From the NCBI RefSeq assembly GCF_001482305.1, contig NZ_LOHP01000064.1, positions 1-64,000 on the forward strand: a DNA stretch of 64,000 nt, read 5' to 3'. Both the position numbers and the translations under genes were made by a program. This stretch comes from Leucobacter sp. G161 (GTDB taxonomy: Bacteria > Actinomycetota > Actinomycetes > Actinomycetales > Microbacteriaceae). Below the pieces are notes generated by a model. That model searched no databases. It saw nothing but the letters and a program-made list of their open reading frames with translations, and was not told the origin of the DNA. How positions within the stretch are numbered: the first letter of the stretch is position 1; every line of letters starts with the position of its first letter. Below, piece by piece: positions 1-64,000 of the stretch.

Positions 1-2783
1 ACGGCTCCCGACCCGCCTCCGTTGCCGCGGTCCCGCCGGTGTCCGAGGACCCGGCGGAGCTCGGCGATTTTACGGCGCTCACCTACCAGATGCTGTCGGT
101 GCTTGAGACGAGCAGCCCCTTTGACGAGCTCGCGCGCGTCGAGTGGATCGACGAGCTCGTCGAGGCTGGCCGATCCTCCGCTGCCGCCGACGCGTGGCTC
201 ACTGAGCTCGCCGCAACGAACCGCGCTGCCTACCAGCGGGGCGTGCGCCGCCGCGCCGGGAGGCTCCGCAAGGACGTCGTGCGGGCGAACCCCGCCGCGC
301 TCGAGGCCGCGCTGCACCCCAACGCGCGCGCCCTCATCACCCGGATCGCCGACCACGGCGTGACGACCCTCATCCTCGACGAGTGCCACCACCTGCTCGA
401 CCACTGGGCCGTCGTGGTGCACTGCCTCGCCGGGCGAATCCGCGAGCGCGGAGTCGAACCCCGCATCATTGGGCTCACCGCGACGCTGCCGTCGGAGGAC
501 GACCGCACGCTCTACGAGAACTACACGGGCCTGCTCGGCGACGTCGACTACGAGCTGCCGACGCCCGCCGTCGTCAAAGAGGGCAACCTCGCGCCCTACC
601 GGGACTTCGCCTGGTTCGTGACGCCCACCCCCGACGAGCTTTCGTTTCTCAGCACACAGGATCGGGAGCTCGAACAGCTCGTGTCCGAGACGCTTGCCGG
701 TGCTGACGGCCTCGACTTCCTCGAGCACACGCTCGTGGGCGGCGGCGCGGGTGCCGGTTCAGGCGCGGGTGCCGGTTCGAGCGCGAGTGCCGGTGCCGCA
801 GCCGAGGCTGGCTCATCGCTCTCCTCGCTCACCGCCCACGAGCTCGAGTCGCGGCTCGCGGCCGCCTTCAAGGCGGACCTCACGATCGCGGAGGCCGCGA
901 TCCGGGTGCTCGCGGAACTCGATCCTGAGCACGAGATCGTGCGCGCTGGCGGCCCCGCGGCCACCACGCGGCCAAGCACCGAGCAGCGGCTGCGTGTGCT
1001 CGCCCGCTACGCCCTCGAGCGCATCTTGCCAGACCCCGAGCGGGCGGCGCTGTGGGCGAAGACGCGGGGCGTGCTCGCCGACTTCGGCTACCACCTCACC
1101 GACCGCGGCGTGCGGCGGGGCCGCGATCCGATCGACCAGGTGCTCGCAACCTCTGCGGCGAAGGACAGCGCGATCGGCGAGATCCTTCGCCTCGAACTCG
1201 GCACCGACACCGGGAAGGACATACGCGCGGTGGTGCTCGTCGACTTCGCCGTGCACGGGCACGGAACCGCCTCGCGCGGTGACCGGGCCGGGGCCCTCCG
1301 GTGCTTTGATACGGTCGTGGCAGACCCGCGGCTGACGGAGCTCCGGCCCGTCATGGTCACGGGGCAGCATATGCGGATCGCGGCGCGCGACACCGCGGCG
1401 CTGCTGCCGCGGCTTGCGGCGATCCTCGGGCGCGAACTCGCCGCGAGCGAGACCCCGAACCCCGCCGTCGTAGAGCTCGAGACCGCGGGGCTCGGATCCG
1501 CCGCCGTGGTCGCCGCTGTCTCGCAGCTCGTCGCCGAGGGAAGCGTGCGGCTGCTCGTCGGCACCCGTGGGCTCCTCGGTGAGGGCTGGGACTGTCCCGC
1601 GGTGAACACGCTCATCGACCTGTCCGTCGCGGCAACCTCCGCTGCCACCCAGCAGCTCCGCGGCCGAACGCTCAGGCTCGACCCCGCCTGGCCCGAGAAG
1701 GTCGCGCACAACTGGACCGTCGCCTGCGTGCTCGAAGCCGACACGAAGCTCGACGGCACGAGCGACGTGACGCGGCTCACCCGCAAGCACGCGCAGGTCT
1801 GGGGGATCGCCCTCGACGAAACCGCGGCGGTCGTGCGCGGGCTCGAACACACGCTGACCTCGCGGCAGCTCGTGCAGCTTGACGCGCTCAGCGCCAAGCG
1901 GGTGCCGGCGACGCGCGCCGCCGACCTCAACCGGGCGACCGTCGAGGCGCTGCCGCGGCGATCCGACACCCGCCTGCAGTGGCGGATCGGCGAGGAGTAT
2001 CTCGGCGAGGAGCGGGCGGCCCTGGCCATTTCCGCTCCGCCGAAGCGGCGCCCGTTCGCGAGCTCGGTGACGCTGCAGTTCGTGCTGCTGGTGCTCGGCA
2101 CGCTGCTCGTCCTGGCGCTGCTGCAGCTCGAGCGTTTCGGTTCGCGGCTGCGCGAGATGCCCGTGGGCAGCGCGGTCGTGACGGTGCTGTTCGCGCTCGC
2201 CGTGACGCTCTGGGGCGCGCGGGATCTCCTCGGGGAACTCTGGCGGTCGGTGCGACAGCGGGCGCTGCCCGCGACCGCCTACCAGGGCGCGGCCTTCGCG
2301 ATCGCTCGCGTGCTCCACACCCGCGACTTCGTGCGCGCCTTCGGCCGGGGCAACATCGTCGTCGTGCCGCAGCACGCGACTCCGAGGGTCGTCTCGCACT
2401 ACACGGTCGAGGTGCGTGGCGGGTCGCTCGCGGAGCAGCGGCTCCTGCTCGACACCCTCGATGAACTCATGGCGCCGGTGCGGTCGCCGAGGTTTCTGCT
2501 TGAGATTGGCGTATCGCCGCTGAACCTGCGAAACCCGGTGAGCTGGCTCGCCGGAAGGATCACCTCACTACTGGGCGTGCGTACCCGATACCTCCAGGTG
2601 CCCGCGGTGCTCGGCAGGCGTCGCGCCGACGCGCAGCTGTTCGCGCGGGAGTGGACGCGTCAGGTGGGGCCCTGCACGCTGCACGAGATCGATTCGCCCG
2701 AGGAGCTCGCGCTGCTCACCCGCGCCCGCAAGCGGAGCGCCGCCCCGGACACCCGCACAACTCGCCGCGAGGTCTGGGCGTAG
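1..2783 (+). CDS. SF2 (DEAD/DEAH-like) helicase with C-terminal membrane segments, 5' partial
   Basis: The frame is open to the left edge, so the first visible start codon (39) need not be the real one and the N-terminus, including the Walker A loop, lies outside the window. Seen: a DECH box (LILDECHHLLDHW, about residue 110 from base 39), motif III-like GLTATLP, and a C-terminal helicase half with GTRGLLGEGWD and the arginine-finger region QQLRGRTLRLD. This supports a superfamily II NTP-dependent helicase/translocase. Unusually, two hydrophobic stretches follow the helicase core (about bases 2070-2135 and 2165-2230), then a roughly 180-residue soluble tail. A Gly/Ala/Ser-rich spacer at bases 744-830 is made of an 18-bp repeat. 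Membrane anchoring of an SF2 helicase is not typical of housekeeping repair helicases. Substrate and role are unknown; a defence or nucleic-acid uptake role is only a guess. Confidence 0.75.
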   Translation, partial: GSRPASVAAVPPVSEDPAELGDFTALTYQMLSVLETSSPFDELARVEWIDELVEAGRSSAAADAWLTELAATNRAAYQRGVRRRAGRLRKDVVRANPAALEAALHPNARALITRIADHGVTTLILDECHHLLDHWAVVVHCLAGRIRERGVEPRIIGLTATLPSEDDRTLYENYTGLLGDVDYELPTPAVVKEGNLAPYRDFAWFVTPTPDELSFLSTQDRELEQLVSETLAGADGLDFLEHTLVGGGAGAGSGAGAGSSASAGAAAEAGSSLSSLTAHELESRLAAAFKADLTIAEAAIRVLAELDPEHEIVRAGGPAATTRPSTEQRLRVLARYALERILPDPERAALWAKTRGVLADFGYHLTDRGVRRGRDPIDQVLATSAAKDSAIGEILRLELGTDTGKDIRAVVLVDFAVHGHGTASRGDRAGALRCFDTVVADPRLTELRPVMVTGQHMRIAARDTAALLPRLAAILGRELAASETPNPAVVELETAGLGSAAVVAAVSQLVAEGSVRLLVGTRGLLGEGWDCPAVNTLIDLSVAATSAATQQLRGRTLRLDPAWPEKVAHNWTVACVLEADTKLDGTSDVTRLTRKHAQVWGIALDETAAVVRGLEHTLTSRQLVQLDALSAKRVPATRAADLNRATVEALPRRSDTRLQWRIGEEYLGEERAALAISAPPKRRPFASSVTLQFVLLVLGTLLVLALLQLERFGSRLREMPVGSAVVTVLFALAVTLWGARDLLGELWRSVRQRALPATAYQGAAFAIARVLHTRDFVRAFGRGNIVVVPQHATPRVVSHYTVEVRGGSLAEQRLLLDTLDELMAPVRSPRFLLEIGVSPLNLRNPVSWLAGRITSLLGVRTRYLQVPAVLGRRRADAQLFAREWTRQVGPCTLHEIDSPEELALLTRARKRSAAPDTRTTRREVWA
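744..797 (+). repeat. in-frame 18-bp minisatellite, three units
   Basis: Three consecutive 18-bp units (744-761, 762-779, 780-797) are seen. The first two are identical except for the last base and the third is diverged. They encode a Gly-Ala-Gly-Ala-Gly-Ser type linker in the helicase, so copy-number change would alter linker length without a frameshift. Confidence 0.8.
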
Positions 2784-2828
2784 CCGGGCCGAGACGTGTC
2801 CGCCAAGTCAGCGAGCCGGCTGGGTCAT

Positions 2829-2857
2829 GCTGGGCGAGGCTCGTGGCCTCGCCCAGC
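2829..2857. terminator. bidirectional hairpin between convergent genes
   Basis: A perfect 12-bp stem (2829-2840 with 2846-2857) and a 5-nt loop sit between the helicase stop and the convergent trpB stop. There is no strong T-run on either side, so termination is inferred from stem strength and position. Confidence 0.6.
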
Positions 2858-2863
2858 GGCACC

Positions 2864-4105
2864 CTACTTCGCCAGCAGCTCCGCGACGAAGTCCACATCC
2901 TTGTCACCGCGGCCCGAGAGATTCACGATGATGATCTCGTCGGTGGCCAGCGTCGGCGCGAGCTTCACGGCGTGCGCAACCGCGTGCGACGACTCGAGCG
3001 CGGGGATGATGCCCTCGGTGCGGGTGAGCAGCTGGAATGCCGCGAGTGTCTCGGCGTCCGACGCGATGACGTAGTCCGCGCGCCCGAGCTGCTCGAGCCT
3101 GGCATGCTGCGGGCCGACACCCGGGTAGTCGATGCCCGAGGCGATCGAGTGCACCGCCGACGGCTCGCCCGCGGCGTCCTGCAGCACCTTCGTGCGCATG
3201 CCGTGGAGCACGCCGGGGGTGCCGAGCGTCATGGTTGCCGCGTGGCGGGTGCCCTCGAGGCCCTCACCGCCAGGCTCGACGCCGACGAGCTTCACTGACT
3301 CGTCCCCGAGGAACGCGGTGAACAGGCCGAGCGCGTTGGATCCGCCGCCGACCGCCGCGACGAGGTAGTCGGGGAGTGTACCCTCAGCCTCAAGGATCTG
3401 TGCGCGCGCCTCGCGGCCGACGACGGACTGGAAGTCGCGCACCATCGTCGGGTAGGGGTGGGGGCCGACGACGGAACCGATCGCGAAGAAGTACTCCTCC
3501 GGATCTGCCGCGTAGGTGCCGAATGCAGAATCGACGGCCTCCTTGAGCGAGCGGCCGCCCTCCTCGACGGTGACAACCTTTGCTCCGAGCAGCTCCATAC
3601 GCACGACGTTCGGGTGCTGCTTCGCGACGTCGATCGCGCCCATGTGGATCTCGCACTTCAGCCCGGTGAGAGCCGCGGCAGTGGCGAGCGCCACGCCGTG
3701 CTGGCCCGCGCCGGTCTCTGCGATGAGGGTGCGCTTGCCCATGCGTTTGGCGAGCAGCGCCTCGCCGAGGGTGTGGTTGATCTTGTGCGCGCCGGTGTGG
3801 TTGAGGTCTTCGCGCTTGAGGTAGATCTTCGCGCCGCCGAGCTTTCGGCTGAGGTTCTCCGCGTAGTACAGCAGCGAGGGCCGGCCGACGTACTTCGAGA
3901 GCAGTGCCTGGTACTCGGCCTGGAAAGCGGGGTCGGCGCTGGCCGCGGCGTACTCGCGAGCGACCTCTGCCATCGGCTCGACGAGGTGGGGCGGGAGCTC
4001 TGCGCCGCCGAACTCGCCAAAGAAGCCGGCCTCGTCGGCCTGGTAGTCGGGGTGCAGCGCGGGTGCGTCAGCCGTTACAGCATGCGCGGAATCAGCGTGA
4101 GACAT
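2864..4105 (-). CDS. trpB: tryptophan synthase beta subunit, stand-alone second copy
   Basis: The product makes L-tryptophan from indole and serine with PLP. Seen: [12 protein letters not shown] near the N-terminus, the PLP-lysine motif [20 protein letters not shown] with the catalytic Glu, the phosphate-binding loop GGGSNALG and GRGDKD at the C-terminus. The length of 413 residues is normal for the family. The ATG at 4105 is chosen because AGGAG lies 10 nt upstream; a longer frame exists but would run through the attenuator. There is no trpA beside it, and a different trpB sits in the operon at 22439. The two differ clearly (for example HTGAHKINH versus HTGSHKINN), so this is not a recent duplicate. 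Upstream lie a Trp-rich leader peptide and terminator, so expression should rise when charged tRNA-Trp is scarce. An alternative role is salvage of free indole. Confidence 0.93.
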
Positions 4106-4147
4106 GGGTGGTGAGCTCCTGGTGTTGAGCCTCGCACTGCGCCACCG

Positions 4148-4185
4148 AAACGAAAACCGCCCGAGTGACATGCACTGCGAGGCGG
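4148..4185 (-). terminator. attenuator terminator of stand-alone trpB
   Basis: Read on the minus strand, CCGCCT (4185-4180) pairs with GGGCGG (4162-4157), with an inner AGTG/CACT stem and a CATGT loop, followed by the T-rich stretch TTTTCGTTT (4156-4148). This is an intrinsic terminator between the Trp leader peptide and trpB. Its 5' arm (CCGCCTC) is complementary to GAGGCGG at 4223-4217, directly after the leader Trp codons, so the antiterminator and terminator folds are mutually exclusive. Confidence 0.82.
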
Positions 4186-4222
4186 TGTGGGTTCTGGGTT
4201 CTGCGTAAGAACGTGGCCGCCT

Positions 4223-4264
4223 CTAGGCGAGCCACCACTCCTGGTTGAGTCCAATCTTGCGCAT
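4223..4264 (-). CDS. trpL: trp operon-type leader peptide with tandem Trp codons
   Basis: This is a 13-codon ORF, MRKIGLNQEWWLA, with two consecutive TGG codons at positions 10-11 and a stop at 4223-4225. It lies 117 bases upstream of the trpB start. A self-pairing hairpin (GTGG..CCAC flanking CGCC..GGCG) covers the Trp codons and the next segment, giving the classical 1:2, 2:3 and 3:4 alternatives of ribosome-stalling attenuation. The -10-like TATGCT (4276-4271) ends 6 nt before the ATG and there is no Shine-Dalgarno, so the transcript probably starts at the AUG (leaderless). Too short for usual gene callers; the tandem Trp codons and the competing hairpins make it convincing. Confidence 0.88.
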   Translation of the reverse strand: MRKIGLNQEWWLA

Positions 4265-4270
4265 GGCAGG

Positions 4271-4276
4271 AGCATA
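4271..4276 (-). promoter_or_regulatory. -10 element of trpL-trpB transcript
   Basis: TATGCT on the minus strand ends exactly 6 nt before the leader-peptide ATG. The same -10-to-start spacing recurs at about ten genes in the window. No clear -35 was identified. Confidence 0.55.
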
Positions 4277-4306
4277 GCACCTGGAACACCTGCGAGAATA
4301 GACGAT

Positions 4307-5230
4307 ATGCGTATTCTCTTCGCCGGAACTCCGGAATTTGCTGTGCCGAGCCTCCGGGCGCTCGCCGCGGCAGGGCACGACATCGTCGGCGTCATCACGC
4401 GCGAGGACGCGCCGCTCGGCCGCAAGCGCGTGCTCACGCCATCGCCCGTCGCGCAGGCCGCCGAGGAGCTCGGGCTCGAGACACTCAAGGCCAATCGGCT
4501 CGGCGAGGACGCGACCGCCTGGGCCGAGGCCCGCGGCGCCGAACTTGGCGTGATCGTCGCCTACGGCGGGCTGCTGCGCGAGCCGCTGCTGTCGCTGCCC
4601 AATCACGGCTGGATCAACCTGCACTTCTCCGACCTCCCGCGCTGGCGGGGAGCCGCCCCCGTGCAGCGGGCGCTCATGGACGGCGAGCAGGATCTCGGCG
4701 TCACCGTGTTCCGCCTCGTCGAAGCGCTCGACGCGGGCGACGTGCTCACGCGCGACACGACGAGCTTCGCGCCCGGCACCTCCGCAGGTGTTGCGCTCAC
4801 CGAGCTGTCAAGCACGGGAACCGAGGCGCTCATGCGCGCGGTCGACCTCCTCGCAGAGAATCCCTCCGCGGGCGAGCCGCAGGTCGGCGAGGACACCTAC
4901 GCGCACAAGCTCAGCCGGGAGGACGGCAGGATCGAGCCGCACACCGTCTCCGCCGCGGCCGCACTCGCGCACTGGGCCGGCGTCACCCCGGAGCCCGGCG
5001 CCTACGCGCTGCTCGGCGAGCAGGCGGTCAAGCTCACCGAGCTCAAGGCCTTCGTCGGCGATGTCCCGGCGGATCTCGCCGCGGGCGAGGCCCGGCTCGT
5101 CGGCAAGACCGCGCTGCTTGGCTTCGCCGAGGGCGCCCTCGAACTCTCACGGGTGCAGCCGGCCGGCAAACCCGCAATGGACGGAAACGCGTGGCTTCGT
5201 GGCCGCGGCGGAAAGGCGGAGCTCGCATGA
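4307..5230 (+). CDS. fmt: methionyl-tRNA formyltransferase
   Basis: It transfers a formyl group from 10-formyl-tetrahydrofolate to initiator Met-tRNA. Seen: MRILFAGTPEFAVPSL at the N-terminus, the catalytic region INLHFSDLPRWRGAAPVQ (Asn, His and the Ser-x-Leu-Pro signature) around residue 105-120, and a C-terminal tRNA-binding domain. At 307 residues the length is normal. The frame extends upstream to 4187, but that region overlaps the divergent trp leader; the ATG at 4307 matches the family start. No good Shine-Dalgarno is seen. It is divergent from trpL and overlaps rsmB by 4 bases (ATGA). Confidence 0.96.
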   Translation: MRILFAGTPEFAVPSLRALAAAGHDIVGVITREDAPLGRKRVLTPSPVAQAAEELGLETLKANRLGEDATAWAEARGAELGVIVAYGGLLREPLLSLPNHGWINLHFSDLPRWRGAAPVQRALMDGEQDLGVTVFRLVEALDAGDVLTRDTTSFAPGTSAGVALTELSSTGTEALMRAVDLLAENPSAGEPQVGEDTYAHKLSREDGRIEPHTVSAAAALAHWAGVTPEPGAYALLGEQAVKLTELKAFVGDVPADLAAGEARLVGKTALLGFAEGALELSRVQPAGKPAMDGNAWLRGRGGKAELA

Positions 5231-6825
5231 GCCCACAGGACAACGGCGGATCCCGCGGCGACAGTTCTCGGGGCGGAGGGCAGCGCTCGGGCAGCGAAGC
5301 CGGTCGAGGCGGCACACGCGGCAACTCGCGGGGTGGCAACTCCCGCGGCGGAGGTCAGCGTGGCGGCCAGCGTGACCGCGCGCCGCGGGCCCGGATCTCG
5401 GGCGCCCGCATCGTCGCGTACGACGTGCTGCGCGACGTGGTCGACCGCGACGCGTACGCGAACCTCGCGCTTGCTTCCCGGATCCGCACCGCGCGCCTCG
5501 ACTCACGCGACGCGGGCCTCGCGACCGAGCTCGCGGCCGGAACGCTGCGCGGCCTGGGCCGCATCGATCGCATCATCGAGCTCGCCGCCGGCCGCTCGAC
5601 CGCGGACATCGATCCAGTAGCGCTGAACGTGCTGCGCCTCGGCGCGCACCAGCTGCTCTCGATGCGCACCGCGGCCCACGCAGCCGTGCACGAGAGCGTC
5701 GAGCTGCAGCGGCGCGTCGGCAGCGAGCGCGCGGCGGGCTTCGTGAACGGCGTGCTCCGGGAGATCGGGCGCGCGACGAGCGAGGAGTGGGACGAGCGCA
5801 TCGTCGCCGAGGCGAAGACCCCGGACGAGGCGCTCGCCGCCCGCGCCTCGCACCCCGCCTGGGTGCTGCGGGCCCTGCGCGACGCGCTCCGCGCCGAGGG
5901 CCGCGAAGCAGAGATCGAGGCGCTGCTCGAAACGAACAACGCGTCCCCGCGCGTGAACCTCGCGCTGCTCGAGGGGGCTGGCATCACGGCCGAGGAACTC
6001 GCGGCGGTCGAGCCCGACCTGTTTGACGCGGTGGGTTCCTCTGCGATCGGGCTCGAGCTGCACGGCGGCGACCCCGCGCGCGCGATGGCGACGGCTGAGG
6101 AACAGGCAAACGTGTCCGCGGGGCTGCTCCGCGTGCAGGATCAGGGATCGCAGCTCGCCGCCCTCGCGCTGGTTCGGGCAACCCCCGTCGTGCAGGGTGA
6201 GCGCTGGCTCGACCTCTGTGCGGGGCCGGGCGGGAAGACCGCGATCCTCGCCGCTGAGGCGCTCGTCGAGGGCGCGACCGTGCGCGCGAACGAGGTGTCG
6301 GATCACCGAGCCGAGCTCGTCCGCGACTCCGTGAGCGGAGTTGCCGCGTTGCCGGGCGACGTCATCGAGGTCGTCTCGCACGACGGCCGCGAGGAGGACG
6401 CCTACGGCTGCGGGCGGGGCGAGCACGAGCTCTACGACCGCATCCTCGTCGACGCGCCCTGCTCCGGGCTCGGCGCGCTGCGTCGCCGCCCCGAGGCGCG
6501 CTGGCGCAAGCAGCCCGGCGATCTCCCCGAGCTCACGGCGCTGCAGAGCGAGCTTGTCGATGCCGCACTCGCGCACCTGAAGCCGGGCGGCGTGCTCGCC
6601 TACGTGACGTGTTCGCCGCACCTCGCGGAGACGCGGGTGGGCGTGGATCGGGCGCTGAAGCGCCACCCCGAACTGCGCGAACTCGATGCGAAGGCTGCAG
6701 TGCTCGCGGCGTCGCGCGAGGGCGAAGCACCTGATCTCGCAGGCGAGCAGCTCAGCGCGCAGCTCTGGCCGCACCGCCACGGCACCGACGCGATGTTCGT
6801 GTCGCTGCTTACGCGCGACAGCTAG
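5227..6825 (+). CDS. rsmB: 16S rRNA m5C967 methyltransferase (RsmB/Fmu)
   Basis: It methylates a 16S rRNA cytosine using SAM. An N-terminal Gly/Arg-rich disordered stretch (residues 1-50) is followed by a NusB-like RNA-binding domain (about 55-190) and a Rossmann methyltransferase. Motifs seen: LDLCAGPGGKT (SAM binding, about 328), DAPCSGLGALRRRPE (about 408-422, catalytic Cys in PCSG) and YVTCSPH (second Cys, about 461). It is translationally coupled to fmt through ATGA, an arrangement common in actinobacteria. Its 3' end overlaps the convergent EamA gene by 17 bases. Confidence 0.95.
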   Translation: MSPQDNGGSRGDSSRGGGQRSGSEAGRGGTRGNSRGGNSRGGGQRGGQRDRAPRARISGARIVAYDVLRDVVDRDAYANLALASRIRTARLDSRDAGLATELAAGTLRGLGRIDRIIELAAGRSTADIDPVALNVLRLGAHQLLSMRTAAHAAVHESVELQRRVGSERAAGFVNGVLREIGRATSEEWDERIVAEAKTPDEALAARASHPAWVLRALRDALRAEGREAEIEALLETNNASPRVNLALLEGAGITAEELAAVEPDLFDAVGSSAIGLELHGGDPARAMATAEEQANVSAGLLRVQDQGSQLAALALVRATPVVQGERWLDLCAGPGGKTAILAAEALVEGATVRANEVSDHRAELVRDSVSGVAALPGDVIEVVSHDGREEDAYGCGRGEHELYDRILVDAPCSGLGALRRRPEARWRKQPGDLPELTALQSELVDAALAHLKPGGVLAYVTCSPHLAETRVGVDRALKRHPELRELDAKAAVLAASREGEAPDLAGEQLSAQLWPHRHGTDAMFVSLLTRDS

Positions 6826-7744
6826 CTGTACTGCGGCGCGCAAGCCGCCGTTCGAGGACCCCCTGACTCGCGAGGATTCCCAGCACGACGATCGCGCCGC
6901 CGAGCGGCTCGTTCCAGTGGATGCCTTCGCCGAGGAACAGCGCGCCGAAGGTGACCCCGACGACGGGGGTGAGGTAGGTCACCGTTGAGGCGCGCGCTGC
7001 GCCCCACTCCCGGATGATCCCCGTGTACCAGATGTAGGCGATGCCGCTGCCGAGCACCCCGAGCGCCAAGATCGCGAGCGCGACTGGCGGCGTGAGGTGC
7101 ACCTCCCCGGTGGAGAGTACGGGGGCGGCGATGAGCGCGAGGGCGGTCGCGAGTGCCATCTGCATGGCAGCGATCGTGATCGTGTCGAGGTCAGTGTTGG
7201 CGAGAAAGCGGCGCATGTAGAGCCCGCCGAAGCCGTAGCAGGCGGTTGCGCCGAGTGCCGCCAGGACTCCCGGCAGCGAGCCGCTGCCGCCGTCGAACAG
7301 CACTCGCCAGGGCGCGACGAGGACAACGACCCCGAGGATCCCGATCCCGAGCCCGAGCCGTTTCGCGCGTGACAGCCGCTCGGTTGGGAGTAACAGTGGG
7401 GTGAGCAGCAACGTCATGATTGGCGTTGTCGCGTTCACGATGCTCGCCACGGTGCTCGGCACCATCGTTTCCGCCCACGCGAACAGCGTGAAGGGAATCG
7501 TACACAGCGTCGCGGCGACGACCGTGAGATGCAGCCAGATGCGCGGACTTCGCGGCCAAGCCCGGCGCGTGACGAGCATGATGCACACGAGGGTGGCCGC
7601 GCCCAGGCTCACCCGACCGAGTGCGACCTGGCCGGGGGCGAGCCCCGCCAGGCTGACCTTCATGAACAGAAAGCTTGACCCCCACACGAGGGCGAGTGCG
7701 GCGAACGAGAGGGCGGTCCGGGAGGCTCGGGGGTGCGGGGGCAT
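6809..7744 (-). CDS. EamA/DMT family transporter (putative metabolite exporter)
   Basis: This is a 311-residue protein with about ten hydrophobic helices arranged as two EamA repeats (LSFAALALVWGSSFLFMK at the start; a second repeat beginning near the middle with the GFGGLYMRRF region). The family exports amino acids, nucleosides or other small metabolites; the substrate cannot be told here. The ATG at 7744 is chosen from family N-termini, and TAAGCT lies 7 nt upstream, so the mRNA may be nearly leaderless. It is divergent from a LysR regulator, a common regulator-target pair, and its stop overlaps convergent rsmB. Confidence 0.88.
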   Translation of the reverse strand: MPPHPRASRTALSFAALALVWGSSFLFMKVSLAGLAPGQVALGRVSLGAATLVCIMLVTRRAWPRSPRIWLHLTVVAATLCTIPFTLFAWAETMVPSTVASIVNATTPIMTLLLTPLLLPTERLSRAKRLGLGIGILGVVVLVAPWRVLFDGGSGSLPGVLAALGATACYGFGGLYMRRFLANTDLDTITIAAMQMALATALALIAAPVLSTGEVHLTPPVALAILALGVLGSGIAYIWYTGIIREWGAARASTVTYLTPVVGVTFGALFLGEGIHWNEPLGGAIVVLGILASQGVLERRLARRSTASCRA

Positions 7745-7814
7745 GCGGCTAAGCTTAGAAATCACTCGAGCATGAAACAAACGAATGCTGCTCATGCTCA
7801 CATGAAGGAGGCTC

Positions 7815-8744
7815 ATGGTGCCCACGACAAAACAGCTGCGCGCATTCGTCGCTGTCGCGGACAGTGGATCCTTCACCGACGCGGCTGCCGCGCTCGGGGT
7901 CAGTCAATCCGCGGTATCGCACGCGATCGCAGGGTTGGAGCGCGAGCTCGCCGGGCCCCTCTTTGACCGGCGCACCCTCTCGCTCACCTCGCTCGGGCAA
8001 CGGACCGTCGGGCACGCTCGTGCGGCATCGGTCGCGATCGAGACTCTCGAAGCAGCCGCCCGCGGCGATCGATCTGTATCTGGGCCTGTGCGCTTGGGCG
8101 CCGTGCCGACGGTCTGCCGGGGGCTGCTCCCCGAGCTCATCGAGGAGTGGGCCGCAGCGCTCCCAGATGTCCGTGTGGACGTGTTCGAGGGCGACGACGA
8201 CGAGATGCCAGAGTGGCTCGAGAACGGATTCGTTGACATCGCGATCCTCGTCGACCCGGCCGAACAGCCTGCGCACTCCAAGGTCGTTGACGTCGACGAG
8301 TATGCGGCGGTGATTCGTGAGGACCACCCCCTCGTTGAGCTTCCTGAGATTCCCCTTGCCGAGCTCTCCGACGACGGCATGATCGTGTCGAGCGGCGGCT
8401 GCGAGACACACGTCCAGTCGATCTTCGCGGCCGCCGGAATCCCGCTTGAGGTGCGACACCGGGTGCGCGAAACGAGCACCCTGCTCGCGATGGTTGAGCA
8501 GGGGTTCGGTGTCTCGATTGTGCCGACGCTCGGGCGCGGCATGCTCCCGTCGAATCTCCGCATGCGGCCGCTCGTCGAACGCCGCGCGCGACGCCTCGTG
8601 CTCGCCCTTCCCGACAATCGAGATCCGCACCCGGTGGGAGCCGCGCTCCTGTCTCACACGAGGTCACGTCGGGCCGCTTCGAAGCAAGCTGACCGGGGAG
8701 CCGACGCGCTGCTCGAGGGGGAGGCCGCCGCGCGGATCGCGTAG
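7815..8744 (+). CDS. LysR family transcriptional regulator
   Basis: This is a 309-residue protein with an N-terminal winged HTH (residues 4-62: [20 protein letters not shown], then [20 protein letters not shown]) and a periplasmic-binding-like effector domain. A GGAGG sits just before the ATG at 7815. It is divergent from the EamA exporter with about 70 bp between the starts, so it probably regulates that gene and itself in response to the exported compound. The last ~30 residues are Ala/Arg-rich and look unstructured. Its stop codon overlaps the -10 hexamer of rpe. Confidence 0.9.
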
Positions 8745-8753
8745 GCTGGGAGT

Positions 8754-9415
8754 GTGACCGCGCAGCGCATCAACCCCAGCATCCTGTCCGCCGATTTCGT
8801 GAACCTCCAGGCAGAGCTCGAGGCCATCCGCGCCGCGGATCTCGTGCACGTCGACGTGATGGACAATCACTTCGTCCCGAACCTCCCATGGGTCCGCCCA
8901 TTGTGGAGCGGATTCAGGCGGTATCGCCGATCCCGCTCGATATGCACCTCATGATCTCCGACGCCGACCGCTGGGCTCCCGGATACGCCGAGATGGGCGC
9001 GTACTCCGTGACGTTCCACGCCGAGGCGACGACTGACCCGGTGGCGCTCGCGCGCAAGATCCGTGACATCGGCGCCCGCGCGGGGATCGCGCTCAAGCCC
9101 GGCACCGACCCCGAGCCCTACCTCGAGCTGCTGCCCGAGTTCGATCAGGTGCTCGTGATGACCGTCGAACCCGGCTTCGGCGGACAGTCGTTCATGCCCG
9201 ACATGATGCCGAAGCTGCGCAGGTTCGCAGAGGCGCGCGCGAAGCACGGACTCGACGTGTGGCTGCAGGTCGATGGCGGCATCACTGTCGACACGATCGG
9301 CATCGCTGCCGAGGCCGGCGCCGATACCTTCGTCGCCGGCTCGGCCGTCTACGGCGGGGTGCCCGAGGAGCGGATCGCTGACCTCCGCATCGCCGCTGCC
9401 CAGCACAAGCACTAG
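8754..9415 (+). pseudogene. rpe: ribulose-phosphate 3-epimerase, single-base frameshift
   Basis: The enzyme interconverts ribulose-5-P and xylulose-5-P in the pentose phosphate pathway. The N-terminal part ([23 protein letters not shown]) is in the frame starting at 8754. The rest ([50 protein letters not shown]) is in the next frame, from about 8890. Restoring one base in the run at 8881-8890 (between AACCTC and CCATGGG) rejoins the family sequence FVPNL-x-MGPPIVER. All active-site motifs are otherwise intact and there is no other decay, so a sequencing or assembly slip in a C-run is as likely as a true mutation. The -10-like TAGGCT ends 6 nt before the GTG start. Confidence 0.9.
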
Positions 9416-9450
9416 CCGCAGTTCCAGCGCCGGCGTTGGCGCAGTAATTC

Positions 9451-9528
9451 AGCGGTGCTGCCCCGCGGTGCCGCCCAGCGGTGCGGCCCAGCGGTGTGCG
9501 CGAGGAAACGCGGGCGCGGCAGTAGCGC
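9451..9528. repeat. short imperfect CAGCGGTGC repeats
   Basis: Four closely spaced variants of CAGCGGTGC/CGGTGC occur in the rpe-thioesterase intergenic region. They are low complexity with no coding support. Confidence 0.4.
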
Positions 9529-9601
9529 CACGCTCGCCGTGTTAGTCTGACGACACTTGGCTCGGTAACGACGCCGGGCCGCTGATCGACAGGGGTGCCG
9601 C

Positions 9602-10036
9602 ATGGCCGATGACGCAATCGTGGTGGCGCAGCAAGTGCTCGACTCGCAACCGTTCAGTCAAATGCTGGGGACCAGACTCACCCGTTGGAATGCCGAGGGG
9701 ATTACCCTCGAACTCGACGTGCGGCCCGATCTGCTGCAGCAGCACGGCTTCGTGCACGGCGGCGTGCTGTGTTACCTCGCCGATAACGCGGTGACGTTCG
9801 CGGCGGGGCAGGTGCTCGGCACGAGTGTGCTCACGGCAAGTGTGAACCTGCACTACCTCAGGCCGGCCAAGGGGGAGGTCGTGATCGCGCGGGCGACCAC
9901 GCAGGCGAAAACGTCGGGTCGGGCGGTCGCGACCGTTGAGATCTACGCGGCGACCGGTGGCAAGGAATACTTGTGCGCGGCTGGGTCTGGAACGGTGTCG
10001 GCGATTCGCTCGGAGGAGTCGACGTCAAGCCGATGA
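9602..10036 (+). CDS. PaaI-type hotdog thioesterase
   Basis: This is a 144-residue single hotdog domain with the acyl-CoA thioesterase signature HGFVHGGVLCYLAD (about residues 47-60) and the TASVNLHYLRPAKG strand. It is predicted to hydrolyse acyl-CoA, perhaps an aromatic or medium-chain ester; the substrate is not evident. It is monocistronic between rpe and a thiamine-binding-type protein. The 186 bp before it carry a short GC-rich imperfect repeat. A second, different thioesterase of the same superfamily lies at 28146. Confidence 0.85.
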   Translation: MADDAIVVAQQVLDSQPFSQMLGTRLTRWNAEGITLELDVRPDLLQQHGFVHGGVLCYLADNAVTFAAGQVLGTSVLTASVNLHYLRPAKGEVVIARATTQAKTSGRAVATVEIYAATGGKEYLCAAGSGTVSAIRSEESTSSR

Positions 10037-10127
10037 AACTGCGATCTGTGGGGGTTCCCGAGACGTCCTGGCATCTTTGACCGGTACTCTTTCACGAGTT
10101 ACCAGTCAAGGACGAAAGGACCCCTTC

Positions 10128-10493
10128 GTGATTCTCGCGTTTTCCGTTGCCCCGAGCGGTGGCCAAGAGCACTCAGACGGATCGGTTGTTGAGGCGGTGG
10201 CCGAAGCGATCCGTGTCGTGCGTGATTCTGGCCTGCCCTACCGCACGAGCAGCATGTTTACCGAGATCGAGGGGGAGTGGGACGAGGTGTTCGACGTCGT
10301 GAAGCGCGCGACCGATGCCGTGATGCCGTTCGGATCACGGGTGTCGCTCGTCATGACGGCTGACATTCGCCCCGGCCACACGGGCGAGATTGACGGGAAG
10401 CTCGAGCGCCTCGAGGAGGCCGTTGCCCGCAGAGTGGGCGAGGCGAACCCCGACGAGGTGCGCGGGCGCGCCCGGCACGTGCGCACCGCCTAA
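10128..10493 (+). CDS. thiamine-binding-type (MTH1187/YkoF-like, COG0011) protein
   Basis: This is a 121-residue protein beginning VILAFSVAPSGG, with SGLPYRTSSMFTEIEGEWDEVFDVVKRAT and a C-terminal basic tail. It matches the small ferredoxin-like MTH1187 family, which binds thiamine or related ligands. The frame is open to 9936, but GTG 10128 has AAAGGA 8 nt upstream and matches the family start. No thiamine genes are nearby, so the cellular role is open. Confidence 0.8.
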   Translation: MILAFSVAPSGGQEHSDGSVVEAVAEAIRVVRDSGLPYRTSSMFTEIEGEWDEVFDVVKRATDAVMPFGSRVSLVMTADIRPGHTGEIDGKLERLEEAVARRVGEANPDEVRGRARHVRTA

Positions 10494-10516
10494 GTCGGTC
10501 GGCGGTCACGTCCCGA

Positions 10517-10586
10517 AGATCTGGGATCGACGTTTCGTAGTAAGGAAACTTGAGTTTCTTGCATACGGAACGTCGATCCCAGATCT
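10517..10586. repeat. 70-bp imperfect palindrome, copy 1
   Basis: The arms start and end with AGATCT. The outer 18 bases of each arm are perfectly complementary, then TCGTA/TACGG and GAAACT/GAGTTTC around a 1-2 nt centre. A related palindrome lies at 14321-14390; together they bracket the ABC exporter cassette. There is no T-tract, so it does not look like an ordinary terminator. Confidence 0.8.
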
Positions 10587-10651
10587 ACGTGCGGGGGTGT
10601 GCCCAGGCTTGGCTGCGCGGGGCTGTCCCGGGCAGCCCTCGACCACCGGGC

Positions 10652-10691
10652 GTCAAGGACTCTTGACATGCAAGGTGTCGCCATCTACCCT
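10652..10691 (+). promoter_or_regulatory. promoter and candidate operator of the ABC exporter cassette
   Basis: TTGACA (10663-10668) is separated by 17 nt from TACCCT (10686-10691), a good sigma-70-type promoter. A perfect inverted repeat GTCAAG-N4-CTTGAC (10652-10667) overlaps the -35 box and is a plausible binding site for the XRE regulator encoded in the operon (inference). Confidence 0.6.
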
Positions 10692-10723
10692 GATGTAAAG
10701 GAAAGTTGACGTCAGGGGGTCCA

Positions 10724-11887
10724 GTGCTCGCAGCAACCAAACGCCGCGCATTCTGGGCGCTCGCGCGCACCGACGCGAGTGACCTGCTCCGCGAGAAGCT
10801 CACCTGGGCGTCGATGCTCGCGCTGATGCTCGTCCTGCTCGTCATCCACACCTCGATGTGGCTCGCCTTCGCGGTGACGGGGTCTGCCCCGCGCATTGCC
10901 CAGCACGACCTCGCAGCTATCTCGGCGACGCCACAACTTGTCGAGCCCCACGCCGCCGCGATCACCGAGCAGCTCGCGCCGTTCGTTGCCTCGGGCACGG
11001 GGGAGGTTGCGAACGTGACGCTGCGGGTCGACGCCGCCGCCGAGAGCACCGCCGCCGAGAACGGCACTGGGCGGGTGACGGTGACGCTGCGTGAATCAGG
11101 GATCGGCTGGGACCCGCTCTGGCAGGCGCTCCGCGTCGCGGGCATGCCAGCGGGGAGCATCGATGTGATCGCCGCTGAGGGGGAACCCATGCCGGATTTC
11201 CTTCGGCTGAATCTCGGCACCGAGTTCCTCGCGGTGCTTGCCTCGGTCGCGCTCATTGGAACCACCGTGCCGCTCGTCGCGGCACGTGAGCGCGGCATGC
11301 TTCGGTTGCTCGGCACCACCCCGCTCTCACGCCGACTGTTTCTCGCCTCACGTATCCCCGCGCGCCTCGCGTTGCTACTCGCCTGCACCGCAGGAGTCGT
11401 TGCAATTGGTCTCGCCCGCAGATACACCGAGGTGAGCGCGCTTCCTCGCTTCGCGGTGACCGTGGCCTTGGCCGCCGTCATGCTGTTTGGGGTCGGCGCC
11501 GTCTTCTCGGCCAGGGCACGCAAGGCGGAGGCCTCACAGAGCCTCATGGCCGGCATCTCCCTCGCCCTCGTCTTCAGTGCTGGTGCAGTGCTACCGGCAG
11601 AATTGCTCCCTACCCCGGCGCGGTTCGCCGTCGGGCTGCTCCCCGGCAGCTGGATCACGGAACCGGCGAGCGCGGACCTTGCCGGCACCACCCCACTGCT
11701 GCCTGTGCCCGCGTACTGGGCGCTCATGCTTGTGACCGGCATCGCCTGCTTCATGCTCGCGGTACAGCGTTTCACATGGGACGCAGCGCCGACAGGCGCG
11801 AATCCGCGCGGCGCACGAGGAACCACCGACCCGGCACCTCCCGACCCCGCCCCGACCGCACCCTCCCCAGAAGGAGCCCTCACATGA
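10724..11887 (+). CDS. ABC-2 type membrane permease subunit
   Basis: This is a 387-residue membrane protein. It has one N-terminal helix (MLALMLVLLVIHTSMWLAF), a large extracytoplasmic loop of about 120 residues, then about six helices with the ABC-2 coupling feature ARERGMLRLLGTTPLSRRLF after the second helix. It is likely one half of an exporter with the ATPase at 12503 and the permease at 13456. GTG 10724 is preferred because GGGGG lies just upstream; a TTG at 10706 is possible. It is the first gene of a five-gene operon joined by 4-base overlaps. Confidence 0.82.
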   Translation: MLAATKRRAFWALARTDASDLLREKLTWASMLALMLVLLVIHTSMWLAFAVTGSAPRIAQHDLAAISATPQLVEPHAAAITEQLAPFVASGTGEVANVTLRVDAAAESTAAENGTGRVTVTLRESGIGWDPLWQALRVAGMPAGSIDVIAAEGEPMPDFLRLNLGTEFLAVLASVALIGTTVPLVAARERGMLRLLGTTPLSRRLFLASRIPARLALLLACTAGVVAIGLARRYTEVSALPRFAVTVALAAVMLFGVGAVFSARARKAEASQSLMAGISLALVFSAGAVLPAELLPTPARFAVGLLPGSWITEPASADLAGTTPLLPVPAYWALMLVTGIACFMLAVQRFTWDAAPTGANPRGARGTTDPAPPDPAPTAPSPEGALT

Positions 11888-12285
11888 CCGAACTCACCCG
11901 GAGCGAGCGCGCACACGCGCGCCGCTACACACTCCACATGGCGGCCGCATCCGTGCTCTTCCTCGTGCTCATGCTGTTCCTGCCGTTCGAGGCTGAGCCG
12001 GGCACGCCACTCGCCCTCGTGATCGCGCTCGTGCCGCTCGTCGCCGTCGCCTGGATGGTCTACGCCGTCGTACAGTTCGTGCGCAGCCTCGACGAGTTCA
12101 TGCGGCCGCGCGCGATGACGGCCTCCGCAATCGCGTTCCTCGTCTCGATGGTGGCCGCGGTCGTGTTCGGCATGCTCGACGCCGAGATCGGGCCCGTGCC
12201 CCTCGCCGTGTGGGGAGTCTTCGTCATCGGCATGATGACCTGGGGCATCGCGATGCTCGTAATGAACCTCCGAGGGAACCAGTGA
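11884..12285 (+). CDS. small membrane protein of the ABC cassette
   Basis: This 133-residue protein has four predicted TM helices (AAASVLFLVLMLFLPF; ALVIALVPLVAVAWMVYAVV; ASAIAFLVSMVAAVVFGML; WGVFVIGMMTWGIAMLVM). It overlaps both neighbours by 4 bases. Membrane proteins of this size often precede a short XRE regulator in ABC export cassettes; whether it senses a signal or is part of the pump is unknown. Confidence 0.8.
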   Translation: MTELTRSERAHARRYTLHMAAASVLFLVLMLFLPFEAEPGTPLALVIALVPLVAVAWMVYAVVQFVRSLDEFMRPRAMTASAIAFLVSMVAAVVFGMLDAEIGPVPLAVWGVFVIGMMTWGIAMLVMNLRGNQ

Positions 12286-12506
12286 GAAACGACGTGCGCG
12301 CCCTCCGCAGCGAGGCCGGCTGGACGCAGGTCGAGTTCGCAGAGATGCTCGGGGTGTCGAGGCAGACGGTAAACGCGCTGGAATCGGGCAAGTACGATCC
12401 CTCGCTGCCGCTCGCGTTCCGCGTCTCGAGCGCCTTCGGCAAACCCATCGAACAGATCTTCTTCCCGGGGGAGACAGACGCCCCGCCCTCAGGGGGCAAG
12501 AAGTGA
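12282..12506 (+). CDS. short XRE-type HTH regulator
   Basis: This 74-residue protein is almost entirely one HTH: LRSEAGWTQVEFAEMLGVSRQTVNALESGKYDPSLPLAFRVS, followed by FGKPIEQIFFPGE. It belongs to the small YgzD/YozG-like class usually linked to ABC-2 exporters. It starts at GTG 12282, overlapping the previous stop. It probably autoregulates the cassette through the inverted repeat at 10652-10667. Confidence 0.9.
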   Translation: MRNDVRALRSEAGWTQVEFAEMLGVSRQTVNALESGKYDPSLPLAFRVSSAFGKPIEQIFFPGETDAPPSGGKK

Positions 12507-13459
12507 CCGCGGTGATCTCCGTGCAGGGGGTGACGCGCACCGTCGGCGAGACCCAGATCCTGCGCGGCGTTGATCTCGACGCCTGGGAAGGCGAGATCGT
12601 CGGGCTGCTCGGGCCCAACGGTGCGGGTAAGACCACGACGGTCGACCTCATCGCCGGGCTCGAACGCCCAACCACGGGAACTGTCACGGTGCTCGGGGTG
12701 GATCCTGAACGGCACCGATCCACCATTACCGCGAGCGTCGGCGTGCAGCCCCAGGCGGCCGCGCTCTTCCCGACCCTCACCGTTGACGAGACACTCCGAC
12801 TCTTCGCCTCCTTCCACGACGACCCGCTCCCGCTCGCCGAGCTCCGCGACCGGGTGGGGCTCACCCAGGTGCGGCGCACGCGCGTGAAGCACCTCTCCGG
12901 CGGGGAGGAGCGACGGCTGCTCATCGCAATCGCCCTCGTCGGCCGCCCCACGCTCGTGCTGCTCGATGAACCGTCCGCCGGGCTCGACCCCGAGATGCGG
13001 CGCGACATCGCGCAACTCATCAGGGACATCCGGGCAGCCGGAGCCACCGTGCTCATGACCACGCACCACCTCGACGAGGCGCAGCAGCTCTGTGACCGAG
13101 TCGCCATCATGGCCGAGGGGAGGATCGTGCTCTCCGGTTCCCCCGACGACCTCGCGCGCGAACTCGTCGCACCGAGCGAGGTGAGCTTCACCGTCGCCGC
13201 GGGAACCGACCCGGGTCTCCTCAGCGAAGCGGTGGGCGCCACTCGAACAGAGCGGGCGCTCGTCGCAGGGACACGGGTCACCGTGCCCGCCGACGACCCC
13301 GACGCGACACTCAGGCGACTCACCTTCACGCGGGGACTCCACGCCACCGGGATCGCCGTCCACCACCCCTCCCTCGAGGACGTCTACCTCGCGGCCGTCG
13401 GGCAGCCGGGAGAAAGCGCGCACGAATCCGCCGGACACGCGTCAGACCGGGTCCGATGA
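12503..13459 (+). CDS. ABC-2 exporter ATP-binding protein
   Basis: This 318-residue ATPase has Walker A GPNGAGKTT (about residue 38), signature LSGGEERRLLIA, Walker B LVLLDEPSAGLDPE and the switch His in TTHHLDEA. It energises the two permeases of the cassette. It resembles drug/bacteriocin or Na+ type ABC-2 exporters; the substrate cannot be assigned. It overlaps the XRE gene and the next permease by 4 bases each. Confidence 0.92.
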   Translation: MTAVISVQGVTRTVGETQILRGVDLDAWEGEIVGLLGPNGAGKTTTVDLIAGLERPTTGTVTVLGVDPERHRSTITASVGVQPQAAALFPTLTVDETLRLFASFHDDPLPLAELRDRVGLTQVRRTRVKHLSGGEERRLLIAIALVGRPTLVLLDEPSAGLDPEMRRDIAQLIRDIRAAGATVLMTTHHLDEAQQLCDRVAIMAEGRIVLSGSPDDLARELVAPSEVSFTVAAGTDPGLLSEAVGATRTERALVAGTRVTVPADDPDATLRRLTFTRGLHATGIAVHHPSLEDVYLAAVGQPGESAHESAGHASDRVR

Positions 13460-14229
13460 TGCAGGGGAGGAACTTGCTTCGCGCCCGAGTAGCTCATTTC
13501 AGGGGGCAGAGCTTCGCCCAGACGCTATCAGGCGTCCTCGCGCTACACCGGGCAGCACTCACAGAGATCCGCAGGTTCCCGGTCACCACCGTCCTCGGAC
13601 TCGCCATCCCGCTCGCAACCATCCTGCTCATCACAGCAACCGATCTGCTTCTCGGTGCGGCGGGGGAGATCACGCGCTCCTCGATGCCGATCCTGCTCGC
13701 GGTGCTGCTCGTCACCGCCAGCTTCGGCGCCCTCGCAGTACCGGTCGCAGAGGCGAGGGAGCGCGGCACCGTCAGGTTCCTCGCAACAGTCCCGCTGCAT
13801 CGTGGAGCGCTCCTACTCGCGCACACGCCGATCGCGCTCACGTTAGCCCTGGTAGTTGCCGTCGCCGGGCTCGCAGCGGCTCGAACACCACCCTCGGCCA
13901 TTCCGGGCGCGTTTGCGGTCTGCGCTGGCCTGTGCGCCATTGGACTCGGGCTGGGCTCCGTCGGCGGTGCGCTGGCCCGCCGTGGCTCCCAGGTTCGTGC
14001 GCTCGGCATGATCGTGCCTGCCGCCGTGCTACTCACTGCGGGGGCGTTGCCGTTCGAAGCGTTCTTGCCAGGGGCCGACTGGGTGCTTGGCTATGTCCCG
14101 ACCACAGCGCTTGCGTATGTCTTGGCTGACACGCTCGCGGGTGGCAGGCCCGGACTCGGCCCGACAGCGTGGATCGCGGCGGGTGGACTGGTGCTGTGGG
14201 CGGTTGGGGTGACTCGCTGCAGGCGTTAG
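13456..14229 (+). CDS. ABC-2 type permease subunit
   Basis: This 257-residue protein has about six TM helices and the ABC-2 coupling motif AVPVAEARERGTVRFLATVPLHR, parallel to the equivalent segment in the permease at 10724. The two are probably the halves of a heterodimeric exporter. It is the last gene of the cassette, followed by a tandem repeat and the second palindrome. Confidence 0.85.
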   Translation: MMQGRNLLRARVAHFRGQSFAQTLSGVLALHRAALTEIRRFPVTTVLGLAIPLATILLITATDLLLGAAGEITRSSMPILLAVLLVTASFGALAVPVAEARERGTVRFLATVPLHRGALLLAHTPIALTLALVVAVAGLAAARTPPSAIPGAFAVCAGLCAIGLGLGSVGGALARRGSQVRALGMIVPAAVLLTAGALPFEAFLPGADWVLGYVPTTALAYVLADTLAGGRPGLGPTAWIAAGGLVLWAVGVTRCRR

Positions 14230-14255
14230 CGGGTGATGCATGCGAGATGTCTGGG

Positions 14256-14318
14256 CTCGACCGAGGTGCTGGCCGGGGGCGCGATCGCTCGACCGAGGTG
14301 CTGGCCGGGGCGCGATCG
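14256..14318. repeat. ~31-bp tandem duplication
   Basis: GCTCGACCGAGGTGCTGGCC plus GGGG(G)CGCGATC occurs twice head to tail. The copies differ by one G. It lies immediately before the second palindrome, at the end of the ABC cassette. Confidence 0.85.
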
Positions 14319-14320
14319 CT

Positions 14321-14390
14321 AGACCTGTAAACGACGCTTCGTATCGAGGAAACTTGAGTTTCTTGCATACGATGCGTCGATCCCAGATCT
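14321..14390. repeat. 70-bp imperfect palindrome, copy 2
   Basis: The right arm is nearly identical to copy 1 (GAGTTTCTTGCATACG, then CGTCGATCCCAGATCTA). The left arm is more diverged but keeps the core GAGGAAACTT. In the GACG(T/C).. segment both arms changed together (GT/AC in copy 1, GC/GC in copy 2), a compensatory difference that hints at selection on the fold. Orientation is the same as copy 1. Confidence 0.75.
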
Positions 14391-14494
14391 ATGTGTCGGG
14401 CGTGGGGCGTGGGGCGTGGGCGCGGGGTGGCGGGCTTGGGGGGCGGTGGGCGTGGGCGTGTGGCGGAGGGCGTGGCGCGCGGGGCGGGGCAGAG

Positions 14495-15793
14495 CTAGTG
14501 CATGCCGAGGAGGCTGAGTGCCGCACCTGCCGCGGCGGCGAGTAGCACCACCAACCACAGCGGGGGCCGCCAGTAGAGCGCCAAGCCGCACCCGAGCGCG
14601 ATGGCGAGCGCCCATGGGCCATTCCCCGCAGCTTGGGTAACGAGATGCGCCAGGGCGGCGGCGAGGAGGCCGACCACCGCAGCGCTCGCGCCGAGCACCG
14701 CAGCATTGCCGCGCGCGCTGCCACGCAAGAGCGCCCAAAACGGCAGCGCGCCGAGCAAGAGGAGAAACCCCGGTATGAAGATCGCGACGAGTGCGAGCGT
14801 CGCACCCGCGGCACCGCCCGGGCCTACATCAGCGATGGCGCCAAGGTAGGCGGCGAAGGAAAACAGTGGGCCGGGCATTGCCTGGGCGACACCGTAGCCG
14901 GCGGCGAAATCGGCCTCGGAGACCCAGCCGGTCGCGACGAATTCGGAGTGCAGTAGCGGCAGCACGACGTGGCCGCCGCCGAAGACGAAGGATCCAGCTC
15001 GGAGGGACGCCGCCACGAGGGAAAGCCAACTATCGCCCACACTGCGACCGAGGAGAGACGCCGCCACCAACAGCGCACCCAGAATGGTGAGGGAGGCGGT
15101 TCCGGTGCGGCGGGTGACTCGACCCCGATCGTCGGTCAGAGGCAGGTCACCCTCGGGTGCCCTCGCCGCGTCCGGAGAACCCGTCGCGCCCAGAGCGTGC
15201 GCTGTGTGGCGAGCAAGCGTTGAGCGTGCCGCTGCCACGCACCACCAGGTGCCGAGCGCGGCACCGCCGGCAATGACGATGAGTTGTGTGACGCCGCCGG
15301 GCCAGAGTAAGGCCGCTGTCAGCGCAGCCACCCCGATGGAGAGCCGTTGCAGGTCTGGGGTGAGCGTGCGCGCCATGCCGATGACGGCGTGCGCGACGAC
15401 AGCGACCGCGACGGCCTGCAGCCCCACGAGTGCACCCGACCACAACGGGCCCGTGAGGACTTGAGTGCCGGCCGCCAGCAGATACATCAGTAGCGCCGAT
15501 GGCAGCGTGAAGGCCGCGAACGCGGCCAGTGCACCGGGGAGCCCGGCTCGCCGCAGCCCGAGGCCAAACCCGGCCTGGCTTGACGCGGGCCCGGGGAGGA
15601 CTTGGCAGAGAGCCACAAGGTCGGTGTAGTCGCGGTCGGAGACCCAGCCGCGGCGCGTCACGAGGTCAGAACGGAAGTATCCGAGATGCGCGACTGGGCC
15701 GCCGAAGGAAGTGAGGCCGAGGCGCAAAAACGCCCAGAAGATCTCGCGCACGGTTCCCTGTGAGGCGGCCGAAGAGGGGGAGCTTTGCTGCAC
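14495..15793 (-). CDS. chrA: ChrA-type chromate transporter
   Basis: This polytopic protein contains two homologous CHR halves, each with the FGG.. signature (FLRLGLTSFGGPVAHLGYFR in the first; RAGSFVFGGGHVVLPLL in the second) and the LPGP/MPGP motif (CQVLPGPASSQ; AQAMPGPLFSF). The family exports chromate in antiport-like fashion; some members move other oxyanions. GTG 15793 is chosen because TACGGT lies exactly 6 nt upstream, the leaderless pattern of the window; a TTG start at 15814 is possible. It converges with the ABC cassette. Confidence 0.88.
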   Translation of the reverse strand: MQQSSPSSAASQGTVREIFWAFLRLGLTSFGGPVAHLGYFRSDLVTRRGWVSDRDYTDLVALCQVLPGPASSQAGFGLGLRRAGLPGALAAFAAFTLPSALLMYLLAAGTQVLTGPLWSGALVGLQAVAVAVVAHAVIGMARTLTPDLQRLSIGVAALTAALLWPGGVTQLIVIAGGAALGTWWCVAAARSTLARHTAHALGATGSPDAARAPEGDLPLTDDRGRVTRRTGTASLTILGALLVAASLLGRSVGDSWLSLVAASLRAGSFVFGGGHVVLPLLHSEFVATGWVSEADFAAGYGVAQAMPGPLFSFAAYLGAIADVGPGGAAGATLALVAIFIPGFLLLLGALPFWALLRGSARGNAAVLGASAAVVGLLAAALAHLVTQAAGNGPWALAIALGCGLALYWRPPLWLVVLLAAAAGAALSLLGMH

Positions 15794-15880
15794 GGCGACA
15801 CCGTAGCGGTCCAAGGTGACGGGAAGGTGGCCACGGCTGTAGGCGGCGGCAGGCGCTAGCGGCTGCTGGTAGAGCTCGGT

Positions 15881-16129
15881 CTAGGCTGTGCGCCGCGAGT
15901 ATCGTTGGCGGGCCGCCTCGCCGCTTGTGCCGAGCATCTCACCAAGCTCGCGCCAAGAGACGTGCTCTGATCTGGCGTGAGCGATGGCAGCGGCGAACTC
16001 TCGTTCAGCCTCGGCCCGCCGGCATGCCGCCATGCCGCCAAGCCGCCACCCTGTCAGCGTGGCTTGGCGATTGGATCGTGCTGGCTTCATTGCGTGGGCA
16101 ACTGCCAAGACCTCGTGCCATTCGATCAC
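15881..16129 (-). CDS. small HTH-domain protein of unknown function
   Basis: This 82-residue protein has a C-terminal helix-turn-helix SWRELGEMLGTSGEAARQRYSR, typical of small actinobacterial proteins of the form W-x-[ED]-I/L-G-x-x-L-G-x-S-x-x-A. Such proteins often sit beside toxin-like genes. Two bases upstream ends a 63-codon frame (16132-16323, minus strand), but that frame has no recognisable domain. It starts at GTG with no clear Shine-Dalgarno. Function is not assigned; an antitoxin-like role is only a possibility. Confidence 0.6.
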   Translation of the reverse strand: MIEWHEVLAVAHAMKPARSNRQATLTGWRLGGMAACRRAEAEREFAAAIAHARSEHVSWRELGEMLGTSGEAARQRYSRRTA

Positions 16130-16500
16130 GCCTACCTCGACAGGGTGCCGTCATAGTCAGGGCCGGTGTACATCGTCATGCTGTCGTCTGGTCTGGTCTG
16201 GTCTGGTGTGGTGGATGGAGTTGCGCAGAGCGTGGCGGATCGGTGACTCGGATGCCCCGTGCCGGTGTGCTGTGGGGAGGAAGAGGAGGTCGTAATCCAT
16301 GCCTGCAAAGTTACTTTCCGCAAGTGGCTTTGTCAGTGACTTGCCGGGTGCCGGTGCACCAGCATGCGATTCCCTGCCTCAGATGCGCGGCACTACAGGA
16401 AAACCCGCCGCCCGCGGTCTTGGCGGTGCGAAAAGCCGATTTTCCGCAAGATGGCCCGGCGGTGGCACGGTGGGCGCTCGCGCCCTGATAGTCTTGACCC
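16130..16500. other. intergenic region without a supported gene
   Basis: 371 bp upstream of hisE. It contains four TCTGG pentamers (16187-16206) and two copies of TTTCCGCAAG (near 16315 and 16441). Short frames exist on both strands but none has family features. Confidence 0.5.
16187..16206. repeat. pentanucleotide repeat (TCTGG)x4
   Basis: Four perfect TCTGG units, followed by degenerate TGTGG/TGG units. It lies inside a minus-strand open frame just upstream of the small HTH gene. Confidence 0.8.
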
Positions 16501-16764
16501 GTGAAAACCTTCGACACGCTCTTCGCCGAGCTCGCCGAGAAGGCCGCATCGCGGCCTGACGGCAGCGACACTGTCGCCCGGCTGGACGCTGGCGTGCATT
16601 CGATCGGCAAGAAGATCGTCGAAGAGGCAGCAGAAGTCTGGATGGCGGCCGAGTACGAGTCGTCAGAAGCCTGCGCCGAAGAGATCAGCCAGTTGCTGTA
16701 CCACCTCCAGGTGCTCATGCTCGCGAAGGGCATGACCCTCGAAGATGTGTACACGCATCTGTAG
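16501..16764 (+). CDS. hisE: phosphoribosyl-ATP pyrophosphatase
   Basis: Second step of histidine synthesis: PR-ATP to PR-AMP plus pyrophosphate. This 87-residue all-helical MazG-like protein has the metal-binding motif [18 protein letters not shown] and the C-terminal LLYHLQVLM. It starts at GTG 16501, with TAGTCT exactly 6 nt upstream and no Shine-Dalgarno, so it is probably leaderless. It is first in hisE-hisG-hisF-hisI; hisI is a separate gene rather than fused. Confidence 0.95.
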
Positions 16765-16868
16765 CGTCAACGCTCGGCTTGAGCCCGCGTTGGCGCGTTT
16801 CGCTGACCTTTGAAACTCACTCGGCCGATCCACCCCGTGCCTCGGCCACGATGGAAGGAAATTTCCAC

Positions 16869-17711
16869 ATGCTGCGAATCGCAGTTCCGAACAAGGGCGC
16901 CCTGGCCGAGGTCGCTGCAGAAATGCTCGCTGAGGCCGGATACTCGGGCCGCAAGGATTCACGCAAGCTCGTGCACTCGGATCCGAAGAACGACGTCGAG
17001 TTCTTCTACCTCCGGCCGCGCGACATCGCGACGTATGTCGGGTCGGGTGCGCTCGACGTTGGTATTACCGGCCGAGATCTGCTGCTCGACTCGGGCTCCG
17101 AAGCCCATGAGATCGCCGAGCTCGACTTCGCTGACTCGACGTTCCGCTTTGCCTCGCCGGCGGACGGCGACGTGAAGGACCTCGAAGATCTCGCTGGCAA
17201 GCGCGTCGCGACGAGCTACCCGACGCTCGTCGATACCTTCCTCCGCAAGCGCGGTATCGAGTCCTCGCTCGTGAAGCTCGACGGGGCCGTCGAGTCGGCG
17301 GTGCAGCTCGGCGTCGCTGACGCGGTCGCCGACGTCGTCTCCACTGGTGCCACGCTCCGTGCCGCTGGCCTCGATATTTTCGGCCCGGTCATCCTCGAGT
17401 CCACCGCGGTGCTCATCGGTGGCCCGAGCCAGCACGCCGGCATTGAGCGTCTCATGCGCCGCCTGCGCGGCGTGCTCGTCGCGCGCAAGTTCGTGCTCAT
17501 GGACTACGACCTCCCGGTCAGCCACCTCGACGACGCGATCGCGGTCGCCGGGGGCATTGAGTCGCCGACAGTGTCGCCGCTGCGCGATGAGGAATGGGTC
17601 GCCGTGCGCGTGATGGTGCCTGCCGACGAGGCGAACTTCATCATGGACCGGCTGTATGACCTCGGCGCGCGGGCGATCTTGGTCACCGCGATCCACGCCG
17701 CGCGACTGTAG
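16869..17711 (+). CDS. hisG: ATP phosphoribosyltransferase, long form
   Basis: First, feedback-controlled step of histidine synthesis (ATP + PRPP). This 280-residue protein has [38 protein letters not shown] and the PRPP-site segment [17 protein letters not shown]-terminal ACT-like regulatory domain (about 205-280) marks the long, HisZ-independent form that is inhibited by histidine. ATG 16869 is preceded by AAGGAAA; the frame extends upstream without family similarity. Confidence 0.95.
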
Positions 17712-17722
17712 GGGAGCGAATC

Positions 17723-18505
17723 ATGACTGTTGCAGTACGTGTGATTCCCTGCCTCGATGTCGCCGATGGCCGCGTCGTGAAGGGCGTGAACTTCCTGAAC
17801 CTGCAGGACGCGGGCGATCCCGTCGAGCTCGCCGCGAAGTACGCGGATCAGGGCGCGGACGAGCTGACGTTCCTCGATGTCACCGCGACCGTCGACGGCC
17901 GCTCGACGACCTACGACGTGGTCCGCCGCACCGCTGAGCAGGTGTTTATCCCGCTCACGGTCGGTGGTGGCGTGCGCGAAGCTGATGATGTCGCGCGGCT
18001 CCTTGAGGTGGGTGCGGACAAGGTCGGCATCAACTCGGGCGCGATCGCGCGGCCCGCGGTGATTGGTGAGATCGCCGATCGCTTTGGGGCACAGGTCATC
18101 GTGCTCTCGCTCGATGTGAAGCGCAGCGAGAAGCAGCCGAGCGGCTTCGTTGTGACGACGCACGGCGGTAAGCGTGAGACCGAGCTCGACGCGCTTGAAT
18201 GGTGTCGCGAAGCGGTGGATCGGGGAGCCGGCGAGCTGCTCGTGAACTCGATGGATGCTGACGGCACGCAGGACGGCTTCGACCTTGAACTCGTTCGGAA
18301 GGTGCGCGAGCTCGCCTCCGTGCCTGTGATCGCTTCCGGCGGTGCCGGTGAGCTCGAGCACTTCGCCCCGGCGGTCGACGCCGGCGCGGACGCGGTGCTC
18401 GCGGCCTCGGTCTTCCACTACGGAAAGTTCACGATCGGTGACGTCAAGCAGGCGCTCGCTGACGCCGGGCACACCGTGCGACTCGGCGGGGGAGCCACCG
18501 CATGA
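17723..18505 (+). CDS. hisF: imidazole glycerol phosphate synthase cyclase subunit
   Basis: This TIM-barrel cyclase forms IGP and AICAR from PRFAR with ammonia from HisH (not in this window). At 260 residues it carries the catalytic Asp in [17 protein letters not shown] (N-terminus) and the second catalytic Asp in [16 protein letters not shown]. The phosphate loops LTVGGGVR and [13 protein letters not shown] are also seen. It follows hisG after 11 bp and overlaps hisI by 4 bases. Confidence 0.97.
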
Positions 18506-18903
18506 GCGGGGGGCCCAGCGTAGCCGACACCGGATCCGACCCCTCCGCTGCCGAGGCCGCGATCGCTGAGCTGAAGTTCGGCGACGACGGGCTGCTCGCA
18601 GCGATCGTGCAGGACGATGAGTCAGACAGCGTGCTCATGCTCGCCTGGATGGACGCAGAGGCGGTGCGGCGCACTCTCACCACTGGCCGCGTCACCTACT
18701 GGTCCCGCTCACGCGGCGAGTACTGGCGCAAGGGCGACACTTCGGGGCACCGCCAGTACGTGCGCTCCGTGGCGAGCGACTGCGACGGCGACACCCTGCT
18801 CGTGCGCGTTGTGCAACTGGGAGCGGCCTGCCACACCGGCACCCGCACCTGTTTCGACGGACGCGATCTGCCGGCCGTCGCCGGCGACCCGTCGGCAGAC
18901 TAA
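18502..18903 (+). CDS. hisI: phosphoribosyl-AMP cyclohydrolase
   Basis: Third step of histidine synthesis. This 133-residue single-domain enzyme has [37 protein letters not shown], the metal-binding DCDGDTL and zinc ligands in [12 protein letters not shown]. It is last in the his group and is followed by a strong hairpin before trpE. Confidence 0.96.
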
Positions 18904-18910
18904 CTGAGTG

Positions 18911-18953
18911 AACGCCTCAGCCTCGCCCCACCGTGGCGGGGCTGAGGCGTTTC
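18911..18953 (+). terminator. terminator after hisI
   Basis: A 12-bp perfect stem AACGCCTCAGCC (18911-18922) / GGCTGAGGCGTT (18940-18951) with a GC-rich inner stem and a short T-run separates the his genes from trpE. Confidence 0.85.
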
Positions 18954-19013
18954 TCGCAGCATGTGGGAACCCAGCGCAGGGTTCCCTCCGGAACTGAGAG
19001 ATAGGCTGAGACC

Positions 19014-20618
19014 GTGAGCAACACCACTACCCGTGCAGAGTTCGATGTCGAGCGCCAGGCGCACGCCGTCATACCGGTTCGCCGCGAAATCTTCGCTGAC
19101 GCAGACACTCCCGTCAGTATCTACCGCAAGGTTGCGGGGTCACGCGTTGGCACGTTCCTGCTCGAGTCCGCCGAACAGGGCGGCGTCTGGACACGCTTCA
19201 GCTTCGTTGGCGCCGGAAGCTTCGGCGTGCTCGGCGAACGCGACGGATTCGCCCATTGGACCCCGAGCAGCTACGCGTTCGGCGGCTCCGCGGGCGACGG
19301 TCCCGCGGGCAGCGGCGAGCCGCTCAGCGAGGAACGGCTGCTCCCCGGTGGCGTCTCAGCACTGCAGCCGGTCGAGGCATTGCGTGCCGCGTACGAACGC
19401 TGGAAATCACCACAGATTCCCGGCCTGCCACCGCTCGCGAGCGGCTTCGTCGGGTACCTCGGCTGGGAGACCGTACGCCAGTTCGAACGCCTTGATGCGC
19501 CGCCCGCGGTGCCGACGGGGCTGCCCACACAGGGACTGAGCTTCGTGTCCGAGCTCGTCGTCATCGACCACCGCGAAGGCGCGGTGATCCTCATCGCGAA
19601 CGTCTTGAACGACGGCGCGCTCGGTGCGACGGGGGCTGCTGACGCGGATAGCCAGTGGGCTGACGCACAGCGCAGGCTCGATGCGTTGCAGACAGCGCTC
19701 GCGGCGCCCTCGCCGTCGCCGCTTGGTGTGCTCGACCGGGCCTCGCTGCCCGAGCCGACGCGGCTCACCACGACGCCCGAATATATGGCGACCGTTGACG
19801 CCGCGAAGCAGTACATTGTTGACGGCGACATCTTCCAGGTCGTGCCCTCGCAGCGCTTCGACCAGGAGTGCACCGCTGACCCGCTCGACGTATATCGGGT
19901 GCTCAGGCACCTGAACCCGAGCCCGTTCTTGTACCTCGTGCAACTCGAAGGCAACGACGGCGTCCCGTTCTCGGTCGTTGGCTCGAGCCCGGAGGCGCTC
20001 GTCACCGTGCAGGAGCACGGCCACGTTATGACGCACCCGATCGCGGGATCGCGTCCGCGCGGCGAGACCGTCGAGCAGGACAAGCAGTTCGCGAAGGATC
20101 TCCTTGCCGATGAGAAGGAGCGCGCCGAGCACCTCATGCTCGTGGATCTCGCCCGTAATGATCTCGCCCGTGTCTGCGAACCCGGCAGCGTGGAGGTGAG
20201 CGAGTTCATGGTCGTGCAGCGGTTTAGTCACATCATGCACATTGTCTCCTCAGTCGAAGGCCAGGTGCGTGCGGGACAGAATCCCATCGATGTGTTCAAG
20301 GCAACGTTCCCGGCAGGCACCCTGAGTGGTGCTCCGAAGCCGCGCGCGCTCGAGATCATCGACGAGCTCGAGCCGGTGCAGCGCGGGGTGTACGGGGGAG
20401 TGGTCGGGTACTTCGGGCTCGGCGGCGCAGCGGATCTTGCGATCGCGATCCGCACCGCTACGATCCGTGACGGCGTCGCAATGGTGCAGGCGGGGGCCGG
20501 CGTCGTTGCCGACTCGGTGCCAGAAACCGAAGACGCCGAGTGTCAAAGCAAAGCCGCGGCGCCCCTCCGGGCGGTCGCGATCGCGAACTCGCTAAGCAGG
20601 ACGGAAATTCATGTCTGA
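19014..20618 (+). CDS. trpE: anthranilate synthase component I
   Basis: Makes anthranilate from chorismate, with ammonia from TrpG (not in the window). This 534-residue protein carries the tryptophan feedback element GTFLLESAEQGG near residue 45. Chorismate-binding motifs DIFQVVPSQRF, VVGSSPEALV, THPIAGSRPRGET, GTLSGAPKPRA and DSVPETEDAEC are also present. It starts at GTG 19014 with TAGGCT exactly 6 nt upstream and no Shine-Dalgarno: probably leaderless. No Trp-codon leader or attenuator is visible before it, unlike the second trpB at 2864. It overlaps the next gene by 8 bases. Confidence 0.97.
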   Translation: MSNTTTRAEFDVERQAHAVIPVRREIFADADTPVSIYRKVAGSRVGTFLLESAEQGGVWTRFSFVGAGSFGVLGERDGFAHWTPSSYAFGGSAGDGPAGSGEPLSEERLLPGGVSALQPVEALRAAYERWKSPQIPGLPPLASGFVGYLGWETVRQFERLDAPPAVPTGLPTQGLSFVSELVVIDHREGAVILIANVLNDGALGATGAADADSQWADAQRRLDALQTALAAPSPSPLGVLDRASLPEPTRLTTTPEYMATVDAAKQYIVDGDIFQVVPSQRFDQECTADPLDVYRVLRHLNPSPFLYLVQLEGNDGVPFSVVGSSPEALVTVQEHGHVMTHPIAGSRPRGETVEQDKQFAKDLLADEKERAEHLMLVDLARNDLARVCEPGSVEVSEFMVVQRFSHIMHIVSSVEGQVRAGQNPIDVFKATFPAGTLSGAPKPRALEIIDELEPVQRGVYGGVVGYFGLGGAADLAIAIRTATIRDGVAMVQAGAGVVADSVPETEDAECQSKAAAPLRAVAIANSLSRTEIHV

Positions 20619-21234
20619 GGAACGCCAGAGCAAGCTCACCAGTAAGGCGACCCTCATCGGGTTCGTCGTGATCGCTGGGGCGGGGGCGCTGCTGTCGTCG
20701 GTGCAGTCGTGGCTGGATATTGCGCTGCTGCCCGGCGCTGCAACGGTCGAGCGGCTCGCCGTGACCGGTCAGCAGATCAGCCCAGCGCTGACGATGATCT
20801 CACTGGCTTCGCTGGCGGCAGCCCTCGTGCTCACTATTGCGGGCAAGGGATTCCGTCGGGTGATCGGCGTGCTTATTGTCGCGCTCGGCGGCGGTCTGTC
20901 GTACGCCGGTGTTCGCGCGCTCATCGACCCCTTAGAGGGCGCGAGTGGATCGCTCGAGGAAGTCAGCGGGATTTCTGGTGAGGCTCAAAGCTCCCTGATT
21001 GACACCATGACGGTGTCGGTGTGGCCCACCGTCACGGTGATCGTCGGCGCGCTGCTCGCGATTGCCGGACTGCTCGTGCTGGTGTTTAGTCCGCGTTGGA
21101 AGGTTGCCGGACGCAAATATGAGACCGGCGGAGCGGCTCGCCCGCGCGGCGCGACAGCCCCGACAGACGATCGCATCTCCGAGTGGGATGCGCTCTCCGA
21201 CGGCGGCGATCCCACCGACGACGAACATCGCTGA
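20611..21234 (+). CDS. Trp-region conserved membrane protein (TIGR02234-like)
   Basis: This 207-residue protein has four predicted TM helices (LIGFVVIAGAGALLSSVQSW; ISLASLAAALVLTI; VIGVLIVALGGGLSYAGV; TVTVIVGALLAIAGLLVLVF) and a charged cytoplasmic tail. The family lies between trpE and trpC in many actinobacteria. Its function is unknown; a link to tryptophan or chorismate metabolism is inferred only from synteny. Its start lies inside trpE, implying translational coupling. Confidence 0.88.
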   Translation: MSEERQSKLTSKATLIGFVVIAGAGALLSSVQSWLDIALLPGAATVERLAVTGQQISPALTMISLASLAAALVLTIAGKGFRRVIGVLIVALGGGLSYAGVRALIDPLEGASGSLEEVSGISGEAQSSLIDTMTVSVWPTVTVIVGALLAIAGLLVLVFSPRWKVAGRKYETGGAARPRGATAPTDDRISEWDALSDGGDPTDDEHR

Positions 21235-21396
21235 GCTGAAAACCCGCGCCAACACGCCGGATTGACCGTACGCTAGACCGGGCAGGTCGCGAAAACGACA
21301 CGGCGTGAGCCGCGCCACGCGCCCTGCATTCGCTGAATGCTGGGAATTCCCGGTAAGATTGAGACGTCCGAATGTGCACACTGCCAGAGGAGATAC

Positions 21397-21630
21397 ATGA
21401 GTAACCCACACGGAGACCCCGGTCACGGCGATTCGCCCGCGGCATGGACGGCAGTGGTGGTGATGCTCATTGGCATTGCGGCCGGAACCGTATTCTTCTT
21501 CCTTCAGATGCCGACACTCGTATGGGTGTGCGTCGGCGTCGTCGCTCTCGGCCTGATCCTTGGCGCGATTCTGGCGAAGGCAGGCTACGGCGTTAAGGGC
21601 CCCCGTTTCACCCCGAAGTCACACGACTAA
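21397..21630 (+). CDS. small HGxxPAAW-type membrane protein
   Basis: This 77-residue protein has a His/Gly-rich start (NPHGDPGHGDSPAAWTAVV), two TM helices and a short basic tail. The HG-x-x-PAAWT motif is shared by small proteins between trpE and trpC in actinobacteria. ATG 21397 has AGAGGAG upstream. Role unknown. Confidence 0.85.
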   Translation: MSNPHGDPGHGDSPAAWTAVVVMLIGIAAGTVFFFLQMPTLVWVCVGVVALGLILGAILAKAGYGVKGPRFTPKSHD

Positions 21631-21632
21631 CG

Positions 21633-22403
21633 GTGCTTGACCAGCTCCTCCAGGGTTCGCTCGAGGACGCGAAGTCCCGCAGGCAGATCCGCCCGCTCTC
21701 CGTCGTTGAGGCGGAGGCGCTGGCGCGCCCGGCTGCGCTTGATGCTCTCGAGTATCTCGCGCCCGCCGATCACATGCGTGTGATTGCCGAGGTGAAGCGT
21801 GCGAGCCCGTCCCGCGGAGATCTCGCAGAGATTCCCGAACCGCAGGCGCTCGCCAGCCAGTATGAGGCTGGCGGCGCCAGCGTAGTCAGCGTGCTGACTG
21901 AGGAGCGCCGCTTCAAGGGTTCGCTTGCCGACCTTGAAGCGGTTCGCAAGGCCGTGAGTATCCCGGTGCTCCGCAAGGAGTTCATCGGTGAGGAATACCA
22001 AATCCTCGAGGCCCGCGCCGCCGGCGCCGACCTCGTGCTGCTCATCGTCGCCGCGCTTCCGCAGGCGACGCTTGAGCGGCTCTATCGCTTTACGCTCGAG
22101 CTCGGTATGACCCCGCTCGTTGAAGCGCACTCGGCTGACGAGGTCGCCCGATCGGTGGATCTCGGCTCGCAGCTCATCGGCGTGAACGCACGCGACCTGT
22201 CGACGTTCGAGCTTGATCGCGAGCTGTTCGGCCGCGTTGCGGACCAGATTCCCGCGGGCGTGATCCGCGTCGCGGAGTCAGCCGTGCTCGGAATTGACGA
22301 CGTCGTTCGGTACCGCGAAGCGGGTGCTGACGCGATTCTTGTCGGCGAAGCGCTCGTGACCAACGACCCGATCGCAACGCTGGCGTCTTTCCTGAGCGTG
22401 TAA
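21633..22403 (+). CDS. trpC: indole-3-glycerol-phosphate synthase
   Basis: Converts CdRP to indole-3-glycerol phosphate. This 256-residue TIM barrel has IAEVKRASPSRGDLAEI (catalytic Lys), PVLRKEFIGEEYQI, GVNARDLSTFELD and the phosphate-binding AESAVLGIDD / ADAILVGEALV. It starts at GTG 21633, 2 bp after the preceding stop. It is not fused to TrpF. Confidence 0.96.
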   Translation: MLDQLLQGSLEDAKSRRQIRPLSVVEAEALARPAALDALEYLAPADHMRVIAEVKRASPSRGDLAEIPEPQALASQYEAGGASVVSVLTEERRFKGSLADLEAVRKAVSIPVLRKEFIGEEYQILEARAAGADLVLLIVAALPQATLERLYRFTLELGMTPLVEAHSADEVARSVDLGSQLIGVNARDLSTFELDRELFGRVADQIPAGVIRVAESAVLGIDDVVRYREAGADAILVGEALVTNDPIATLASFLSV

Positions 22404-22438
22404 CCCTCACAACTCTCCGTCTCCTTTGAAAGGCGAGC

Positions 22439-23686
22439 ATGTCAGATCAGACTTCAGTGACGAGTCTCCGAGATCAGCACGGGCCGTTTTTCGGCGAGTT
22501 CGGCGGTCGGTACATGCCGGAGTCGCTCATCGCAGCGATTGACGAGCTCTCCGACGCCTACGCTGTCGCAAAGGCGGATCCCGCTTTCCAGGCAGAGCTC
22601 CTCGACCTGCTGCGTGATTACGCCGGTCGGCCATCGCCGATCACGGAGGTGCCCCGGTTCGCAGAGCACGCCGGTGGCGCCCGCGTGTTCCTCAAGCGCG
22701 AGGATCTCAACCACACGGGATCGCACAAAATCAACAACGTGCTCGGACAGGCTCTCCTTACGAAGCGGCTCGGCAAGACGCGCGTCATCGCTGAAACCGG
22801 CGCTGGGCAGCACGGTGTCGCAACCGCGACGGCTGCCGCACTGCTCGGGCTCGAGTGCGTCGTCTACATGGGCGAGGTCGACACGAAGCGGCAGGCGCTG
22901 AATGTCGCACGGATGCGACTGCTCGGCGCCGAGGTCGTTCCCGTGACCACGGGGTCGCGTACGCTGAAGGACGCGATCAACGAGGCGTACCGCGACTGGG
23001 TCGCGACTGTCGAGAACACGAACTATATCTTCGGCACCGCGGCGGGCCCGCACCCGTTCCCTGCGATGGTCCGAGACTTCCAGAAGGTCATTTCTGAGGA
23101 AGCGCGCGAGCAGCTCCTCGCCAAGAACGGGCGTCTTCCCGATGCCGTTGTCGCCTGCGTTGGCGGCGGATCGAACGCGATCGGCATGTTTGACGCGTTT
23201 CTCGACGATGACTCGGTGCGTCTCTTCGGCGTGGAAGCTGCCGGTGACGGCGTCGATACCGACCGGCACGCCGCGTCGATCGAGCGTGGGAAGCCGGGCA
23301 TGCTGCACGGTGCCCGCACCTACGTGCTGCAGGACGAGGATGGCCAGACGATCGAGTCGCACTCGATCTCGGCCGGGCTTGATTATCCCGGCGTCGGCCC
23401 AGAGCACTCCTGGCTCGCCGACATTGGCCGGGCCGAGTACATCCCCGCCACCGACGATGAGGCCATGCAGGCGCTCAGGCTGCTCAGCCAGACCGAGGGC
23501 ATCATTCCCGCGATCGAGTCTGCGCACGCGCTCGCTGGCGCGATCCGCATCGGCAAAGAGCTCGGACCGGACGCGATCATCGCAGTGAGCCTGTCGGGCC
23601 GCGGCGACAAAGATATGGCAACCGCAGGCCGGTACTTCGGACTGTTTGATGGCACCGACCTCGATGCCGAAGGGATCACCGAATGA
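22439..23686 (+). CDS. trpB: tryptophan synthase beta subunit (operon copy)
   Basis: PLP enzyme condensing indole with serine; forms the alpha2beta2 complex with TrpA encoded directly downstream (4-base overlap). At 415 residues it has [17 protein letters not shown] lysine in [30 protein letters not shown] and GRGDKDM. Start ATG 22439 has GAAAGG upstream. Being beside trpA, this is the conventional copy; the stand-alone trpB at 2864 is the extra one. Confidence 0.97.
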
Positions 23687-24471
23687 GCGCCTCGCGCGTT
23701 GAGGCAGCGATTCTCGCTGCGAAGTCCGAGCGCAAAGGAGCCCTCATCGGCTACCTTCCGGTGGCATTCCCCGACCTTGACACGAGCGTTGACGCGGCGA
23801 TCGCGATGGCGCAGGCCGGCGCAGACGTTATCGAATTCGGGGTGCCCTACTCCGATCCGGTGATGGATGGGCTCGTCATTCAGGAAGCAACGCAGACCGC
23901 GCTCAAGGCCGGCTTCAAGCTCCCGCAGCTGTTCGAGGCGATCAGCCGCGTCACCGCAGTTGTCGATGCGCCTGTGCTCGTGATGACGTACTGGAATCCC
24001 GTTGTCCAGTACGGTGTCGAACGATTCGCTCGCGATCTCGCGGCTGCTGGGGGAGCCGGGCTCATCACGCCAGACATTACGCCCGACGCCGCGGCAGAGT
24101 GGATCGAGATCAGCGAACGCCTGGGACTCGACCGGGTCTTCCTCGCTGCTCCGACCTCAAGCGAGGAGCGGCTGCGCATGATCTCAGAGAGCAGCACCGG
24201 GTTCATCTACACGGTTTCGACAATGGGAATCACCGGTGAACGATCGGAGCTCGACGCGGCAGCGCGCGTGCTCACCGGCCGTATTCGCGCTGCAGGCAGC
24301 AACCTCGCGTGCGTCGGCATCGGCATCTCGAACGCTGAACAGGTCGCCACGACACTCGAGTACGCGGATGGTGCGATTGTCGGCACCGTGTTCGTCCGTG
24401 CACTCCGCGAGGGCGGGGTGCAGCGACTTGCCGAGGTGGTTCGCGAGATCGCAGTAGGCACCAGCAGATAG
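23683..24471 (+). CDS. trpA: tryptophan synthase alpha subunit
   Basis: Cleaves indole-3-glycerol phosphate to indole, which is channelled to TrpB. This 262-residue TIM barrel has the catalytic Glu in [15 protein letters not shown] (with the catalytic Asp), [13 protein letters not shown], the flexible loop [13 protein letters not shown] and the phosphate site [12 protein letters not shown]. It is the last trp gene; lgt follows after 155 bp. Confidence 0.97.
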
Positions 24472-24626
24472 GATTGTCTCTGGTGCCGCGGGAAACCGGG
24501 GCAAGAGACATGAATTCGGCGGTTCGGGAAGCTGGCAGTGTGTATCGCCAGCGATCCTCGTTCCCCGGGCAGAGCCCGTGTGGACGCAGCCGCCAGTGAA
24601 CAGATTCGCCCGCGAAAGAGGAGCCA

Positions 24627-25565
24627 ATGATTCTCCCGCTCAGTATCCCGAGCCCCAGCTTCCAGTTCTTTCAGATTGGTCCGCTGACGATCCACCTGTA
24701 CGCCCTGTGGATCATCCTCGGGATCGTCCTCGCAGCGATGTGGACCGGACGCAGGCTCACCCAGCGCGGCGCTGAACGCGGCGTCGTGCTCGACTTCACG
24801 GTGTGGTCGGTGCTGCTCGGCATCATCGGCGCACGCCTGTACCACGTGGTCACGCACTGGGGCTTCTACTTCTCCGCGGGTCGCCAGTGGTGGAACCCGT
24901 TCGAGAAGGACGCCATCTGGAACATCTGGGACGGCGGCATCGCGATCTTCGGTGCGCTGCTCGGCGGCGCCATCGGCGTGCTGATCGCGTCGCGCCTCAC
25001 CGGCGTGCGCTTCCTGTCGTTCGCTGACGCGCTCGTTCCCGGCCTGCTGCTCGCGCAGGCCTTCGGCCGCCTCGGCAACTACTTCAACCACGAGCTCTTC
25101 GGCGGCCCCACCACGGCGCCCTGGGGCCTCGAGATTGCTTCCTCCAACCCGGCATTCCCGATCGGACTGCCGGAGGGGACGCTCTTCCACCCCACGTTCC
25201 TCTACGAGATCATCTGGAACCTCGTTGGGATCGTTGTCCTGCTCGCGATCGAGCGGAAGTGGCAGCTGCGTTGGGGCAAGCTCCTCGCGCTCTACTTCAT
25301 CTGGTACGGCATCGGCCGCGCGATCATCGAGTCGATGCGCGTTGATCCGAGCCTGCTTTTCCTGGGCATGCGCACCAACGTGCTTGCCGCGCTCCTCGCG
25401 ATCGTGCTCGGCGTGATTCTGTACTTCGTGCAGCGCCGCCGCCACGTTGGTATCGAGACCAGCGTGTACCTCCCCGGCCGTTCAAACCCGGCCGATTCGG
25501 TCCTCAGGGACACTGCGGACCCCGAAGAATTTCACCATGTGATTAACCGCGGCAACGCGGAATAG
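24627..25565 (+). CDS. lgt: prolipoprotein diacylglyceryl transferase
   Basis: This membrane enzyme moves diacylglycerol from phosphatidylglycerol to the lipobox Cys of prelipoproteins. At 312 residues it has about seven TM helices and the Lgt signature GRLGNYFNHELFGGPTTAPWGLEI (residues ~148-171). The WDGGIAIFGALLGG loop is also seen. GAAAGAGGAG precedes the ATG. One client in the window is the lipoprotein siderophore-binding protein at 49744. Confidence 0.96.
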   Translation: MILPLSIPSPSFQFFQIGPLTIHLYALWIILGIVLAAMWTGRRLTQRGAERGVVLDFTVWSVLLGIIGARLYHVVTHWGFYFSAGRQWWNPFEKDAIWNIWDGGIAIFGALLGGAIGVLIASRLTGVRFLSFADALVPGLLLAQAFGRLGNYFNHELFGGPTTAPWGLEIASSNPAFPIGLPEGTLFHPTFLYEIIWNLVGIVVLLAIERKWQLRWGKLLALYFIWYGIGRAIIESMRVDPSLLFLGMRTNVLAALLAIVLGVILYFVQRRRHVGIETSVYLPGRSNPADSVLRDTADPEEFHHVINRGNAE

Positions 25566-25576
25566 AAGGAGTAGCC

Positions 25577-27040
25577 ATGCGCCACGCCAAGATTGTCGCA
25601 ACCTGGGGCCCTGCGGTCTCAAGTTACGACCACACCCTCGAGCTCATCAGCGCTGGTGTGAATGTCGCGCGGTTGAACATGTCGCACGGCACCTACAACG
25701 TGCACGAGGGCATCTACCGGAACATCCGGCGTGCCGAGATCGAGGTTGCACGGCCTATCGCGGTGCTTGCTGACCTCCAGGGGCCGAAGATTCGCCTCGC
25801 AACGTTCGCTGACGGTCCGCACGACCTCGAGGTTGGCGATGAATTTGCGATCACGACCCGTGAGGTCCCCGGTGACCGCACGATCTGCGGCACCACCCAT
25901 AAGGGGCTGCCGGGAGACGTGAGCGTCGGCGATCCGCTGCTGGTGGACGACGGCAAGGTGACGCTGCGCGCCACGAAGGTCACCGAGGACACGGTGTACA
26001 CCGTGGTCGAGGTCCCCGGGACGGTGTCGAACAATAAGGGCATCAACCTTCCGGGTGTCGCGGTCAACGTGCCCGCTCTCTCCGAGAAGGACGAGGATGA
26101 TCTGCGCTGGGCCCTGAAGCTCGGCGTCGATTACATCGCACTGTCGTTCGTGCGCGACGCGGCCGACATTGTTCGGGTACACGAGATCATGGACGAGGAG
26201 GGCACGCGCCTTCCCGTTATCGCGAAGATCGAGAAGCCGCAGGCTGTCGACAACCTCGAAGAGATCGTCGCCGCGTTCGACGGGATTATGGTTGCCCGCG
26301 GTGACCTCGGCGTCGAAATGCCTCTCGAGCGCGTGCCGCTCGTGCAGACGGAAGCGATCGACATCGCCCGTCGCAACGCGAAGCCTGTGATCGTTGCCAC
26401 GCAGGTCTTCGAATCCATGATCGAGAACCCGCGCCCGACACGCGCTGAGGCATCCGACTGCGCAAACGCTGTCCTCGACGGAGCCGACGCGGTCATGCTC
26501 TCGGGCGAGACGAGTGTTGGAGCGTACCCGGTTGAGGCCGTGCAGACAATGGCGCGGATCATCGAGACGACCGAGGACCACGCGCTGGACCGCATCAAGC
26601 CGCTGACGGTTGCTCCGCGCAGCCAGGGCGGCGTGCTCACCCGCGCAGCTGCCGAGGTCGCTGAGTTCATCGGCGCCCGGTACATCTGCGTGTTTACGGA
26701 GTCGGGCGACACCGTTCGGCGTATGTCGCGTCTGCGGACACCGATCCCGATCATCGGGTTCACGCCCTCCGTCGCGACACGCCGACGCATGGAGCTCACG
26801 TGGGGCGCGCGCAGCATCGAGATGCCGCGCGTCGGGAGCACCGATGAGATGTTCGCGCAGGTCGACGAGATCCTCGAGCCGCGCGATAACATCGAACTCG
26901 GCGAGCGCGTCCTCATCATCGCGGGATCGCCTCCGGGCACCGTTGGCACGACGAACACGCTGCGGATTCACCGCGTGGGGGAGACGAGCGGAAATCTCGC
27001 TGCTGCTGGGCCTCGCAAGCACACGCTTGACGGCGAGTAG
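25577..27040 (+). CDS. pyk: pyruvate kinase
   Basis: Final ATP-forming step of glycolysis. This 487-residue protein has MRHAKIVATWGPAVSS, ARLNMSHG, VLADLQGPKIRLA, the active-site IAKIEKPQAVDNL, MVARGDLGVEMP and ATQVFESMIENPRPTRAE. The C-terminal domain is complete. AGAAGGAG precedes the ATG and it follows lgt by 11 bp, so the two are probably cotranscribed. Confidence 0.97.
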   Translation: MRHAKIVATWGPAVSSYDHTLELISAGVNVARLNMSHGTYNVHEGIYRNIRRAEIEVARPIAVLADLQGPKIRLATFADGPHDLEVGDEFAITTREVPGDRTICGTTHKGLPGDVSVGDPLLVDDGKVTLRATKVTEDTVYTVVEVPGTVSNNKGINLPGVAVNVPALSEKDEDDLRWALKLGVDYIALSFVRDAADIVRVHEIMDEEGTRLPVIAKIEKPQAVDNLEEIVAAFDGIMVARGDLGVEMPLERVPLVQTEAIDIARRNAKPVIVATQVFESMIENPRPTRAEASDCANAVLDGADAVMLSGETSVGAYPVEAVQTMARIIETTEDHALDRIKPLTVAPRSQGGVLTRAAAEVAEFIGARYICVFTESGDTVRRMSRLRTPIPIIGFTPSVATRRRMELTWGARSIEMPRVGSTDEMFAQVDEILEPRDNIELGERVLIIAGSPPGTVGTTNTLRIHRVGETSGNLAAAGPRKHTLDGE

Positions 27041-27080
27041 CTCGCTGGGCGGGTTCGTGCCCGCCTGAGGTCCACGGAAC

Positions 27081-27107
27081 CGGTTCCAGTGCAGTAAACT
27101 GGAACCG
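27081..27107 (+). terminator. hairpin between pyk and tRNA-Leu
   Basis: CGGTTCCAGT (27081-27090) pairs perfectly with ACTGGAACCG (27098-27107). There is no T-run, so pyk termination is only likely. Confidence 0.5.
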
Positions 27108-27110
27108 CTT

Positions 27111-27191
27111 GCCGGATTGGTGGAATGGTAGACACGGCGCACTCAAAATGCGCTGCCGAGAGGCGTGCGGGTTCGAGTCCCGCATCCGGTA
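27111..27191 (+). tRNA. tRNA-Leu (CAA)
   Basis: The acceptor stem GCCGGAT/ATCCGGT folds, with the D-arm GGTGGAATGGTAGACAC, anticodon stem-loop GCGCA-CTCAAAA-TGCGC with anticodon CAA, a long variable arm (TGCCGAGAGGCGT) and T-arm GCGGGTTCGAGTCCCGC. Discriminator A is at 27191 and CCA is not encoded. The long variable arm and CAA anticodon identify leucine (UUG codon). Confidence 0.95.
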
Positions 27192-27205
27192 CAAATAGGT
27201 AATAC

Positions 27206-27246
27206 GGCTCGGGCCCTGGCTGAACAAGCTGGGGTCCGAGCCTTTT
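27206..27246 (+). terminator. terminator after tRNA-Leu
   Basis: GGCTCGGGCCC pairs with GGGGTCCGAGCC and is followed by TTTT. Confidence 0.85.
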
Positions 27247-27445
27247 GCGTGTGTGGATGCCCGCGTGCGGCTACCCGTGTTCGGTGACGCGCCCGGTCGT
27301 TGGCCGTAGCCAAAGCCGAGCTCACGCATAGCGACCGCCTCGTTCGTCTGCTGTGAAGCTGATAATTTCACTAGATTTGCAGTCTCTTTTCTCCCACGCT
27401 GTGAAAACTGGGTGTTATCTAATCGAGATATCGTAAGCTTGAGGC

Positions 27446-28054
27446 GTGAATGACCAGAGTGTTGCACCGACCACGCCCAGGCGCGTAGTTGTCGCAGAAG
27501 ACGAATCCCTCATCCGCCTCGACATCGTTGAGACGCTGCGCGACAACGGTTTCGACGTTGTCGGTGAGGCCGGCGACGGCGAGACCGCCGTCGCCCTCGT
27601 AAAAGAGCTCCGCCCCGACCTCGTCGTGATGGACGTGAAGATGCCGAAGCTTGACGGCATCTCCGCGGCCGAGCAGATCAACGAGGAGCACATCGCTCCC
27701 GTGGTGCTGCTCACGGCGTTCAGCCAGCGTGAGCTCGTCGAGCGCGCGACCGAGGCAGGCGCGCTCGCCTACGTCGTGAAGCCGTTCACGCCCGCAGACC
27801 TGATCCCGGCGATCGAGATCGCCCTCTCGCGCTTCCAGCAGATTGTTGCCCTCGAGAGCGAGGTCGCTGACCTCGCTGAGCGCTTCGAGACCCGCAAGCT
27901 CGTTGACCGCGCGAAGGGGATCCTCAACGACAAGATGGGCCTCTCGGAGCCCGAGGCGTTCCGCTGGATCCAGAAGGCGTCCATGGACCGTCGTCTGACG
28001 ATGCAGGATGTCGCGAAGACAATCATCGATCAGCTGGGACCGAAGAAGGACTAG
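27446..28054 (+). CDS. ANTAR-domain response regulator (PdtaR-like)
   Basis: This 202-residue RNA-binding response regulator has a receiver domain (residues ~13-125; phospho-Asp in LVVMDVKMPKLDG, Thr in LLTAF, Lys in VVKPFTP) and an ANTAR domain (~138-195: RKLVDRAKGILNDKMGLSEPEAFRWIQKASM). ANTAR domains bind paired hairpins and prevent termination. It resembles mycobacterial PdtaR, paired with the kinase PdtaS; no kinase is adjacent here. GTG 27446 has TAAGCT exactly 6 nt upstream, so it is probably leaderless. Confidence 0.93.
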   Translation: MNDQSVAPTTPRRVVVAEDESLIRLDIVETLRDNGFDVVGEAGDGETAVALVKELRPDLVVMDVKMPKLDGISAAEQINEEHIAPVVLLTAFSQRELVERATEAGALAYVVKPFTPADLIPAIEIALSRFQQIVALESEVADLAERFETRKLVDRAKGILNDKMGLSEPEAFRWIQKASMDRRLTMQDVAKTIIDQLGPKKD

Positions 28055-28087
28055 CTCACCGCTTCAACTCGGCGCCACGCCCGAACG

Positions 28088-28119
28088 AAAAAAGACCCCG
28101 CGAATCCGCGGGGTCTTTT
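28088..28119. terminator. bidirectional terminator after ANTAR regulator
   Basis: GACCCCGCG/CGCGGGGTC with a short loop is flanked by A- and T-runs. It serves the ANTAR gene (+) and the convergent thioesterase (-). Confidence 0.9.
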
Positions 28120-28145
28120 CGTTTGCTGGGGGAGCGAGGATCGCC

Positions 28146-28610
28146 CTACTTCGTCGGGATCGACTTGTAGAAGTTTGTGATGCGCAACGTCGAGCAGCGG
28201 CGTCCGTTGTCGTCGGTGCAGATGATCTCGTGGACGGTCATTGAGCGGCCGGCGTGGATCGGCGTGCAGACGGCGGTAATGTTTCCAGTTGTGGCCGAAC
28301 CCGTGTGCGTGGCATTGATGTCGACACCGACGGGCAGTTTTCCTTCGGGGGCGAGGAAGCCGGCGTGCATCGAGCCGAGGGTTTCGCCGAGTACTGCATA
28401 TGCGCCGCCGTTGACGAGGCCGTAGGGTTGTGTGTTTCCCTCGACCGGCATCGTGGCGACGACACGCTCTCGATTGAATTCGGTGAGTGTGATTCCCATC
28501 GTGTGCGCGAGCGCTCCGAGACCCACCGAATTGATGTAGTCGAGGTCTGCGTTGTCTTCACCGGGGCGAACACCGAATCGGTTAGGGGCCTGAACATCCT
28601 GCTCGGTCAT
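28146..28610 (-). CDS. PaaI-family hotdog thioesterase
   Basis: This 154-residue hotdog protein has YGLVNGGAYAVLGETLGSMHA (HGG/NGG-type active-site helix) and VGVDINATHTGSATTGNI. It is an acyl-CoA thioesterase of unknown substrate. The catalytic His-Gly-Gly is replaced by Asn-Gly-Gly, a known variant. The ATG at 28610 is chosen by family start; the frame extends into the divergent polA region. It is divergent from polA by 42 bp. Confidence 0.85.
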   Translation of the reverse strand: MTEQDVQAPNRFGVRPGEDNADLDYINSVGLGALAHTMGITLTEFNRERVVATMPVEGNTQPYGLVNGGAYAVLGETLGSMHAGFLAPEGKLPVGVDINATHTGSATTGNITAVCTPIHAGRSMTVHEIICTDDNGRRCSTLRITNFYKSIPTK

Positions 28611-28652
28611 TGCCACTCTTTCAATGTCAGTCCAGCCTTGTAGGCTGTGTGT

Positions 28653-31304
28653 GTGTCGAATACCACTCAGCAGCCTACCCTCATGGTGATCGATGGTCAC
28701 TCCCTCGCCTTCCGCGCTTTCTACGCGCTTCCGGTCGACAGTTTCCAGACGCAGACGGGGCAGCACACGAACGCTATCCACGGCTTCATCTCGATGCTCA
28801 TCAACCTGTTGGCGAACGAGAACCCGGACGCGCTCGCGATCGCGTTCGATATCTCACGCCACTCGTTCCGCACCGAGGAGTACCCCGAATACAAGGGCAC
28901 CCGCGGCGAGACCCCGGTCGAGTTCAAGGGCCAGATCCCGCTCCTCCAGGAGGCGCTCCACGCGATGGGCATCACAACCATCGAGAAGGAGGGGTACGAG
29001 GCCGATGACATTCTCGCGACGCTCGCGACCGAGGGGCGCGCCGGTGGCTACCGCGTGCTCGTGGTGAGCGGCGACCGGGACACGATCCAGCTCGTGAACG
29101 ACGACGTGACGCTGCTCTACCCCTCGAAGCAGGGCGTGAGCGAGCTCACCCGCTACGACGCCGACAAGGTCATGGAGCGTTACGGGGTGCGCCCCGAGCA
29201 GTACCCCGAGATCGCTGCGCTCGTCGGTGAGACGAGCGACAACCTCCCGGGGGTCCCGCGCGTCGGCGAGAAGACCGCGGTGAAGTGGATCAACCAGTTC
29301 GGCTCGCTCGATGAGATCCTCAAGCGGCAGGACGAGATCGGCGGAAAGGTCGGCGAGAGCCTGCGTGAGAACGCACACCTCGCGGTGCGCAACCGCCGCC
29401 TGAACCACCTCATCACCGACGTCGAGCTCAACCTGCCGCTCGAGGGCCTGAAGCGCGGCGACGTCGACATGGACGCCGTCGCTGAGAAGTTCGCGGAGCT
29501 CGAATTCCGCACGCTGCTGCAGCGCGTTGCAAAGCTCGTCGGCGCCGAGGTGCCGACCGCCTCCGGCAAGCCAGCTGCCCTCGGCGCGACGCTCCCGGAA
29601 GCGCGACTGCTCATTGACGAAGAGCTTGGCGACTGGCTCGCGAAGGCCGAGAGCCCCGCCGTCTACCTTGCGGATGCCGCCGGCGGCATCGACGTGGGGC
29701 TCGCGACGCCTGAGTCGACCGTGAAGCTGCTCTGGCAGCCCGGCGGCCGCGATTACGCGCAGTTCGAGGCGTGGCTTGCGTCAGATGCGCCGAAGGTCTT
29801 CTTCGACGCGAAGGCGCAGCTGCGCGTTGCCGCAGCGGCGGGTGTCGCGGTTGACGGGATCGCGGGCGACGCGCTGCTTGCCGCCTGGGTGTTCCGGCCC
29901 ATCTCCCCAGAGAAGACCATCGCCGAGGCGGTCTTCCGCTACCTCGGCGAAGAGGTGCCGACGGGCGATCCGAACCAGCTCGTCCCCGAAGAGGGTAGCG
30001 TGGCGACGCCCGAGCAGCTCGCCTGGTACATCGTGCGTGTGCACGCTGCGATCGTCGGCCGCTTCGAGGGCCGCACCAGAGAGGTCTACGAGCAGATCGA
30101 GCTGCCACTGCTGCCGATCCTCGCGCAGCTTGAGGCGCGCGGCGTCGCGATCGACCTGCCGCTGTTCGAGGCGCACAACGCCGAACTCACGGAGCGGGTC
30201 GCAGCCCTCGAGCAGCGCGCGTTTGATTCGATCGGGCATGAGGTGAACCTCTCGTCGCCGAAGCAGCTGCAGCAGGTGCTCTTCGAAGAGCTCGACATGC
30301 CGAAGACGCGCAAGACGAAGAGCGGCTATACGACCGACGCTGCGGCGCTCGCCGACCTGCAGCAGAAGCACCCGCACCCCTTCCTTGACTCGCTGCTCGC
30401 GCACCGCGACGCGAACAAGCTGCGGCAGATCATTGAGACGCTCATCAAGGCCGTTGGCCCTGAGGATCAGCGGATCCACACCACCCTCGTGCAGGTGGGC
30501 GCGAGCACCGGTCGACTCGCCTCGACCGACCCGAACCTGCAGAACATCCCGGTGCGCTCCGAAGAGGGTCGCCGCATTCGCGAGGGCTTCATCCACGCCC
30601 CCGAGTACACGACGCTGCTCACCGCCGACTACTCGCAGATCGAGATGCGGATCATGGCGCACCTCTCGGGCGACGAAGGCCTCATCGAGGCGTTCAACGC
30701 CGGCGAGGATCTGCACCGCTTCGTCGGCTCGCGCATCTTCGGCGTTACCCCGGCCGAGGTGACCAACGAAATGCGCTCGAAGGTGAAGGCCATGTCGTAC
30801 GGCCTCGCATACGGGCTCTCCGCGTTCGGCCTGTCAAAGCAGCTGAACATCTCCGCCGGCGAGGCGAAGCAGCTCATGGAGGACTACTTCGAGCGCTTCG
30901 GGGGAGTCCGCGACTACCTCCGCTCCGTCGTCGAGCAGGCGAAGCGTGACACCTTCACCGAGACGATCTTCGGTCGCCGTCGGCCGTTCCCCGACCTCGC
31001 GAGCCCGAACCGGATCCTCCGCGAGAACGCGGAGCGCGCCGCGCTCAATGCACCGATCCAGGGTTCCGCTGCCGACATCATCAAGATCGCGATGATCCGC
31101 GTCGAGGATCACATGCGCGAGGCCGGCCTGAAATCGCGCATGCTGCTGCAGATCCACGATGAGCTCATGTTCGAGGTTGCTGAGGGGGAGCAAGAGCAGC
31201 TCGAAGCGATCGTGCTCGCCGATATGGCGGGTGCCGCCGAGCTCAAGGTGCCGCTCGAGGTGCAGTTCGGGCACGGGCCGAACTGGAACGCGGCCGCACA
31301 CTAG
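28653..31304 (+). CDS. polA: DNA polymerase I
   Basis: Repair and Okazaki-fragment polymerase of about 883 residues. A 5'-3' exonuclease domain (1-~300; GYEADDILATLA, SGDRDTIQLV) is followed by a degenerate 3'-5' exonuclease domain (~310-480; the DxE metal motif is replaced around LADAAGGIDVGLA, so proofreading is probably absent). The polymerase domain has motif A LLTADYSQIEMRIMAH, motif B RSKVKAMSYGLAYG and motif C QIHDELMFE. GTG 28653 is preferred because TAGGCT ends exactly 6 nt before it; GTG 28647 is the alternative. Confidence 0.97.
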   Translation: MSNTTQQPTLMVIDGHSLAFRAFYALPVDSFQTQTGQHTNAIHGFISMLINLLANENPDALAIAFDISRHSFRTEEYPEYKGTRGETPVEFKGQIPLLQEALHAMGITTIEKEGYEADDILATLATEGRAGGYRVLVVSGDRDTIQLVNDDVTLLYPSKQGVSELTRYDADKVMERYGVRPEQYPEIAALVGETSDNLPGVPRVGEKTAVKWINQFGSLDEILKRQDEIGGKVGESLRENAHLAVRNRRLNHLITDVELNLPLEGLKRGDVDMDAVAEKFAELEFRTLLQRVAKLVGAEVPTASGKPAALGATLPEARLLIDEELGDWLAKAESPAVYLADAAGGIDVGLATPESTVKLLWQPGGRDYAQFEAWLASDAPKVFFDAKAQLRVAAAAGVAVDGIAGDALLAAWVFRPISPEKTIAEAVFRYLGEEVPTGDPNQLVPEEGSVATPEQLAWYIVRVHAAIVGRFEGRTREVYEQIELPLLPILAQLEARGVAIDLPLFEAHNAELTERVAALEQRAFDSIGHEVNLSSPKQLQQVLFEELDMPKTRKTKSGYTTDAAALADLQQKHPHPFLDSLLAHRDANKLRQIIETLIKAVGPEDQRIHTTLVQVGASTGRLASTDPNLQNIPVRSEEGRRIREGFIHAPEYTTLLTADYSQIEMRIMAHLSGDEGLIEAFNAGEDLHRFVGSRIFGVTPAEVTNEMRSKVKAMSYGLAYGLSAFGLSKQLNISAGEAKQLMEDYFERFGGVRDYLRSVVEQAKRDTFTETIFGRRRPFPDLASPNRILRENAERAALNAPIQGSAADIIKIAMIRVEDHMREAGLKSRMLLQIHDELMFEVAEGEQEQLEAIVLADMAGAAELKVPLEVQFGHGPNWNAAAH

Positions 31305-31377
31305 CTGGTGCGGCGCAAGCGGATGCGAGCCGCCGAACAGCGGCGCGCATGCCTTCCGACGCGCCGCAGAACGTCAC

Positions 31378-31407
31378 TTGCCCGGCGAAGCAAACTCGCG
31401 TTAGACT
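31378..31407 (+). promoter_or_regulatory. candidate rpsA promoter
   Basis: TTGCCC (31378-31383), 18 nt, then TAGACT (31402-31407). It lies about 130 bp before the rpsA start, implying a long 5' leader that could host S1 autoregulation (inference). Confidence 0.5.
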
Positions 31408-31536
31408 GAACTGTCACATTTGTGGCGACTACACCATGTCCACGTGTGGGACGTCTCGCGGAACAGAAGCAATTCGGTTCCGGCCACTTTGGCACGCACC
31501 CACCTGAATATCCTGTCCATTCTGGAGACCAATTAC

Positions 31537-32988
31537 ATGACGAACGCAACGACCACGAGCAAGCAGGTCGCAGTAAACGACATCGGCTCAGCCGAAGACT
31601 TCCTTGCAGCGGTCGAACTGACCATTAAGTCCTTCAACGACGGAGACCTCATCGAGGGCACCGTCGTGAAGATTGACCGCGACGAGGTTCTCCTCGACGT
31701 CGGGTTCAAGACTGAGGGTGTTATCCCCTCGCGCGAGCTTTCCATCAAGCACGACGTCAACCCTGATGAGGTTGTCAAGGTCGGCGATTCCGTCGAGGCG
31801 CTCGTTCTCCAGAAGGAGGACAAGGAAGGTCGCCTGATCCTGTCCAAGAAGCGTGCTCAGTACGAGCGTGCTTGGGGCGACGTGGAGAAGGTCAAGGAGA
31901 CCGAGGGTGTCGTCACCGGCACCGTCATCGAGGTTGTCAAGGGCGGCCTCATTGTTGACATCGGGCTCCGCGGCTTCCTCCCCGCATCGCTCATCGAGCT
32001 CCGCCGCGTGCGCGATCTCACCCCGTACCTTGGCCAGGAGATCGAGGCCAAGATCCTCGAGCTCGACAAGAACCGCAACAACGTTGTGCTTTCGCGTCGC
32101 GCGCTCCTCGAAGAGACCCAGTCGGCGACTCGCTCGTCGTTCCTCGCCGATCTCAAGCCCGGCCAGGTTCGCAAGGGCGTCATCTCGTCGATCGTCAACT
32201 TCGGTGCGTTCGTCGATCTCGGCGGCGTTGACGGCCTCGTGCACGTCTCGGAGCTTTCGTGGAAGCACATCGAGCATGCCTCGGACGTTGTCGAGGTTGG
32301 CCAGGAAGTCACCGTCGAGGTACTTTCGGTCGAGCTCGATCGCGAGCGCGTTTCGCTCTCGCTGAAGGCTACGCAGGAAGATCCCTGGCAGGTATTCGCC
32401 CGCACCCACGCAATCGGTCAGATTGCTCCGGGCGCGGTCACGAAGCTTGTTCCGTTCGGCGCGTTCGTTCGCGTTGCAGACGGCATCGAGGGCCTCGTGC
32501 ACATCTCCGAGCTGTCGGGTCAGCACGTTGAGCTTGCTGAGCAGGTCGTTTCGGCCGGCCAGGAAGTCTTCGTCAAGATCATCGACATCGATCTCGAGCG
32601 TCGCCGCATCTCGCTCAGCCTCAAGCAGGCGAACGAGGGCCTCGACACCGAGGGCACCGAGTTCGATCCGGCTCTCTACGGTATGACCACCGAGTACGAC
32701 GAGAACGGTGAGTACAAGTACCCCGAGGGCTTCGATCCTGAGACGCAGGAGTGGAAGGAAGGCTTCGAGACCCAGCGCGAGAAGTGGGAGCAGGAGTACG
32801 CTGCTGCCCAGGATCGCTGGGAGGCTCACAAGAAGCAGGTCACCACGATGCTCGCAGAGCAGGCTGCTGCACCCGCAATGGACGCACCTTCGTCCTCTTC
32901 GGGCTTCTCGAGCGACTCGGCTTCGACCGGTGCGCTTGCTGACGACGAGGCGCTTGCTGCGCTGAAGGCTCAGCTCGAGGGCAACTAA
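31537..32988 (+). CDS. rpsA: 30S ribosomal protein S1
   Basis: This 483-residue mRNA-binding ribosomal protein has four S1 (OB-fold) repeats: GDLIEGTVVKIDRDEVLLDV, TGTVIEVVKGGLIVDIG, GVISSIVNFGAFVDLGG and GAVTKLVPFGAFVRVADG. An acidic/aromatic C-terminal tail follows. Four repeats is the usual actinobacterial form (six in E. coli). ATG 31537 has GGAG 8 nt upstream. A strong terminator follows. Confidence 0.97.
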   Translation: MTNATTTSKQVAVNDIGSAEDFLAAVELTIKSFNDGDLIEGTVVKIDRDEVLLDVGFKTEGVIPSRELSIKHDVNPDEVVKVGDSVEALVLQKEDKEGRLILSKKRAQYERAWGDVEKVKETEGVVTGTVIEVVKGGLIVDIGLRGFLPASLIELRRVRDLTPYLGQEIEAKILELDKNRNNVVLSRRALLEETQSATRSSFLADLKPGQVRKGVISSIVNFGAFVDLGGVDGLVHVSELSWKHIEHASDVVEVGQEVTVEVLSVELDRERVSLSLKATQEDPWQVFARTHAIGQIAPGAVTKLVPFGAFVRVADGIEGLVHISELSGQHVELAEQVVSAGQEVFVKIIDIDLERRRISLSLKQANEGLDTEGTEFDPALYGMTTEYDENGEYKYPEGFDPETQEWKEGFETQREKWEQEYAAAQDRWEAHKKQVTTMLAEQAAAPAMDAPSSSSGFSSDSASTGALADDEALAALKAQLEGN

Positions 32989-33002
32989 CCCTTAAGTCAA
33001 CA

Positions 33003-33036
33003 GGCCCGGCACCCCTTCGGGGGCGCCGGGCCTTTT
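33003..33036 (+). terminator. rpsA terminator
   Basis: GGCCCGGC/GCCGGGCC stem enclosing a CCCC-TTC-GGGG hairpin, then TTTT. Confidence 0.92.
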
Positions 33037-33178
33037 GCGTTGCGGCCGGAGGTCGGTCGGGTGCTGAGATCACGCAATCAAGCCCCTGTACCCTGGCCTG
33101 TTGAAAGCGTCTCAGTCGGAGGACGGGGTGAGACCGCGCACGCATGCGGCTTCGCCCACCAGCGGACGACTAGCGGTG

Positions 33179-33784
33179 TTACGCGATGTCCCCGACCGTC
33201 CGGTGCGCTCGTCGATTGCGAAGCCGCTTGACCCAGCGCACGCCCAACACCGCGAGCAGCACCATGGCGGCGAGTGCGACGAGCGGAAGGAGCACGGCGA
33301 GCACGGTGACCACGGCGGCGGCCACGTCTTCGAGCGTGCTCATCACGGACGCCCCGAGGCCGGCTGTCGCAAGGTTGATGATCGGCCGGGAGACAAGCTT
33401 GAAGACGTGGGGGACGAGGGCGATGAGTATCCCGAACACGAAGGGCCAGAACGCTGACGAGTTCACGAACGCCTCCGGATCAGCCACCGCGACAGTGCTG
33501 CTTGAGGCACCCGCGCTGAACACGAGACCGCCCGATGCCGGGCGCACGATGCTTTGGAGCACGTCGTTCACGGTATCGAGGGCTGGGAGCTTATCGACCA
33601 CGATCTCGACGACCAAGAGCACGCCGAGGACACCGAGGGACCAGTCGTTTTCGATCCATGCCCAACTCTCTGGCAGGGCGAGTAGATCAGTGAACCGGGA
33701 GAGGAGCCCGAGCCCGAGCAAGGGAATGTAGGCGTTGAGTCCCGCGGCCGCCGCGAGCGACAGTCCGGTGATTGCTTCCAACAT
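33179..33784 (-). CDS. DUF4126-type membrane protein
   Basis: This 201-residue protein has the family start MLEAITGLSLAAAAGLNAYIPLL, about four to five TM segments, the conserved DKLPALDTVNDVLQSIVRPASGG loop region, and a basic C-terminus. AGGAGG precedes the ATG. Function is unknown. It is divergent from coaE and convergent with rpsA. Confidence 0.85.
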   Translation of the reverse strand: MLEAITGLSLAAAAGLNAYIPLLGLGLLSRFTDLLALPESWAWIENDWSLGVLGVLLVVEIVVDKLPALDTVNDVLQSIVRPASGGLVFSAGASSSTVAVADPEAFVNSSAFWPFVFGILIALVPHVFKLVSRPIINLATAGLGASVMSTLEDVAAAVVTVLAVLLPLVALAAMVLLAVLGVRWVKRLRNRRAHRTVGDIA

Positions 33785-33829
33785 GATGGCCTCCTGACAT
33801 CTAGCCTAGGGTCACGCTACCCTGGAAGT

Positions 33830-34447
33830 ATGCAACTGCTCGCGCTCACTGGTGGAATCGCTTCGGGAAAAAGCACGGTGGGGCGTCGCCTGGCCGCGTT
33901 GGGGGCGGTGCGGATCGATGCCGACGAGCTTGCCCGCGACGCCGTGGCGGCAGAGTCGCCCGGTCTCGAGGCAGTCATCGCGCGCTTCGGCGCTGGCCTT
34001 CGCGCCGTCGACGGTGGACTGGATCGTGCCGCGCTCGGCGAGATTGTGTTTCGTGACCAGGGGGCGCTCGCCGACCTGAACGCCATTGTGCACCCAGAAG
34101 TGCGTCGCCTCGCAGAAGAGCAGGTCGCCGCAGCCCTTGCACGGGACGCTGACGCTGTCGTGGTCTACGAGATCCCGCTATTCGTTGAGACAGGCGCCCA
34201 CGAGGGCGGGAGCGGCTTTGCGTGGGATCTCGTCGTCGTCGCTGATGCGCCGGCGGAGACGCGGGTGACGCGCATGATGAATCTCCGAGGCATGTCCGAG
34301 GACGAAGCGAGGCGACGCATCGCGAATCAAGCGAGCGACGCCGAGCGACGTGCTGTCGCCGACGTGATCATCGACACGTCTGGCACCGAGCAGCACACGC
34401 TCGATCAGGTCGACGCGTTGTGGGCCCGACTCACACAGCGGCTGTAA
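33830..34447 (+). CDS. coaE: dephospho-CoA kinase
   Basis: Last step of coenzyme A synthesis. This 205-residue P-loop kinase has Walker A LTGGIASGKSTVGRRLA, the DADELARDAV motif, VVYEIPLFVETG and the lid region RMMNLRGMSEDEARRRIANQ. Its position after rpsA is standard for actinobacteria. CTGACA-N18-TACCCT ends 6 nt before the ATG, with no Shine-Dalgarno: predicted leaderless mRNA. Confidence 0.96.
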   Translation: MQLLALTGGIASGKSTVGRRLAALGAVRIDADELARDAVAAESPGLEAVIARFGAGLRAVDGGLDRAALGEIVFRDQGALADLNAIVHPEVRRLAEEQVAAALARDADAVVVYEIPLFVETGAHEGGSGFAWDLVVVADAPAETRVTRMMNLRGMSEDEARRRIANQASDAERRAVADVIIDTSGTEQHTLDQVDALWARLTQRL

Positions 34448-34475
34448 TTCGCAGCGGTGCGTAGACGGGGGAGGC

Positions 34476-35084
34476 CTAGCGGCTGAACTCTGCGAGCCAG
34501 TTCAGCTGGAACTGTGCGACGGCAGCGATGATGAGGTACGAGATCAGCACGAGCACCCAGGCCCAGGAGTTGATCGCTGCGAACGCCTTCGCGACGCGGG
34601 GCGAGGCGTTGTAGTAGCCGTTTGCCTCCGGGCGGAACGCGGTGAAGAAGAAGAGCGGGATCGTCACCGACCAGACGACCATGCACCACGGGCACAGGGT
34701 GCCGAGGTTGAAGACGCTCTGGTAGAAGAGCCAGAACACGAAGACCGTGGCCAGCGCGAGTCCAGCGCGGTACAGCCACCAGAACCACGCACTGAAGCGG
34801 GCGCCGGCGAGCATCGCGACGCCGACAGCAATGGGAGCGATGAAGCCCATGAGCCCGAGGATGGTGTTGCTGAAACCGAACAGTGAGCCCTGTGGGGAGT
34901 CCATGTTCGGGCCGCAGGTCACGAGCACTGAGAGCTCGCAGTTGGGAATGTAGTCCGTCTGCTGCAGCGTCTTGATGTACTCGGTGGCGAGTTCGAATGA
35001 GGCGAAGAGCCCAATCGCGCCGAGAATGATGGTGGTGATTGCAAAACCACGGTTTTTGCCAGGCTGTACCTCGGTAGCGCTCAT
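34476..35084 (-). CDS. vitamin K epoxide reductase (VKOR) family protein
   Basis: This 202-residue membrane protein has about five TM helices. The catalytic CPWC motif (TLCPWCMVVW) and the loop cysteine pair in IPNCELSVLVTCGPNMDS are present. Bacterial VKOR re-oxidises DsbA-like partners for disulfide formation in secreted proteins, using quinone. No DsbA is adjacent. TATTAT lies exactly 6 nt before the ATG, so it is probably leaderless. It converges with coaE. Confidence 0.93.
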   Translation of the reverse strand: MSATEVQPGKNRGFAITTIILGAIGLFASFELATEYIKTLQQTDYIPNCELSVLVTCGPNMDSPQGSLFGFSNTILGLMGFIAPIAVGVAMLAGARFSAWFWWLYRAGLALATVFVFWLFYQSVFNLGTLCPWCMVVWSVTIPLFFFTAFRPEANGYYNASPRVAKAFAAINSWAWVLVLISYLIIAAVAQFQLNWLAEFSR

Positions 35085-35136
35085 GGGTCGATAATAACTC
35101 GCGCTTCCTGAGACAACGCGACGCGCGAGCGTATCC

Positions 35137-35165
35137 TGCGAAGTTCAGGTTCTCCGTGACATAAT
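35137..35165 (+). promoter_or_regulatory. candidate rne promoter with extended -10
   Basis: TGACATAAT (35157-35165) fits an extended -10 (TGN plus CATAAT). The -35 is weak. It would give a leader of about 175 nt before rne containing CCACC-CAT-GGTGG-type small hairpins; whether the leader is used for autoregulation, as in E. coli rne, is inference. Confidence 0.45.
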
Positions 35166-35348
35166 GGTTACCGTTGGATAACGCCACGACGGCGGGCTCC
35201 ACGTACAGTCTTTGACCACCCCATGGTGGTCGCGGCATTTGCCGAACGCTCACTGCATGTGAGCGAACCTCACAATTTGCGGGACTTACCGCACTCAATA
35301 TTGGTTTCCGCGGAGCTTCTGGGCCGTGGTTAAAGGAGCACACCAGCA

Positions 35349-37988
35349 ATGGTGAACACACAAGAGAACACCGAGGGCGCGAACACTACCGAGCTGGAGG
35401 CCGCGACGGTCACCGGCAGCGAAGGAGCAGACGCCGCGGCACCGCCCGCCGCTGCTCCGGAAGCCCCCGCCGAGCCCGAAGCGCCGGTCGAGCCTGCAGT
35501 GCCGGCCGAGCCAGAATCCCCGTCTGAGCCGGAGACCAAGATGTTCGCTGACGGGCTGCCGCTCGTGCTGCCGCTCTCGAACATGTCGCCAGAGGAGCGC
35601 TTCCGGGCGACCACGAGGCTCATCTTCCTCGCGCCCGACGTGCCTCCCGTGCAGCCGATGCCGCGCCGCAACGAACTGCGCAAGCTCGACGACATTCTCG
35701 ACTCACGCTTCCCCGGCAACGACTCACGCGATCGTGACCGTGCGCCGCGAGAGCGTCACGACCGCGACGCTGAGCGCCATGACCGCGACGGCGACCGCGG
35801 TGAGCGCAATAGCCGCGACGCCGCGAGCCGCACCAACAGCCGCCGCCGCCAGAGCGTGCACGATCACGACGACGAAGAAGTGACGCGCCCGCAGCGCCAG
35901 GCGCCCGTGATCACCGAACCGCAGAAGCTGCGTGGCTCCACCCGTCTCGAAGCGAAGAAGCAGCGCCGCCGTGACGGTCGCGATGCTGGCCGCAAGCGGA
36001 TGGTCATCACCGAGTCTGAGTTTCTCGCCCGTCGTGAGTCCGTCGATCGCGAGATGATCGTGCGGACGACTGCCGACCGGATCCAGATCGGCGTGCTCGA
36101 AGACAAGGTGCTCGTCGAGCACTACGTTGCTCGCTCGAGCGAGTCTTCGCTGATTGGCAATGTCTACCACGGTCGCGTGCAGAACGTGCTGCCGAGCATG
36201 GAGGCCGCGTTCGTTGACATTGGCCGTGGCCGTAACGCCGTGCTGTACTCGGGCGAGGTTGACTGGTCAGAGTTCGAGGGCGGCAACACCGCGCGCAAGA
36301 TCGAGAACGCACTCAAGCCGGGCGATCCCGTGCTCGTCCAGGTGACGAAGGACCCCGTGGGGCACAAGGGCGCTCGGCTCACGAGCCAGATCTCGCTCCC
36401 TGGGCGCTTCCTCGTGTACGTCCCAGGCGGCGCGATGAACGGCATCTCCCGGAAGCTTCCGGACACCGAGCGTGCTCGCCTGAAGAAGATTCTCAAGGAG
36501 GTCCTCCCGACCGGCGCAGGCGTCATTGTGCGCACCGCAGCTGAGGGTGCGACCGAGGACCAGCTCACGCACGACGTGCAGCGCCTTACCCGCCAGTGGG
36601 AGTCGATCCAGGCCCGCGTGAAGAAGGGCGGCGGCCCGGCGATGCTCCACTCGGAGCCCGACATGCTCATCAAGATTGTGCGTGACGTCTTCAACGAGGA
36701 TTTCCTGAAGATGAGCATCGAGGGTGCGGAGACGCACCAGGTCATCGAGGATTACCTGTCGGCGGTCGCCCCCGACCTCATGCAGCGTGTCGAGCGTTAC
36801 GACGGAGATCGCGACATCTTCGACGCCTACCGCGTCACCGAACAGATTTCAAAGGCCCTCGACCGCAAGGTCTGGCTGCCCTCGGGCGGATCGCTCGTTA
36901 TTGACCGCACTGAGGCGATGACCGTCGTCGATGTCAACACCGGCAAGTTCGTCGGCGCTGGCGGCAACCTCGAAGAGACCGTCACGAAGAACAACCTCGA
37001 GGCAGCTGAAGAGATCGTTCGCCAGCTGCGGTTGCGCGACATCGGCGGCATCATCGTGATTGACTTCATCGACATGGTGCTCGAGTCCAACCGCGATCTT
37101 GTGCTTCGCAGGCTCGTTGAATGCCTGGGGCGCGACCGCACGAAGCATCAGGTGGCCGAGGTCACCTCGCTTGGCCTCGTGCAGATGACGCGGAAGAAGC
37201 TCGGTCTTGGGCTGCTTGAGTCCTTCAGTGAGCCCTGCGATGTGTGCGCTGGTCGCGGCATCATCGTCCATCACGAGCCGGTGCAGCGCCACCGCAACGA
37301 GTCGTCGGGGCGCCAGAAGCGTAGCGGGAACAACGGCGGCGGCAACAGCTCGAACAGTGGCAACAGCCACGGCGGCAACGGCAGCGGCAACGGTGGTAAC
37401 GCGAGCAACGGGTCAAGCAAGAACGCAAGCGAGCCCAAGGGGCAGGCGCACGCGATCACCGACGGAGCGAAGAACATGCTCGCTCAGGTCGCCGCGTCAA
37501 CGATCCCGGCAGCGAAGTCGACAGAGGATCACGCTCCGGCAGCCGCGCTTGAGAGCGTCCTCGACGCACTCCCCGACGCGCCCCCCGCTGGCGCTTCGAA
37601 GTCGCGGAACCGTCGTGTGAGCTCGCGTGCGGGCGCTCCCGCAGCAACCACTGCGTCGAGCCCCGCGAAGTCCGAGCAGGCAGAGCCACAGCGCCCCGCC
37701 GCCGCGCAGAACGCGCCAGAGTCTTCTGCGCCCGCACAGGTGCCTGCTGAGACGCAGGCAGAGGCTGCCGAGAAGAGCGCGCCCACCCGGGCGCGGGCTT
37801 CGCGAGGCCGTGCCACGCGAGCGCAGACCACAGCTTCATCGACAGCTTCGAACGCCGGCACTGAGTCTGGTGCCGCGGCCGATACGTCGATTGAGAGCGC
37901 AGCAAGTGCGGGTGGGAAGGGGCTCGATCCAGAGCGCATGCTCCTCGACGCGCTTGATGCGCGCACGAAGGGTCGCGGCGAAGCTTAA
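35349..37988 (+). CDS. rne: ribonuclease E/G
   Basis: This 879-residue endoribonuclease acts in mRNA decay and rRNA/tRNA processing. The N-terminal ~230 residues are acidic, then Arg/Asp-rich and disordered. An S1 domain follows (~255-345; GNVYHGRVQNVLPSMEAAFV), then the RNase E/G catalytic core with metal-binding VVDVNTGKFVG and IIVIDFIDM, and the Zn-link CDVCAGRG (~635). The C-terminal ~230 residues are Gly/Asn/Ser- then Ala/Pro-rich, a probable scaffold region. Disordered arms on both sides are usual in actinobacterial RNase E. AAAGGAG precedes the ATG. Confidence 0.96.
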   Translation: MVNTQENTEGANTTELEAATVTGSEGADAAAPPAAAPEAPAEPEAPVEPAVPAEPESPSEPETKMFADGLPLVLPLSNMSPEERFRATTRLIFLAPDVPPVQPMPRRNELRKLDDILDSRFPGNDSRDRDRAPRERHDRDAERHDRDGDRGERNSRDAASRTNSRRRQSVHDHDDEEVTRPQRQAPVITEPQKLRGSTRLEAKKQRRRDGRDAGRKRMVITESEFLARRESVDREMIVRTTADRIQIGVLEDKVLVEHYVARSSESSLIGNVYHGRVQNVLPSMEAAFVDIGRGRNAVLYSGEVDWSEFEGGNTARKIENALKPGDPVLVQVTKDPVGHKGARLTSQISLPGRFLVYVPGGAMNGISRKLPDTERARLKKILKEVLPTGAGVIVRTAAEGATEDQLTHDVQRLTRQWESIQARVKKGGGPAMLHSEPDMLIKIVRDVFNEDFLKMSIEGAETHQVIEDYLSAVAPDLMQRVERYDGDRDIFDAYRVTEQISKALDRKVWLPSGGSLVIDRTEAMTVVDVNTGKFVGAGGNLEETVTKNNLEAAEEIVRQLRLRDIGGIIVIDFIDMVLESNRDLVLRRLVECLGRDRTKHQVAEVTSLGLVQMTRKKLGLGLLESFSEPCDVCAGRGIIVHHEPVQRHRNESSGRQKRSGNNGGGNSSNSGNSHGGNGSGNGGNASNGSSKNASEPKGQAHAITDGAKNMLAQVAASTIPAAKSTEDHAPAAALESVLDALPDAPPAGASKSRNRRVSSRAGAPAATTASSPAKSEQAEPQRPAAAQNAPESSAPAQVPAETQAEAAEKSAPTRARASRGRATRAQTTASSTASNAGTESGAAADTSIESAASAGGKGLDPERMLLDALDARTKGRGEA

Positions 37989-38148
37989 GCTGACACGCCG
38001 ACCCTCATTTGACCGGTAGCAGCAAATCGGGTTAATATTGACCGTTGTGCGTACTCGCTTTCGAGGCGGGAAGTGCACGTATGACTTCGATCGTGACGGG
38101 TTCGCGATTCGACACGATTAAGACAATCCACGAGAGATGGGTGACCAA

Positions 38149-38457
38149 TTGGTTTACGCAGTAGTGCGCACAAGCGGACGGCAGGAGAAGGTCGAGGTTG
38201 GCTCGATCATCACTGTGAACCGTGTTGCAGGCGACGACAAGGGCAAGCTTGAACTCCCCGCAGTTCTGCTCGTCGACGGCGACAAGGTGACGACCGACGC
38301 TTCGGCGCTCGCCAAGGTGAAGGTCACTGCAGAGGTTCTTGATGACCTCCGCGGCCCGAAGATCGTCATCCAGCGTTACAAGAACAAGACCGGTTACAAG
38401 AGCCGCCAGGGGCACCGTCAGGATCTGACGCGCCTCAAGGTCACCGGCATCAAGTAA
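38149..38457 (+). CDS. rplU: 50S ribosomal protein L21
   Basis: This 102-residue protein begins [25 protein letters not shown] and ends with KKT-like [17 protein letters not shown] 38149 matches the family start (MVYAVV); an in-frame ATG at 38137 would add four residues (MGDQ). It is followed by rpmA after 28 bp, the conserved L21-L27-Obg order. The ~160 bp between rne and this gene may hold an L21 leader, but no fold was confirmed. Confidence 0.95.
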
Positions 38458-38485
38458 CACTTTTAGACTCTAAGGAGACAGACAG

Positions 38486-38740
38486 ATGGCATCCAAGAAG
38501 GGCGTCGGCTCCAGCAAGAACGGCCGCGATTCGAACGCACAGCGCCTCGGCGTGAAGCGCTTCGGCGGCCAGCAGGTAAACGCCGGCGAGATCATCGTGC
38601 GTCAGCGCGGAACTCACTTCCACCCGGGCGCGAACGTTGGCCGTGGCGGAGACGACACGCTGTTCGCTCTCGCTGCTGGTGCAGTCGAGTTCGGCGCGAA
38701 GGGTGGCCGCAAGGTCGTCAATATCGTCGCCACTGCGTAA
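38486..38740 (+). CDS. rpmA: 50S ribosomal protein L27
   Basis: This 84-residue protein starts [29 protein letters not shown], giving the flexible N-terminal tail that reaches the peptidyl transferase centre. No cleavable N-terminal extension of the Firmicutes type is present. AAGGAG precedes the ATG. Confidence 0.97.
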
Positions 38741-38754
38741 GCAGACTGGTATCG

Positions 38755-38782
38755 ACAAAGGCGAGCTTCGGCTCGCCTTTTG
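38755..38782 (+). terminator. terminator after rpmA
   Basis: ACAAAGGCGAGC/GCTCGCCTTTTGT hairpin with flanking A and T runs. Confidence 0.92.
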
Positions 38783-38919
38783 TCGTATCTGGCCGGATTG
38801 CGCGGGCGAACACGCCCGCGCGTGACGTAATCCGGCGTCGCTGGCCGCGCGCACATACACGCGCGTCCGGCACAATGTAGTTACTCGATCGCGTCTTCGG
38901 GGCGGAAGGAGAATCTCTC

Positions 38920-40428
38920 ATGGTGACGTTCGTAGATCAGGTGGAGCTGCACCTGCAGGCGGGCCGTGGTGGGAACGGCTGCGTCTCTGTACGGCGCGAG
39001 AAGTTTAAGCCACTCGCTGGCCCTGACGGCGGTGCCGGCGGCAACGGCGGCACGATCGCACTCGTCGCAGATCCGCAGGTGACGACGCTGCTCGAGTACC
39101 ACCGCAGGCCGCACCGCACCGCCGAGAACGGCGCGTACGGGGCAGGCGATTATCGCGCCGGCGCGCACGGCACCGATCTTGAGCTGCGTGTACCCGTGGG
39201 TACCGTCGTGAAGGATAAGGACGGCGAGACGCTCATCGACATGACGGAGCCGGGTACCCGCTTCGTCGTCGCTGAGGGTGGCCTCGGTGGCCTCGGCAAC
39301 CACGCGCTCGCGAGTCAGAAGCGCAAGGCCCCCGGCTTCGCCCTCCTCGGCACCGACGGCTGGGCCGGCGATGTCACGCTCGAGCTCAAGACGATCGCTG
39401 ATGTCGCGTTCGTCGGCCTGCCCTCGGCGGGCAAGTCGAGCCTCATCGCTGCAATGAGCGCCGCACGGCCGAAGATCGCCGACTACCCGTTCACGACGCT
39501 GCACCCGAACCTTGGCGTCGTTGAAGTCGGGGAGCACCGCTTCACCGTTGCCGATGTTCCCGGCCTCATCGAGGGCGCGAGCGAAGGGAAGGGCCTCGGC
39601 CTCGACTTCTTGCGCCACGTCGAGCGCTGCAGCGCACTGCTGCACGTGCTCGACTGCGCGACGCTTGAGCCCGGCCGCGATCCCATTTCCGATCTTGAGA
39701 TCATCAAGAAGGAGCTCGCGGCCTACGAGGTACCGGAGGGGCAGGTGCCGCTGCTCGAGCGCCCGCAGCTCATCGCGCTGAACAAGATCGATGTGCCTGA
39801 GGCGCGCGAGCTTGCTGAGTTTGTGCGCCCGGACCTGGAGGCCATGGGCTACCAGGTGTTCGAGATCTCGACCGCGTCGCGCGAAGGGCTCCGGGAGCTC
39901 GGATTCGCGCTCGCAGAGATCGTCGAGACGGCGCGTGACAAGGAGATCGCGGAATCGGAGCGGCTCGAGCGCATCGTGCTCACCCCGAAGGCTGTCGACC
40001 GACAGCCAGGCTTCCGTGTCGTGACCGAGGGCGGCTCGTACGGCACGCTGTTCCGGATTCTGGGCCAGAAGCCCGAACGCTGGGTGCAGCAGACCGACTT
40101 CCAGAACGACGAGGCCGTCGGCTACCTCGCTGACCGGTTGCAGAAGCTGGGTATCGAGGACGCCCTCGTGAAGGCTGGGGCCGTCGCGGGATCCACCGTG
40201 GTCATCGGCCCCGGCTCCGGCGTCGTCTTCGACTGGGAGCCCGCGCTCACGAGCGCCGCCGAGGTGCAGATCGGTGTTCGCGGCAGCGACGACCGGTTTG
40301 ACGGTGCCCAGCGCCGCACGAACAAGGAGCGCCGCGCGGACTACTACGAGCTCATGGATGCGAAGGCGGCCGCCCGCCAGCAGCTGGAGGATGAGCGCAA
40401 GGCAGGGATGTGGGAGACGGACGAGTGA
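38920..40428 (+). CDS. obg: Obg family GTPase
   Basis: This 502-residue essential GTPase is linked to large ribosomal subunit assembly and stress control. It has a Gly-rich Obg fold (1-~158; [20 protein letters not shown]) and a G domain (G1 [11 protein letters not shown]3 DVPGL, G4 NKID, ~160-330). A C-terminal OCT domain (~350-430) and a charged tail follow. It is followed by proB with a GTGA overlap. Confidence 0.97.
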
Positions 40429-41207
40429 GCGTCAGCCGCGGCGAATCCTTGCTGACGGCGAGGCGCGTCGTCGTGAAGGTCGGTTCTTCGTCTGTGAGCG
40501 GCGACAACGCCGGCCAGATCCCGACCCTCGTTGACTCGCTCGCGCGGCTGCACGCAGCCGGGGCAGAGGTGATCCTCGTCTCCAGTGGCGCGATCGCGAC
40601 CGGGGTGCCGTTCCTCAACATTGAGGCGCGACCCGACGACCTCGCCACGCAGCAGGCTGCCGCCGCGGTCGGCCAGAACATTCTGGTGAACCGATATCAG
40701 CGTGCGCTGTCCAGCCACGATCTCGTGGCTGGACAGGTGTTGCTCACCGCGAACGACATGGAGAACCCGACGCACCGCGGCAACGCGCGGCGTGCCCTGG
40801 AGCGCCTGCTCGCGCTGGGAACCGTTCCAATCATCAACGAGAACGACACCGTCGCCACTCACGAGATTCGCTTCGGTGACAACGACCGGCTCGCGGCGCT
40901 CGTCGCGCGCCTCGTCGAGGCTGACCAGCTCGTCTTGCTCTCGGACGTTGACGCGCTCTACACGGCGCCACCCGAGGTTGCTGGGGCCGAACGCATCGCG
41001 CACGTGCCGTACGGCGACGCGCTCGCCGGCGTGAAGATCGGCGAGAGCCAGTCTGGCTGGGGCACCGGGGGAGCGACGACCAAGGTGCAGGCCGCGCGGC
41101 TTGCCGCCGACGCGGGGTCCACTGTGCTGCTGACCGAGACCCGGTTGTTGCCTGCGGTGCTTGACGGGGCGGATCACGGAACCCTCTTCGAAGCCGCGAC
41201 GCGCTAA
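40425..41207 (+). CDS. proB: glutamate 5-kinase, PUA-less form
   Basis: First step of proline synthesis. This 260-residue amino acid kinase domain has [34 protein letters not shown] and [21 protein letters not shown]. It stops after the kinase domain; the C-terminal PUA domain of E. coli ProB (367 residues) is absent, as in several actinobacteria. It starts at GTG 40425, overlapping the obg stop. Confidence 0.96.
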
Positions 41208-41242
41208 CCGGGCAGGATCCGCTCCCGGGCTAGAATGGGGCC

Positions 41243-42493
41243 ATGTCTAGCAATGATGCCTTCGTCGAGATCCTGACCCTGGCCAAGGGCGCCGCAAAAT
41301 CGCTCGCCACGGCCACCGCCGCGATGAAGAACGCCGCACTCGAAGAGATTGCGCGTGGACTCGAAGGCGCGATCCCAGAGATCGTTGCCGCAAACGCATC
41401 GGATCTTGCGCGCGGCGAGGCAAACAACATCGGAGCCGGGCTGCTCGACAGGCTCATGCTCGATGAAACACGCATCCTCGGTCTGGCAAGCGCCGTTCGC
41501 GAGATCGTTGCGCTCCCCGACCCTGTCGGAGAAGTGGTGCGTGGCAGCACGCTGCCGAACGGCATCACGATCTCGCAGACGCGAGTGCCCTTTGGTGTCG
41601 TCGGCGCGATCTACGAGGCGCGCCCGAACGTCACGGTCGACATCGCGGCGCTCGCGCTGAAAAGCGGCAATGGGGCAGTGCTGCGCGGCGGCACCGCTGC
41701 AGAGGATTCGAACAAGGTCCTCGTGCGGCTGTTGCAAGAGGCCATCTCGCGCGCTGGGCTTGACGGCGACGCCGTGCAGACAATCGACGAGTTCGGGCGT
41801 GAGGGTGCTGGGCGCCTCATGCGTGCGCGCGGCTACGTTGACGTGCTCATTCCCCGTGGGAGTGCGGGGCTCATCGCTACCGTCGTGCAGGAATCGACCG
41901 TGCCCGTGCTCGAAACCGGAGCCGGCCTCGTCCACGTCTTTGTTGACGCGTCAGCGGACGCCGACATGGCGGAGGCGATTGTGCTCAACGCGAAGACACA
42001 CCGCCCCAGCGTCTGCAACGCGGCCGAAACGCTGCTCGTGCACCGGGACGCAGCTGAGCGCCTGCTGCCCCGGCTACTCACCGCGTTGGGTGACCGCGGC
42101 GTCGCGCTCTTTGGCGACGAACACGCCCGGTCTGCGGGCGCCACGCGGGCGGCCGACGACGCGACCTGGGCTACCGAACACCTCGATCTCGAGATGGGGG
42201 TACGCGTCGTCGACTCGCTCGACGAGGCGATCGCGCACATCGAGCGGTACTCGACCAAACACACTGACGCGATCGTGACGAACGACTTCGCCAACGCCGA
42301 AAGGTTCCTGGCTGAGGTGGATTCCGCCGTGGTGATGGTGAACACGTCGACCAGATTCACCGACGGCGGGGAGTTCGGATTTGGCGCGGAGGTCGGGATT
42401 TCGACGCAGAAGATGCACGCGCGTGGCCCGATGGGGCTCGCCGAGCTCACGAGCACAAAGTGGCTTGTGCGTGGCACTGGGCAGATTCGCTAG
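41243..42493 (+). CDS. proA: glutamate-5-semialdehyde dehydrogenase
   Basis: Second step of proline synthesis: NADPH-dependent reduction of glutamyl phosphate. At 416 residues it has the catalytic Cys in HRPSVCNAAETLLV, VPFGVVGAIYEARPNVT and the C-terminal GEFGFGAEVGISTQKMHARGP. TAGAAT ends exactly 6 nt before the ATG, so proA seems to have its own leaderless transcript despite following proB by 35 bp. Confidence 0.97.
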   Translation: MSSNDAFVEILTLAKGAAKSLATATAAMKNAALEEIARGLEGAIPEIVAANASDLARGEANNIGAGLLDRLMLDETRILGLASAVREIVALPDPVGEVVRGSTLPNGITISQTRVPFGVVGAIYEARPNVTVDIAALALKSGNGAVLRGGTAAEDSNKVLVRLLQEAISRAGLDGDAVQTIDEFGREGAGRLMRARGYVDVLIPRGSAGLIATVVQESTVPVLETGAGLVHVFVDASADADMAEAIVLNAKTHRPSVCNAAETLLVHRDAAERLLPRLLTALGDRGVALFGDEHARSAGATRAADDATWATEHLDLEMGVRVVDSLDEAIAHIERYSTKHTDAIVTNDFANAERFLAEVDSAVVMVNTSTRFTDGGEFGFGAEVGISTQKMHARGPMGLAELTSTKWLVRGTGQIR

Positions 42494-42550
42494 CTAAACA
42501 CTGTAGGCTTGTCGTAAGTATTTCTGCCATAGGAAAGGTCAGGGCTCTAC

Positions 42551-42760
42551 ATGTCATTTGCAGCCACGATTGCAGCAGCCGAGGGCGCAAGCCATGCCGT
42601 CACCGAGCTGCCGATCCCGGCGCCCGCATACGGCGTCATCGTGTTCACGATTTTCCTGGTGTCTGCACTGGTGACCTTCTCGTTCCGCGACGTTGCAAAC
42701 CGTCACGCGGAAAAGGCAGCGGCGTATGCACGCGAGCACGGTGAGGCGCAGCAGCACTAA
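42551..42760 (+). CDS. small single-pass membrane protein
   Basis: This 69-residue protein has one TM helix ([19 protein letters not shown]) and a charged C-terminal tail ([19 protein letters not shown]). Similar small proteins lie between proA and nadD in related actinobacteria. AAAGG precedes the ATG. Function unknown. Confidence 0.8.
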
Positions 42761-42762
42761 TC

Positions 42763-43362
42763 GTGTCTACTCGGCGACGTGTGGGGGTGATGGGCGGCAC
42801 CTTCGACCCAATTCACCATGGCCACCTCGTCGCCGCCAGCGAGGTAGCGAAGAGCTTCGATCTCGATGAGGTCGTGTTCGTTCCTACCGGTGAACCCTGG
42901 CAGAAGAGCAACGTCTCTGAGAGCGAGCACCGGTATCTCATGACGGTGATCGCCACGGCTTCGAACCCACAGTTCACTGTGAGCCGTGTGGACGTGGATC
43001 GTAACGGCCCGACCTACACGGTCGACACCCTGCGCGATCTTAAGCGGTTGATGCCCGATGCGGAGCTCTTCTTCATCTCGGGTGCTGACGCGGTTCAGCA
43101 GATCGTGAGCTGGAAAGACGTCGAGAAGCTCTGGGAATTGGCACACTTTATTGCGGTGTCTCGCCCCGGACACGAGCTATCTCTCTCAGGGCTTTCACAC
43201 GATAACGTAAGCTTGCTTGAGATCCCGGCACTGTCAATCTCCTCTACGGACTGTAGGGAGCGTGTGTCGAGGGGCTACCCTGTGTGGTACCTAGTGCCTG
43301 ATGGGGTAGTGCAGTACATCGCCAAGCATGGCTTGTATTCCGAGGAAGCGACAGACAGATGA
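42763..43362 (+). CDS. nadD: nicotinate-mononucleotide adenylyltransferase
   Basis: Makes deamido-NAD from NaMN and ATP. This 199-residue nucleotidyltransferase has [20 protein letters not shown] (HxGH), [16 protein letters not shown] and the C-terminal [13 protein letters not shown] (ISSTxxR motif). It starts at GTG 42763, two bases after the preceding stop, and overlaps the next gene by 4 bases. Confidence 0.96.
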
Positions 43363-44698
43363 GTGAGCAAGAGCACGAACGTCCGCTAACGCGCCGTGAA
43401 CTACGGCTGCGCGAGCAGGCAGAGCGCGAGGGCGTCGAATCAATCGATGACCTCGTCGCAAGTGACGAACCGACCCCCTCCGATGAGGCCCCCGCAGCGG
43501 CAGATGATGTCGCTGCAGTTGCCGGCATTGAGGTGGAGATCGATCCGCTACACCCCGACGGCACTCCGCGCACTCGCCGTGAGATGCGCGAGCTGCGCGC
43601 TGCCGCGATCGCAGAGATCGTGGCTGAGCGCGAGGGCGACACGGAAGGCGAGCAGGGGACTGCTGCAGCCGACGAGGACGACTCGTACGGTGCTCCGACT
43701 GAGGCACTGAGCTTTGAAGACCTCCCGAGCGCAGAGGATGCAGCCGAGGACGAGCTCGAACTCGACGCGCCGACGGAGGCCTTCACTCTCGAGGACATCC
43801 TCGATGCTGCAGAACCGAAATCGCCCACGGGCGATGCCGAAGCCGTAGCGAACCTGTTTGCTGCTGACGACACCGACAGTGTCGAGGTCGTCGAAATCAT
43901 CGACGACGTCGAAGTCTCCGGCGAGCCCACCGTGGTTGCCGACGTGGTTGAGGTCGACGTCGCTGATGTCGAGCCGGCGGAGGTCGTCGAGGGTGAAGCC
44001 GTTGAGGCTGAGGCCGTCGCGACCGATGAGGTCGCTGACGCAGTCGTTGTTGAGGAAACGCTCGTCGAGGAGGCGGTCGCTGAGCAGCCCGCACCCGAGG
44101 AGAACGACGACGAGTCGGTTGACACGAGCACTGACACTGCCGGGTATTCGTTCCCCGACATCCAGCCTCCTGAGGAATGGCGCTCGGTCTTCGATGACCC
44201 GTCACGAGCAGCGACAATCACGGCGCCCGGCGAGTCCGGCGACTTTGACGATCTCATCTCCCGAGCAGTCGCTCAGGAGGGGAGCACTGGCGGAACCGGT
44301 GCCTCGGCCTTGATTCTTCCCACGCACCCGGGTGACACCGGTGGACTGACCGGCCCGCTTGGGTCCACCGGTGAACTGTTTGTTACCGGCTCCATCGAAC
44401 TTCCCAAGTCGATGGGGGAGACTGGCGGCCACTCTGGCATCCATGACTCGCTCGACTACGACCCGTTCCTGACTGGGGAGAACCCCGAGTCGTCGCGTCT
44501 TCCGGTGAGTCCGGGCCGATGCCGGTGTCGGCGCTCAGCGCAGTCAGCGCACGTCGCCGCCCAGAGGTTCCCGTTGTCGCGGAGCCGACGAAGGATCGCA
44601 GCAAGATGCCGCTGATCCTCGCGCTCTCCGGTGGCGGACTCATTGTTGTGGTCGTTGGCGGCGTGATCTTCGCAGCGACACAGGGACTGTTCGGTTAA
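43359..44698 (+). pseudogene. acidic protein with C-terminal membrane anchor, frameshifted near 44514
   Basis: Residues 1-~385 are very acidic and Ala/Glu/Val/Asp-rich with runs such as VVEIIDDVEVSGE; the N-terminus RPLTRRELRLREQAERE is basic. The first frame ends at 44615 with an out-of-character Arg/Ser tail. In the next frame, from about 44519 to the TAA at 44698, sits a sensible ending: MPVSALSAVSARRRPEVPVV, then MPLILALSGGGLIVVVVGGVIF, a TM helix. One missing base in GGGCCGATG (44515-44521) explains both. The gene lies between nadD and rsfS, where actinobacteria often carry an envelope-associated gene. Function unknown. Confidence 0.8.
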
Positions 44699-44719
44699 AT
44701 CGCTTTGAAAGGCACACAC

Positions 44720-45097
44720 GTGGCAGAAGCCCGAGATACGCTCACCGATCTGAAGACCGCCGTCCGCGCGGCCGACGACAAAGGCGCGACGGCACCCGTC
44801 GCGCTCAACGTGGCGGAGCAATTCGGGTTCGCTGACGCGTTCCTGATCGTCTCCGGCAGCGTCGAGCGCAACGTGCAGGCCATCTCTGACGGGATCGAGC
44901 GCGCACTCAACGAAGCCGGTGCCCGCACCGTACGCCGTGAGGGGCGCGAGGGTGGCCGCTGGGTGCTGCTCGACTTTGGTGACATCATGGTGCACGTGTT
45001 CCACGAGGAAGAGCGCGAGTTCTATCAGCTCGAGCGTCTCTGGCACGACGCCCCGGTCATCGACGTTGCGGCGATGCTCGAGGTCGCCAACTCCTAG
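44720..45097 (+). CDS. rsfS: ribosome silencing factor
   Basis: This 125-residue RsfS/Iojap protein binds L14 on the 50S subunit and blocks subunit joining in starvation. Motifs: ALNVAEQFGFADAFLIVSG, RREGREGGRWVLLDFGDIMVHVFHEEERE and FYQLERLWHDAP. GTG 44720 has AAAGG 7 nt upstream; an in-frame TTG at 44705 lacks one. Confidence 0.95.
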   Translation: MAEARDTLTDLKTAVRAADDKGATAPVALNVAEQFGFADAFLIVSGSVERNVQAISDGIERALNEAGARTVRREGREGGRWVLLDFGDIMVHVFHEEEREFYQLERLWHDAPVIDVAAMLEVANS

Positions 45098-45190
45098 CCT
45101 CTGGCCCCGGGCGCGTCGATTTGCTTCGCAACATTGGGGCTGGTGTAGAATAGAAGAGTTGTCGGGCGAGCATTCGCCCGACTTCCCTAC

Positions 45191-45263
45191 GGGTCTGTGG
45201 CGCAGTTGGTAGCGCACCTGCATGGCATGCAGGGGGTCAGGGGTTCGAATCCCCTCAGATCCA
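45191..45263 (+). tRNA. tRNA-Ala (GGC)
   Basis: The acceptor stem GGGTCTG/CAGATCC folds, with D-arm GCGCAGTTGGTAGCGC, anticodon stem-loop CCTGC-ATGGCAT-GCAGG with anticodon GGC and T-arm AGGGGTTCGAATCCCCT; discriminator A at 45263. CCA is not encoded as part of the mature end. Confidence 0.96.
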
Positions 45264-45270
45264 CTCCTAA

Positions 45271-45305
45271 GTAAAGGCCCCGCTCGCGCGGGGCCTTTAC
45301 TGTTT
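45271..45305. terminator. bidirectional terminator after tRNA-Ala
   Basis: Perfect 13-bp stem GTAAAGGCCCCGC/GCGGGGCCTTTAC with a 4-nt loop. It serves the tRNA and the convergent CocE gene. Confidence 0.9.
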
Positions 45306-45309
45306 CGCG

Positions 45310-47073
45310 TTACTCGAGTGGTGAGCTGTTCGGAATGACTGGAAGCAGCACGTAGGGTCGCTGTTCCGGGGCTGACATCAGCGTGGTGTTGCCACCAAAT
45401 ACTTCCGGGACGCGCTCCTCGGTGTCCTGGTGGATATAGATGCCGTTGCCACGCATTTCGACGCCGTAGAGCCCAGGCCAGGGGCCTTCGCCTGGTAGCT
45501 CGACGTCGCGCCCGGATACAGTCACTGCGATCGTGTACCCCGCTGGCACGATGACACTCGTAGGCCAGACCTCGACATCGAGTTCGTAGACCTCGCCGGG
45601 CGCCACCGGGAGGGCTTCGTCGTGCGGGTGCCACGGCCGATAGGGTTCGCTGAGAGTCTCGTCGAGTTTGCGATGACTCATGCGCAGCCATCCGGTGGCA
45701 ATCAGTCCGTGGGGGTCGTTTGCAGCGACGAAAGTAACGTCGTCACCGTTCGGGTCGAACACGCGTAGCGTCACGAAGACGTCGGCGTCCTCCGTGCTGC
45801 TGCTGGCGAAGAGCTTCGCGGCGATAGGGCCAGTGATCTCAAGTTCCTCCGTGAGCGGGGTGCTTCTGAACGTCGCTCCGTCTCCGGAAGCGGCGAACGT
45901 CGCATGTGACGTGGCAAGCGGTTCGGTAGGTGTGAGCCGCATGGTGTCAGCGTCGAGGTAGTACTTTGTCCACTGTGTACGGGCGAGCGGCCACTCCTGC
46001 TCGTCGCGGTCGGTGAAGGTGCCATCGACGTTGCGCAGCCGGAGGTGCACAGGGGCCTGGTGCCAGGTGTCTTTGCCCTTCAAAAAATGATCGAAGAACG
46101 CCAGCTGCATGGAGCGGCCGTACTCCGTGTAGAACTCGGTGAAGTGTTCGAGGCCGTGGATCTCAAGCCACTTGTGTTCGCTTCCTGCGCCCAGAAAGCC
46201 CTCGATGTTGCCACGCAGGTGCAGGGCGTTGCCGCCCCAGTTTCCGCAGGACAGCAACGGGACTGAGATGTCTGCGAGATCGACATTTCGCTCCTCGTAG
46301 TAGGCGTCGTACCACTCGTGGTCGAGGATGTCCTGCCTGATGTCGATCCGGTTCGCGTCGAGCTCGTCCTGGGTGAGCTCGGCCGGGCCGGATACCAGTT
46401 CGCCAGTGATGCGACTGGTGTGGCCGCGGGAGCCGAGGCCGTGCTGTAGGCTCTCGACCTGCAGTGGGTACCAGAGTGAAGTCATGTCGTGCTTGATGCC
46501 GCCGTGTCGCGCCGCCTCACGGTAATAATCGGAGCTGCCCTCGAACGGGCAGATCGCGGCAAGGTGTGGGGGGTTCATTGCGGCGACCCGCCACTGATTC
46601 ATCGCGTAGTAGGAGATGCCGAGCAGGCCCACCTTGCCATTGCTCCAGTGCTGTACACCCGCCCATTCGATGCAGTCGTAGAAGTCCTGTGACTCACGCG
46701 GTGACCAGCAGTCGATCCTTCCGGGGGAGCGGCCCGCTCCGCGCGAGTCCACGCGGATCACCACGTAGCCTTCGGGAACCCATTTTTCGGGATCCACTGT
46801 TTCCCATGTCATGTATTTGCCGCTGGTGCCCTCGAGGATCTCGGGGTAGGCGGTGACGATGCGGTTCCACAGTGGAGCGTAGCCCTGCTCGAAGTGTAGG
46901 CCCTTGCCGTAGGGGCCGTATGTCATGAGCACTGGGTATGTGCCGTCGCTGATGGGCCGATACACGTCGCATCGCAGGACGATTCCGTCGTTCATCTCAA
47001 TGGGTACGTCCCAGTCGATGCGCATGTTGTCCTTGTCGACTGTGCGCACGTAGCGGTCTTGTTTATCGTACAT
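45310..47073 (-). CDS. CocE/NonD family alpha/beta hydrolase
   Basis: This 587-residue protein has an alpha/beta hydrolase domain (MNDGIVLRCDVYRP; VIRVDSRGAGRSPG oxyanion-side region; nucleophile Ser in LLGISYYAMNQW) and a C-terminal jelly-roll domain typical of cocaine esterase/X-Pro dipeptidyl-peptidase relatives. The usual GxSYxG is here GISYYA, so the last Gly is Ala. A His in EIHGLEHFTEF is a catalytic candidate. The ATG at 47073 has AGGGAG upstream. It is divergent from the cyclase-type gene and likely hydrolyses an ester or amide substrate of the same pathway. Confidence 0.88.
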   Translation of the reverse strand: MYDKQDRYVRTVDKDNMRIDWDVPIEMNDGIVLRCDVYRPISDGTYPVLMTYGPYGKGLHFEQGYAPLWNRIVTAYPEILEGTSGKYMTWETVDPEKWVPEGYVVIRVDSRGAGRSPGRIDCWSPRESQDFYDCIEWAGVQHWSNGKVGLLGISYYAMNQWRVAAMNPPHLAAICPFEGSSDYYREAARHGGIKHDMTSLWYPLQVESLQHGLGSRGHTSRITGELVSGPAELTQDELDANRIDIRQDILDHEWYDAYYEERNVDLADISVPLLSCGNWGGNALHLRGNIEGFLGAGSEHKWLEIHGLEHFTEFYTEYGRSMQLAFFDHFLKGKDTWHQAPVHLRLRNVDGTFTDRDEQEWPLARTQWTKYYLDADTMRLTPTEPLATSHATFAASGDGATFRSTPLTEELEITGPIAAKLFASSSTEDADVFVTLRVFDPNGDDVTFVAANDPHGLIATGWLRMSHRKLDETLSEPYRPWHPHDEALPVAPGEVYELDVEVWPTSVIVPAGYTIAVTVSGRDVELPGEGPWPGLYGVEMRGNGIYIHQDTEERVPEVFGGNTTLMSAPEQRPYVLLPVIPNSSPLE

Positions 47074-47173
47074 TCCAGAATCTCCCTTGATCTGCTCTCG
47101 TAAACTAACTGTACGTATTGCTAGTATGGCTCGCAACCCCGAATCCATGCACCGGAGCGAAGGAGCCCATGAC

Positions 47174-47944
47174 ATGCGTCACATCATCGACATCTCAGTC
47201 CCACTGCAGGCTGGAATTGCATCGGACCCGCCTGGGCACACCCCAGATATCGAATACCTCGACCATGATGCGACTGCTGCTGAGGTGGTGTCGTATTTCC
47301 CTGGCGCGGGCATCGGCGACCTGCCCGACGGTGAAGGTTGGGCTATTGAGCGCATCACTGCGACAACCCATACAGGCACTCACCTTGATGCGCCGTATCA
47401 CTTCTCGAAGACTATGGACGGTGACAAGCGTGCCATCACCATAGACGAAGTGCCGCTGGATTGGTGCTTTCAAAATGGCGTCAAGCTTGACTTTCGACAT
47501 CTGCCCGACGGCTACGTGGTGACTCCAGCCGACATTGATGCGGAGCTCGAGCGGATCGGGCACGTGCTGCAGCCGCTCGACATCGTGCTGGTGAACACGA
47601 GCGCAGGGGCTCGATACGGTGAGGATGACTTCCTCGCCAAGGGGTGTGGCGTCGGCCGGGAAGCAACCCTGCACCTGCTGCGACAGGGTGTCCGCGTGAC
47701 CGGTACTGATGCCTGGAGTTGGGACGCCCCTTTCCGGTATACGGCCGAGCGATTCGAGCAGGGCCGGGATGCCGGGATTATCTGGGAGGGGCATCGTGCC
47801 GGCCGCGAGATTGGTTACTGCCACATTGAGAAGCTCGGGAATCTCGAAGTGTTGCCGCCACACGGATTCCAGGTGGCGTGCTTTCCCGTGAAAATTCACG
47901 CGGCGTCGGCGGGCTGGACTCGCGCCGTCGCGATCATCCACTGA
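47174..47944 (+). CDS. cyclase/kynurenine formamidase-type metal hydrolase
   Basis: This 256-residue protein has the metal-binding signature HTGTHLDAPYHF (HxGTHxDxPxH, about residues 74-85), VNTSAGARYGEDDF and EKLGNLEVLPPHGFQVACFP. The family hydrolyses cyclic amides, formyl-kynurenine or isatin-like compounds. ATG 47174 has AAGGAG 8 nt upstream. It is likely cotranscribed with the FAH gene 26 bp downstream. No kynurenine pathway genes are nearby, so the substrate is open. Confidence 0.87.
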   Translation: MRHIIDISVPLQAGIASDPPGHTPDIEYLDHDATAAEVVSYFPGAGIGDLPDGEGWAIERITATTHTGTHLDAPYHFSKTMDGDKRAITIDEVPLDWCFQNGVKLDFRHLPDGYVVTPADIDAELERIGHVLQPLDIVLVNTSAGARYGEDDFLAKGCGVGREATLHLLRQGVRVTGTDAWSWDAPFRYTAERFEQGRDAGIIWEGHRAGREIGYCHIEKLGNLEVLPPHGFQVACFPVKIHAASAGWTRAVAIIH

Positions 47945-47970
47945 CCCGAACCTATTAGAAGGAGTAATTC

Positions 47971-48918
47971 GTGCGCATCGCATCGATCTACATCAACGGC
48001 ACACGCCGCTTCGGGCGCGTCGAGGGCGCGACCTTCACGCCGATTGTCCATGGGCAAGATCCGCTGGATCTGCTCACGGCGGGGGCCGCGGGTGCGCTTG
48101 AATGGGGTGAGCCGGTGCCATTCGACCCGAATGGCGTGCTCGAGCCACCCTTGCCGGTTACCACGATCAGGGACTTCATCACTTTCGAGCAGCACACCGC
48201 TGGCTCGCTGCGGGCCGTGACGGGCAGCACCGAGGTGCCCGAGGCTTGGTTCGAGGCCCCGACGTTCTATTTCACCAACCCCCATGCAGCGGTGGGCTCA
48301 GGCCAGGAGGTGATCGTGCCGCCTGGCTGCGAAGTCTACGATTTCGAGCTCGAGGTTGCCGCGGTCATCGGCGCCGACGGCTTTAATCTCACTGTTGAGG
48401 AAGCGTGGGACCACATAGCCGGGTTCACGATCCTCAACGACTGGTCTGCCCGCGACCTGCAGCAGCGTGAGATGCGTGTGGGTTTGGGTCCCGTCAAAGG
48501 CAAGGACACTGCGACCACGCTCGGGCCCACGGTTGTGACCACAGAGGAACTCGCGGGGCATTTCTCTGATGGGCACTACGATCTGCAGATGCAGGTCTTC
48601 GTGAACGGCCAACTCATCGGCGGGGACTCGTTGGCAAATGTGGCGTGGACGTTTGCAGAGCTCGTGGCATACGCGAGTCGAGGCACGTGGGTGCGGCGCG
48701 GGGACGTGCTCGGTTCGGGGACGAGCGGGGGAGGTTGCCTCGCGGAGTTCTGGGGCTGGAACGGGGCACACGATCCGGCGCCGATCGCAGCGGGGGACAC
48801 GGTCACCATGACCGTGCAAGGGCTTGGCACGATCTCGAACAGGATCGTTGCCGGGCCCCCACTGCAGCACGTTCCCAGAGCGCGACACGTAGAATGGACG
48901 CGGCCGTTGCGGGAGTAG
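47971..48918 (+). CDS. fumarylacetoacetate hydrolase family protein
   Basis: This 315-residue FAH-fold protein has metal ligands in YDFELEVAAVIG, NDWSARDLQQREM, the KGKDTATTLGPTVVT loop and GDVLGSGTSGGGCLAEFWG. Family members cleave C-C bonds of beta-diketo acids or hydrate/decarboxylate ring-cleavage products. AGAAGGAG precedes the ATG. With the cyclase and CocE genes it suggests a short catabolic route for a cyclic or aromatic compound. Confidence 0.9.
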   Translation: MRIASIYINGTRRFGRVEGATFTPIVHGQDPLDLLTAGAAGALEWGEPVPFDPNGVLEPPLPVTTIRDFITFEQHTAGSLRAVTGSTEVPEAWFEAPTFYFTNPHAAVGSGQEVIVPPGCEVYDFELEVAAVIGADGFNLTVEEAWDHIAGFTILNDWSARDLQQREMRVGLGPVKGKDTATTLGPTVVTTEELAGHFSDGHYDLQMQVFVNGQLIGGDSLANVAWTFAELVAYASRGTWVRRGDVLGSGTSGGGCLAEFWGWNGAHDPAPIAAGDTVTMTVQGLGTISNRIVAGPPLQHVPRARHVEWTRPLRE

Positions 48919-48932
48919 GCGGTGGTCGGCGC

Positions 48933-49529
48933 CTAGCCGTGACGAATACCCGCACAGATGAAACTGTGCAGGTATTCGAGTCGGGCGCGGGCCCCGGCTT
49001 CGCCGACGATCCTGCGGCCGCGCTCGCCAACGTTCGTGGAGATGTGCGCGCCGACAGCGAACAGGTACGCCCACTCGTGGAAGCCCTCAGGCTTCCCGGG
49101 GATGATGCGTGAGAGGGTCGCGATAAACTCCCGTGCCATGGGGTCGAAGAGCGCGTCCAAAATGTCGCGATCGTACGCGTGCGGGTCGCCAGCCTCCCGC
49201 AGCACGATCGTCAGGTAGTTTGCCACACGCTCGTCGTTAATGCTGTTGCTGCTAAGCCTGAGGAATGCCGACACCGCTGCTTCCAGCGCGTCGGTTGCGG
49301 TGACGTCGATCTCGCGCAGCTCCCGCATGCGGCTCTCATTGAGGTGTTGGTGATGCTCAAAGATCGTGCGATAGAGGTTCAGCTTCGTTTCGAAGTGATA
49401 CACCACAAGCGGCAGGCCGACACCAGCCTCGTCAGCAATGTTTCGCATTGAGGCGGCATCGAAGCCTTTGTCGGCGAATACAGTTTCGGCCGCGCGCAAG
49501 ATGTCTTCTCGACGACTCGGTCTGCTCAT
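48933..49529 (-). CDS. TetR family transcriptional regulator
   Basis: This 198-residue protein has an N-terminal HTH (RREDILRAAETVFADKGFDAASMRNIADEAGVGLPLVVYHFETK) and a helical ligand domain. It is convergent with the FAH gene and probably represses the hydrolase cluster. CATAAT lies 9 nt before the ATG. The operator was not identified with confidence; the divergent CocE/cyclase intergenic region (47074-47173) is the most likely place. Confidence 0.9.
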   Translation of the reverse strand: MSRPSRREDILRAAETVFADKGFDAASMRNIADEAGVGLPLVVYHFETKLNLYRTIFEHHQHLNESRMRELREIDVTATDALEAAVSAFLRLSSNSINDERVANYLTIVLREAGDPHAYDRDILDALFDPMAREFIATLSRIIPGKPEGFHEWAYLFAVGAHISTNVGERGRRIVGEAGARARLEYLHSFICAGIRHG

Positions 49530-49658
49530 GGTGCATCCATTATGGCATTGGGCCACGAGGTGCAGCCTGAGCTGGGGACCGCGTCGCTCCCGGCGCGAAG
49601 CCACGCTGTCGCATTCTGCTCCGGCTTTGACGCGTTCTGCTCATACATCAGATCTAAG

Positions 49659-49677
49659 TAAGGCTAGCCTAAGATCT
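49659..49677. promoter_or_regulatory. DtxR/IdeR-type iron box upstream of siderophore operon
   Basis: The 19-mer TAAGGCTAGCCTAAGATCT matches 13 of 19 positions of the DtxR consensus TTAGGTTAGCCTAACCTAA and is itself part of a palindrome (AGATCTAAG..CTAAGATCT). It lies 67 bp before the binding-protein start. Confidence 0.65.
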
Positions 49678-49743
49678 GTGCGCGTGAGGCGCTCTGCCCT
49701 CGGAGCCCCGGGGGCACTTCCGTGTTCTGATCTGAAAGCAACC

Positions 49744-50796
49744 ATGACATTTGTGATGCCCAACTATCGCCCCGCAGCACTGCTCTCCGGAGCGGTGGCC
49801 GCGCTACTGCTTCTCTCAGGGTGTGCCACTCCGGCAGAGAGCTCTGCGGGCTCCGCTGCGACTTCGGACACGACGACACCCAGCGCACTCTTGCCGGAGG
49901 CGGAGGGAAACACGAGCTACCCGCTCACGCTCGATACCCCGTTCGGCGAGACCGAACTCGTCGAACGCCCCGAGCGCATTGCGATCGTCACAACTGCTAC
50001 ACCAGATACCGATGCGCTGCTGGCGCTCGGCGGCATACCCGTATTCGCTCCGTCGACGATCGAGCGAAACACCTGGCTTGATGCGAGCCAGACCGACCGG
50101 ATCGAGACCGTGTGGGAGGCAAGCCCCGACGTCGAGCTGCCGGCTGAGGCGGTTGCTGCGAGCAAGCCAGACCTCATCGTGACGCTACAGGCGCTCGACA
50201 CCTTTGACCAGAAGACGTTTGACCAGTTGAGCGCAATCGCGCCCGTGCTGTATGCGGGTGTCGACGAGTTGAGCTGGCAGCAGCTCACCGAGACGCTCGG
50301 TGACACGATTGACCTCGGGGATAGCGCTCGTGATGCGGTGCAGCGCACGGAAGACACGATCGCGAAGACGCGCGAAGCGCATCCGGAGTTCGCCGGCAAG
50401 ACGGCGACCCACGTGATTGCTCACTCTGAGAAGGCCGGCGCGTTCTATGCGAGCACGCCAGGCTCGAACACCGAGCAACTGTTCAACGAGCTCGGGTTCG
50501 TGCTGCCCGAGGCGGCACAGTCGATCGCGCCGGGCACCAAGATCAGCGATGAGCTCATCGGCCTCATCGACGCAGACTTCCTGCTCATCAGCACCATCAC
50601 CGAGCCCGAATTCTTCTTGGATTCACCACTGCTCGAGACGGTTCCCGCGGTCGCCGAGGGGCGTGCGGTGATCGACCCAGCGGAGGAGGGCACCACGACG
50701 AACAACTTCGCGTGGGGCCTCAACCAGCAGAGCGTGCTGAGCATCCCGTGGCTCATCGAGCGCCTCGCAGAGATGGGGTCAGAGGCGCTCAACTAG
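49744..50796 (+). CDS. siderophore ABC transporter, lipoprotein binding subunit
   Basis: This 350-residue lipoprotein has a signal peptide with hydrophobic AALLSGAVAALLLLSG and lipobox LSGC (Cys27). It is followed by a class III (FecB/BtuF-type) periplasmic-binding fold: ERPERIAIVTTATPDTDALLALGG and KPDLIVTLQALD. It binds a ferric siderophore outside the membrane and delivers it to the permeases. Start ATG 49744 has GAAAG upstream. First gene of the operon, with an iron box in the promoter region. Confidence 0.93.
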   Translation: MTFVMPNYRPAALLSGAVAALLLLSGCATPAESSAGSAATSDTTTPSALLPEAEGNTSYPLTLDTPFGETELVERPERIAIVTTATPDTDALLALGGIPVFAPSTIERNTWLDASQTDRIETVWEASPDVELPAEAVAASKPDLIVTLQALDTFDQKTFDQLSAIAPVLYAGVDELSWQQLTETLGDTIDLGDSARDAVQRTEDTIAKTREAHPEFAGKTATHVIAHSEKAGAFYASTPGSNTEQLFNELGFVLPEAAQSIAPGTKISDELIGLIDADFLLISTITEPEFFLDSPLLETVPAVAEGRAVIDPAEEGTTTNNFAWGLNQQSVLSIPWLIERLAEMGSEALN

Positions 50797-50823
50797 CTGG
50801 GCCAGTTGAGAAGTCGAACGGGC

Positions 50824-51867
50824 ATGACCATCCGTAATCGGTGCGCGGCCAGCAGCGGGCCGCGCACCGCACTCGCGCGGCGCCGCGCGATTGGTGCCGT
50901 AATCATCGCCACGGGGCTCCTCGTCACCGTGATGGCGAGCCTCGCATTCGGCGCGAACCCGTTGAGTGTCGGTGAGACGTGGGCTGCGATCTGGCGCCCC
51001 GACGGTTCGGAAGCCGCCAGCATCGTCTGGAAGCTTCGCGCACCCCGCACGCTCGCGGGCGTCCTTGTCGGGGCCGCGTTCGGCGTTGCCGGGGCACTCA
51101 TCCAGGCGCTCACACGCAACCCGATCGCAGACCCGGGGATCCTCGGAGTGAACGCTGGAGCCGGGTTCGCGGTCACGATCGGGATCGGTGTGTTTGGGGT
51201 CACGGGTGCAAGCCAGTATGTGTGGTTCGCGTTTCTCGGAGCCGCGGCGGCAACGCTGCTCGTGTATCTCATTGGTTCCGTCGGCGGGGGAATGGCTTCC
51301 CCGGTGACGCTCGTGCTCGCGGGAGTCGCGCTCGGGGCCGTGCTGAACGGTTTTTCGACGTTCCTCTCCCTCCTCGACCCCGACACGTTCCGGGCAGTGC
51401 GGACGTGGGGGCTCGGGTCAATCGAGAACACCGGCCTCGCTGACACCCTCAGTGTGCTGCCGATGCTGCTGGTCGGCATGCTGCTGGCGGTGCTGGTCTC
51501 CGGCGCCCTGAACTCCATGGCACTCGGTGACGACTTAGCCGCGACGCTCGGTGTGCGCGTGGTCCGCACCCGGGTACTGGTGATCGTCGCGGTCACGCTG
51601 CTCGCTGGCGGTGGCACCGCGCTCACAGGCGGGATCGGGTTCGTCGGCCTGATGGTGCCGCACATCGCGCGCTGGCTGTTTGGGCCGGATCAGCGGTGGA
51701 TCATCGCGACCTCCGCGCTCGCGGCGCCGGTGCTTGTGCTCTTCGCAGACGTCCTCGGCCGCGTCATCGCGCGCCCTGGGGAGGTCGAGGTGGGGGTCTT
51801 GACGGCCGTCCTCGGCGCGCCGGTGTTGATTGCGCTCGTGCGCGGGCGAAAGGTGAGTGGACTGTGA
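50824..51867 (+). CDS. FecCD-family siderophore permease 1
   Basis: This 347-residue protein has about ten TM helices and the family motifs RAPRTLAGVLVGAAFGVAGALIQALTRNPIADPGILGVNAGA and GGIGFVGLMVPHIAR. ATG 50824 is chosen; an in-frame TTG at 50806 is possible. It overlaps the second permease by 4 bases (GTGA). Confidence 0.93.
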   Translation: MTIRNRCAASSGPRTALARRRAIGAVIIATGLLVTVMASLAFGANPLSVGETWAAIWRPDGSEAASIVWKLRAPRTLAGVLVGAAFGVAGALIQALTRNPIADPGILGVNAGAGFAVTIGIGVFGVTGASQYVWFAFLGAAAATLLVYLIGSVGGGMASPVTLVLAGVALGAVLNGFSTFLSLLDPDTFRAVRTWGLGSIENTGLADTLSVLPMLLVGMLLAVLVSGALNSMALGDDLAATLGVRVVRTRVLVIVAVTLLAGGGTALTGGIGFVGLMVPHIARWLFGPDQRWIIATSALAAPVLVLFADVLGRVIARPGEVEVGVLTAVLGAPVLIALVRGRKVSGL

Positions 51868-52943
51868 GCGTACGGGAGAAGCAACTGGATTTTGGCTACC
51901 GCACGCGAGTCATTCGCACGAGGTGGCTATCGCAGCGGATCCCGTTGCGAACGGCCGGCGTGTCGGCGGCACTGCTCGCAGTCGCCGTCTTCGTTGCCGC
52001 GTTCGCGATCCGCTTCGGTGACTTCCCGCTGACGGTGGGCGAAGTGCTCGCCGTTTTCCGGGGGTCAGGGGACGAATTTCACCGCATGATTGTGGTGGAG
52101 TGGCGCCTCCCGGTCGCCGTGGCCGCCGTCGTCTTCGGTGCACTGCTCGGCATTGGCGGCGCGATCTTTCAGTCACTCACCCGCAACCCACTCGGCTCGC
52201 CCGACATTATCGGATTCGATGCCGGTTCGTACACCGCTGTGGTGCTGTCGATTCTTGTCTTCGGCAGCTCGAGCGCTTGGTCCCTCGCTGCGGCCGCGCT
52301 CATCGGTGGGCTTGCGACGGCGTCATTGGTCGCACTGCTCGCGTACCGCAACGGCTTCCAGGGCTTCCGTCTCATCATTGTCGGGATTGGAGTATCGGCC
52401 GTACTTGGCTCGGTGAATTCGTTCCTCATCACCCGCTCGGACTCCACGGACGCGATCGCGGTGGGGTTCTGGGGCGCTGGATCGATCACCAGGGTGTCAT
52501 GGGGCACCCTGCTGCCGACACTTGCGATCGCCGCGGTGCTGTGCGTTGCAGCGGTGGTGCTCGCCGCGAGCCTGCGTCAGCTCGAGCTCGGTGACGACGT
52601 CGCAAGAGCGCAGGGACAGCGGATCGGCGTGGCCAGGCTCGGCCTGCTCGTGCTCGGCGTGGCAACGACCGCGCTCGTGACCGCGGCCGCCGGCCCGATC
52701 GGTTTCATCGCGCTCGTTGCACCGCAGCTTGCCAGACGGCTCACCCGCGCGGCCGGGACGAGCCTGCTGTCAGCCGCGGCGATGGGAGCTGCCCTGCTCG
52801 CAACGGCGCACCTCGCATCTGTTCTCATCGCGCAGGCGTACCGCGCGATTCCAGTGGGACTCATCACCGTCTGCTTGGGCGGGCTGTATCTCATCTGGCT
52901 CCTGATCCGCGAGGCCCGCCGTGCGGGCGGCGCCTCCGCATGA
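51864..52943 (+). CDS. FecCD-family siderophore permease 2
   Basis: This 359-residue protein has about ten TM helices with EWRLPVAVAAVVFGALLGIGG, QSLTRNPLGSPDIIGFDAGS and GPIGFIALVAPQLARRLT. It pairs with permease 1 in a heterodimeric channel. It starts at GTG 51864, overlapping the preceding stop. Confidence 0.93.
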   Translation: MSVREKQLDFGYRTRVIRTRWLSQRIPLRTAGVSAALLAVAVFVAAFAIRFGDFPLTVGEVLAVFRGSGDEFHRMIVVEWRLPVAVAAVVFGALLGIGGAIFQSLTRNPLGSPDIIGFDAGSYTAVVLSILVFGSSSAWSLAAAALIGGLATASLVALLAYRNGFQGFRLIIVGIGVSAVLGSVNSFLITRSDSTDAIAVGFWGAGSITRVSWGTLLPTLAIAAVLCVAAVVLAASLRQLELGDDVARAQGQRIGVARLGLLVLGVATTALVTAAAGPIGFIALVAPQLARRLTRAAGTSLLSAAAMGAALLATAHLASVLIAQAYRAIPVGLITVCLGGLYLIWLLIREARRAGGASA

Positions 52944-53839
52944 CTCCACTCCTCTCGAGCAGAAAGCACCGTATGGACGCGAACACTGTCCCCACACCAG
53001 CCGAGGCGCCAGACCGCCTCCGCATCGAGGCCGCAACCATCGGCTACGACCGTCGAGTCATCGCGCGCGATCTCACAACGCGGATCCCGGGCGGATCATT
53101 CACCGCGATCATTGGTCCGAACGGGTGCGGGAAATCGACGCTGTTGCGGGCGCTCGCGCGCGTACTCACGCCGAGCGCCGGACGAATCCTGCTCGACGGT
53201 GCGTCGATCAGTGCGATGCCGGCGAAGGTCGTTGCGCGAGAACTCGGGCTGCTGGCGCAGACCTCGTTCGCCCCGGACGGGATCCGCGTCGCAGACCTTG
53301 TCGCGCGCGGCCGTGCACCGCACCAGTCGATGCTGCAGCAGTGGCGTGCGGTCGACCAAGCGGCCGTCGAGGGCGCGCTCGCGGCGACGAACCTCACTGC
53401 GCTCTCCGGGCACCTCGTCGACGAGCTCTCAGGCGGGCAACGGCAGCGGGTATGGGTGGCGATGCTCCTCGCGCAGCAGACCCCGATCATGCTCCTCGAC
53501 GAGCCCACCACGTTCCTGGATATCGCGCACCAGTACGAGTTGCTTGAGCTGTTTAGGACGCTGCACGAGAGTGGCAAGACGGTCGTCGCTGTGCTGCACG
53601 ACCTCAATCAGGCTGCCAGGTACGCTGATCACCTCATTGTGATGCGTGAGGGTGCGGTCGTCTCGACCGGGCACCCAGCAGACATCATCACGCCCGAGCT
53701 CATCGAGACCGTGTTCGGGCTGCGCTGCCTGGTGCTCCCTGATCAGGTGACGGGAACGCCGACGGTCGTGCCGCTCGACCCGCGTGCCGCAACATTACCC
53801 TCGGGGAGTGCTGCGAAGGCGGACGGGCTCACGCCGTAG
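52940..53839 (+). CDS. siderophore ABC transporter ATP-binding protein (FepC/FecE-type)
   Basis: This 299-residue ATPase has Walker A IGPNGCGKSTLL, signature LSGGQRQRVWVAM, Walker B IMLLDEPTTFLD and switch His in VLHDLNQA, all typical of iron-siderophore importers. An in-frame ATG at 52973 would remove the first 11 residues. Its 3' end overlaps the convergent AraC gene by 97 bases. Confidence 0.95.
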   Translation: MTPLLSSRKHRMDANTVPTPAEAPDRLRIEAATIGYDRRVIARDLTTRIPGGSFTAIIGPNGCGKSTLLRALARVLTPSAGRILLDGASISAMPAKVVARELGLLAQTSFAPDGIRVADLVARGRAPHQSMLQQWRAVDQAAVEGALAATNLTALSGHLVDELSGGQRQRVWVAMLLAQQTPIMLLDEPTTFLDIAHQYELLELFRTLHESGKTVVAVLHDLNQAARYADHLIVMREGAVVSTGHPADIITPELIETVFGLRCLVLPDQVTGTPTVVPLDPRAATLPSGSAAKADGLTP

Positions 53840-54552
53840 AAACCGCGGAACGCGCGCGCGAAGCTGTTCGGGTGCTGGTAGCCCACTCGGAACGTGACCG
53901 ACGTGACCGCGGCGCCAGAACGCAGTAACCGCGCGGCCAACTGCATCCGCGCACGCAGCCGCCACTCGCTGAAGGTCAACCCGGTCTCGCTCAAGAAGGC
54001 ACGCTCAAGGCTGCGACTACTCGTGTGCACTTCGACCGCCCAATCAGCGGTGCGGCGCTCGTCGCCGGGGTTGAACAGGAGCGCCTCAGCCACGGCCGCC
54101 GCGGTCGGGCTGGCCGGCAGCGGCAACTCCTCCGAATAGGTCGCGCCGCGCTCCAGAATGGAGAGCACCTGGCGTTGGACGTTCGCGCTCGGCCGGATGA
54201 TCGTGCTGCGGCTCTGATACAGCGCAAGGAAGAAGCTCTGGTCGCGCTCGGTTATCGTGACAACGGTGGGCTCGTGCAGCACCGTTGCTGTCTCGCCGAT
54301 GGGGAACCAGTACGGGAACACGATCGAGTCGGTTCGAACGTCGAGCGAGTGCGGCGTGCCGACCGGAAGCCAGAGCACCTCGCCCGCGTGCACCTCGGTC
54401 GCGTGGCCGGGGTGCGTGAAGCGCGTCGAGCCACGCAGCTGCCAAAACGCCATGTGCACGTCGTCATGTCGGATCTCTGGCACGGTGACGGCAGGAATCT
54501 GCAACAGGAGATCGACGGTGTGGGCGACCGAAGCGTCAGCTCGGGAGTACAT
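53743..54552 (-). CDS. AraC family regulator next to iron uptake operon
   Basis: This 269-residue protein has an N-terminal cupin-like ligand domain (FTHPGHATEVHAGEVLWLPVG) and a C-terminal double HTH (SLERAFLSETGLTFSEWRLR; VTSVTFRVGYQHPNSFARAF). ATG 54552 has GGAAG upstream; GTG 54585 is possible. A near-consensus DtxR box at 54612-54630 lies in its promoter. An AraC regulator under DtxR control recalls corynebacterial RipA, but whether it activates siderophore uptake or represses iron proteins is not shown here. Confidence 0.9.
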   Translation of the reverse strand: MYSRADASVAHTVDLLLQIPAVTVPEIRHDDVHMAFWQLRGSTRFTHPGHATEVHAGEVLWLPVGTPHSLDVRTDSIVFPYWFPIGETATVLHEPTVVTITERDQSFFLALYQSRSTIIRPSANVQRQVLSILERGATYSEELPLPASPTAAAVAEALLFNPGDERRTADWAVEVHTSSRSLERAFLSETGLTFSEWRLRARMQLAARLLRSGAAVTSVTFRVGYQHPNSFARAFRGFYGVSPSAFAALPEGNVAARGSSGTTVGVPVT

Positions 54553-54611
54553 TGCGCTTCCGTTCTGTCGGGGATGGCGCAGCACGGACTAGCCATGCGC
54601 CGCGCCAGAGG

Positions 54612-54630
54612 CAAGGTTAGCCTAACCTAA
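54612..54630. promoter_or_regulatory. near-consensus DtxR/IdeR iron box
   Basis: CAAGGTTAGCCTAACCTAA matches 17 of 19 positions of TTAGGTTAGCCTAACCTAA. It is embedded in a longer inverted repeat (AGGCAAGGTTAG..CTAACCTTGCCT) about 60-80 bp upstream of the AraC start. Confidence 0.85.
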
Positions 54631-54702
54631 CCTTGCCTCCGTGGCGCTTCGACAGCTCGAGTGACGAGGAGTGCGCAACGAGCGAGACGAGATGGCCCGC
54701 TG

Positions 54703-55302
54703 TTACTGCCGCCCGATCGCTGAACGAACTGCGTCCTCCAGTGGGATCAGGTGGCTGTGGTCGTCCGATCCAATGTCGATCCGGATCCACTCGACGGAGC
54801 CGGTGAATGAGCACCCTGCGCCGCGATCGCTGGTCACTGGCGTGCCTGTCGTGGTGCCGACGTCGCTCGATTCGTCAGCGGAAAACACGATGGGTTGGGT
54901 CGCATCGATCCGACCGCTCCCGACGGAGATCCCGTCAACGAACAGCGTCAGCTCGCCGCCCTTGCCGAAGCCGCCACCGTCGTACGCAAACTCGGCGCGG
55001 AGCTGCCGTGGGCCGTGGGGGATCAGGTCGCCGGAGGTGATGACCGTGGTGGACAGGCCGACGAAGTTGTAGGCAAACTTCAGTTTGCCCCCGTCGATGT
55101 AGAACGACCAGCCACCGAGGTAGCCGCCCTGGCTGAGGAGCACGCCCTCGGCAGGATCGCCGGAGACCTCGACCTGGGCGGTGACGTTGAAGGAGCGGTT
55201 CTTAATGCTTAGCACCGCGTTCTCACCGAGGCGACCCATGCCGGGGAAGAGGATCTGGGTGTTCCCGGTGATGAGCTGCGGGCGCCCAGCAGCTCGACCG
55301 GT
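54703..55302 (-). pseudogene. arylsulfatase, 3' fragment
   Basis: This ~195-residue C-terminal piece of a large sulfatase reads AGRPQLITGNTQILFPGMGR, then a jelly-roll/LamG-like tail (GVLLSQGGYLGGWSFYIDGG, FAYNFVGL, GKGGELTLFVDGISVGSGR). The sulfatase catalytic domain with the formylglycine motif is absent: going upstream the frame loses similarity at about 55295 and meets a stop at 55309-55311. A 178-codon frame starting at 55239 remains open but would be a non-catalytic fragment. The break coincides with the broken start of the adhesin fragment on the other strand. Confidence 0.75.
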
Positions 55303-55305
55303 TAG

Positions 55306-56140
55306 ACCTCATCCGCCCTCACCACCGAGCCGATGACGTTCTGCTGGTACTACGGCGCGCGCGTCTCTTCGGCTATCACGGGCCCGCAATACCGCATTCC
55401 CTGGGACAATATTCAGTCGCTCTGGAGCGCCGGTCAGGCGAACTGGGGCGCTGTGCTCGATTACGGTCTGAACGGGTACGCCCCAGGGGTGCTGCCGCCG
55501 AACTCGCTCGGTCTTGACCTCGTGAACAATGCAACACGCAACGGGAATCCCGAGGCCGGGCCGACCGGCACGATCACTGAGAGCATGTGGTACGCATGGG
55601 TGCACGAGGACGGCTCGTTGGTCGAATCGATCAACACCGGGCCCATCCGGCTGACATGCAACAGTTCGCGCGATAGCCGCTCGTCGACTGAGCGGTACAT
55701 CATTAAGAACTTGGCGCAGTCGGCGCGACCCGATGCTCCGGCGCTCGGGTGGACCATCGAGCAGGCCGAGCAGGGCCTGACCCAGCGCGTCGGCATCGAC
55801 GGCTCGATCGACTTCTCCGGCGCGGGGGGTAACGGCTACTATCGGCTCCTCGCATGGCCGGAGGCTCGCGACCCACTCACGCCGAACGCGTCTCATGGTG
55901 CTCCGACGATTTCGTACACGGCCGCTGACCTGTTTGACGCGAACGGGTATCTTACGCCGCGGGCTGACAAGGAAAAGTGGACGCCGGGCAGCGTCTACTA
56001 CCGATACGACATTCCGCTTCCGGACGCTCCAGTCATCACTGAGCCGCCGCACAACTCGCACACGAATGTGCCGGACTCCGTGACGATCTCGGGCACCGGC
56101 ACACCGGGTCACACGATCTCGTTGAAGTTCACCGCCGGCA
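55306..56140 (+). pseudogene. pilus/cell-wall adhesin, internal fragment
   Basis: The open frame has no signal peptide, starts abruptly (ALTTEPMTFCWYYGARVSS from about 55318; first ATG 55333) and runs through a secreted-type region (SMWYAWVHEDGSLVESINT). It ends in a bacterial Ig-like repeat (PDAPVITEPPHNSHTNVPDS, then VTISGTGTPGHTISLKF). Similarity stops at about 56135, where the next frame carries pilin sequence. No LPxTG is present. Probably the remains of a tip adhesin that stood upstream of the pilin gene. Confidence 0.65.
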
Positions 56141-56141
56141 C

Positions 56142-57461
56142 GGGGAGGAGGGCGGTGACCTCGGACCCAACGACGGTTCCGAACTGCCGCTCACAGGCGT
56201 GAATCCACTCGAGGCAGGCTTTACCGCCTGTTCGATCGATGACATCGACCTCACCGTCGCTGCCGACTGGGAACGGCTCAAGGGCATCGTTGTCACCAAC
56301 GACCCCAACGGTGACCCCGTCGCAACAGAGGGGGGCACAACGCTCGCGTTGACCTGCGGTACTGAGCAGATGACATCGGCAGCCGATGGGACGACGGTGT
56401 TCAACCTCGCCGCCGACAAAGCCTACGTGGTCTACGAGAGCACGCTCGCTGCGAACGCGATCCCCGCCGCCGCGCCGACGCTCATCACCATTCCGTACCC
56501 CGGAAACGGGGAAGCGGGACAGCCCGAGTGGAACTACAATCCGCACATCTATCCCAAGAACTCGCTCGCGGGAGCGGGCGCGACGAATGACGGCGAGATC
56601 GTCGGCGATCAGATCACCTGGGACGTCACGGTCCCGATTGCGGCACTCGCTGACGGCGAGGTCTACAGCGAGCTGCGAATCAACGATCAGCTCGCGAGCT
56701 TCGTCGAGTACACGAGCGGTACCGTTGTGCTGAAGGATGCTACTGGAGGCGATGTCACGCTGGTAGAGGGCACCGACTACACCCTGAGCGCGCCCTCAGG
56801 TAGCGGGGGAGACGAGGTCATTTTGACAATGCTCGCCCCTGGCCTTGCCAAGCTCGACGCAAACATCGGTGGCAAGCTTGTTCTTACTATCGAGGCGAAG
56901 GCGATCGGCAGCGGATCGACCGCCAACGAGGCCCAGATCACCATCAACGGGACAACGACCGATCCCGGAACCGGGCCTGAGGTCACAGATCCTAAAGAGT
57001 TCTTCTCGGGCGCACACATCATGAAGGAAGCCAAGAACAAGGGGGCCGCCGCAAACGTCCCGCTTGCCGGAGCACAGTTCGACGTGTACGAGGCAGCGAG
57101 CGGCTCTACCGAGTGCCCGACCGAGCCTGACCCCGCTGCGGCCAAGGTCGTATCGGGTGCGGAATCGGGCGCCGATGGCAAGACGCCAAACGAGGTCCTC
57201 GCCGAAGGTGTCTACTGCGTGTACGAGACCGGTGTGCCGGCCGGGTACAAGGGTCTCAACGGCGGCATGCTCATGACCGTCGACGGAGAGGACTCGTTCG
57301 TCACTATCGTCAACACCCAAGTTGGCGCGGACGAGGGCGACCTGCCGGATCTACCGATCACTGGTGCAGTGGGCAATGTTCTGCTCGTCGCAGGCGGCGC
57401 CGCACTGCTGGTTGTGGCCGGCATGCTGATTGCTGCGCGACGCAAGCAGCAGCAGCTCTAG
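56142..57461 (+). pseudogene. sortase-anchored major pilin (SpaH/FimA-like), 5'-truncated
   Basis: In frame from about 56142: EEGGDLGPNDGSELPLTGVN then IDDIDLTVAADWERLKG, typical of the mature N-domain of Gram-positive major pilins. An isopeptide-type central domain follows (WNYNPHIYPKN is the conserved pilin-motif region; the Lys is the likely polymerisation site), then a Cna-B-like C domain and a sorting signal LPDLPITG followed by a TM helix and RRKQQQ. The signal peptide and first residues are missing and the upstream adhesin frame runs into it one base out of frame. GTG 56199 is the first start-like codon inside the remaining frame but would give a protein without export signal. Confidence 0.75.
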
Positions 57462-57477
57462 AAAGGAACCGAGGAAA

Positions 57478-57521
57478 CGCGTCTGCCCTGGCCCACCACG
57501 TTGTGGGGCAGGGCAGACGCG
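57478..57521 (+). terminator. strong hairpin between pilin and sortase genes
   Basis: CGCGTCTGCCCTG (57478-57490) pairs perfectly with CAGGGCAGACGCG (57509-57521), with an inner CCAC/GTGG. There is no T-run. It may cap the abundant pilin mRNA and lower sortase expression (inference). Confidence 0.65.
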
Positions 57522-57593
57522 GTCTCGCTGCGAACGAGAAACCGGTGAACAGGCAGCGCGAACATGACGTCCGGGCGGATAGAGGGGGACCGA

Positions 57594-58544
57594 GTGACAA
57601 CGATAGATGCGCCAGCAGTGACACCTGGCGAAGCTGAGGCGCCGCCACCGGAGCCACGGCGCTGGCGGTTCGGGCTGCTGAACATGATCATCGCGGTGCT
57701 GCTCCTGGGCGGGCTGACGCTCCTGCTCTACCCGACCGCCGCGTCATGGGTCTCACAGCGCAACCAGTCCAATATCGTCTTTGATCAGACGCGAGCAAAC
57801 TCGGAAATTGCCAGAGCGGAAATCGAGCAGGCCTTGTTTAAAGCCTCCGAGTACAACGAGGCGCTGGTCTCGGGGGCATTCCTCGAGTCCGGAGCGAATA
57901 TCGCTGAGGGTACGGGAGCGGCTGTACCAGGGCTGGTGAATCCGCACGACTACTGGAACCTGTTGAACGCTGACCCAACTGGCACGCTCGCCCGTTTGCG
58001 GAATCCTTCGATCAGTCTCGATCTTCCTGTCTATCACGGAACGAGCGACGCGACCCTGCTGAAGGGCGTCGGGCACCTGCAAGGCACTTCGCTTCCGGTC
58101 GGCGGAGAAGGCACCAGGTCGGTGTTGACCGGGCACCGGGGTCTCGCAAATGTGACGATGTTCAGCAACCTCGACCGGGTGAAGACCGGTGACACGTTCA
58201 GCGTCGAGGTCCTTGGCGAAGTGTTGACGTATCGCGTCTTCGAGAGCAAGGTCGTCGAGCCTGAGGACACGGAGGAGATTCGTGCGGTTGCGGGCAAAGA
58301 CCTCATGACGCTCATTACATGCACCCCGCTCGGTGTGAACACGCATCGCATTCTCGTGACCGGCGAGCGGGTAAGCCCAACTCCGCAGGCTGACCTCGAT
58401 GCTGCAGGAGCGCGGCCTGAGGTTCCCGGCTTCCCCTACTGGGCGCTCGGCTACGCGGCCGGTCTTGGTGTGGTCGGGCTCTGGGTCTGGCGTACTGGGT
58501 ATACAGTGCGCGGACGCACTGCTGCAATCGAATCTCGGACGTGA
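57594..58544 (+). CDS. class C sortase (pilin polymerase)
   Basis: This 316-residue protein has an N-terminal TM helix (LLNMIIAVLLLGGLTLLLYP) and the sortase beta-barrel: His in VLTGHRGLAN, catalytic Cys in TLITCTPLGVN, Arg in THRILVTGER. A C-terminal TM (WALGYAAGLGVVGLWVW) marks class C. The lid-like DPTGTLARLRNPS region lies upstream of the core. GTG 57594 has GAGGGGG upstream; ATG 57564 is an alternative. It is intact although its pilin substrate gene is broken. Confidence 0.92.
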   Translation: MTTIDAPAVTPGEAEAPPPEPRRWRFGLLNMIIAVLLLGGLTLLLYPTAASWVSQRNQSNIVFDQTRANSEIARAEIEQALFKASEYNEALVSGAFLESGANIAEGTGAAVPGLVNPHDYWNLLNADPTGTLARLRNPSISLDLPVYHGTSDATLLKGVGHLQGTSLPVGGEGTRSVLTGHRGLANVTMFSNLDRVKTGDTFSVEVLGEVLTYRVFESKVVEPEDTEEIRAVAGKDLMTLITCTPLGVNTHRILVTGERVSPTPQADLDAAGARPEVPGFPYWALGYAAGLGVVGLWVWRTGYTVRGRTAAIESRT

Positions 58545-58861
58545 GCTGCTGCTGGGTGACCGCAGGGCTATCGTGCAGCCTCGACAGCCTCCTCGTTCCG
58601 GCCGGAGCAGAGAAGCCGAGCCAGGGCGGGGCGCTGTTCCAGCAGAGCATTGCCAAGGCAGCGCCGCTGGCCCCGACACCGCGAGAGGATCCGGAGCTCA
58701 GCTGGGTGTCGATCCGCCTGCGCCCCCATTCTCAAGCCGCTGGTTTGCGGCGGTGCGGTCGCGGTGAGCGGTAGCACGTCAGCGATGCCGACCCGCGTCG
58801 GCGGCCTTGCCACCGACGCGCGTGTGGCGGGATGCGCACACGGCGGCGGGCCGAGCGCCGC
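58545..58861. other. region without a supported gene
   Basis: 317 bp between the sortase and the minus-strand operon. Frames exist (for example 58541-58774) but they lack family features and have the composition of shadows; I see no hairpin with a T-run. Confidence 0.5.
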
Positions 58862-59047
58862 TCACTCTGAGCTGAACAGGCTGCTGAGATACATGGCTGT
58901 GGCGGCCGCCGCCAACAGGAATATTCCTCCCCAGCCGCGACGGCTGCGGCGGGCAGGTTGCCGTTTCGGGGTGAGGATCCACGCTGTCAGCATGCCAAAC
59001 GCGAGGAGGGCGAGGACCGAACCGACGACGGTGAAGAGTCCGGACAC
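58862..59047 (-). CDS. small two-TM membrane protein of the vWA/Hsp70 operon
   Basis: This 61-residue protein has two hydrophobic helices (LFTVVGSVLALLAFGMLTAWIL and GGIFLLAAAATAMYLSSLF) joined by a basic loop (PKRQPARRSRRGW). It starts at GTG, 2 bp after the vWA stop, so it is probably translated as the last gene of the operon. No known family recognised. Confidence 0.65.
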   Translation of the reverse strand: MSGLFTVVGSVLALLAFGMLTAWILTPKRQPARRSRRGWGGIFLLAAAATAMYLSSLFSSE

Positions 59048-59049
59048 GG

Positions 59050-59667
59050 CTATCGCTGCTTTCTCACTGAGAGGCCGCGGGCGAGGCCACGAATGTCGTC
59101 GCTGAGGGTTGTCGTGGTCGCCGCGGCGGTCGGTAGGGATTCGGTAGAGATGACGCTCAGCGCCGCAGCGCTCGCGGAGCCGAGCCCGAGGGTGATGATC
59201 CTGATGCCGTGACGGGTGAGCCTGTGCGCCTCTGCGCGCGCCGCGTCTTCGTCTCCCAAGTCGCCATCGCCAAACACGGCGACGACTCGATCAGTAACGT
59301 CGATCTTCATGAGCAGATCGCCGGCGAGCTCGAGCGCACTCGAAATGTTGGTGCCGCCCATCGGCGACGCCCCTTCGAGTAACTGCCGCACTGCGGTCGC
59401 GTCCGGGGCCGGGGCAACGTAATCCTCAACTCTGGTGTGCCACAGTGCCGCGCCGACGAGGTAGCCGCCGCCGGTCGCCTCCTCGACGAAGCCCAGTGCG
59501 CCTGTGATGGCAGCCCGCATGTTGCCACTCATGGACCCGCTCACATCGAGGAGAAGCATCACTGCCCCCGAACCCCCGAAACGTTCTTCGAGCTTCTTCA
59601 AATGGGGGCCGGGTGCAAACTCGGTCACGCCCTCAGCCTCTATGACCTTCTTCATCCAGGTTGTCAT
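59050..59667 (-). CDS. von Willebrand factor A domain protein (TerY-like)
   Basis: This 205-residue protein is a single vWA domain with a full MIDAS: DVSGSMSG (about residue 41), Thr in PMGGTNISSALELA, and Asp in VFGDGDLGDED. vWA domains bind metal and dock partner proteins; TerY-like stand-alone forms occur with chaperones and NTPases in stress or conflict operons. It lies 5 bp after the Hsp70 stop. Confidence 0.9.
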   Translation of the reverse strand: MTTWMKKVIEAEGVTEFAPGPHLKKLEERFGGSGAVMLLLDVSGSMSGNMRAAITGALGFVEEATGGGYLVGAALWHTRVEDYVAPAPDATAVRQLLEGASPMGGTNISSALELAGDLLMKIDVTDRVVAVFGDGDLGDEDAARAEAHRLTRHGIRIITLGLGSASAAALSVISTESLPTAAATTTTLSDDIRGLARGLSVRKQR

Positions 59668-59672
59668 CGCCG

Positions 59673-61241
59673 CTACTTTCTCATCCGCAGACCGCTGGTG
59701 GCCTGGCGTTGTTCGCTGACTTCGGTTTCGTCGAGCACGCCGTGCATAAACGCCTCGACGACGACGGGCTGCTGCTGGTGCCCCGCAGTGGCCTCAAGAC
59801 GCACGCGCCCGTCGGCTGACACGGTCACCCACAGTGACACCTTGCTGCCGGCAGGCGAGGCCGGGATGCCGCTGAGCTCGCCCTCGATCAGTGGGCGATT
59901 GTCCGCGACCTGCGAGGAGGAGACATTGCCGGCCTGTTCAAAGATCTGGATACGTGCGTGCTCTTGATTCGCGACCATGGTGGCGACAGCGTGCTCGTAC
60001 CGGGTTACCGGCAATGGCGTGTTTGCGTGAATGAAGTGCGCCACGTAGGGTTCCTCGGTATATGGATCCCGGCTGGTGTGGATCAGCACGCCAATCGACC
60101 GTGGTAGGACCGAGGTGATACGGGCCGAATCGCTCGCCATGGCTTTGATGCCGTTCACGGTGATGGCGCGCCGCTCGCGCGCTGCGAGCAGTTGCTCGGC
60201 GTGGATCGCTGCTCCGCGCGCCACCGCCTTGTCGGGATCCGTGAGCAACACCGGAAGCGAGAACCGCTCAGCGAGGAGCTGGCGGATCATCGGCATGCGT
60301 GTCGAACCGCCTACCAGCAAGATCTGGTCAACCTCCGGCGCCCCGGCGTTCTGAGCTGACTGCAGGACGCGGTCTACGGCCGCAAGTGAACGGAGCATGA
60401 GATCCTGCGTGACCGCGATGAAGCCTTCGCGCGTCAGCGACAGGGTGAAGGTGCGACCGGCCACTCGGATCCGCTCGGTGACGGACTCTGCCCCGGTGAG
60501 TTTGCGTTTGATGCGCTCCGAGGCGGTGTGAATTGCGGCAATGACTTCTTCATCGAACCGTAACTCTTCAGCGTCCTCGAGGGTGTCAAACTCCTCCCAC
60601 ATGAGCTGTTGGATGCGTTCGTCCCAATCGAGCCCACCAAGCTTGGATTCGCCATCAACCGCCCACACCCGATGTTGTCCACGGTCGATACCGACAACCG
60701 CAACATCGAAGGTCCCGCCACCCAAGTCGTACACGAGTGATGTTTTCGTCGGATCACTGGCGAGGCCGTACGAGTAGGCCGCGGCAACTGGCTCCGGTAA
60801 CAACTCCGGGCAGTCAAGGTTCGCGATGCGCGCGGCGGCGGCCGTCGCCTCCTTTTCGGCGATGCCGAAGTAGGCGGGCACAGTGATGACCGCTTGGAGA
60901 TCTGCCGGGGTGACTCCGAGGGCCGTCGCCGCGTCAGCGGCAAGCTTACTGAGGATGAGTGCTGAAATTCCCTCAGGCGTGAGCGTCCGCTCCGCGTATT
61001 CCAGCGGATAGTCCTTGCCCATGTGGCGTTTGATACCCACGACCACGTTGTCAGGATCCTCGAGGAGGAGCTCCTTCGCGTCCTCTCCGACTGTGACGTC
61101 GCCACTTCCGGAGATGTGCACGACCGACGGCGTGAGCTCACCGCCTGAGTCGGTGACGATCACTTGCTCAGTGCCGTCGCTTGCGTAGTGGATGACACAC
61201 GAATAGGTCGTGCCGAGGTCGATACCGATGCTGATGGCCAT
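59673..61241 (-). CDS. short Hsp70 (DnaK-like) ATPase
   Basis: This 522-residue protein has an Hsp70 nucleotide-binding domain: GIDLGTTYSCV at the N-terminus, VITVPAYFG, LLPEPVAAAYSYGL, VYDLGGGTFDVAVV and LLVGGSTRMPMIRQLL. A beta substrate-binding-like part follows (~370-500), but the C-terminal helical lid and EEVD-like tail of DnaK (~620 residues) are missing. It is not beside grpE or dnaJ, so it is a specialised Hsp70 rather than the housekeeping one. GGAAAGA precedes the ATG. It probably remodels a partner from the same operon. Confidence 0.92.
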   Translation of the reverse strand: MAISIGIDLGTTYSCVIHYASDGTEQVIVTDSGGELTPSVVHISGSGDVTVGEDAKELLLEDPDNVVVGIKRHMGKDYPLEYAERTLTPEGISALILSKLAADAATALGVTPADLQAVITVPAYFGIAEKEATAAAARIANLDCPELLPEPVAAAYSYGLASDPTKTSLVYDLGGGTFDVAVVGIDRGQHRVWAVDGESKLGGLDWDERIQQLMWEEFDTLEDAEELRFDEEVIAAIHTASERIKRKLTGAESVTERIRVAGRTFTLSLTREGFIAVTQDLMLRSLAAVDRVLQSAQNAGAPEVDQILLVGGSTRMPMIRQLLAERFSLPVLLTDPDKAVARGAAIHAEQLLAARERRAITVNGIKAMASDSARITSVLPRSIGVLIHTSRDPYTEEPYVAHFIHANTPLPVTRYEHAVATMVANQEHARIQIFEQAGNVSSSQVADNRPLIEGELSGIPASPAGSKVSLWVTVSADGRVRLEATAGHQQQPVVVEAFMHGVLDETEVSEQRQATSGLRMRK

Positions 61242-61270
61242 GGTGTTCTTTCCGAGAGGGGAGTAAAGCG

Positions 61271-62119
61271 CTATTCCTGTACGAGGCCGGAGAGCGCTGA
61301 AACGGTTGCCGGGTCTGCCAGCGCTGCGGGCGCGCTGCGAATGATGGCGAGCATGTCAGGGAGCGTGATGAGGGGAACCGCGCCTGGCCACGCTGTGCCT
61401 GGCGCGACGAGACCTATACCCGCATTCGTTGGGACGAGCACGACGAAGGAGCGCACGCGGTGCTGCGGAAAGATCTTCGGGAACCGCTGCTGAGCCATCG
61501 CCATATTGCGTGACATCTTGCGGGGCTTGCCAACCTGGCTGCCGGATGTATTGTCGCGGCAGAGCAGCCACTCCCCGTCCTCCGAATGCCAGGTCACGTC
61601 GCCCGAGCTGTAGTACTTGAGGTCGATGAGGTAGATTTCGTTGCCCTGCACGACAACGCAGTCCACATCGGTCTGGAACTTGGCGTCGGCGACGGCCCGA
61701 CCGTCGTCTCCGGGCAACGCCACGGACCAAAACGATGAGACGTTGTCGATGAGGTCCTCTTTGCAGAGTGCCTTGTACAACGCCACCTCGCCCAGCTGGC
61801 CGGTGTACACCCGGTGTTTTTCGAACGAGGTGTCAAAGAGCCCGAGGCCGGCGATGCCGCGCGCGTTCACCGAAATCGGGGCGTGGTAGTCGCGCAGCAC
61901 GCGCGGTTCAAAGCCGGTGGTGTGGCCCTGCCGGGAGGGACGATCAATCTGACCGTTTACTCGCGGAGGCGGAGGCGACGTGCGCGGCGCGCCGCTCGTC
62001 GTTCGCGGCTGGTGCTGCACAGGTGTCGAGCGCTGCGGAGTGGTGCGAGACTGGTGCGCTCGTGAGCGCGGTTTCGCTCCGCGTATGCCCAGCAGCTGCT
62101 TGATAAATTCGATCATCAT
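61271..62119 (-). CDS. NERD-type nuclease-related domain protein
   Basis: This 282-residue protein starts with a short hydrophobic helix and a Pro/Arg/Thr-rich linker (residues ~15-75). A NERD-like domain of the restriction-endonuclease fold follows: GQLGEVALYKAL (Glu), then TDVDCVVVQGNEIYLIDLKYYSSGD (Asp ... Asp-x-Lys). The Asp/Glu-x-Lys core is what a catalytic site of this fold needs, so DNA or RNA cleavage is plausible but not shown. It overlaps the upstream gene by 4 bases. Confidence 0.75.
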   Translation of the reverse strand: MMIEFIKQLLGIRGAKPRSRAHQSRTTPQRSTPVQHQPRTTSGAPRTSPPPPRVNGQIDRPSRQGHTTGFEPRVLRDYHAPISVNARGIAGLGLFDTSFEKHRVYTGQLGEVALYKALCKEDLIDNVSSFWSVALPGDDGRAVADAKFQTDVDCVVVQGNEIYLIDLKYYSSGDVTWHSEDGEWLLCRDNTSGSQVGKPRKMSRNMAMAQQRFPKIFPQHRVRSFVVLVPTNAGIGLVAPGTAWPGAVPLITLPDMLAIIRSAPAALADPATVSALSGLVQE

Positions 62120-62742
62120 TCCGCCTCGTGTCTGATCGATGCCTCGAGCGATTCGTTATAGGTGTATTCATTTGTCGCGTTGTCAATGACACTCAGACCA
62201 GATTCGCCGAGACCGTAGGTAACGGTGCCGTCCGTGGCCGCCCAGTAGTCGCCGCGGTCTTCGGCGGGGAGCTCAGCCCATGCGTCGTCGGGCCCCGACG
62301 CAATGAATGTGAGGGCGCCGTCGGAGTCCTGACACACGACGGCAGTGACGTTCGTCGTCTGCGCCTCGAACACCGCTTGGGTGCCGAGATTGCACATCGA
62401 GAACCAGGAGGCATCGCTGGCGTCGTCTTCGCTCATCTCCGCCTGGCTGTCGGAGCCCGACGGATCCCACGGCATTCGGAGCTCGCTATTGGCCCATGCG
62501 GACACTCCCTGGGAGAAGGAGAAGTAGTTGTGCCAGAGGCGTGCGCCGTTGTTGTCTGCCAATACCCATGACACCGCCCCGAAGAGCCCACCCAGCACGA
62601 TAAGGATCTGCGCGATGGACACAAGATTTCGAAACACCCAGTACTTCTTCGGAATACCATCGCGCATCGTGTCGTCTGCGTGGGCACTCGTGATGCTGTC
62701 GGTGAACGGCTGATTCTGTGTGCCGTGATCGTTGAACTTCAC
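62116..62742 (-). CDS. single-pass membrane protein of the GTPase/Hsp70 operon
   Basis: This 208-residue protein has a cytoplasmic ~35 residues, one TM helix (LVSIAQILIVLGGLFGAVSWVL) and an extracytoplasmic acidic domain with two Cys residues (FSMCNLGTQ; TAVVCQDSDG) that could form a disulfide. No known family. The 4-base overlaps with both neighbours imply tight co-translation; it may sense an envelope signal for the operon (inference). Confidence 0.75.
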   Translation of the reverse strand: MKFNDHGTQNQPFTDSITSAHADDTMRDGIPKKYWVFRNLVSIAQILIVLGGLFGAVSWVLADNNGARLWHNYFSFSQGVSAWANSELRMPWDPSGSDSQAEMSEDDASDASWFSMCNLGTQAVFEAQTTNVTAVVCQDSDGALTFIASGPDDAWAELPAEDRGDYWAATDGTVTYGLGESGLSVIDNATNEYTYNESLEASIRHEAE

Positions 62743-64000
62743 GCTCCAACCTCACTCTTCTCGGGAGAACCGGAACTGGGCTGGTGCCCCTGTCCGTGCG
62801 GAGCCGCCGGGGTAGGGAACACGGACGTGCCGCCGTGCTGCATGATCGTCCAATCGATGACGTGCATGGGGCGCAGGGAAGCGGTAGGCGCACTCTCTAC
62901 AGCGGAAGACACTGCGAAATAGCGTACGTTTGCGAAGTCCATTTCGAGCCTGGTGATCAACCGGTCCTCGCCGTGGGTATACAACCAATCTCTGACTCCG
63001 GCGCTCGTGTCCGGCAACGGCGTGGCCGGCATGATTTCAGCAATCACGTCCGCCTTCGTCACCACAACGGCGAGCTGCCGCTTGCTGAGGTCCTCGCCAC
63101 TGTTTCGGAGCCGATCGACCACGCTTGCGTAGGCATCGCTGGTTCCTCCCTGAGCGACCTGGATCTTTCCGGCCATCGCGCTGAGCTCCAGCTCTTCGTG
63201 CACCTCGGGGATCGTCAACGGGTCAACGAGGAAGACGAGCGACTGCGAAATGTCGAGGTATCCAAGCTGCGTCGTGCCGTCCGCTCCGACAAAGTTCTCA
63301 CCGGCTGCGTCCATGAGGTGCAGTTCGAATTCCCCCTCCGGGCGCTCTACGAGGTACGGGAGGCCCTCGGGGCGCTGCTCATGCCGCGTCTTGACGGGTG
63401 CCTGCCCCGCTGCTCGTTCGGCAACGGAAGCAGCGAGGAACTCCTGCGCGCTCGGATTCAGGGCCGTGATGCTCAGCCCTGAGGACACCCCTGAGCTACC
63501 CTCGTGCAGCGCCACGGCGGCACTCGCGAGAAACTGTGTCTTGCCGGCGCCGACCGAACCGAATACCGGTACGACAACCACTCGTCGAGTACCGCTGCCC
63601 TGCGGCAACTCCTCGTCGCAGTACGGGCACACCGCGACGAGGGTCTTCGAAGCCTTGGCGACGGTCACCGGAAGCTGTTCTCCGCAGGCGCAGATTCGGT
63701 GGCGAATCCCCAGACGCCCCGGAGCCATGTCGCGGTGCACGATGCTGCACTGAGGGTTCGAACAGCGAAAGCTTGGCATCGTGGTCGACTGGTAGCAGCG
63801 CGTGCACCGCACCGCCGCGTTGTGTCGCTTCATGAACCGGGCCTCCCGCCAACGCATGACACGCAGCGAGACTGCCTGTGCGGCGTTCACGACAAGCCGA
63901 AACACCGAGGTAATCGCGAGCCACAGCAGCGTGCCGAGGGCGACGCCTGCGATGAGTCCGAGCGTCGGAATGCCGAGGACGATCGCCCAGGTAATCGTAG
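62739..64000 (-). CDS. membrane-anchored Zn-ribbon P-loop GTPase (double-GTPase-like), 5' partial
   Basis: The frame stays open past the GTG at 63905 to the window edge, and the extra codons encode a TM helix (WAIVLGIPTLGLIAGVALG), so the start lies outside. Next come zinc-ribbon cysteines (VRCTRCYQ, FRCSNPQC, RICACGEQ, VCPYCDEE). A P-loop GTPase follows with Walker A FGSVGAGKTQFL, Walker B-like LMDAAGENF, and TKAD (VVVTKADVIAE) for guanine specificity. This layout resembles the double-GTPase-like proteins predicted in NTP-dependent conflict systems. The C-terminal tail is Pro/Ser/His-rich. First visible gene of the six-gene minus-strand operon. Confidence 0.82.
   Translation of the reverse strand, partial: TITWAIVLGIPTLGLIAGVALGTLLWLAITSVFRLVVNAAQAVSLRVMRWREARFMKRHNAAVRCTRCYQSTTMPSFRCSNPQCSIVHRDMAPGRLGIRHRICACGEQLPVTVAKASKTLVAVCPYCDEELPQGSGTRRVVVVPVFGSVGAGKTQFLASAAVALHEGSSGVSSGLSITALNPSAQEFLAASVAERAAGQAPVKTRHEQRPEGLPYLVERPEGEFELHLMDAAGENFVGADGTTQLGYLDISQSLVFLVDPLTIPEVHEELELSAMAGKIQVAQGGTSDAYASVVDRLRNSGEDLSKRQLAVVVTKADVIAEIMPATPLPDTSAGVRDWLYTHGEDRLITRLEMDFANVRYFAVSSAVESAPTASLRPMHVIDWTIMQHGGTSVFPTPAAPHGQGHQPSSGSPEKSEVGA

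Follow-up and report, generated by a model that had tools for sequence, protein, structure and literature searches.

An accessory DO-GTPase operon of the GAP1-N2 type in Leucobacter sp. G161 with a NERD protein as candidate effector

Gene organization of the locus

The window analyzed here is a stretch of 64,000 nucleotides from Leucobacter sp. G161 (contig NZ_LOHP01000064.1, positions 1 to 64,000), and its last part, positions 58862-64000, carries six ORFs on the minus strand. An ORF check of this part confirmed all six at the coordinates of the initial annotation, separated by 2, 5 and 29 bp and by two 4-base overlaps. By increasing position, these genes encode a small membrane protein of 61 aa with two hydrophobic stretches (58862..59047), a vWA protein of 205 aa with an N-terminal W-x-KK..GVTEF..GP tag (59050..59667; Pfam VWA_2, 2.4e-9), an Hsp70 of 522 aa that is the second of the operon and is named here Hsp70B (59673..61241; Pfam HSP70, 3.1e-85), a NERD nuclease-like protein of 282 aa (61271..62119; Pfam NERD, 3.8e-7), a protein with a single transmembrane (TM) segment (62116..62742), and a DO-GTPase of 566 aa, GTPase B, that begins beyond the window (62739..64000; Pfam DO-GTPase2, 2.7e-16 to 5.7e-16). 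The initial annotation took these six genes for the operon and noted that its 5' end was cut; genes, spacing, motifs and the cut are borne out, and it is the extent that had to be revised, since GTPase B runs on to contig base 64439 and five more genes lie upstream on the same strand, reaching base 73028. The full operon therefore comprises eleven co-directed genes, the last six of which are in the window.

The upstream genes, all on the minus strand, encode GAP1 (contig 64442-66475; Pfam GAP1-N2, PF20013, 4.5e-27, and GAP1-M, PF20014, 4.9e-14), a second DO-GTPase, GTPase A (66483-67718; DO-GTPase2, 7e-9), an FN3/TPR-like protein (67715-70435), the first Hsp70, Hsp70A (70474-72072; HSP70, 7.5e-91), and GrpE (72069-73028; 4.2e-10), whose true start is probably internal to the listed ORF. 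The fn3 match of the FN3/TPR-like protein (4.8e-5) lies just under the cut-off (23.9 bits versus 25), its TPR match has an E-value of 0.2-0.3, and Pfam gave no DnaJ match for it. The matches to VWA_2, HSP70, NERD and DO-GTPase2 in the window are each above the curated cut-off, in agreement with the domains first proposed. GTPase B has the motifs GSVGAGKT, DAAGE and TKAD; the GTPase pair shows DSAGE and DAAGE, which include the Walker B glutamate, and CxxC pairs typical of zinc ribbons. The proposed membrane setting fits the N-terminal membrane helices of GTPase B, with hydrophobic stretches at residues 1-57 and 138-175.

Hsp70B keeps intact nucleotide-binding loops, its HSP70 profile match stops at position 508 of 599, and it has no C-terminal lid region. 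A pairing of Hsp70 and vWA had been suggested from the window, and a relative of Hsp70B is indeed fused to a vWA domain in one genome (G270). A search of 23 genomes matched the vWA family in 11, once in each and always beside the second Hsp70; this family is single-copy and found at this operon only, an observation that is new here. In its strict form, a very stringent pattern, the vWA tag occurred genome-wide in 2 of 27 genomes, at three places, and those placed by coordinates fall in the operon.

The operon is flanked by sortase and ABC-transporter genes and not by defence genes. PADLOC assigned none of its proteins to a defence family, giving only weak domain matches (MkoA, 2.8e-5; PDC-M61B, 6.2e-5; PDC-M16A, 0.02), and GTPase A had no phage match and two distant plasmid matches only. 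A recent insertion at an empty site is unsupported: relatives of the sortase (80% identity in genome G950, 71% in G938) have different surrounding genes, and on the ABC-transporter side nothing close turned up, the best match among 29 other genomes reaching about 40%. The GC content of the operon, 63.6% versus 65.9% for window positions 1-58800, gives no clear foreign signal.

A conserved core with an exchangeable slot

Conservation was followed in 20 loci, i.e. the window operon and 19 of 20 fetched loci (the 20th was a 4.5-kb fragment and was left out), with gene content read from stop-to-stop frames and the Arthrobacter NERD genes found by tblastn. The order GrpE-Hsp70-FN3-GTPase A-GAP1 is identical in all 20 loci, and GTPase B is directly followed, in 18 of 19, by a homologue (about 70 aa) of the single-TM protein. 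These seven genes form the core, which in the window operon is followed by those for NERD, Hsp70B, vWA and the small TM protein. The single-TM protein of this operon consists of the conserved part of about 70 aa and an extension of about 110 aa that is absent from the other loci read. A second Hsp70 is present in 13 of the 20 loci. In three genera of a single family the core is succeeded by NERD, second Hsp70 and vWA, always in this order. Three gene trees give the same five-locus clade with support 100/100, and with the shared order of the core genes this points to an operon that evolves as a unit. The two Arthrobacter loci have NERD and lack Hsp70B and vWA, and four Nocardiopsis loci consist of the core alone. 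A homologue of the small TM gene (E about 1e-6) comes after NERD in the two Arthrobacter loci, so that this gene is probably a genuine component of the operon; the search gave none in Pseudoclavibacter, nor beside vWA in Microbacterium.

The co-conservation expected from the window is thus seen across other genera, and since the block is kept there, a chance grouping of the six genes is excluded. The operon is nonetheless accessory. Of 54 genomes of the genus, one has GAP1-N2; the figures for larger samples are 4/150 in the family, 19/396 in the order and 8/396 across a phylum sample, and a control search detected a GAP1-N2 gene in Corynebacterium glutamicum as well. A universal envelope operon was rejected on the first of these counts.

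The slot between the TM gene and Hsp70B holds NERD in 5/20 loci and, in 4/20, a module formed by a papain-fold deamidase, a small protein (p88) and a HerA-type ATPase; the two were never found together there. That NERD fills a slot held by the deamidase module in four other loci is a new observation. In a fifth locus, from Schaalia, the deamidase module lies convergent beside vWA. The catalytic Cys and His of the deamidase, whose family PF15644 is named papain-fold toxin, are invariant (5/5), p88 has no Pfam match, and ten of the 20 loci, the four Nocardiopsis loci included, have neither NERD nor the deamidase module.

The NERD protein scores 31.0 bits against its family PF08378 (curated cut-off 22.1; relatives 26.4, 22.5 and 22.4), and like the family it shows E, D-x-D and D-x-K; the residues E111, D153, D166 and K168 are invariant in 6/6 relatives. 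Within the family it forms part of a separate subfamily, marked by conserved AGLGLF-, YWSV- and SRNM-like stretches. A first genome scan with NERD alone as query confirmed no relative. Members of the subfamily also occur away from the operon, in genomes G072 and G385 and, more weakly, in G090. The structural model of the protein is poor (pLDDT 47.8) and gave no match at E <= 0.001; Holliday-junction resolvases head its match list, and nucleases of this kind are numerous among the 50 matches listed. Judging from its conserved residues, NERD is the best effector candidate, a putative DNA- or RNA-cutting enzyme, which supports the role first proposed for it.

GAP1 and comparison with known systems

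The upstream half (GAP1, a second GTPase, the FN3/TPR-like protein, GrpE and Hsp70A) places the operon in a published computational class. The tie to predicted NTP-dependent conflict systems that use DO-GTPases, which had been drawn from the window, is supported. To our knowledge the DO-GTPase/GAP1 class is known from computation alone, and we know of no mechanism for GAP1; a literature search found no experimental study of GAP1-N2 DO-GTPase/HSP70-GrpE systems. GTPase-centric conflict systems with GAP1-N2 and an HSP70/GrpE theme were predicted by Kaur et al. 2020 (PMC7159879), and the operon shares with that theme, as described there, a DO-GTPase pair with zinc ribbons, one bearing N-terminal TM helices, together with GAP1-N2, a putative FNIII protein (in the paper fused to DnaJ or TPR), HSP70 and GrpE and, as in a subset, a second HSP70. 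According to the paper its second HSP70 has no peptide-binding domain, whereas Hsp70B matches the profile up to the position given above. The main text of PMC7159879 mentions neither NERD nor a deamidase, and it assigns standalone vWA to the kinase theme and not to the HSP70/GrpE theme. The class itself is thus already known; new here are the NERD module on the core, the exchange at the slot, the Hsp70-vWA fusion and the DENN-like model of GAP1.

This model was obtained with confidence for a Pseudoclavibacter orthologue, 45% identical to GAP1 of the window operon. Its residues 1-292 align over the longin and DENN parts of eukaryotic regulators, with Z-scores of 9.9 for DENND1A, 9.5 for DENND1B and 8.8 for a DENND10 entry, and of 9.3 over 256 residues for the bacterial protein TagF (PDB 9t0n); the model matches folliculin with Z 8.2 (2.8 A over 134 residues), all to be read knowing that a best score of 7-8 is common for unmatched models and that the longin and DENN parts were scored within the larger model. 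Nine of the 50 matches listed cover the N-terminal half: eight DENN-family entries and TagF. The first two Foldseek matches were a folliculin complex and a DENND10 entry (probability 0.99), with no match at E <= 0.001; a search of PDB sequences returned no DENN protein at E <= 10, and one of a viral structure library nothing of note. The model suggests that the N-terminal half of GAP1 resembles DENN-family GTPase regulators, which hints at a control of the GTPase pair.

In comparison with the eukaryotic longin-DENN regulators (DENND1A/B, DENND10, folliculin, C9ORF72-SMCR8), the gene of GAP1 adjoins those of its presumed GTPases, and these may pair at a membrane as Rag GTPases do; GAP1 differs in having no sequence similarity to those regulators in the PDB search and in a C-terminal half that is a helical solenoid. 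For TagF, a type VI secretion regulator, we know of no GTPase partner; it has been described as repressing the T6SS through Fha (PMC5995506). The DO-GTPases belong to the TRAFAC clade according to PMC7159879, and are neither Rab nor Rag.

Proposed working of the operon

On balance we favor, by a modest preference, an accessory GAP1-N2-type DO-GTPase system of the Hsp70/GrpE theme carrying a NERD effector module. GTPase B and the TM protein would both reside in the membrane, the former pairing with the soluble GTPase A, and GAP1, through its longin/DENN-like N-terminal half, would govern the nucleotide state of both GTPases, either as an exchange factor or as an activator. Detection of the trigger would fall to the FN3/TPR protein together with the tail that the TM protein extends beyond the cytoplasm; GrpE, vWA and the two Hsp70s, both lid-less, would assemble or dismantle the active complex; and NERD, released last, would cut nucleic acid, either the invader's or the host cell's own, with the deamidase module plugged into its slot in other lineages. 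A role in conflict or defence is what we infer, as is done for the published class too, and the envelope sensing and activation threshold put forward in the initial annotation are hypothetical in the same way.

The ubiquity of Hsp70 and GrpE in the 20 loci, the second Hsp70 in 13, the membrane-bound GTPase, the ten loci with neither module and the naming of a DO-GTPase in psp envelope-stress operons (PMC11237479) would also fit an accessory complex for envelope stress or protein quality control, in which GTPase, Hsp70 and vWA remodel proteins of the membrane or cell wall and NERD, no weapon, helps in nucleic-acid binding or repair. We hold this to be rather unlikely, given the patchy presence (1/54 in the genus), the interchange of NERD with a toxin-like deamidase and the intact catalytic residues of both. 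The toxin name of PF15644, with p88 and the HerA-type ATPase accompanying the deamidase in five loci, could instead indicate an apparatus bound to the membrane for handling toxins or exporting them against competitors, in which the chaperones would hold the cargo, the HerA-type ATPase would act as the pump and p88 would shield the producing cell; yet the module of the window operon has neither a HerA-type gene nor p88, Pfam recognised no secretion-system component in this operon, and p88 as immunity protein is a guess for a protein lacking a Pfam match, which makes such an apparatus improbable.

The least credible reading, to which we give hardly any weight, takes NERD, Hsp70B, vWA and the small TM gene as passengers unrelated to the GTPase core, as the absence of Hsp70B and vWA in Arthrobacter and of all four in Nocardiopsis might indicate. 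Against it stand the overlapping genes, the same order across three genera, the vWA family that is single-copy and at this operon in 11/23 genomes, and the finding of NERD <15 kb from GAP1-N2 in 5/45 genomes versus 0.45 expected, an estimate that assumes independent genomes, while three of the five are one clade and in a fourth (G170) NERD is on the other strand.

Within the favored reading of a GTPase system with an effector module, the swap between NERD and the deamidase marks the effector slot and, by naming it, makes the target of the switch testable with active-site mutants; the DENN-like fold likewise leads to a direct biochemical test, namely of nucleotide exchange or hydrolysis by GTPase A and GTPase B. 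It is conceivable, and we propose it tentatively, that bacteria have in GAP1 a longin-DENN protein of their own and in the operon an equivalent of the eukaryotic Rag/folliculin arrangement, i.e. a membrane-held GTPase pair under a longin-DENN regulator, coupled to lid-less Hsp70s and vWA and arming an exchangeable nuclease or deamidase. Such a fold would put a DENN-type regulator beside GTPases in bacteria and, if this is true, DENN control of GTPase pairs at membranes would be older than its eukaryotic form or run parallel to it.

Extent and class of the operon

The initial annotation described six co-directed genes at 58862-64000, and ORF reading together with Pfam searches bore out the six ORFs, their positions and their domains. 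It had also held that the 5' end of the operon was cut by the window; this was correct, and since the contig has 153,207 bases, of which the window covers 1-64000, the remaining genes could be read farther along. GTPase B, one of two DO-GTPases, comprises 566 aa when read whole, and upstream of it lie the genes for GAP1, GTPase A, an FN3/TPR-like protein, Hsp70A and GrpE, all on the minus strand and reaching position 73028; approximately 225 bases separate grpE from an ABC-transporter gene. This gene set fits the GAP1-N2 GTPase-centric conflict systems, in their theme with HSP70 and GrpE, as predicted in the available part of Kaur et al. 2020 (PMC7159879). In the literature searched, with bioRxiv and most subscription papers outside its reach, DO-GTPase, GAP1-N2 and GTPase-associated protein 1 led to that work and to a psp paper (PMC11237479), whose available text names DO-GTPase once; within the same scope neither an experiment on such a system nor a further paper with this gene combination was found.

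Elsewhere in the window, two overlapping ORFs precede a sortase (55333-57461), and the second ends with an LPxTG-like sorting signal; the ORFs near the sortase genes of two other genomes (G950 and G938) are longer, therefore this region may be one split surface-protein gene.

The core and its exchangeable modules

The operon was compared across 20 named actinobacterial loci, which were retrieved from genomes by searching with the GTPase A of the window's clade and mapped on stop-to-stop frames; given that GTPase A chose the set, only the other genes are informative. The window shares the order GrpE, Hsp70, FN3, GTPase A, GAP1 with 19 fetched loci, the 20th being a 4.5-kb fragment with part of the core; in Nocardiopsis salina and Schaalia, FN3, GTPase A or GAP1 reads as two pieces. 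GTPase B comes next after GAP1 in 19/20 loci (the 20 being, here and below, the window plus these 19), and in Nocardioides Hsp70B and vWA are placed in between. Of the 19 loci uncut just past GTPase B, 18 continue with a TM protein of about 70 aa; its counterpart in the window (62116-62742) has 208 aa, and the extra segment past the TM helix probably lies outside the cell. Four Nocardiopsis species (L080, L081, L082 and L084) carry the core only, and three of them have two upstream membrane-protein genes in common, a sign that the core has probably resided there for long and is not recently mobile. In Corynebacterium gallinarum another DO-GTPase2 protein (L092:17708-18877, 1.6e-9) is encoded downstream of the core, and in the 7.9-Mb genome G639 (locus L062) two GAP1-N2 genes lie at a distance of about 10 kb from each other.

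GAP1-N2 is present in 1/54 genomes of the genus, 4/150 of the family, 19/396 of the order and 8/396 of the phylum sample, counts from overlapping tool-drawn samples that each include the window's genome.

The place after the TM gene is occupied by NERD in five of the 20 loci (the window, Pseudoclavibacter, Microbacterium testaceum and two Arthrobacter), and by a papain-fold deamidase, a small conserved protein (p88) and a HerA-type ATPase, in this order, in four: Actinomycetota MAG, Bifidobacteriaceae MAG, Cryobacterium and Actinomyces dentalis. Deamidase genes of this kind, beside p88 and the ATPase, are located at L069:17930-18951, L087:15436-16361, L088:16467-17341 and L089:16453-17315. In Schaalia the same three genes are convergent and beyond vWA, and on these frames neither module was found in the other 10 loci. 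Two scanned deamidase readings match PF15644 (5.9e-17 and 3.1e-15) and one further reading does not; the L087 ATPase matches PADLOC mad8 (1.5e-19), and p88 might be the immunity protein of the deamidase.

The NERD-bearing loci form a single branch (100/100 in three gene trees), where Microbacterium is placed by its core contig, its module being on a separate one; in the Hsp70A tree the deamidase module is divided between two distinct branches. Cryobacterium falls in another branch of this tree (100/100), though by family it is related to Pseudoclavibacter and Microbacterium, a position that fits either transfer or an old duplication with loss. Residues E111, D153, D166 and K168 of NERD are invariant in six relatives. 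NERD (PF08378) occurs within 15 kb of GAP1-N2 in 5/45 genomes (G000, G270, G170, G921 and G923; 0.45 expected for random points), of which G000, G921 and G923 are one clade and G170 has NERD on the opposite strand; Microbacterium was left out of this count, its NERD and GAP1 contigs being different, and the Pseudoclavibacter protein, under the PF08378 threshold, was found with the window's NERD protein as query. The G270 protein (617 aa) combines NERD (22.4 bits, cut-off 22.1) with an FtsK-like region just below its cut-off.

Hsp70B and the vWA protein

Hsp70B, the second Hsp70, is present in 13/20 loci and is followed by vWA in 11 of the 12 uncut ones, with one intervening gene in the Bifidobacteriaceae MAG; in the remaining one, Frankia, a different protein bearing the N-terminal tag of vWA follows. 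Among 23 core-bearing genomes, the window's vWA has exactly one match in 11, always at Hsp70B, and none in 12. The tag, W-x-[KR]-[KR] ... [VLA]T[EQ] ... G, is present in 10 of these 11 proteins, that of A. dentalis being divergent. A second family carries it on another domain, with no Pfam match in the three loci concerned (L069:12562-13389, L079:17717-18397 and L083:16981-17679); in Rhodococcus its gene is convergent with vWA. Joint action of Hsp70B and vWA is best supported by a 722-aa Hsp70-vWA fusion (HSP70 1.1e-101, VWA 6e-10) in G270, a core-bearing genome of the same order beyond the 20-locus set.

Predicted GAP1 structure and the proposed mechanism

GAP1 was modelled through its Pseudoclavibacter orthologue, which is 45% identical, with good confidence (pLDDT 87.6). 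Residues 1-100 of the model run strand-strand-helix-three strands, which is the topology of longin domains. With Foldseek, no PDB match reached E <= 0.001, the top two being a folliculin complex (2.8e-3) and a DENND10 entry (6.0e-3), with probability 0.99. VIA-align matched DENND1A (Z 9.9, 231 residues, 4.8 A), DENND1B (Z 9.5), TagF (Z 9.3), the DENND10 entry (Z 8.8), folliculin (Z 8.2, 134 residues, 2.8 A) and a C9ORF72-SMCR8 entry (Z 6.5), all named from PDB entry titles and not chain by chain; most others among the matches listed pair the C-terminal helical part of GAP1 with HEAT/ARM-type proteins. According to the available part of Zhang et al. 2012 (PMC3521125), longin, DENN and d-DENN form a GEF module, and DENN and d-DENN were at that time known only jointly, within it. 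The words longin and DENN do not occur in Kaur et al. 2020 (main text), and among the titles listed in the literature searched no report ties GAP1 or TagF to DENN. The likeness stays structural, because a GAP1 sequence profile found no DENN protein, and kinship is no more than possible; going by the model, GAP1 may work similarly to DENN proteins.

Gene content and order, motifs, co-occurrence, fusion and module exchange are direct observations, beside which a mechanism can be proposed. GTPase A and GTPase B would form a pair regulated by GAP1, and the chaperones would control assembly. As a complete account the effector reading is doubtful, given that some loci are without either module; it is favoured because a putative nuclease and a toxin-like deamidase exchange in one slot. 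Under the effector reading NERD would be the final effector, and the purpose of the system would be conflict.
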